Virus record (IMG/VR): IMGVR_UViG_3300046777_001230
Coordinates: 1 to 24,344 of that record
Length of the DNA: 24,344 nt
DNA from: a virus
Direction: 5' to 3' (one strand)
Shown here: in pieces, positions 1-24,344 of the stretch
Position numbering within the stretch: the first letter of the stretch is position 1
How the letters are laid out: each line of letters begins with the position of its first letter
Position numbers and translations under genes: made by a program
Notes under the pieces: model-generated
Seen by the model: only the letters and a program-made list of their open reading frames with translations
What the model was told of the DNA's origin: nothing
Database searches by the model: none

Positions 1-176
1 ACTTGAAGTACCTTTCGTTCAAGGACAACAAGGCATCCCTGCAAGTTGGTGCGATTTCTGGCGAAGATGGCAAAAACATCAAGTTTTACGATGTGCCAGA
101 CGCTGTTGCTGAGGCTGCTATTAAGGCAGCGATGTCGGTTGTGACTGCTTGGTACAACGGCAGAGTTGGCGGCTAA
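1..176 (+). CDS. 3' end of an unknown gene (5' part outside window)
   Basis: An open frame runs from the window edge to TAA at 174-176 and gives 57 visible residues ending in TAWYNGRVGG. The visible part is soluble, with an alanine-rich helix-like stretch (DAVAEAAIKAAMSVV) near the C-terminus. I recognise no family. The frame is open from the first bases, has ordinary codon use, and its stop lies just before a strong hairpin at 189-217, all of which fits the end of a real gene. It is on the same strand as the small-gene array that follows. The function cannot be given from this fragment. Confidence 0.6.
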   Translation, partial: LKYLSFKDNKASLQVGAISGEDGKNIKFYDVPDAVAEAAIKAAMSVVTAWYNGRVGG

Positions 177-188
177 ACGGTTGTTTGT

Positions 189-217
189 GCCCAGCTAGTC
201 TTTGCGACTGGCTGGGC
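189..217 (+). other. Strong hairpin after the first gene
   Basis: GCCCAGCTAGTC (189-200) pairs with GACTGGCTGGGC (206-217) around the loop TTTGC, giving 12 pairs of which one is a T-G wobble. It lies 13 bases after the upstream stop. No T-run follows on either strand, so it is not a classical intrinsic terminator. It could be a 3'-end stabiliser, a factor-dependent stop, or a structure affecting ribosome access to the next gene. The structure is seen directly; the role is inferred. Confidence 0.6.
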
Positions 218-224
218 GTTCAGC

Positions 225-236
225 GGGGGGGGGGGG
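225..236 (+). repeat. G12 homopolymer before the small-gene array
   Basis: Twelve consecutive Gs end five bases before the ATG at 242, where a ribosome binding site would be expected. The tract may itself pair with the anti-Shine-Dalgarno region. Such a run is prone to replication slippage, which would change the SD-to-start spacing, and is also a common sequencing-length error. No other Shine-Dalgarno is visible for the gene at 242. Confidence 0.7.
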
Positions 237-241
237 ATGCA

Positions 242-526
242 ATGGGCGACCGTGATGTGGACTGGCTCGACCAGTTGTGCGAAGCGGACGAGAAAATCGT
301 TGAGCTTGAGTCGGAGAACGCAAAGCTGCGTGATCAACTCCGCTGGCGTAAGTGGCCAGAAGACGATCCAGCAGAAACTGAGCGCCAATATTTGGTGGTT
401 GATAAACACGGTCGTTTTTCGACTAATTACTGGGGTCAAGATGGTGATGGTTCTGGGTGCTGGAATGAATATGTGGAATACGGCTCGTACTGGCGACCCA
501 TCGCCCCGCTGCCGGGAGGGGAGTGA
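242..526 (+). CDS. DUF551-like small protein, array member 1
   Basis: 94 residues. Residues about 10-33 are a charged heptad-like helix (IVELESENAKL), followed by a DUF551-like module from about 36 to 91: WRKWPED at its start, a short strand (QYLVV), and YWRPIAPLP at its end. DUF551 is a phage-borne domain of unknown function with this W..LP ... W.PLP layout. I chose the ATG at 242 because the frame's earlier ATG at 149 lies inside the preceding gene and gives a tail unlike the paralogue at 526. The G12 tract upstream is the likely ribosome site. The stop overlaps the next ATG as TGATG. The middle and C-terminal parts are clearly related, in DNA as well as protein, to the next gene. Confidence 0.75.
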   Translation: MGDRDVDWLDQLCEADEKIVELESENAKLRDQLRWRKWPEDDPAETERQYLVVDKHGRFSTNYWGQDGDGSGCWNEYVEYGSYWRPIAPLPGGE

Positions 527-870
527 TGAGTGTGGAGAATGATGAAATAATGTTAGACGAAACTGTTTATTGGTTCATGCTTCAGCCCCGAATGGCTGAT
601 CCTGAAACCGTTTCGGTGATGGCCAGAGAAGTTCTTGACTTAAGGGATCGTGTGCGGGGACTGGAGGATCAGCTCCGCTGGCGTAAGTGGCCGGAGGAGA
701 AGCCGGAAGCTGGCGGGAAGTATCTGGTGATCTGGTTCGATGATGCAAAGGGATTATGGCTCGATGACATAAAGGTTGTTCAGTGTAACGAGCCTTTAAG
801 AGAGTGTTTTTTCAAGTTGGGTTACTTTTACTGGCGACCCATCGGCCCGCTGCCAAAGGAGAGTGAGTGA
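526..870 (+). CDS. DUF551-like small protein, array member 2
   Basis: 114 residues. It has a helical N-terminus, then LEDQLRWRKWPEEKPEAGGK opening a DUF551-like module (about 47-110) that closes with YWRPIGPLPKESE. The segments around the RWRKWPE and YWRPI motifs match the preceding gene at the DNA level (about 334-355 with 671-690, and 488-513 with 829-854), so the two are duplicates or exchange sequence. ATG 526 is preferred over GTG 523 because GGGAGGGG sits at a normal distance. The start overlaps the upstream stop by one base. Function is unknown; such proteins are usually in early or accessory phage regions. Confidence 0.75.
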   Translation: MSVENDEIMLDETVYWFMLQPRMADPETVSVMAREVLDLRDRVRGLEDQLRWRKWPEEKPEAGGKYLVIWFDDAKGLWLDDIKVVQCNEPLRECFFKLGYFYWRPIGPLPKESE

Positions 871-1025
871 TGGAACATCAATGGTGGATTTGGAACGGCT
901 TGGAGTGCTGCAAAGTTTGTGGCATGGTCCGGCGAAATGATGACAAAAACAAGCCTTGCCGTGGACCTGTAAAAGTTGAACCAAGGATTGAAGCTATCGG
1001 CCCGCCGCCAAAGGAGAGTGAGTGA
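870..1025 (+). CDS. 51-residue Cys-motif protein, array member 3
   Basis: A short gene that is easily missed. The protein begins MEHQWWIWNGLECCKVCGM and carries CxxC at residues 14-17 with a further Cys at 30 (KNKPCRG), which looks like a minimal zinc-binding knuckle of a type seen in small phage proteins. The last 11 residues (EAIGPPPKESE) copy the tail of array member 2, although the rest is unrelated, so the gene reads as a different body joined to a common suffix. ATG 870 overlaps the upstream TGA, and AAAGGAGAG upstream is a good Shine-Dalgarno. Its stop overlaps the next start. Metal binding is inferred only from cysteine spacing. Confidence 0.72.
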   Translation: MEHQWWIWNGLECCKVCGMVRRNDDKNKPCRGPVKVEPRIEAIGPPPKESE

Positions 1026-1366
1026 TGAACGAGTGCTGCAACCCAATGAATGATTCGATCAATATCTCTGCTGAGGACTGGAAGGAGGTCCAGCACCAGC
1101 TTGCGGAAAATAAAGGCCGCTTGGACCACTATTACAAAATGGGCGATTCTAGATACATCGAATTTCACGAGGTGCGAAAGCGTGTTACCGCAATCGAAGG
1201 CTGGAAGAAGTCGCTTATGTTCTGGCTGAAGTTTGCGGCTTGGTGTGTGTTCGCTGTTGTTGCATTTTTTCTGTTTACTACTGCGGTTTTTGTGTTCAGT
1301 AACAAAGACATTAGGGTTCAATACCTAAACCAAAAAATTAGTAACCCCCTGCCGGGAGGTGAGTGA
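1025..1366 (+). CDS. Single-TM small protein, array member 4
   Basis: 113 residues beginning MNECCNP. Residues about 15-60 are charged and helical. Residues about 64-92 are a hydrophobic aromatic-rich transmembrane segment (WLKFAAWCVFAVVAFFLF), followed by a short polar tail ending SNPLPGGE. The tail is the same suffix as in its soluble neighbours, which is odd for an unrelated membrane protein. Basic residues before the segment (KK at 61-62) suggest the N-terminus stays in the cytoplasm. ATG 1025 is favoured over GTG 1022 by the AAGGAGAG spacing. I recognise no family; a membrane-acting accessory protein is the most that can be said. Confidence 0.7.
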   Translation: MNECCNPMNDSINISAEDWKEVQHQLAENKGRLDHYYKMGDSRYIEFHEVRKRVTAIEGWKKSLMFWLKFAAWCVFAVVAFFLFTTAVFVFSNKDIRVQYLNQKISNPLPGGE

Positions 1367-1710
1367 TGGACGATTGCTGCAAACTGCAATTAAAGGAACT
1401 GCTCAAGCGACTGGATGAAAAATTCACCCCGTTGTTTGCGACAGAAAATCAGCGAACGCCAATGACTGAAGAGCAATGGGGAATGTTTCAAGTGTTTCTG
1501 TATGTGTGCCGTGCCGCTCGTTTTCTGGCTTGGGACGATAGCGTCCTCCCACACCCGCTGCCGATACAGAAAGGAACCTTTCTGCATGACGGCTCGGTAG
1601 TGACGACTTTCCATTGGAAAGGTCATTGGTGGCATGAGTACGGCAGAATCATTCGACAGGGCATATACCACCCGGAATTTAACCCGCTGCCGGGCGAAGG
1701 AGGGGAGTGA
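1366..1710 (+). CDS. Small soluble protein, array member 5
   Basis: 114 residues beginning MDDCCKLQLKELLKRLDEK, similar to the MNECC opening of member 4. The N-terminal half is helical. The C-terminal half is rich in Trp, His and Tyr (FHWKGHWWHEYGRI) and probably beta. It ends FNPLPGEGGE, a slightly longer form of the shared suffix. The DNA just upstream (GGGAGGTGAG) is a strong Shine-Dalgarno and encodes the previous protein's last residues. No family is recognised. It closes the complete part of the array. Confidence 0.7.
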   Translation: MDDCCKLQLKELLKRLDEKFTPLFATENQRTPMTEEQWGMFQVFLYVCRAARFLAWDDSVLPHPLPIQKGTFLHDGSVVTTFHWKGHWWHEYGRIIRQGIYHPEFNPLPGEGGE

Positions 1711-1751
1711 TGCCTAACTGTGAAATAGCTTGGGTCGATTTTCCCGTTTAA
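1710..1751 (+). pseudogene. Truncated sixth array member (13 codons)
   Basis: After the fifth junction repeat a well-placed ATG opens MPNCEIAWVDFPV and then stops at TAA 1749-1751. It has the same upstream signals as the complete genes (GGAGGGGAG and TGATG) but no body and no suffix. It overlaps the 3' end of the convergent HNH gene, whose stop is at 1714-1716. The simplest reading is that a further cassette was cut off when the leftward block was joined here. A genuine 13-residue peptide cannot be excluded. Confidence 0.45.
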
Positions 1752-2040
1752 TCCTGTATTCTTCCGCATCCTTGATTACTTCGCAGTTGTAGCTAGTCCA
1801 GTCCTGAAGGTGGCCAAGATAATAGTGGCAGTTACGGCAGAGGGCTATCAGATTCGATTCTAATAGCTCCTCTCCTCCATGCGCTAATGGGATTATGTGG
1901 TGAGCTTCCAGCTTCTTCTTGGTTCCGCAGGCTGAACAGGATTTGCCTTTCAGGAACTTATCCCTGACGGATGGCCAACGAGATGATCTCTGGATTTCAT
2001 TCCAGATTTGATGACCAAAGCTAATCAGATCGTTTAGCAT
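1714..2040 (-). CDS. HNH endonuclease
   Basis: 108 residues with a complete HNH beta-beta-alpha-metal nuclease domain. Zinc ligands are C35-x2-C38 and C68-x2-C71, the HH pair is at 47-48 (LEAHHIIPL), the Asn is at 63 and the final His at 72 (RNCHY). HNH proteins of this size nick or cut DNA, either as free-standing homing endonucleases or as helpers of the packaging terminase. This one lies at the extreme 3' end of the late block and is not next to a terminase, so homing or host-DNA attack fits better. ATG 2040 lacks a clear Shine-Dalgarno, and a large potential RNA fold lies 15 bases upstream (2055-2128), so expression may be low or controlled. Confidence 0.9.
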   Translation of the reverse strand: MLNDLISFGHQIWNEIQRSSRWPSVRDKFLKGKSCSACGTKKKLEAHHIIPLAHGGEELLESNLIALCRNCHYYLGHLQDWTSYNCEVIKDAEEYRIKRENRPKLFHS

Positions 2041-2054
2041 GGATATAGAGGATA

Positions 2055-2128
2055 CAAGGGGAGAGAGGAGCGAAGCCCACCCGGACTCATCTAACGCAGA
2101 TTAGTCCACATCACTCCTCTCCCCCTTG
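2055..2128 (-). other. Nested inverted repeat / candidate structured RNA
   Basis: The outer stem is CAAGGGGAGAGAGGAG (2055-2070) with CTCCTCTCCCCCTTG (2114-2128), 15 pairs with one bulged A. The inner stem is GGACTCATCT (2083-2092) with AGATTAGTCC (2098-2107), 10 bases with one mismatch and loop AACGC. The two are separated by interior strands of 12 and 6 bases. It fills almost all of the gap between the membrane-tail gene and the HNH gene. No T-run follows on either strand. It could be a processing or stability element, a control structure for HNH, or a small RNA. Confidence 0.6.
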
Positions 2129-2133
2129 GCTCA

Positions 2134-2463
2134 TTATGCAAGCAGCTTGATGATAAGCTTGATTGCAACCTTGGCGACTACGATCCAAGGGATGAAAGTA
2201 AAGGTAACGGTGTTCTCTGGACCGTTATCCAAGCTCCCATACTGCTTGAGTACAGAAGCGATAATGTCGGCATCGGAAGCATCTTCTGGAACATCTCCAG
2301 CGACGATCTTCCCGCCTCCCATAGACTGTCCAAGACCATATCCGACAACATTCCACGCAGCATTGATGAGGTCAGGGGTATTGACTTCATTTCCCCTGAA
2401 CTTATCGAGCATCATCATCAACGCTTCTTGCGGGAAGCTGCTTGGGTAGGGTAGCAGTGCCAT
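2134..2463 (-). CDS. Small protein with C-terminal membrane tail
   Basis: 109 residues. ATG 2463 is chosen over an upstream in-frame start because AAGGAG lies 8 bases ahead of it. The N-terminal half is soluble (MALLPYPSSFPQEALMMMLD), the middle is glycine-rich (YGLGQSMGGG, about 42-51), and residues about 88-108 form a hydrophobic segment with spaced lysines (AKVAIKLIIKLLA) at the very C-terminus. A tail-anchored or amphipathic membrane protein is likely. It starts 11 bases after the stop of the C1 peptidase and is probably co-translated with it. I recognise no family. A lysis role is possible but unsupported by any motif. Confidence 0.65.
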   Translation of the reverse strand: MALLPYPSSFPQEALMMMLDKFRGNEVNTPDLINAAWNVVGYGLGQSMGGGKIVAGDVPEDASDADIIASVLKQYGSLDNGPENTVTFTFIPWIVVAKVAIKLIIKLLA

Positions 2464-2474
2464 AGTAAAACTCC

Positions 2475-3383
2475 TTAAAGGGTTCCCCAATCAATATCAA
2501 TCACATTCTGGACCGGGAAACCTGACAGTCCAGAGAAGGCCCAAGAATCACCTTGGCTCAGCATTTTGTTAATTACTTCAGCATCAGCCCAGAACCCACC
2601 TGTAGGAGGATTTCCCTCACCAGTTGGGCCAGTATGAGCGTTTGGACCCCATGAGTTGCGAATCCATCCCATCTCATTCCCGTTTAGCGTGTAACCGCCA
2701 ATAGCCATCTGGTGCATCCATTTGCCACTTGGCTTGCATCGTCCCAATTCGTCACGCTTCATGGTGAAGCCTTGAGAACTGGCAACGCTGATACCAAATC
2801 CTTGGGCAAGTGCTTTCTTGCAGTCTTCCCAATTTTTGATGAGCGTGATGGCCTTTACAGGATGCTTCTTGACATCTAGCTCCAAATCGTCTGGAACTCC
2901 AGTTAGTCCCAATTGACGGCATCTCGCCGGATCATATTTAGAAAAATCATATTGTTTATATACTCCTCTGGCGAGGCATCCATACTTGAGAGAAAATTCA
3001 GCTGCCCACGCCCCAATCGAACCGTCACCTCGACCCAATCGTCCTTTGCCAATTTCGATTCTTGATCCGGCATAGGTAATTTCCTGAGCAAGTGGCTTGT
3101 ACTCTTCCGGCTCCTTCCTGAAGATTTCATTGACCATTGTCATTTCGATAGCTGCCACTGCACCAAATCCAACACAACTGCCTACGGAAAGTTGGTTGTA
3201 ATTTGGCATAGGACTGCCAGTGACAGATTCGTGAATCTTCCAGAAGTAACAGGTCTGCGGGAGAGCAATATCGGCCTGTCCAGCTGGAGTATCACCGAAT
3301 ACAGGGAATGGTTGCTGGGAGGCGATTACCTCCACTTCCACTGGATCGTCCGTCCATCCCGGCGTGTAGAATTGATCTTCCAT
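2475..3383 (-). CDS. Papain-like (C1) cysteine peptidase
   Basis: 302 residues with the complete papain-type catalytic set in order: oxyanion Gln64 and nucleophile Cys70 in NQLSVGSCVGFGA, His224 in KWMHQMAIGGY, and Asn243 in IRNSWGP. The fold follows the usual C1A layout, with the Cys on an early helix and the His and Asn on the later beta domain. There is no signal peptide. The first 45 or so residues are only a short pro-region, so the enzyme would act in the infected cell's cytoplasm or within the virion. GAGGT upstream of ATG 3383 supports the start. Possible targets are phage structural proteins, host proteins, or the secreted-looking neighbour encoded 6 bases upstream; none is shown by sequence. 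Confidence 0.9.
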   Translation of the reverse strand: MEDQFYTPGWTDDPVEVEVIASQQPFPVFGDTPAGQADIALPQTCYFWKIHESVTGSPMPNYNQLSVGSCVGFGAVAAIEMTMVNEIFRKEPEEYKPLAQEITYAGSRIEIGKGRLGRGDGSIGAWAAEFSLKYGCLARGVYKQYDFSKYDPARCRQLGLTGVPDDLELDVKKHPVKAITLIKNWEDCKKALAQGFGISVASSQGFTMKRDELGRCKPSGKWMHQMAIGGYTLNGNEMGWIRNSWGPNAHTGPTGEGNPPTGGFWADAEVINKMLSQGDSWAFSGLSGFPVQNVIDIDWGTL

Positions 3384-3389
3384 TGGTGG

Positions 3390-4070
3390 TTACCTCAATG
3401 ACTCGACTAGCTTCGCCATACGATCCAGCTGGGAAGCAACAGAACCCCTCAAATCCTGCGTTAAAGGCATCGAAGGGTCAACTGGCACTACTCGCTTCAA
3501 TTCCTCGCCAATTCGCACTCTGAGCGAATTTAAGGCCGAATCTGGCAATAAGGATCGGCTTATCTCCTTGGAGCGTTGGAATGCCTGCCCAACGGAGGCA
3601 AAAGCTGGATCACGGTAGACTGCTGCTGATTGGCGATAGATTTGGGCCAGCTTGTCTCTGGATTGTAATTTGTTTGGCTCCTCCAATGCCCCCCAGATGG
3701 CAAGCAATGAGTCCATCAATGGATCATTCTCCGGTTGAGGTTGAGGAGGGCTGGGTGGAGTTGGATTAGGGCTAGGATTGCCGATAATCACTTCGATTAG
3801 TGCCGGATCGGAAGGAATGTCGCCAAGTGCCGTGTAGGCTATTAGCGTGTATTTTCCGGGCAATACGCTTGAAACTACAGTGGCAGTCTTGTCGGCTAGA
3901 AGATCGGAAGGGAATACTTCCAATCCCGGCGAACTGGTAAAGTATTTTACCGCTTTGCCATTCAATTGGGTTGGTTTTATTACCACATACTGGCCAACAC
4001 GCCCAGCGATAGGCGATTGAAATTCCACCTTCGGTTGCTGGAAGAAGGCCAAGAGGATGAGTGGGATCAT
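3390..4070 (-). CDS. Secreted-looking Ig-like protein with Pro-rich linker
   Basis: 226 residues. MIPLILLAFFQQPKVEF looks like a short signal peptide or membrane anchor. Residues about 14-97 have the alternating-strand pattern of an Ig or PKD-like beta sandwich (GRVGQYVVIKPTQ, PGKYTLIAYTALGD). A proline-rich linker follows (about 99-113, PSPNPTPPSPPQPQP), then a helical C-terminal domain of about 110 residues. Similar signal / beta-sandwich / proline-linker arrangements are frequent in planctomycete envelope proteins. ATG 4070 overlaps the metallophosphoesterase stop as ATGA. It may sit in the host envelope. A lysis accessory, a superinfection block and an acquired host gene are all possible. 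Confidence 0.6.
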   Translation of the reverse strand: MIPLILLAFFQQPKVEFQSPIAGRVGQYVVIKPTQLNGKAVKYFTSSPGLEVFPSDLLADKTATVVSSVLPGKYTLIAYTALGDIPSDPALIEVIIGNPSPNPTPPSPPQPQPENDPLMDSLLAIWGALEEPNKLQSRDKLAQIYRQSAAVYRDPAFASVGQAFQRSKEISRSLLPDSALNSLRVRIGEELKRVVPVDPSMPLTQDLRGSVASQLDRMAKLVESLR

Positions 4071-4918
4071 GTCTGATAAGCCCTCATGGTGCAGTCGATT
4101 CCTGTATCTCTGTCTCGTATATACCGCAGTTCAAGCCACCATCCACCCAGAGGACGAGGGCCACGCCCCTTTTCGGCGTGATATCCGTCACTCTCGATTT
4201 TGTAGGTCGAACTGCGAAGGAAGAGTTGCTGTTCAGAGCAAACCGTCCCAGAACTATTTAATCTATAAATGATATTCTCGTCAAGATTGCGTCTATGGAT
4301 GTGTCCTGAGATATATACATCGGCTATATACATACCTCTTGTTCTAGAATTATCTATTAGGCCACGGGTTATTTCCCCGCCACCCCCTGCTCCATGATGA
4401 AAAAAGATAGTTTTACTCGTTCTATTCTTAGGATTCTCGATTAAAGCTGCTTGGATGAATCCCCAATACTTTCCAAGTAGGCAGCGAGAACCAGCCCTCT
4501 TTAGCCCTGCAACGAATCTGGAACATACATCAGTATCGTGATACTTCTCCCAGCTTGTTTCGTGATTACCCTTGGACACCAGAGCGATTACATCCTTGTA
4601 GTCCTCAAACCAGTCAATTGCGTCATCAATGACTGTGTCAATGTAGTTGTCCTTTTGATGCTCTGGGCGAAGCGACTTGGCTGATTTACGCTTGTCGAAT
4701 TTCCCTTGCATGATATCAAATGTGTCGCCAACAAATACTACTGGCACACCTTCTGATTTTGCTTCGTCTAGATCACGCTTCAAGAGTTCACGATTGCATT
4801 GAGCAGAGTCCCAATGCAGATCGGATAGGAGCATTATCTTGCTTCTATCGTTTGGCTTTATGCCATTGAATTCTAATTTATAAGCATGGGAATCGGTCTG
4901 CCTAATAGTCCAGTTCAT
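4067..4918 (-). CDS. Calcineurin-like metallophosphoesterase
   Basis: 283 residues with all five motifs of the two-metal calcineurin-like fold: D33-x-H35 (LLSDLHWD), GDxxD (VGDTFD, 64-68), GNHE (117-120), HH at 174-175 (IFFHHGAGGGG) and GHxH (205-208, SGHIHRR). Family members cleave phosphomonoesters or phosphodiesters, including nucleic acids and cyclic nucleotides; the substrate here cannot be assigned. The MPE core is at about 27-212, and the C-terminal about 70 residues are extra. There is no Mre11 capping domain, and no SbcC-like ATPase lies nearby, which argues against an SbcCD role. AGGA lies 8 bases before ATG 4918. It begins the accessory run that ends with the HNH gene. Confidence 0.9.
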   Translation of the reverse strand: MNWTIRQTDSHAYKLEFNGIKPNDRSKIMLLSDLHWDSAQCNRELLKRDLDEAKSEGVPVVFVGDTFDIMQGKFDKRKSAKSLRPEHQKDNYIDTVIDDAIDWFEDYKDVIALVSKGNHETSWEKYHDTDVCSRFVAGLKRAGSRCLLGKYWGFIQAALIENPKNRTSKTIFFHHGAGGGGEITRGLIDNSRTRGMYIADVYISGHIHRRNLDENIIYRLNSSGTVCSEQQLFLRSSTYKIESDGYHAEKGRGPRPLGGWWLELRYIRDRDTGIDCTMRAYQT

Positions 4919-4960
4919 GGAAAATTCCTGAGAGGATATGAAGCAGACCGATCAGAAAGG

Positions 4961-5095
4961 TTATTTCTTCTTCTTGCTCTTACCGGCCTTGGATAGTGCG
5001 ATTGCCACAGACTGGGCCTGTGATTTTCCAGCCTTCATTTCCTTGCGAATATTGGCACTAACCGTCTTGTCGCTTGAACCCTTCTTGAGAGGCAT
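4961..5095 (-). CDS. Tiny lysine-rich protein (DUF6496-like)
   Basis: 44 residues: [20 protein letters not shown], then a helix with [18 protein letters not shown] and a poly-lysine end (SKKKK). This layout (MPLKKGSS opening, [22 protein letters not shown]) is a widely spread small phage protein often labelled DUF6496. It is strongly basic, which suggests nucleic-acid contact or packaging inside the virion, but the function is unknown. AAGGAG lies 8 bases before the ATG, and the start overlaps the upstream stop by one base (TGATG). Its DNA is short but the family pattern is clear. Confidence 0.8.
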
Positions 5096-5397
5096 CAGAT
5101 TGCTCCTTGTTCAGTTGCCTTCTTGGTGAGTACAGCGATTAGTGAAGTGAGGACGCTGGCAACTTCGGCATCCTCCGCTGCCATATCCCAAAGGTTGTCC
5201 ACAAAGAATCCTTTCCGCACCGGCCCAAACTCCAACTGTCCATCCACCCGCCTGGCGCATTGAAACACGGCACGGCATTGCATCGGGTCATTTGGCCTAC
5301 GCCATTCCACGCTAAATTCAGGGATCACCCACAAATCGTAGGTCACCGCTGGTACTGGAGGAATCTCGATTGGATTCGGTGCTGTAATATCAGCCAT
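5095..5397 (-). CDS. Hypothetical protein next to tail-fibre chaperone
   Basis: 100 residues beginning [20 protein letters not shown], then a mixed strand region ([15 protein letters not shown]) and a C-terminal helix ([16 protein letters not shown]). There is no signal peptide and no recognisable family. ATG 5397 overlaps the TGA of the tail-fibre chaperone gene, and GGAG lies about 8 bases upstream; a GTG at 5400 is possible but less well placed. Its position directly after the fibre chaperone suggests a role in fibre or tail-tip assembly, by context only. Confidence 0.65.
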
Positions 5398-5870
5398 CAC
5401 AGGACTCCGTTAGAGTTGGGAGGAGAAGAACCGGGAGCAACAGGCCAAACAACAGAACGTGGGAATCCGGCTTGTTGAGGTAAATCTCTCAATGCCTGCC
5501 GGTAAACCTTCCATTGCTGCTGATCGTTCTTTGGATAGTCCTGAAGTTGCGTGAAATCCGATGCCGTCAGACGTGCGTTGCGATCCGCTCTCACGCTGGC
5601 AGCCACGGCATCAGTGCGTTGCTGTAGCTCCGCTGGTGTGAGCGGTTCCACTCGCACGGTGTAGACTTGGCCACCTTCGATGTACGGCGCAACAGACACC
5701 AGCTTGTGCGTTTCGTGGTTGTGCGGTCGTGAGACGGTCACAACCTGTGCGCTGTTCTCGACAAGAAATGTCGCATCCGGTCCAGTAGCTGGAAACGATG
5801 TCTGCGGAAACAGAGAGCGGTAGTCGCCTACTGTTGTCACGTTGCCGTTGCTGATAATCGCTAGCTGCAT
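5397..5870 (-). CDS. Tail-fibre assembly chaperone (Phage_tail_APC-like)
   Basis: 157 residues. The C-terminal part matches the Phage_tail_APC pattern: RADRNARLTASDFTQLQDYP (94-113), QWKVYRQALRDLPQQ (119-133) and GFPRSVVWPVAP. The N-terminal 80 residues are a separate beta-rich part (MQLAIISNGNVTTVGDY) that probably varies with the fibre. Proteins of this kind are encoded just after tail fibres and help them fold or attach, as here after the LamG protein. GAGGT lies 5 bases before ATG 5870. The family match is strong; which fibre it serves is inferred from order. Confidence 0.85.
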   Translation of the reverse strand: MQLAIISNGNVTTVGDYRSLFPQTSFPATGPDATFLVENSAQVVTVSRPHNHETHKLVSVAPYIEGGQVYTVRVEPLTPAELQQRTDAVAASVRADRNARLTASDFTQLQDYPKNDQQQWKVYRQALRDLPQQAGFPRSVVWPVAPGSSPPNSNGVL

Positions 5871-5873
5871 GGT

Positions 5874-7946
5874 TTACCTCGCGGGAAGTTGGCGGGTTGG
5901 TGGCGTGAAGTTGGCGGTGTAACGTGCGTATTTGGTGACCCGTAGGTCGTCGATGTAACCGTTGAGCGGATAATCAATACTGGACGCCTCTTGACCACCA
6001 ATCAGCACATTTGCTGTGGAGTTGTACAAAGTCGCCGAGAGTGTCTGAGTAGATCCAACCTGCGTTCCATTCCAGAACACTAAAAAGTTGGATCCGTTCC
6101 TAACAAACGCAACGTGATACCAAGTGCCGGTTGATGGAGCGGAAGCAAGATTTACGCTGAGATTAGTCTGATTGCTTCCAGTAGTTGAATAGCTCAGGTA
6201 AAGCTGATAGGTTCCTGCGCTGTTAAAAATGTAAAAGAAATAAGACAAGTTGTTAGATGGAGATGTCCTCCATTGGCTAACAAATGTTGCTGCTCCTGAA
6301 GCAGATGGGATAGCTGTAAAATTAACCCAGCATTCAACGGTAAAATCTGATGATCCTAGCTGCAAATTTGAGTTGCTGGCAATTGTCAGCGCATCCCCCG
6401 TCCCATCGAACTTCAGCGAACCCGTGCCGTATTTCTTCGTGCTTGTGCTGATCTGAGCATCGCCCACCGTTTCGAGGTCGTTCCGTGCGGTGCTGTCGAG
6501 GATGCTGCCGTTTACGAAATTAAGGAGCAAGGACGTGTTGGTGATTGCGGTGAGTGGTGCGGTGGGTGGCGTAAAAGCTGCGGTGTATTGCGCTGTACCT
6601 TTAAGCAGCCGCAATTCCGAAATGAACCCTGAGTAGTAGTAATATGTTGAGCCGTTTTCTTGGTATCTTCCTGTCGTATACTGCGTTCCAGAACTGTAAA
6701 GCGATCCAGAGATTGTCTTGGTTCCAACTATTACTCCGTTCATAAAAACTCGCAAAGTTGAACCGCTTCTGGTTACAGCCAAATGGTTCCACGAATTGAT
6801 GTTTGCAGTCCATCCAAGGTCGGTGAAAAGCCAAGAACTGCCGTTTGTGCTCATGAGTAAATAGGTTGGAGCTAGTCTAAATCCTGCGTAGCTTGTACTT
6901 AATCCAGAAAGATAGAGTAGCCCATCTCCGCTGGCATTAGTTGAGTAGAACCACATTTCTACTGTGAAATCGCCTGAGCCAAAATCAAAACTAGAATTTG
7001 TTGGGAAGCTAAGATAGTCACCACTCCCATCAAAATACCCGCTCCCCCCGTTGGTGCTGCTCTGATATTCCGCTGTCGGAGCAAACGGCGAGAAGGATGT
7101 CACCGCTGCGTTGCCGTAGGGTGTGATGGCGAAGGCGTTGGAGCTGTTGTCTAGGAAGCGGTTGGACTGGCAGGTGAGCAGTGAGGTGTTGGTGATGGCG
7201 GTGAGCGGTGATGCGGATGGCGTGAAAGCTGACGTGTACTGAGCCGATCCCTTAATCACCCTGACGTTGGAAATGTAACCCTTGATGCTTACTTGTGAAT
7301 TTCCAGTATTTGGAGACAAGAAGTTAACATAATTACTTCCTACTGCAAAAGCACCAGTATAAGCCTCATTAATTGATGAAGTTCCAGACGCAACTTGCAC
7401 TCCGTCCATGTATAACTTAACGCTGGTCCCGCTTCTTACGGCAGCTAGATGCACCCATCTGTTTGCAGGAATTGTACTACTAGATGTTATTACAAAACCG
7501 CCACTTCCAGTATTAAATGACATGAAGTTTGGATAGCCAGTAGTTGATATTCCAAGAGACCACCCAACATCTGATCCAGTAAATGCAAGGGTTCCGCAAA
7601 TGTTTGAATTGTATGTGTTTGTAATCCTTTCAAGCCAAACCCACGCTTCAACCGTGTAGTCACCTGATCCAAGCTGCAACGCTGAATTGTTACTGATGCT
7701 CAGATAGTCACCATCCCCATCAAAATAATTACTCCACCTTCCATCCGGCGCACTAAACGGCGAGAACGTCCCCTGCGTGGTGTTGCCGTTGCGGGTGATG
7801 GAAAACGCATTGGTGCTGCTGTCGGTGAACGTGTTGTTCTGGCCGCCGTTGCTGCCGTTGCCTTGCAATAGCAGCACCGTGCGGTTGAAGTATTCGTCCG
7901 CTACGCTTGCGCCTGCTGCTGCTCTTAATGCGTGATGCTGGCTCAT
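5874..7946 (-). CDS. Tail protein with three LamG (ConA-like) domains
   Basis: 690 residues. ATG 7946 is preferred to a start 102 bases upstream because it overlaps the fibre stop as ATGA and removes an extension that lies inside the neighbouring gene. After a short N-terminus come three laminin-G / concanavalin-A-like domains at about 75-240, 303-460 and 510-682. Each has the FDGxGDxLxI / GSGDYTVEAW opening, a central WxHLAxVRxG strand with MDGVQV-like turn, and a G[YF]I[SD][ND]xR closing motif. Linkers repeat YTxAFTPxxxPLTAITNTSLL-like sequence. LamG domains bind sugars, so host-surface recognition is likely. It lies between a YadA-like fibre and a fibre chaperone, consistent with a receptor-binding tip or second fibre. 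Confidence 0.88.
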   Translation of the reverse strand: MSQHHALRAAAGASVADEYFNRTVLLLQGNGSNGGQNNTFTDSSTNAFSITRNGNTTQGTFSPFSAPDGRWSNYFDGDGDYLSISNNSALQLGSGDYTVEAWVWLERITNTYNSNICGTLAFTGSDVGWSLGISTTGYPNFMSFNTGSGGFVITSSSTIPANRWVHLAAVRSGTSVKLYMDGVQVASGTSSINEAYTGAFAVGSNYVNFLSPNTGNSQVSIKGYISNVRVIKGSAQYTSAFTPSASPLTAITNTSLLTCQSNRFLDNSSNAFAITPYGNAAVTSFSPFAPTAEYQSSTNGGSGYFDGSGDYLSFPTNSSFDFGSGDFTVEMWFYSTNASGDGLLYLSGLSTSYAGFRLAPTYLLMSTNGSSWLFTDLGWTANINSWNHLAVTRSGSTLRVFMNGVIVGTKTISGSLYSSGTQYTTGRYQENGSTYYYYSGFISELRLLKGTAQYTAAFTPPTAPLTAITNTSLLLNFVNGSILDSTARNDLETVGDAQISTSTKKYGTGSLKFDGTGDALTIASNSNLQLGSSDFTVECWVNFTAIPSASGAATFVSQWRTSPSNNLSYFFYIFNSAGTYQLYLSYSTTGSNQTNLSVNLASAPSTGTWYHVAFVRNGSNFLVFWNGTQVGSTQTLSATLYNSTANVLIGGQEASSIDYPLNGYIDDLRVTKYARYTANFTPPTRQLPAR
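6535..7245 (-). repeat. Repeated inter-LamG linker DNA
   Basis: Two copies of a linker of about 60 bases lie at 6535-6600 and 7186-7245. They share GTGTTGGTGAT and GCGGTGAG, and the later AAAGCTG (plus-strand sense), at the same spacing. A third, weaker relative is at about 5889-5930. They code for the segments that separate the LamG domains and show the protein grew by tandem duplication of a unit of about 650 bases. The DNA likeness is higher in the linkers than in the domain cores. Confidence 0.6.
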
Positions 7947-9577
7947 GCCGTCCCCACCAGTGCGCCGTAAATTGTGCTGGAGCGTTTCCACAGTTCGATT
8001 ACGGTATATCCGCTGGTTGCTAATGTCGGCGCAGAACCGCCGATCCAAGTCGGACTAATCGTTGACCAAGTAATTGCATATGCAGTCCCGTCATCAACCA
8101 TCAGAGTGACCGATTGGCCTTCCGCAAAACTGGATGCTGTCGGTGTGCGATTTGCGCCCAAGGTCCAAACCTGAATACCACCATTGGCTGGGTTGATGTC
8201 TACGGATGCGCCGTCAGTAATAGTGAATACTGTCTCCTTGATTGCTGGAGCGTTGACCTTGCCCGTACCGCTTGGAGTCAGGGTTACGTCCTGATTTGTT
8301 CCACCAGCGGTCACAGTCAATGCGCCATTTGCTGTGATGGTTGCGCTCGATGCGCCATTGCCAAGGTTCAGCGTGTTGCCGTAGATGTAAGCTGCGTTCG
8401 TATTGGTGTTTCCAAGTGTTGCAGAGTTTGATCCTTTCCCAATCGCATCGGTTCCAATCACTATTTCATTAGTGCAGTCATTGTTTAGGGGTCTTGACCT
8501 GTACCCGATAAATATTGAATCAGTTGATTTGTAGAGAAGGTTTGAAATGTTTGAAGTGCAATAACTTCCAGAGTCCTGACCTACGGCTGTATTTCTTGAA
8601 AGGTTTGTGGCGTAAGTTAATGACCTTTGACCGATGGCTACGTTGTAACCATCGCCTGCGGTTTTATAGACAATTGTCGCACTTCCAACCCCAACGTCAT
8701 AGTTTCCTTTGGCTTCTGCAAGTGAGTAACTGCCTATCGCTGTTGAGAAATAATAATGAGATCCGATTGAACAAGTATCAGTCCCTAAAGCGGTTGATGC
8801 CTGAACATTGGAAGCGTTCCTGAATGTTCCGTGACCAACAGCAGTTACTCTTGATAGTGAATATGTTGGGTAATTTGTGGCTATATTTTCAAGCGTAAAT
8901 TTTCCAAAAAACATAGAGTCTGCATGACCAACAGGTGTTGAGTTTGCCGAAGTCATATAACCGCTGCTTGGGCCTTCGCAGAGAAGTATTTCATTAAATT
9001 TAAATTGACCGTTTCTTTGCCTATATTGAAACGGACCAGATGGATAATAATCATATCCACTACCAGCTTGAAAACTCAAAACTCCACCGTTAGTAGTCAC
9101 ACCAACAGTTGGAGTTTGATTCTGACCAATGATCGATACAGAACCGCCATTGCTGGTTGATGGAGACAGAAAAGTAAGATTGCCAACGCTTGTGATCGAA
9201 CCGTTAGCAGTTCCTGTCCCACCATTGGTTACGGGAAGAATCCCGGTGATTTGATTCGTCAGGTCAACACCAGAGAGCGTTCCACCAAGCGTGATATTGC
9301 CTGAACTGGTTACCGTTCCAGAGAGAGATAAGCCATTGACAGTACCATTACCGCCAACGCTTGTTACCGTCCCAAGTGGATTACTGTCCCAATACGCAGA
9401 AGTGCCATTGGTTGTCAGATACTTGCCAGAATTTCCAGATTGAGTTGGCAATCCAAAATTGACTACATCGGATACCAAAGACTTTCCAGCGACCCCGGTA
9501 GTCGGATCAGCAACTGGAATAATGTCAGTCAGTGCCGGAATTTTTGATGTTAAATCGGCAACTGTCTTATTAGCCAT
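7943..9577 (-). CDS. Tail fibre with YadA-like head repeats
   Basis: 544 residues. The N-terminus (MANKTVADLTSKIPALTD) and GTVTSVGGNGTVNGLSLSG followed by NQITGILPVTNGGTG are typical phage-fibre shaft sequences. Residues about 245-390 carry trimeric-adhesin (YadA head) repeats: AVGHGT, ALGTDT, AIGSYS, VGVGSA, VAIGQRS, AVGQDSG, IFIGYRS, IVIGTDA and SATLGN. The C-terminal part (about 420-544, DVTLTPSGTGKVN ... YGALVGTA) is a common exchangeable fibre tip. A homotrimeric receptor-binding fibre is expected. The ATG overlaps the preceding stop (TAATG). There is no intramolecular chaperone signature, so the separate chaperone at 5397-5870 may serve it. Confidence 0.88.
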   Translation of the reverse strand: MANKTVADLTSKIPALTDIIPVADPTTGVAGKSLVSDVVNFGLPTQSGNSGKYLTTNGTSAYWDSNPLGTVTSVGGNGTVNGLSLSGTVTSSGNITLGGTLSGVDLTNQITGILPVTNGGTGTANGSITSVGNLTFLSPSTSNGGSVSIIGQNQTPTVGVTTNGGVLSFQAGSGYDYYPSGPFQYRQRNGQFKFNEILLCEGPSSGYMTSANSTPVGHADSMFFGKFTLENIATNYPTYSLSRVTAVGHGTFRNASNVQASTALGTDTCSIGSHYYFSTAIGSYSLAEAKGNYDVGVGSATIVYKTAGDGYNVAIGQRSLTYATNLSRNTAVGQDSGSYCTSNISNLLYKSTDSIFIGYRSRPLNNDCTNEIVIGTDAIGKGSNSATLGNTNTNAAYIYGNTLNLGNGASSATITANGALTVTAGGTNQDVTLTPSGTGKVNAPAIKETVFTITDGASVDINPANGGIQVWTLGANRTPTASSFAEGQSVTLMVDDGTAYAITWSTISPTWIGGSAPTLATSGYTVIELWKRSSTIYGALVGTA

Positions 9578-9852
9578 TACGGCATCCTCAAGTGCTGCGT
9601 TACCACACTTAATTTCTCGACAACTTCTTCCATCTTGTCGATCTTGGTGTTCATCCTCTCAAGGCCGGTCTGCATCCCCTCAAGTATTTCTGCCTGTTTT
9701 TCGACAGTTTTAGCCAAGGATTTATTAGTTTCCTCTGTCGAATCAAGGAACTTCATGTGCCGATCTTTTAATGGCAAAACCACATACCAAAAGACAAAAG
9801 CCAGTCCGGCAGAAGCAATACCGTATTGTTCAGCAAACTTTAGCCAATCCAT
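9577..9852 (-). CDS. TM plus coiled-coil protein, holin candidate
   Basis: 91 residues. A hydrophobic segment at about 10-28 (YGIASAGLAFVFWYVVLPL) follows a short N-terminus, then a basic KDRH and a long charged helix with heptads (about 33-80: EETNKSLAKTVEKQAEILEG). The order of N-terminal membrane span then coiled coil resembles BhlA/UviB-type holin-like proteins. Lambda-type holins differ in having two or three spans. The gene sits just before the fibre genes rather than beside an endolysin, and no endolysin was recognised in the window, so the holin idea rests on topology only. GGGGA is the only upstream ribosome-site candidate. Confidence 0.72.
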   Translation of the reverse strand: MDWLKFAEQYGIASAGLAFVFWYVVLPLKDRHMKFLDSTEETNKSLAKTVEKQAEILEGMQTGLERMNTKIDKMEEVVEKLSVVTQHLRMP

Positions 9853-9891
9853 GCCATATAGTCCCCAAATTGGCCTTGGCGGTTTACTTAA

Positions 9892-9910
9892 ATATAATGT
9901 GGCATTATAT
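9892..9910. promoter_or_regulatory. Perfect inverted repeat in the largest tail-region gap
   Basis: ATATAATG (9892-9899) and CATTATAT (9903-9910) are exact inverted copies around TGG. They lie in the 70-base AT-rich gap between the structural gene at 9923 and the TM gene at 9852, while most other tail-gene gaps are only a few bases. On the minus strand the element contains TATAAT, but no -35 box is seen at normal spacing. It could be an operator-like site, a weak hairpin or part of a promoter. Confidence 0.4.
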
Positions 9911-9922
9911 ACTTTGCAATAC

Positions 9923-10345
9923 TTATAGGTATTGGAATTTTAATGGATTAGCCATAGTTACGGTAAAATCGCCACCTTCACTGGACTGGTTTGATCCAAA
10001 GTCGATATATTGGACTAATTCGTCCAAATTAGCAGAACCGTTCCTCCTCTTGTAAATTACTGCCCCTCTGGCGGTTATGGTTGATGTTGGCCAATTGACG
10101 GCATCAAAGTATATTTCCACATCATTGTTTGCATTATCAACAGTCTGGAGGAGCATTGTGACTTGCTTCCCACCAGACGAGTAGCCTGATCCGGTAACCT
10201 CATTCGTTATATCTGATCTTCTGGAGTGTGATCTTGATGGCGTATATGATGATGTAACTAGCATCATATAAAATACATCTGTCGGTATTTTAATCAAATT
10301 GTAGCACAAATCATAGCAAAAACTATTATATACAATATCAGCCAT
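9923..10345 (-). CDS. Conserved phage virion-associated protein
   Basis: 140 residues. It follows the layout of a common phage protein of unknown structure: a helical opening (FCYDLCYNLIKIPTDVFYMM), an L.tSSYTPS segment, NEVTGSGYSSGGKQVT, a central DNANNDVEIYFDAVNW strand region, then AVIYKR, LVQYIDFG and a GGDFTVTMANPLKFQYL end. Relatives lie in tail or head-accessory modules and are usually annotated hypothetical. ATG 10345 has GAGG upstream and overlaps the previous gene by 8 bases; an in-frame start 15 bases earlier is less well supported. A virion part is inferred from family habit and position. Confidence 0.75.
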   Translation of the reverse strand: MADIVYNSFCYDLCYNLIKIPTDVFYMMLVTSSYTPSRSHSRRSDITNEVTGSGYSSGGKQVTMLLQTVDNANNDVEIYFDAVNWPTSTITARGAVIYKRRNGSANLDELVQYIDFGSNQSSEGGDFTVTMANPLKFQYL

Positions 10346-11789
10346 TGAAATAATCCTCACAAGTTACGCATTGCCTGACTTCATTGGACGGGTCTATTTT
10401 CCGGCACTCTCCATGAAGACGGCAGATATGCTTATGGCATGATCCACATCCACTCCTATTTGATCCTTGGATTGACTGTCCAAGGTGGATGCAAGGAAGG
10501 CGCATCCTATTCAGGAACTTTATCTGGGTTTGATCCAGAACTGGCTCATTTATTGGCTCTGGAGGCTCAGAGTAATTCATTTGGAATGGCTCAATACCTC
10601 CTACTGGAGGCGTATAGCACTCAATTGGAAGTATTTCTGGATTAGGAAAATTAAGAGCGTAAAGATAAACAACAAATGTCGCACGAGTCGCAGTCAATAT
10701 CCTTGGACTGTTAGCCTGCGCCACTGTCGCCGTTGAGCATATCCATCCGGCCCCATTGTTATTTGTGCAAATATAGATAACCTGATTGATGCTTTTTACT
10801 ACAACCTGAATTCCAGCTGCTGTACCCTTCGCAACTTGAATCTCCTGTTTAACTCCAACAGCTTCCACTCCACCAGCTATTCCAAGTATCCCATAATCCG
10901 TGACGAATACAGGATCATCGTTATATGTCGTTGTTCCCGTCACTGGAGAAGTTCCAGTTAGCGTTATGCTATCGCAGTCACATTGAATTCCACCAACTGA
11001 ACCGCAACCGGATGCGTTGAATCCAAGCTGAGTGAATTCACGAATTGCCGTATTGGCTGTCGATTTTATGAATCCACGAAGGCAACTAAGCCATTGCGAT
11101 CCATCCCACATACCGCATACATCTGGAACCGCATTTGATCCAGTTGAAGGATCGGCGCATCCCACACGCATACTCTCCAGACCAACAGTCATTTTGTAGT
11201 AGCTTACAGGATCACCTTTACCGCCAATTTGATTGACGCTTATTGGCATATAGTTTGTCGATGCGAATGCTCTGCTTCTGTATGAAGTGGAATCCATACT
11301 TGGAATTTCGGTCATAACCTCGCTGAATTGAACATATAAAGACCAAGTTGCACCACCAGTGGTCGGTGTCAGCACATAAACTTTTACGCTTACAATTATT
11401 TGTGTTGTGGATATCGCATTTAACTCTGCCTCAAACTTATATTGATTGGCGCAACTTCCACCGGATATTCCAGAGAAGAATCCAGTCGCCACCCATTTGT
11501 TGGCATTTGGTTCCGCATTCATGCCGGGGTTTGGACATTTCCAAGGAGCCATCTTTGCCGATGATCCCAGCCAATAACTTGGACTTGGCTCAGTTGCTGG
11601 CGGGCAAATTGGACCGTAAAAGCTTATTGATATCTGGCCACCAGCTTGCGGGAAACCTATGGCGCAAAGCGAACAATCTATGTTCACTGGAATAGTTGGA
11701 GGAATGTCACCGCAAACATTTGAGGCAACAGTCTTACTGACCGTTGTTGTAACGGTTGCTGATGCCGGTGATACATTGATGGTAGGCAT
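10338..11789 (-). CDS. Cys-rich tail-tip protein with CxHLG cysteine cluster
   Basis: 483 residues with about 22 cysteines. The first about 400 residues are beta-rich and contain paired cysteines (DCSLC, QCDCD). The last 51 residues form a separate cluster: C433-I-H-L-G, C448-GS-C451, C456, H459-G-E-C462, C474-VT-C477. This CxHLG ... CxxC ... C..HGxC ... CxxC arrangement is a small putative zinc domain that I associate with Planctomycetota and their viruses. It lies among the baseplate and tail-tip genes after the tape measure. The main domain is unrecognised. Metal binding is inferred from spacing of Cys and His. Confidence 0.72.
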   Translation of the reverse strand: MPTINVSPASATVTTTVSKTVASNVCGDIPPTIPVNIDCSLCAIGFPQAGGQISISFYGPICPPATEPSPSYWLGSSAKMAPWKCPNPGMNAEPNANKWVATGFFSGISGGSCANQYKFEAELNAISTTQIIVSVKVYVLTPTTGGATWSLYVQFSEVMTEIPSMDSTSYRSRAFASTNYMPISVNQIGGKGDPVSYYKMTVGLESMRVGCADPSTGSNAVPDVCGMWDGSQWLSCLRGFIKSTANTAIREFTQLGFNASGCGSVGGIQCDCDSITLTGTSPVTGTTTYNDDPVFVTDYGILGIAGGVEAVGVKQEIQVAKGTAAGIQVVVKSINQVIYICTNNNGAGWICSTATVAQANSPRILTATRATFVVYLYALNFPNPEILPIECYTPPVGGIEPFQMNYSEPPEPINEPVLDQTQIKFLNRMRLPCIHLGQSIQGSNRSGCGSCHKHICRLHGECRKIDPSNEVRQCVTCEDYFNG

Positions 11790-11790
11790 T

Positions 11791-12870
11791 TTATGGTGTC
11801 ACATATGCTCTGAAGTTTGACAAACCAAACTTAATTATCTCTTCTCCACCACCATATATTTTGAATTTAACATCAAACTTCCATTCAGTTGTCATTGGCC
11901 CAAATAGCGAATAAATGTAAGGCTGGCAAATGTTGTAAGTCGAAGTTGGCTTATTGTAAAACCAATATCTTACTGAATTCAATTTTGGAGATTTTATTAG
12001 TGATCCAGAATAAGCTGGTGCGCCAACCATAAATAGATGACAGTCCAGAGAGATGAACTGGTTTTCTGTTGTCACTCTTATTGGAGGAGTCGGTTGAGGA
12101 CTTACATAGTAATCTTCCGGCCTATTTGAACCGAATGGCAATCTTATGTACGAGAATCCGAAGTAGTAAATGACCGTGTATCCGATGTATTGACCTTGAA
12201 GAAATCCAGCTTCACTATAAACATTTAGAGGACTGCAAAATGGGATGAAATATTGGTTGTATGTGTCTGTGGTTACTGGATTTGATCCTGAACTCTCATA
12301 ATCATTTGCAGCCAAAAATGGCTCTGAGATATTCTTGTTTGTCCAAAACAATCCAGACGGGTGCATATATCTGAGCCAGTCATCCTCTCCATTCAATGGC
12401 GCAGACGAATCTGTGAAATAAAAAGAATACCTTCCAGAATAATTTGCGTTATTAGGATTGGCCCCACGAAGCCTTCTCCTGACTTCGGTTACCATATGAC
12501 CTTGAGCTAATGCTGGCCCAGATGTCGCCTTGCCATAAGGATCGGATGGGCCAAATATTTTCCTTGATCTCCAAGGAGCTAAATCGGCAGATTGATGAAA
12601 TAAGTCCAGCTGCACTGGATCGTCAGTTATTCCATAAATTGGAGCTATGTTGATGTTGTTTGGAACTTTTGCATCTGGAAGAAATTGCGTTCCAGCGTTC
12701 GATATGTTGGCCATGCAGCCAAATGTTCCAGCCTCTGGATTGGTTGGTTGTCCAACAGCTGGAGATGACATAAGCGTATGTATGCAGAATTCCTTGAATG
12801 GCATACATATCCTATTCGGCACTGTTACACAGTCACCGGCAAGCTGATTTGCTGGACCGTGTATTGCCAT
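11791..12870 (-). CDS. Unrecognised tail-region structural protein
   Basis: 359 residues, no signal peptide or membrane span. It is rich in Asn, Tyr and Pro, with beta-strand-like stretches (YIGYTVIYYFGFSYIRLPFG, EWKFDVKFKIYGGGEEIIKF) and seven cysteines, several in the first 55 residues. No family is recognised. It is separated by one base from the next gene and by three from the previous one, so it belongs to the same translational unit as its cysteine-rich neighbours. A baseplate or tail-tip component is inferred from position between tape measure and fibres. Confidence 0.7.
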   Translation of the reverse strand: MAIHGPANQLAGDCVTVPNRICMPFKEFCIHTLMSSPAVGQPTNPEAGTFGCMANISNAGTQFLPDAKVPNNINIAPIYGITDDPVQLDLFHQSADLAPWRSRKIFGPSDPYGKATSGPALAQGHMVTEVRRRLRGANPNNANYSGRYSFYFTDSSAPLNGEDDWLRYMHPSGLFWTNKNISEPFLAANDYESSGSNPVTTDTYNQYFIPFCSPLNVYSEAGFLQGQYIGYTVIYYFGFSYIRLPFGSNRPEDYYVSPQPTPPIRVTTENQFISLDCHLFMVGAPAYSGSLIKSPKLNSVRYWFYNKPTSTYNICQPYIYSLFGPMTTEWKFDVKFKIYGGGEEIIKFGLSNFRAYVTP

Positions 12871-12873
12871 GTC

Positions 12874-13323
12874 TCAACCGTTAAAAGTTATGGTTACGGG
12901 ACAAGTGCAAAAGCCATCTGAAATAACAGCATTAAATGTCATTGTGACAACGCCAGTTATTGGGTTCTGGCTACATGATCCAGATGGGGTTCCTGTCAGA
13001 TTGCTAACTGACCAATCTGGAAACATCTCCGTCTGATTTATTGTGCATTTGATAGGAGGGCCACCAGCTGTCCAAGCGAATATTATTCCAAACGATCCAG
13101 TGGAAAAACCCCAAGCGAAATCACACGGTCCTGTTCTTGTCAGGGTTCCTGTAATTACTGTAGTTGGCCATCCCGTGTTACATGAAACATTCGGAGGTAT
13201 TGGAGTAGACGGTCCAGCGGAGAAGGACATCGTTGATGGAAGCTGTCTTAGCCCCCAGCATGGATGATACGCCGGATTATATGTCAATCCCGGCGCAATC
13301 GTTTTGCAATCAAATGTAGACAT
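12874..13323 (-). CDS. Small Cys-rich tail-region protein
   Basis: 149 residues starting MSTFDCKTIAPGLTYNPAYH. ATG 13323 is chosen because it overlaps the upstream TAA as TAATG; an in-frame ATG 36 bases earlier lies inside the upstream gene. It contains eight cysteines spread along the chain, ending GFCTCPVTITFNG, with a beta-rich pattern (VVTMTFNAVISDG). The cysteines do not form a clear zinc motif and may be disulfides in the virion, which is inference. No family is recognised. The neighbours on both sides are tail-tip candidates. Confidence 0.68.
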   Translation of the reverse strand: MSTFDCKTIAPGLTYNPAYHPCWGLRQLPSTMSFSAGPSTPIPPNVSCNTGWPTTVITGTLTRTGPCDFAWGFSTGSFGIIFAWTAGGPPIKCTINQTEMFPDWSVSNLTGTPSGSCSQNPITGVVTMTFNAVISDGFCTCPVTITFNG

Positions 13324-13847
13324 TAGTCGTAAGTCACGATTAGGTATCCACCAGTACATTGCACTGATGTCACATATCCTGTGCCACCACCACCTCCACC
13401 TCCAGTTCCACCTTTCGGGATAAACTCGTAGATTGTGTTACCGCTTGTGTCTATTCCTCTAGTCCTCATCAGAACCAAATCGCCAACAGTAGCCTTGTCT
13501 ATTCCTATCGGATAAGCCGGACTGGTAAGGCTTCCATCATCTTCAGCAGATGCCTCATCAGCGTCCTCGTAATTCAATCCATTAGCACATACCCTCTGCT
13601 CAATCCAGCCATGAGCATATCCAGAACATCCTGTATCAGCACCTTCCTGATTCCACATCAGGTAATTATTTCCTGAACCATCCCAGACTAATTTGTTACT
13701 GTCGCCGGGAGCCCACAACGCTCCTGTTCCAGTCACCGATCCGGCTGGAACTGATGGCGTTGCAGATATTGAAGTAATCTTCGCAACAAACCACTCTGAC
13801 TGAGTGAATTGTGTATTGCCTATAGTATTGACATTCATCAATGCCAT
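13323..13847 (-). CDS. Tail-region protein with poly-Gly linker
   Basis: 174 residues from ATG 13847 (MALMNVNTIGNTQFTQSEWF); a TTG at 13856 would add three residues and is possible. The body is mostly beta with loops (LWAPGDSNKLVWDGSGNNYL). It ends with a glycine run (GGTGGGGGGGTG, about 145-156) and a last strand TSVQCTGGYLIVTYD. A glycine linker followed by a short strand is typical of fibre or baseplate proteins that exchange their ends. The Shine-Dalgarno is weak, so translation may depend on the upstream gene, whose stop is six bases before the ATG. Function is unrecognised. Confidence 0.68.
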   Translation of the reverse strand: MALMNVNTIGNTQFTQSEWFVAKITSISATPSVPAGSVTGTGALWAPGDSNKLVWDGSGNNYLMWNQEGADTGCSGYAHGWIEQRVCANGLNYEDADEASAEDDGSLTSPAYPIGIDKATVGDLVLMRTRGIDTSGNTIYEFIPKGGTGGGGGGGTGYVTSVQCTGGYLIVTYD

Positions 13848-13852
13848 GATTG

Positions 13853-14932
13853 TCAATCCAGTTTGAACAAGCGTTCCATCGGATAAGATTCGTAAATCGG
13901 CCTTCCTTCTAGGGCAGGATTACCTGTGTACTTAGTTTGGACAAAATAATATTTCAATTCACCAGCCCTTGGCAGCAGATTGTGACCATAGGCTATTTTG
14001 AAACCCGTGCTTGCTGGAATGTCGGCAGATAGATCACGGTAAGGTTGCATAAAACAGCTAAATACGAATGTTATGTCGCATAACTTCTGGGCAACAGACG
14101 ATCCAGTGGCGGGATCAACTTTGAATAGGACTTCTGGAGGAGGGTATCTTTTTGATTCAATTCCTTCAAGAAGAAGTGACCCCTTGGGGTATCCAAAAAA
14201 ATCGTATTGATTAACTTTACCAAATCCAGAAATTACATTCTCAGCGAATACTATTTCATAAGGAACAAAGTACCAAGTTAATTTAACCTTTTGCTTGACG
14301 ATTCTCAGTACAATACCTCCACCGTTTTGGTTGGTGGCTGGCAATCCATCAGGAACACCACCGCTCTGAGTCTTGAATGCAAATTGGCCTTGAGGGCTAG
14401 TAAGGAATTCAGTATTTGGTTCGGACTCAACATCAACAAACCTGAGATACTCTTTTGGATCAGTAAAATTTACAAAGTTGTCAGCAAGATTGTAATACCA
14501 TTTCAGCTGCTGCTGCTTACCTTTCAAATCGTTATCGTTCATCATCAGGTATGGTCTTGGCTCAAACTGAACCGAAACCCTGTACTTCTGATAAAAGACA
14601 AAATCGTAAATGTAATTAACTGATGGATCACGCTGATGAGTCTCACCAAGACTTCTACCAGCTGGCTGGATTCCTTCAATATTTGTGATCTTGGAAGCGA
14701 ATAACCAGTCATAATATGGATGCGCTGCCGGGAGTCGCCTTACAAGCCTTCCAGTACCATCTCCAGCCTTATAGACGCTTCCAAGGATATCACTTACCAA
14801 CGCTCCAAGATTGGCACGGTCGATGATAAAATCCATCGAAGCCGATCCACCGTCCGTTTGGAACGATGCGTTCGATGGGCTTGTTCTGTCGATTAGCTCG
14901 TACAGATTTCTTGATGAAGGTTCGATAGCCAT
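13853..14932 (-). CDS. Tail protein following the tape measure
   Basis: 359 residues beginning MAIEPSSRNLYELIDRTSPS. Beta-rich stretches (VNYIYDFVFYQKYRVSVQFE, QKVKLTWYFVPYEIVFAENV) suggest a distal-tail or hub-like structural protein, but no motif allows a family call. There is no membrane span. Its ATG overlaps the tape-measure TAA by one base (TAATG). In siphophages the gene right after the tape measure is usually the distal tail protein, so that is the leading idea, by position only. Confidence 0.7.
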   Translation of the reverse strand: MAIEPSSRNLYELIDRTSPSNASFQTDGGSASMDFIIDRANLGALVSDILGSVYKAGDGTGRLVRRLPAAHPYYDWLFASKITNIEGIQPAGRSLGETHQRDPSVNYIYDFVFYQKYRVSVQFEPRPYLMMNDNDLKGKQQQLKWYYNLADNFVNFTDPKEYLRFVDVESEPNTEFLTSPQGQFAFKTQSGGVPDGLPATNQNGGGIVLRIVKQKVKLTWYFVPYEIVFAENVISGFGKVNQYDFFGYPKGSLLLEGIESKRYPPPEVLFKVDPATGSSVAQKLCDITFVFSCFMQPYRDLSADIPASTGFKIAYGHNLLPRAGELKYYFVQTKYTGNPALEGRPIYESYPMERLFKLD

Positions 14933-16539
14933 TAGTTGCGAACCCCCTGTTGCGCCCTATTCTCTTTCCCTTGGCCAAGTGCCCATCCAACAAGCTGCTT
15001 CATTCCTTCAGCCATCACTTTTGTATTATCAGCGGTTTGTAATGCTGCGTTTTGTTGAGACTGCCCAAATGCAGCTTGCATCATATTCTTTCCAAGATCA
15101 GCTATTCCTGAATAAGATGCCTGTTTGGCAGCTGCGCCAACTGATGCACCCTGAGTATATTCTGGCATACCTCTTGATGGGCCAAAGGCTCTACTAAACG
15201 AATCGGCTTGAGCCTCCATGCTCCTACTCATGCTCTCTTGGACGGAAGCTGATGCTCCTTTTAATGCCTCCGCTCCAGATTTACTAACCCAGCTTGTAAC
15301 CCAAGCAGCAGCTTCCAAGAGGGCAACCGTTATTGCTTTAATTCCAACCATGAATGTATGAACAATGCCAGCTGCGAGATTTAATCCTCTGGCTATATTG
15401 TCGAATGAGATTAACAATACCGGAGTCAAAACTGACAATATTTCCGCAATGTCATAAAATAATGGAATTATGCTTTCCAAAACAGGAATCAACATATTTA
15501 TTACATTTGCCCACAATGCTATTATTGGGGCAGCTACTTTAATTAGTGCATTTCCAAATTGCTGCATTACGGGAGCAAGCATATTTGCCAATGGCATCAA
15601 AGTATCTGCAAATGCCCTAATTATTGGAACTATTGCCTGAATTATTGGTCTTAATCCAACTCCAATTGTCGCCATCAGGTCACTGATGACTAATTGAAGC
15701 TGGGCCATCAACGCCGGGTCTAGGGCTTTTACGAAGCCAGAAATTAGATTTATCAATTCAAATAAATAACCGGGTGCGTTTGCAACTGCTTGAGTTACAA
15801 GCATTAGCCCCTTAGCTGCTACCATTGCTGCTGCTGTTATTCCTTCAACTGCCTTTGAAAACATATTTGGTAGTGCCATACTCAATGCCGATAGTATGGA
15901 GTCATCCATTTCCCCTTCGCCACCAGCACCCCTGCCACCACCAATTAGTCCACCACCACCACCTCCACCTATTGCTGCTCCTTCAAAAGAAGACCCAAGA
16001 TCATCCATCTTGTTTGCCAGTAGTTCAACTCCATCTAAAAATTGAGCGTCCTCCCATTGGCTATAAAGCCTTCCGTATTCGTCTACGCTTCTTCCAGAAT
16101 ATTCAACTATCTTTCCAAATCTTTGAATCTGCCTTCCTTCACCGCTAAGATCTGGAAGCGACTCCATTATCTCTATAGGTATTTCTTTGAAATCATCTTC
16201 CCACTGAGAGAACATACTTCCAAATTCAATAATTGATGATGTGGTTCTTTGAATCGAGCCACCCATCTCGTCAATTCTCTGAGATACGCTTACTATGGCC
16301 GTACCTACAGGATCAACGGATTTAGCTACATCCTTAAATGAACTTTGGATATTTTCTGATGGTGCTTTTTCTTTTCCAGCTGGTGCAGCCTTCGCCTTCT
16401 CTTCTTTTGGTTGAACAACTTTTATATTTTTAATTGCTGCTATTATTCCATGTATTCCTGTAAGTATTTTGGATAAATTCCTATTAGCCTCCTCAAGTAT
16501 AGACACTGCGCCTTCAAGATTTTCCGCTGGAGTCGCCAT
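14932..16539 (-). CDS. Tape measure protein
   Basis: 535 residues from ATG 16539, chosen because GGGAG lies 7 bases upstream; an ATG 18 bases earlier has poor spacing. The protein has a helical N-terminus with a Lys/Ala/Pro-rich linker, two related segments ending YSQWED or FSQWED (about 101-116 and 149-165), a glycine-rich hinge (about 189-208), then a long hydrophobic alpha-helical part (about 220-420) with probable membrane-inserting stretches, and a Gln/Ala-rich end. This is the tape-measure pattern, and the gene follows the frameshifting chaperones as in lambda. At the usual about 1.5 angstrom per residue, tail length would be near 80 nm. Confidence 0.9.
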   Translation of the reverse strand: MATPAENLEGAVSILEEANRNLSKILTGIHGIIAAIKNIKVVQPKEEKAKAAPAGKEKAPSENIQSSFKDVAKSVDPVGTAIVSVSQRIDEMGGSIQRTTSSIIEFGSMFSQWEDDFKEIPIEIMESLPDLSGEGRQIQRFGKIVEYSGRSVDEYGRLYSQWEDAQFLDGVELLANKMDDLGSSFEGAAIGGGGGGGLIGGGRGAGGEGEMDDSILSALSMALPNMFSKAVEGITAAAMVAAKGLMLVTQAVANAPGYLFELINLISGFVKALDPALMAQLQLVISDLMATIGVGLRPIIQAIVPIIRAFADTLMPLANMLAPVMQQFGNALIKVAAPIIALWANVINMLIPVLESIIPLFYDIAEILSVLTPVLLISFDNIARGLNLAAGIVHTFMVGIKAITVALLEAAAWVTSWVSKSGAEALKGASASVQESMSRSMEAQADSFSRAFGPSRGMPEYTQGASVGAAAKQASYSGIADLGKNMMQAAFGQSQQNAALQTADNTKVMAEGMKQLVGWALGQGKENRAQQGVRN

Positions 16540-16822
16540 GCCTATTCTCCCATGCATCCTCTAGCTCTTGAATCGACTTTCCAAAGGCGAGTCCCATCTC
16601 AAAGAACTGCTGCCTTGCAAGCGATTCATTTTCTCCAAAATGCGGATCAATCCTAATCGGCACTCCGGTCTTCTTGTTCCTTGGCCTGTAATATATAAGC
16701 GACACTTGCCTCATTGTCAGCTTGGCCACTTGATCCATCGACAAGCAGTATGGCTCATCAACTAATCCAGCTACAAGCTGTGGCCAATTCGGCGTTAAGT
16801 CTTCGCCTCCTGAGCCTTGGCC
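16514..16822 (-). CDS. Tail assembly chaperone T part, made by -1 frameshift
   Basis: After slippage on GGGAAAG the ribosome would read 102 more residues: GQGSGGEDLTPNWPQLVAGL, then DEPYCLSMDQVAKLTMRQVS and an acidic/helical end. This frame is open from a TGA inside gene G to TGA 16514-16516. An ATG at 16738 could start only a 74-residue protein and lacks a good ribosome site. Lambda G and GT work the same way: the T part binds tail tube protein while G coats the tape measure. The 3' end overlaps the tape-measure start by 26 bases. The fused GT would be about 242 residues. Confidence 0.85.
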   Translation of the reverse strand, partial: GQGSGGEDLTPNWPQLVAGLVDEPYCLSMDQVAKLTMRQVSLIYYRPRNKKTGVPIRIDPHFGENESLARQQFFEMGLAFGKSIQELEDAWENRHGDSSGKS

Positions 16823-17241
16823 TTTCCCACTGCAACAGGGAATGACCTCTCAACTATCATCTCAATAAGTGATGAAATCTCTGAGTTTTCATTTATAAGT
16901 GTGTTTGCATCATTCGGTGAAATACCAGCCAATATTGAAAGCAGAGTCGATATACCCCATAGTGTTCTTAGATTCTCGCTTGTCTTTTTTCCACCAAACA
17001 CGAAGTCTCCATCTTTTATTGATTCAATAACCTGTGCGATCTGCTTGTCGTACTCTTCCTTGTCTAGGAATTCCTTGTACTCACGAATCTTCTCAAGAGA
17101 TTTGCGCTCGAAAGCCCTCTCAAGCTCAGATTGCTTTTCAAGAGTAAGGAGCGAGATTTTATACTTATTCCCTTTGGAGCATACCCATTCGATAGCTCCT
17201 CCAGACTGTCCAATGGAATCGGAAAGGGTATGGATTCCCAT
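16795..17241 (-). CDS. Tail assembly chaperone G
   Basis: 148 residues, mostly helical (LEKQSELERAFERKSLEK, EEYDKQIAQVIESIKDGD), ending VERSFPVAVGKAKAQEAKT. The length, position between tail-tube genes and tape measure, and the frameshift site before its stop all agree with lambda-type gpG. ATG 17241 has AAAGGA about 8 bases upstream; ATG 17250, which overlaps the previous stop as ATGA, is a real alternative adding three residues. The protein is expected to act transiently in tail assembly, holding the tape measure with GT, and to be absent from finished virions. Confidence 0.87.
   Translation of the reverse strand: MGIHTLSDSIGQSGGAIEWVCSKGNKYKISLLTLEKQSELERAFERKSLEKIREYKEFLDKEEYDKQIAQVIESIKDGDFVFGGKKTSENLRTLWGISTLLSILAGISPNDANTLINENSEISSLIEMIVERSFPVAVGKAKAQEAKT
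16822..16828 (-). promoter_or_regulatory. -1 ribosomal frameshift site GGGAAAG
   Basis: On the coding strand the G frame reads GTG GGA AAG, so the heptamer G GGA AAG fits the X XXY YYZ rule and is identical to the lambda G-T slippery sequence. The T frame lies exactly one base back. It sits eight codons before the G stop. Downstream, GGCCAA (minus strand, at 16822-16817) and TTGGCC (16787-16782) could close a loop that contains GGCG/CGCC (16807-16804 with 16794-16791), a possible weak stimulatory fold. Confidence 0.88.
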
Positions 17242-17246
17242 TTCAA

Positions 17247-17762
17247 TCATCCTTTCGGGTGGGGTGCGTAATCAACTTCCGTAGACAAGCAAGCAAAATC
17301 GATATCATATTCTAACAGATTTCTGACAGAATTGTCGTAATTTGTGCTTATGACAACAGAATTGGTGATTTGAAATAAAGTCCGCTTTTGGCCAGCTTGG
17401 TTTGTGTATTTGATTTCCAGCTTACCCTTCTCATTGATAATCGGTACTCTTGGACCGTCATTGATGCTAACCGTATCGTCTAGAAACAAATATCCATGAA
17501 TTGTCACTTTGGTTTCACGCATTCCGCCATTAAGCATCTGCATGGGGATGCCGTAATTCTTCCACGCTGGAACGGCAGACAAATCGCCATTGACGATATT
17601 GCCTTCGATATTCGCATCACGAAGAGACTTGATATTCGAGATGTGAATAGACTTGTCCTCAATCTCAATGCCCCATTCGTCGGCAAAGAGAGTGAGGACG
17701 GTCCCCGGACGAGTCTCAGAGGTGAAGACAACGCCAGAACCCTTGCCTGAATAGAAGGGCAT
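17247..17762 (-). CDS. Tail-tube-like protein, copy 2
   Basis: 171 residues beginning MPFYSGKGSGVVFTSETRPG. It shares its opening plan with the next gene upstream: M-x-x-Y-[SA]-G-K, then a short strand and E-W-x-[IM]-E-[IL]-E at about residue 28, then an I.G.....G tube-like loop. The rest is beta-rich (RETKVTIHGYLFLDD, KLEIKYTNQAGQKRTLFQ), as expected of HK97/lambda-type tube proteins. AGGA upstream supports ATG 17762. It lies immediately before chaperone G, the usual tube position. It may be a second tube protein, a tube cap or a decoration form. Confidence 0.75.
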   Translation of the reverse strand: MPFYSGKGSGVVFTSETRPGTVLTLFADEWGIEIEDKSIHISNIKSLRDANIEGNIVNGDLSAVPAWKNYGIPMQMLNGGMRETKVTIHGYLFLDDTVSINDGPRVPIINEKGKLEIKYTNQAGQKRTLFQITNSVVISTNYDNSVRNLLEYDIDFACLSTEVDYAPHPKG

Positions 17763-17774
17763 GGCTTATCCTCG

Positions 17775-18200
17775 TTATGCCTGAGCGATAGACTGGTTCT
17801 GAGCCGATTGAATCACGCCACTGTTATCCATGTTGGTCAGTGTGCCAGTGAATTCAAAGGTGGACTTTTCACGCACATTGTTGCCAACTGTGACACCAGT
17901 AAGAATGACATTGAGAGAGAAACCGATTGTGCCAGTCTGCAACAATCCAAGCTCAACAGGAACAACTGTTCCAGCTTGGAAAGTGGTCAGGACTCCAGCG
18001 TCAGCAACACTCTCATACGGTCCAGATGCAGAGATAGTGCCACCCCTGATGCCAGACATGATCGAGTTCATGCCATAAGACTCAAAGTTGGTGGCATCGA
18101 CCTCCTCAACTTCAAGCTCCATGCTCCACTCTTCAAGAGGAATACGAACTGCTGGCGATCCAACAGTGACGAATCCAGTCTTACCAGCGTAATAAGCCAT
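17775..18200 (-). CDS. Tail-tube-like protein, copy 1 (main tube candidate)
   Basis: 141 residues beginning MAYYAGKTGFVTVGSPAVRI, with PLEEWSMELEVEEVDATNFE typical of phage tail-tube families and an immunoglobulin-like beta pattern in the remainder (TIGFSLNVILTGVTVGNN, STFEFTGTLTNMDN). A near-perfect Shine-Dalgarno, TAGGAGGT, lies 8 bases ahead of ATG 18200 and is the best ribosome site in the leftward block, as expected for a protein made in many copies. I take this as the main tail tube protein and its neighbour at 17247-17762 as a relative. Confidence 0.8.
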   Translation of the reverse strand: MAYYAGKTGFVTVGSPAVRIPLEEWSMELEVEEVDATNFESYGMNSIMSGIRGGTISASGPYESVADAGVLTTFQAGTVVPVELGLLQTGTIGFSLNVILTGVTVGNNVREKSTFEFTGTLTNMDNSGVIQSAQNQSIAQA

Positions 18201-18202
18201 GA

Positions 18203-18685
18203 TTACTGACCTCCTAAGAAGGCGATTTTGTAAGTAGCACCAGCGGAACTAGAAAGAGTGATTGTCTTATCCGTACCGCTTACAGCCTGATGGGTAGGAG
18301 TCGTGAAAAGGAACCCAGCACCAGCTGGAATTGTTATGGTTGGACTTGTTCCACCAAGGAACCACTCAAGACCATTAGTTGCGCCGGGAGCGAAAACAAC
18401 CGTTCCAGTGGAAGAAGTGACAATGACTGAAAAAATTCTTGCTAATGCGATTGAAGTGCCAAGGAAGTCAGACAATCCAGTGGAAAGATCGTAAGTATAT
18501 GATCCACTAGCTGCCAGAGTCCTTTGCTCTGCAAATACGATATTCGCCGGATTAGAACCCGTAAGTGCTGGAGCCACACTCAGCGAAACAGCGTCTGGAC
18601 CCTGCCCAAGCACATTGAACCCGGTCAGGGTCTTCTGCTGATCCCATGACAGGCTAAGAATCGTGTTGGCTGTATTGAGTGCCAT
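18203..18685 (-). CDS. Conserved small virion protein in tail module
   Basis: 160 residues beginning MALNTANTILSLSWDQQKTL. The pattern EQRTLAASGSYTYDLSTGLS, a D-[FL]-x-G-x-[ST] stretch, IFSVIVTSSTGTVVF, IPAGAGFLF and a final TYKIAFLGGQ follows a recurring phage structural family of beta-sandwich type found near tail genes. The function in the particle is not established. It sits between the tail-terminator candidate and the tube proteins, with its ATG overlapping the upstream stop (TAATG). Confidence is high that it is real and moderate that it is in the virion. Confidence 0.75.
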   Translation of the reverse strand: MALNTANTILSLSWDQQKTLTGFNVLGQGPDAVSLSVAPALTGSNPANIVFAEQRTLAASGSYTYDLSTGLSDFLGTSIALARIFSVIVTSSTGTVVFAPGATNGLEWFLGGTSPTITIPAGAGFLFTTPTHQAVSGTDKTITLSSSAGATYKIAFLGGQ

Positions 18686-19122
18686 TAGCTAGTTCTCTCT
18701 TCGATACTTTTGTATCTGATGATTAAACCAGATATATCATAATTATTGGCTTCGCCAGATACAATATCAAAAGGTGGAGTTAATTCTATATTTGCATCAA
18801 TAAATTCAGTACCGGGCAGGCTGGGCTGGAATAGCTCATTCCTTATTGATTCACGCAACTTAAGGAACGATTCGACATCTGACTCATAAATTCTGTTTCC
18901 CGGCCTTATAAGCGTTATTTGGAGGTCGTATGTGTATTCGACGATCTTGTCGAATGCTTCCATAGTTATCTTTTCTTTTCCCGGCGTAATGAATATGACC
19001 GGGACTGGGTCTTCCTGAAGAAGAACTGGTTTTTTCCTGATTTTTACTGGAGGAATTGCTGGAATCTGATCCAGACGCTGCTTTGCATAAACAAGAGCTT
19101 CCCAGAATATAGATGTAGCCAT
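18685..19122 (-). CDS. Tail terminator candidate
   Basis: 145 residues: a helical start (MATSIFWEALVYAKQRLDQI), then a proline-rich stretch, PVPVIFITPGKEKITMEAFD, YDLQITLIRPGNR, a helix LKLRESIRNELF and a last strand region ISGLIIRYK. Size, the order helix / strand / ITPG / strand / helix / strand, and position just upstream of the tube genes match siphophage tail-terminator proteins, which cap the tail at the head end. No sequence motif is diagnostic, so the call rests on size, pattern and gene order. The start overlaps the upstream TAA. Confidence 0.68.
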   Translation of the reverse strand: MATSIFWEALVYAKQRLDQIPAIPPVKIRKKPVLLQEDPVPVIFITPGKEKITMEAFDKIVEYTYDLQITLIRPGNRIYESDVESFLKLRESIRNELFQPSLPGTEFIDANIELTPPFDIVSGEANNYDISGLIIRYKSIEERTS

Positions 19123-19451
19123 TAATTTATGCCCTCTCCAGCCAAGGAGGTTGCCTTGACGCTCCAGCGAGTGCGGAGGACACCGTCATCAATTAAATCC
19201 ACGGTATATTTTTTGCCATTCTTATCGGTAATTATCGCATTCAGCTTCGGGTTCAGGGATGGAGCGTTATCCTTCCAGACGAGAAATTCTACAGCTGTTG
19301 CATAAACCGAAGTTCCAGATATAGTCTCTGTGGCTATAACAGCTGGCCTTCTAACCACATTATGGATGGTTACTACAGACTCCCCGCTGTTCTGGAAGTA
19401 AATAGTTTCCTTATTGTCAAATATTGTGTAATCCTGAGTTATGTTTAGCAT
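19122..19451 (-). CDS. Head-closure (stopper) candidate
   Basis: 109 residues, all beta in appearance: MLNITQDYTIFDNKETIYFQ, EFLVWKDN, then LNPKLNAIITDKNGKKYTVD and LRTRWSVKATSLA. The P-K-x-x-[AD]-x-I-x-D-x-x-G-x-x-[YW]-x-V pattern near the C-terminus is that of phage head-tail connector stoppers, which plug the portal end after packaging. Its place between a gp10-like protein and the tail-terminator candidate agrees. Overlaps by one base on both sides (TAATG) suggest tight coupling. Moderate confidence in role, high in the gene. Confidence 0.68.
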   Translation of the reverse strand: MLNITQDYTIFDNKETIYFQNSGESVVTIHNVVRRPAVIATETISGTSVYATAVEFLVWKDNAPSLNPKLNAIITDKNGKKYTVDLIDDGVLRTRWSVKATSLAGEGIN

Positions 19452-20059
19452 TACACATAACCCTCTGTGTCATAAGTCCATTGAAGCAGAAACCCGCTCT
19501 GGGTTTTCATTGGACTAATAGCCATTGCTGTGTCTGGAATGCTTTTTCTTCCTTTATCCGCAAGCCATTGAGAATAATCCGCTGGATTTCCAGTTGGCCC
19601 ATTTATATCTTTGTATCCAACTTTTGCCTTAATTCCTGAAGAATCCATTCTAAATGTAATGCTTTTTGCAAGGCTAGTTGTTCTATATCTTGGATATTGT
19701 CCCGGCCTAGAACCCGGAGGGCCACGCCTAGCGAGAAGCTCTTGCCTGTGCGCTGAAACAAAATATTTTGCAGCTGTTTTTAATTCTCGCTCCAAAGTAA
19801 CTTTGTCTACTGGAGAACTTTGTATTGCCTGCTGCGTAGATGTGCTTGTAGTCACATCTTCTGGAATGTCAGCTGGATTGTATGGTCTTCCGCTCAGAAA
19901 ATTAACAACGGCATTAAAATACTTGACCGCTGACCAGACTATTTCTCTGGCCAGATCGGTTATTTTTGTTCTATTGGTATTGGTTACATTCTGCGTAACA
20001 ACAGAATCAACGGTTGGCGTACCATCGTACTCTATTACCAGTACAGAGTGGAATGCCAT
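19451..20059 (-). CDS. Neck protein, HK97 gp10-like
   Basis: 202 residues. Residues about 86-202 follow the gp10 plan: a long helix (VTLERELKTAAKYFVSAHRQ), GPPGSRPGQYPRYRTTSLAKS (113-133) corresponding to the usual RTGxLxxSI motif, strands (FRMDSSGIKAKVGY), and a final strand pair. The N-terminal about 80 residues are longer than in small gp10 proteins. The 'PPGxxPGxxPxxRTxxLxxSI' form is common in phage neck or minor tail proteins. A weak ribosome site (GATGAAG) precedes ATG 20059. It is expected in the head-tail junction. Confidence 0.75.
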   Translation of the reverse strand: MAFHSVLVIEYDGTPTVDSVVTQNVTNTNRTKITDLAREIVWSAVKYFNAVVNFLSGRPYNPADIPEDVTTSTSTQQAIQSSPVDKVTLERELKTAAKYFVSAHRQELLARRGPPGSRPGQYPRYRTTSLAKSITFRMDSSGIKAKVGYKDINGPTGNPADYSQWLADKGRKSIPDTAMAISPMKTQSGFLLQWTYDTEGYV

Positions 20060-20065
20060 GCTTCA

Positions 20066-20383
20066 TCAGTCCGTCACGATGTAAGTTAAGTGTCCACCAA
20101 CATTGCCAGCACCGCTCAGGACAATGTTTAACGCCTCACCAATTTCAGTCCTAAACAATCCAACTAGGCCAGCTGGGGTAACCGCCCCATATGCTGCCAT
20201 AGTTGTTCCATGACTTCCAAGATAGATTGGTCCTGTAATTGCCGTTGCATTTGAGGCAAAGTACCCATCAAGATTTACCGATGCTGTAGCCGTATACTGC
20301 AACACAAGAATTCTTTTGCCAGTAACAGCTGCAACAACAGTATTTGATCCAGCAGATTGTGCATCAATTTTTGCGTATTTCAT
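20066..20383 (-). CDS. Conserved small head-associated protein
   Basis: 105 residues: MKYAKIDAQSAGSNTVVAAV, TGKRILVLQYTATASVNLD, TAITGPIYLGSHGT, RTEIGEALNIVLSGAGNVGG, HLTYIVTD. This is a very widespread phage pattern (IDaxssGdNtvVaAvaGKkIrVl ... ETavGEALnI..s....vgG.ltYv) with a single beta-sandwich domain, usually encoded beside capsid genes and thought to be a virion surface or decoration protein. The ATG overlaps the previous stop (ATGA). The pattern is recognised with good confidence; the exact place in the particle is not. Confidence 0.8.
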   Translation of the reverse strand: MKYAKIDAQSAGSNTVVAAVTGKRILVLQYTATASVNLDGYFASNATAITGPIYLGSHGTTMAAYGAVTPAGLVGLFRTEIGEALNIVLSGAGNVGGHLTYIVTD

Positions 20384-20598
20384 CTCGGTTTCATCCTCGT
20401 CATTCTCTGGAACGGTCCACCAAGAAGCTGCTGTGTCTTAAGCAGAGATGACAACTTGGTTGTCAAGGTATCCAGATAGTCGGACCAATTAACCGTTTGT
20501 CCATCAACCGTGTAGTTTGGTTTAGGATTCGCAGTAATATCCTTGATTATTGCGGAGATGTTAGCGATTGCCTGACTAATATCAGTTTCCGCTGACAT
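20380..20598 (-). CDS. Small conserved helical protein in head module
   Basis: 72 residues. MSAETDISQAIANISAIIKD is followed by the motif PNYTVDGQTVNWSDYLDTLT (27-46) and LLKTQQLLGGPFQ. The xPNYTVDGQTVxWxxYxxxL stretch with helices either side recurs in many phages just after the major capsid gene; function is unknown. GGAG lies 7 bases before the ATG, inside the preceding gene, which it overlaps by 17 bases. It probably works with its neighbours at the head surface or connector. Confidence 0.78.
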   Translation of the reverse strand: MSAETDISQAIANISAIIKDITANPKPNYTVDGQTVNWSDYLDTLTTKLSSLLKTQQLLGGPFQRMTRMKPR

Positions 20599-20776
20599 CT
20601 TTGAACTCCACAGCTACTGGCTGGCGAGATTCGTGCAATTGGTAGCGAATCCGATATTCGTTCTTCGCTTGCTCTTTTCCGTATGCCTTGATGAAGGCTC
20701 TGGGAAGCTCCCCGAAGGAAACCTCCCAGACCTTCATTGTTGGCATTACAGTCTTCTCAGATGTGGTGGGTTTCAT
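20582..20776 (-). CDS. Small hypothetical protein downstream of capsid
   Basis: 64 residues beginning MKPTTSEKTVMPTMKVWEVS. After about 12 polar residues come one strand-like segment (KVWEVSFGE), LPRAFIKAYGKEQAKNEYRI and a final strand (PVAVEFKD). It resembles short phage proteins with a W.V....LP...i.A....A..kY layout found in head modules, but I have no family name for it. GAGG lies close to ATG 20776. It lies 15 bases after the capsid stop and is probably co-expressed with the capsid. Confidence 0.65.
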   Translation of the reverse strand: MKPTTSEKTVMPTMKVWEVSFGELPRAFIKAYGKEQAKNEYRIRYQLHESRQPVAVEFKDVSGN

Positions 20777-20791
20777 CTGCCTCAGACCTTA

Positions 20792-22132
20792 TTAGGCGTT
20801 GTTGTTCTTGACGGTGTGCCAAGGACTCCAGACGCTGGGGATACCACGCTCGTTGGCGAAGTAAGTTGCGACGATGCCCCTGTCGAGCATCTCGTACTGG
20901 TTCGGACTGGCCTGAGTGACGGTCAGCGGGTAGTTCTGCATATAGCGGAACGACTTGCCACCTTCCATCATAAACCACAAGCCATCAGTGTTGGCCTGAT
21001 TCAGGTTCAGACCATCCGCTGCCAAGCACCTCTGCTCGATCAACGGGCTGGACAGAACAGTGAACTGTCCAGAATAAGGATTACCCGGAGTGCTGCTGAC
21101 ATTCAGGACATCAGCGTTAGCCTGAGTCGAACCGGGAGTGGTGCGACGATCAGTGCTGCTTGCACCCAAAATCAAGTTAGCGGTAGCCAACTTGGCCGGA
21201 TTCACCAGAATGGTGTTCGGCGTAATCAGCAAACGCTTTCCAGTATGGGGATCTTCCATACGGGAGAAGAGCAGCATGGTGGACTGGATTGAAGTCCAGT
21301 CGATCAGCTGGTTGGTGTGGGCGTTGAGATAGCCCAAGGTCCGGCTGGTCTGGTAGGTATTGTATGCCGTACCGTTGTACTTGAAGGAGTTGTTAATACC
21401 AAGGATGGTATCAATCACCTCAAGTTCCTTGCGGTAAGCAAGCTCAGTACCAACCGAATTGGCCTGCTGGAGGATGGCTCCGGTCAGGTCGAAGAACACG
21501 GTTTCCTTGAGAACATCAATCGCCAGAGCGTTCTCACGGGTTTCAGGAGTCTCGATCCAACGCTCACCGAATTGAGCCCTTGGATGAGTCTCACCGGGAG
21601 CCCGCTTCCTGCCACGTTCACCGATGTTCTGAAGGCCGATAACCTTCTGGCCGTTAAGCTTGGTAGCTTCGACGGGCATCAGGCGATCAGCAATCAGGGC
21701 TGGGTTCTGGAACGCTTCCAGAATCTTCACTTCCACCAATCCACCAACGATGGCGGTAAAGGTGTTGATGTTGAGGAAAGCGGAAGGATCAAGACCGAAA
21801 CCAGTGGCTTCGACCAGAGCCCTCTGCTCATTGGGGAAACCGCCTTCAACCAGAGAACGGGCAATCGTGTACTGATTCAGACTGCCAGACTCAGGATTGA
21901 AAACATTGCGCCAGCTGGGTCCAACGATGGACTCGGCTAGCTCTTGGAGGCTGAACTGCTCGGGGCGAACGCTGCGATCCTTCAGGATGCGGTTGCCAGC
22001 GAAGTCCCGATTGTCATTCCCGTCCTTATCGCAAAGGCCCAAACCTTGGCGCATCTCGGTCAGGAATCGCCAACGCCCGTTAGTCTCCTTAGTGCGAGAC
22101 TCGTACAGGTTCCTCAACTTAATCGTGTTCAT
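20792..22132 (-). CDS. Major capsid protein (HK97-type)
   Basis: 446 residues. It is preceded by the protease-scaffold and a DUF2190-like gene and followed by small head proteins, the position of the main coat protein. Features that fit an HK97 fold with Mu-type organisation: a long N-terminal helix region (IKLRNLYESRTKET), central LVEVKILEAFQNPALIADRL (the region before the spine helix and E-loop), ENALAIDVLKETVFFDLTGA with a long helix, an A-domain-like stretch LLITPNTILVNPAKLATANL, and a closing TYFANERGIPSVWSPWH. AAGGAG stands 10 bases before ATG 22132. The codon use is unlike the other genes, with clear preference for C-ending codons, consistent with very high expression. Confidence 0.87.
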   Translation of the reverse strand: MNTIKLRNLYESRTKETNGRWRFLTEMRQGLGLCDKDGNDNRDFAGNRILKDRSVRPEQFSLQELAESIVGPSWRNVFNPESGSLNQYTIARSLVEGGFPNEQRALVEATGFGLDPSAFLNINTFTAIVGGLVEVKILEAFQNPALIADRLMPVEATKLNGQKVIGLQNIGERGRKRAPGETHPRAQFGERWIETPETRENALAIDVLKETVFFDLTGAILQQANSVGTELAYRKELEVIDTILGINNSFKYNGTAYNTYQTSRTLGYLNAHTNQLIDWTSIQSTMLLFSRMEDPHTGKRLLITPNTILVNPAKLATANLILGASSTDRRTTPGSTQANADVLNVSSTPGNPYSGQFTVLSSPLIEQRCLAADGLNLNQANTDGLWFMMEGGKSFRYMQNYPLTVTQASPNQYEMLDRGIVATYFANERGIPSVWSPWHTVKNNNA

Positions 22133-22160
22133 TGCTTTAGTTCTCCTTGCTTCGTGTTAA

Positions 22161-22700
22161 TTAGACTGCGTTGCTGTTGTTGTAGTCGGGGAAGTTGAAG
22201 GGCGACCATCGCCCAATCAAGCGAACCCGCACCTTGGTGGTGGCCGAAGCATAACGGTCCACGACATAGCCGATAGCCTCACCGGCATCAGTCGTTTTGA
22301 CAACCTTTTGGTTATCAACATTGCCAGCACCAGAAGCAGCTGCCACCGAAGCAGCAACCAAGTCACCGGGCTCAAAAGTGCCAGAAGCGCAATCGGCTTC
22401 GTACAAGGCATCAGGTGTAAAAGTGATACCTTCTCCACCAAACGCCGGATAGCCAGCGGAAGTGTCAGCTGCCAGCTTGCCTTGGAGGGCTACACCAGCA
22501 AAAACTGCTTTAATGGCAGCTTGGTCAGTGTTAACCGTTCCAGTAGCGACATACTGGTCAAAAGGTTTAAGCGTTTTTGCCGATGTGTCCCAATAAAGAA
22601 GATCACCGACACTAATTGCTACAGAAGCAGCAGATGACAGGTTCATCACCGTGTCAGACGCTGGCTTGTAGAGCTTTCCACCACCAAAAACAGTTCCCAT
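22161..22700 (-). CDS. DUF2190-like head decoration protein
   Basis: 179 residues. MGTVFGGGKLYKPASDTVMN opens a beta-rich protein with the DUF2190 hallmarks: an N-terminal V..GDLLYWD segment, FAGVALQGKLA, a run of acidic and alanine-rich residues (FEPGDLVAASVAAASGAG), and a final KVRVRLIGRW. These proteins lie between scaffold and capsid genes and are thought to decorate or stabilise the head. AAAGGGG is 8 bases upstream of ATG 22700. The family call is by pattern; a role in the virion is expected but not shown. Confidence 0.75.
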   Translation of the reverse strand: MGTVFGGGKLYKPASDTVMNLSSAASVAISVGDLLYWDTSAKTLKPFDQYVATGTVNTDQAAIKAVFAGVALQGKLAADTSAGYPAFGGEGITFTPDALYEADCASGTFEPGDLVAASVAAASGAGNVDNQKVVKTTDAGEAIGYVVDRYASATTKVRVRLIGRWSPFNFPDYNNSNAV

Positions 22701-22717
22701 TGCTCATACCCCTTTCT

Positions 22718-24082
22718 TTAGTTTTGCAACCAACGGAACAAGGACTCACCTTCAGGAATGCTAGACCCCTTGCTCTCTTGAAGCGGGGCACTTGCTGGTG
22801 GGCACTTGGGCTTCGCTGCAACATAAGCAGCAGCGATCCTCTTGATCTGACGCTCCATAGCAGACTCCTCCAGTGAGGACAAATCCTCGACCAGAGATTC
22901 TTCAAACTTCACGCCAGATGCTTCGCAGAGGTCACGAATCTTGTCCTTGGCTTTCAGATAAGCCAATTGCTCCTGCGGGTCTTTCGACTCCTTCACAGGT
23001 TTCATGCGCTCTTTTCCATCTTCCTTCTCGGAATCCATCTCATCTTCGGATTCCATCTTGTGCTTTGCGCCACACTTCTCACAGGTGGTCATCTTCTCTT
23101 CGTCCATATCCGTTTCGTCGGCCTTCTTGTAAGGCTCCTTATCCATGCCCTCTTCGGTATCGTCCGAAGAATCCTTCTCGTCTTTTTCTTTCGGTTTATC
23201 TTCGATACGGGCCATAGCTTCTTCGGTTTCCTTGACCGCTTCAGTGGCATCCATTTCAATATCTCCTAATTCTTCCGCAAGGAAATCAATAAGTTCATCG
23301 GCCTTCTGGTCATCGGCCAAATCATCTCTGGTGAGAATCTGCATGACCTTGTAGTGAAGGTCTTTCTTCATTTTCTCTTCGTCATCAACCTTCGGCTCGA
23401 CTGGCTGATCGTTCTCATCAGCTTCCTTGATGCTCCCGGTCGGCTTGTTCGCACTCTGACTCTTGCTCTTCACGAAGTTCCTCCGTGCTTGAGGAGGTCG
23501 TTTTTTGCTCTTTCGATAAACTCCTGAGTACGCTGCTTCTTCTGTCTCTTGCTCTGTTGCCTGTTTCGATTCCGCAAGCGATTGCGTTGTTGCCGGGTCT
23601 GCAACCAAATCGACATGGCGTACCTCAGTGATCTTATTCACTTCAAAGATGCCACGCTTATTAACAATCCCTTCGCCTTGAGCGTTATGAGACATTCCAA
23701 ACACATCCGGCATACGCTCGGCAGCTTCACAAACTTGCTCTGCGATTGGATGACTCTTCAAGTAGACTAAGTCGCCAAAAAGTCCTTCGCCTTCAACGAA
23801 TCGGACATTGACGAACTTTCCAAAGCGATCATAGCTGGAACGCTGCTGAGTCGGACCCTTTTCAGGATGATCGACATTAACCTTGATCCCCTCATACAGG
23901 GGAATGGCAGCTTTCAATGCGCCAGAAGTGTATCGCCGTCCATTCTGCGAATTAAAACCGATGATCTTGACATTACGAATAACGCCAGCTTCCCGGTCAA
24001 CAAGTAGCTGAGTCTTGCCCACTTGTTGAGGCTGGAAAGTGGTGATTGAAAGGTCTTCGGTTAAAATTTCTAGTGTCGGCAT
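22718..24082 (-). CDS. Capsid maturation protease fused to scaffold
   Basis: 454 residues. Residues about 1-170 are the protease: VIRNVKIIGFNSQNGRRYTS, KVNVDHPEKG with probable catalytic His72, then VFGMSHNAQGEG with probable Ser131 and HVDLVADPAT (His156 may complete the set). This resembles the herpesvirus-assemblin-like prohead proteases. Residues about 171-454 are the scaffold: basic linker, then a long highly charged acidic helical part (EKDEKDSSDDTEEGMDKE), with a CEKCGAKHK knuckle at 334-341 and helical ends. Fused protease-scaffolds cut themselves after prohead assembly and leave the head. No clear Shine-Dalgarno precedes ATG 24082. Confidence 0.88.
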   Translation of the reverse strand: MPTLEILTEDLSITTFQPQQVGKTQLLVDREAGVIRNVKIIGFNSQNGRRYTSGALKAAIPLYEGIKVNVDHPEKGPTQQRSSYDRFGKFVNVRFVEGEGLFGDLVYLKSHPIAEQVCEAAERMPDVFGMSHNAQGEGIVNKRGIFEVNKITEVRHVDLVADPATTQSLAESKQATEQETEEAAYSGVYRKSKKRPPQARRNFVKSKSQSANKPTGSIKEADENDQPVEPKVDDEEKMKKDLHYKVMQILTRDDLADDQKADELIDFLAEELGDIEMDATEAVKETEEAMARIEDKPKEKDEKDSSDDTEEGMDKEPYKKADETDMDEEKMTTCEKCGAKHKMESEDEMDSEKEDGKERMKPVKESKDPQEQLAYLKAKDKIRDLCEASGVKFEESLVEDLSSLEESAMERQIKRIAAAYVAAKPKCPPASAPLQESKGSSIPEGESLFRWLQN

Positions 24083-24144
24083 GATGACATCTTGATAGCA
24101 ATATATTTTTCTGTCAAGTGCTAGTATATAAATTTTTCAATTTT
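24083..24144 (-). promoter_or_regulatory. AT-rich gap upstream of the protease gene
   Basis: A 62-base AT-rich gap, the longest spacer in the head-gene block. On the minus strand it contains TTGACA (24117-24112), and GTATA ... TATAC ends bound an imperfect AT palindrome near its start. No -10 box sits at the proper distance, so a promoter is only possible. It may let the head block be transcribed separately from the gene to its right. Confidence 0.3.
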
Positions 24145-24344
24145 TTATACTTTAGCAATAACAGTCTTTGCCCTCTTGATTCTGTTAGCCCTTTCAGTAG
24201 GAGTCTCATTCGACAATTCGTCGGAATCCAACAACATTCCAGAGGATGGATCGAGGAGATGATGCCACTGAAGGACTTCCCCTTTTTTCAGCCTTGAATG
24301 CGCTATATTCCATCTACGCACACACCAACCGCCAGAATTTGCCT
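24145..24344 (-). CDS. 3' end of an unknown gene upstream of the protease
   Basis: The frame is open to the window edge and stops at TAA 24145-24147; 65 residues are visible. They include NSGGWCVRRWNIAHSRLKKG, VLQWHHLLDPSSGMLLDSDE, then a helical basic end (TERANRIKRAKTVIAKV). The Trp/His-rich start suggests a compact domain, perhaps with metal-binding His pairs, but no family is recognised. Genes before a prohead protease are often portal or Mu F-like, which cannot be tested with this fragment. It is too long for the initiation-free chance case with normal codons, so I take it as real. Confidence 0.6.
   Translation of the reverse strand, partial: ANSGGWCVRRWNIAHSRLKKGEVLQWHHLLDPSSGMLLDSDELSNETPTERANRIKRAKTVIAKV

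Follow-up and report, generated by a model that had tools for sequence, protein, structure and literature searches.

Comparison of the array with its relatives leads us to understand the short DNA element at every junction of five small phage genes as, probably, a ribosome site for translation coupling that doubles as an exchange point of short homology, the suffix common to the encoded proteins being a by-product. The window analysed is an entire linear IMG/VR record of 24,344 bases, marked as phage by its tail genes, with the array at its left end: five plus-strand genes, each overlapping the next by TGATG (Table 1). A sequence-only reading had attributed the PLPGGE- and PPKESE-type tails of these neighbours to one junction element, and both the tails and the near identity of the junction DNA bear this out (92% between 505-528 and 1345-1368; 97% over the 32 nt of 841-872 and 996-1027). 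Every junction consists of CCGCTGCC or a one-base variant, a Shine-Dalgarno sequence (GGGAGGKGAG, AAAGGAGAGTGAG or GGGCGAAGGAGGGGAG) and TGATG, this being the start-stop overlap of A/B, B/C, C/D and D/E. The tails of unrelated proteins are alike because one short element sits at each junction, and the shared suffixes are real and beyond chance. The same reading had taken the five bodies as different, two of them DUF551-like, which holds for genes C, D and E, with no relation seen to A/B or mutually apart from the junctions and 24 nt around the start codons common to D and E, but not for A and B, which are homologous to each other. Relatives of gene C were sought among the fetched arrays and none was found.

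Table 1. Array features by window position, and coliphage-type loci of related layout by locus
Feature	Position or locus	Strand	Remarks
F03 cassette end	3-176	+	truncated at contig end
Gene A	242-526	+	coiled-coil plus DUF551-like; tail PLPGGE
Inner linker in gene A	332-374	+	DQLRWRKWPE codons; 81% identical to 667-709
Element copy A/B	506-528	+	CCGCTGCCGGGAGGGGAGTGATG
Gene B	526-870	+	C-terminal part homologous to gene A; tail PLPKESE
Inner linker in gene B	667-709	+	
Element copy B/C	847-872	+	CCGCTGCCAAAGGAGAGTGAGTGATG
Gene C	870-1025	+	51 aa, Cys-rich; tail PPPKESE
Element copy C/D	1002-1027	+	CCGCCGCCAAAGGAGAGTGAGTGATG
Gene D	1025-1366	+	membrane protein, family F06; tail PLPGGE
Element copy D/E	1346-1368	+	CCCCTGCCGGGAGGTGAGTGATG
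Gene E	1366-1710	+	family F04, NECC N-terminus; tail PLPGEGGE
Element copy after E	1684-1712	+	CCGCTGCCGGGCGAAGGAGGGGAGTGATG
13-codon frame after last element	1710-1751	+	MPNCEIAWVDFPV; read directly
Coliphage-type DUF551 loci, two-linker layout	L254, L258, L260, L267, L273, L280, L287, L292, L300, L303, L316, L321, L324		

The fifth element is followed by the 13-codon reading frame only, with no real gene, likely the remnant of a lost follower. An HNH endonuclease gene (1714-2040, minus strand) is convergent on this end of the array. At the other end, positions 1-349 are 96% identical to contigs G027 and G029. A run of 12 G at 225-236, just 5' of gene A and replaced by GGGAGG in G022, could reflect either a ribosome site that varies or an artefact of sequencing.

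With at most three mismatches allowed, the window contains the 23-nt pattern of the element twice, and none of 100 dinucleotide shuffles contains it. Array regions of related contigs (337 kb) hold 62 copies with up to five mismatches, all on the gene strand, as against none on the opposite strand and none in the reversed sequence; pattern scans found the element in about 30 further IMG/VR contigs (5.5 to 190 kb), again always on the gene strand. Across 29 non-redundant copies, conservation spans about -21 to +2, counted from the last base of the stop codon, and on either flank information drops near zero within a few bases. The high values of the core are partly built in through its use for recruitment, which did not build in the sharp block edges or the CCG upstream of the core. 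The comparison of junction with body identity suggested in the earlier reading thus gives a near-invariant junction, from which both flanks reach background within few bases. A search of 257 Gb of genomes found just three exact copies of the core, in unrelated settings; the matches to genome contigs, L211-L213, were unrelated, at chance level, and were set aside. Searches of INPHARED with the window DNA, with gene B and with the proteins encoded at 20792-22132 and 22718-24082 gave no match, nor did a search of plasmids with gene D. The large protein of 5874-8048 (minus strand), which matches structural and baseplate families and has very many relatives in viral contigs, was discarded as a LamG-like query, its promiscuous domain leading to 80 loci without the array.

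Exchange at the element is supported by the positions at which similarity between contigs breaks off. BLAST breakpoints fall 83 times in 55 elements against 7.8 (SD 2.7) at random, and they peak precisely where TGATG ends; the 84 other tight gene boundaries hold 29, against 10.1 (SD 3.0). The partner differs across the element in 59 of the 64 junction pairs related on at least one side and, across the remaining tight boundaries up to 2 kb away, in three of 29 related pairs, fractions that represent an effect size with no formal probability attached, the pairs not being independent. Across element junctions, 34 upstream and 38 downstream types occur in 54 combinations. For part of the contigs used in these tests the element itself had served for recruitment; the window's relatives are without exception fragments from metagenomes, and their gene calls come from a simple script, with some flanking gene boundaries approximate. 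Genes D and E, sampled by protein and hence independently of the element, give the same picture: across seven contigs gene D is followed by six different genes, and L239-L242 carry gene E with 95.6% identity over exactly 1350-1712, from element to element, between neighbours that on both sides are unlike those of the window.

Pairs of closely related contigs place the switch of partner at the element itself. G017 and L243, from different metagenomes, have 4025 nt in common at 99.4% identity, beginning at the element. Upstream of it, a DUF551-like gene stands in one contig and gene E in the other; the crossover is confined to 12 nt. G006 and G015 are 95% identical over 4285 nt from the element onward and differ in the genes before it, while G005 and G017 agree on both sides of a sole differing gene that sits between two elements. 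Cassette F15, between two element copies in G015, is absent from L236, which looks like a deletion or the reverse insertion. Larger comparisons are in keeping: the backbones of G006 and G015 are about 70% identical to the window, yet their array contents are other ones; contigs otherwise devoid of DNA similarity to the window match its cassettes at 81-99% identity; and gene B precedes D in the window, whereas D precedes a B-like gene in L204. With bodies gained, lost and reordered between contigs and crossovers in the junction, cassette exchange, one of two readings entertained from the sequence at the outset, is supported. In L204 (G021), the follower of the element (oriented 8191-8721) is a small sigma-70-like gene by weak Pfam matches.

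The other initial reading, selection on translation coupling alone with junctions converging in the absence of shared descent or exchange, now appears very unlikely. It would accommodate the strong Shine-Dalgarno and TGATG, and L207-L210, left out by us as having probably converged on AAAGGAGG in other phages, resemble what it describes. However, CCGCTGCC, placed upstream of the Shine-Dalgarno, keeps the same codons across unrelated bodies even if untranslated, near-identical contigs switch partner exactly at the element, and the shared-cassette pairs already contradict convergence. A somewhat better, still low probability is given to illegitimate recombination acting everywhere, with selection keeping the joins at boundaries and the element a relic of descent that does not promote exchange. 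The excess of breakpoints also at ordinary tight boundaries speaks for it, as does a join in G022 (L230, oriented 6500-6540), where DNA downstream of F03 meets an F02 gene end at TGGGCGAC, from which it follows that exchange uses other microhomologies too. Against it stand the scarcity of partner change at nearby ordinary boundaries and the location of the crossovers inside a stretch of shared identity. Among the non-edge ends of matches of at least 93% identity, 93 of 146 lie away from the element. Given these many breakpoints elsewhere and the recombining inner linker described below, the element appears as a preferred point of exchange beside which others exist.

Assembly chimeras joined at the repeat might be suspected, all window relatives being metagenomic and the breakpoints lying on a repeat. 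Yet the same joins were found in metagenomes independent of one another (the E cassette in four, the join of E-type to DUF3310 in three and that of D to MRRPTEL in two), which argues against misassembly, and isolate coliphages exhibit the same design, so that this explanation retains a minimal probability.

Equally improbable is that the suffix represents a protein-level signal (tag, degron or interaction motif) under protein selection, an idea that the PLPGGE-type ends of unrelated proteins invite. Homologous bodies exist with and without the suffix, DUF3310 having it only in G023. Gene E in L243 ends in PLPGKSGE, which is the tail of the usual junction of the downstream gene: the tail precedes the MTDYRTK gene in G005 and, as PLPGKWGE, in G017. 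Furthermore, synonymous positions of the element are likewise conserved, and in L184 and L201 the upstream gene ends before the element, which is left untranslated; the initial description of the element as also translated is therefore correct usually, with these two exceptions. The element's variable half is identical in eight of 24 same-follower pairs versus six of 42 same-body pairs, suggestive only of its travelling with the downstream gene.

Site-specific recombination, with the element as target of an integrase or integron-like enzyme, has next to no probability. Such sites are short, directional and repeated, and tyrosine integrases are indeed encoded in three of 17 contigs; but presence in only three of 17 fragmentary contigs does not make them an array-linked recombinase, and the one in G003 is separated from the element by about 8.5 kb. 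Copies of the element are of unequal length and sequence, and crossovers fall at differing places within it and at other short identities. A structured site is not apparent either: the RNA fold of the element is at chance level, Rfam gave no match, and inverted repeats sought in window positions 1-2100 were not found.

For the preferred reading of a coupling site doubling as exchange point, the following scenario is proposed. By combining the last codons of one gene with a Shine-Dalgarno sequence and an overlapping stop/start, the element would provide strongly coupled translation. It most likely originated from the 3' end of DUF551-like genes, whose last residues (..WRPIGPLP) are part of the DUF551 domain, an origin qualified by the weakness of the DUF551 homology. 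Genes would be swapped, inserted or deleted at the element by recombination over very short identity, and the element would be the usual place for it because the same 21-29 nt occur at many junctions in many phages. A crossover within the element would leave the upstream reading frame unbroken, together with its stop codon, and would keep the ribosome site and start of the following gene, so that the recombinant would work at once. The recombination may proceed by annealing or by template switching, with enzymes of the phage or of the host. Rad52-like phage enzymes show relaxed recombination (PMC3945230); G003 encodes a RusA resolvase close to its array, and a search for RecT was negative.

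The DUF551 relationship deserves separate consideration. The suggestion that genes A and B are DUF551-like stands as a weak resemblance to a true DUF551 protein (hhalign E 0.0016, probability 16%), with no match above cut-off to Pfam DUF551 (PF04448). Within such genes a second exchange point exists, the RDLLRWR codons, at which 14 N-terminal and 14 C-terminal types are joined in 23 combinations among 30 DUF551-like proteins; copies of this linker lie at 332-374 and 667-709 of the window. Another linker, untranslated and with ACCACGGCGACACCTGCCGTT, was noted between the element and the F03 gene in several contigs (arrays of G006, G022, G024, G025, G027 and G029). Coliphage-type DUF551 genes share the array's layout of two linkers and a Shine-Dalgarno at the junction: their THWMPLPEPPQEVK codons include CAGGAGGTGAA, the Shine-Dalgarno of the next gene, of which there are at least six different ones. 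The 47-nt coliphage junction query is matched by 142 INPHARED records, and the design recurs in the isolate phages 2H10, ST104, HK106, MG40, P1 and Louie, the MG40 record annotating a ribosome site within the Eaa gene. A queuine tRNA-ribosyltransferase gene is located two genes past the DUF551 junction in HK106; adjacent to an array, L082:4443-5129 (plus strand) matches the phage family of this enzyme, phrog_887. The Ea22 proteins have been described as mosaic and DUF551 as portable (PMC10834534). Ea22, Eaa and Ead, with their C-terminal DUF551 (PMC10834534), resemble the array proteins in having a variable N-terminal body, an inner linker, a variable DUF551 middle and constant end codons that contain the next gene's Shine-Dalgarno, before followers that change. 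They differ in element sequence and in that every upstream protein seen retains DUF551, whereas C, D and E of the window possess the suffix only. A wider proposal, which we regard as possible though doubtful, is that the element is being maintained as a handle for exchange: a cassette system with no recombinase of its own, in otherwise unrelated phages, using the ribosome site as homology arm and spread by DUF551 3' ends, of which process the portable DUF551 domain of coliphages would be a trace.

Regarding known systems, there is an analogy to lambdoid mosaicism, for which short conserved boundary sequences (linkers) have been proposed, according to the work cited in PMC3029335. In both cases short DNA common to gene boundaries provides homology for module exchange. 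Relative to that cited account, the window element is distinguished by being a defined ribosome site with stop/start overlap, and by several copies per array, many unrelated backbones and direct breakpoint evidence. Short common DNA between unrelated modules, with the crossovers located in it, makes the array a dense and well-resolved form of already known boundary-sequence mosaicism, the design of which extends to well-known phages. Translation of the linker, by which the sequence-only reading had set the element apart, is no distinguishing trait, for it is found also in the coliphage DUF551 genes and in the mycobacteriophage Island3, where the neighbours gp67 and gp68 have 18 C-terminal residues in common via a 60-bp repeat, Brujita having one recombinant copy (PMC3029335). 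The likeness lies in unrelated neighbouring proteins that share C-terminal residues through a translated repeat; that case is a single event in one phage pair with no next-gene ribosome site described, as compared to dozens of junctions here. The start-associated sequences of cluster K mycobacteriophages are likewise directional repeats with Shine-Dalgarno pairing at the starts of unrelated genes, for which a role in recombination is merely suggested, with no breakpoint evidence given (PMC3203893). Those are 13-bp GGGATAGGAGCCC sequences, usually in intergenic gaps of over 50 bp, mostly untranslated and in half of the cases accompanied by an inverted repeat (PMC3203893); the present element has a different sequence and sits in overlapping genes. 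The PeSL of T4-type phages (promoter plus stem-loop between genes, cited in PMC4503421 as homology for shuffling) is, as there summarized, similarly a regulatory element doubling as homology for gene shuffling, while the window element is a ribosome site inside overlapping genes and has no stem-loop beyond chance.

Lastly, our study has importance in tying a translation signal to genome mosaicism, in a group where the element is defined and changes of partner are many, where one near-identical pair places a crossover within 12 nt, and where the boundaries nearby serve as an internal control. Shared protein tails are explained with no need of shared function, and a reason is offered for the portable appearance of DUF551. 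Suffix similarity among small phage proteins, it is cautioned, need not mean homology.
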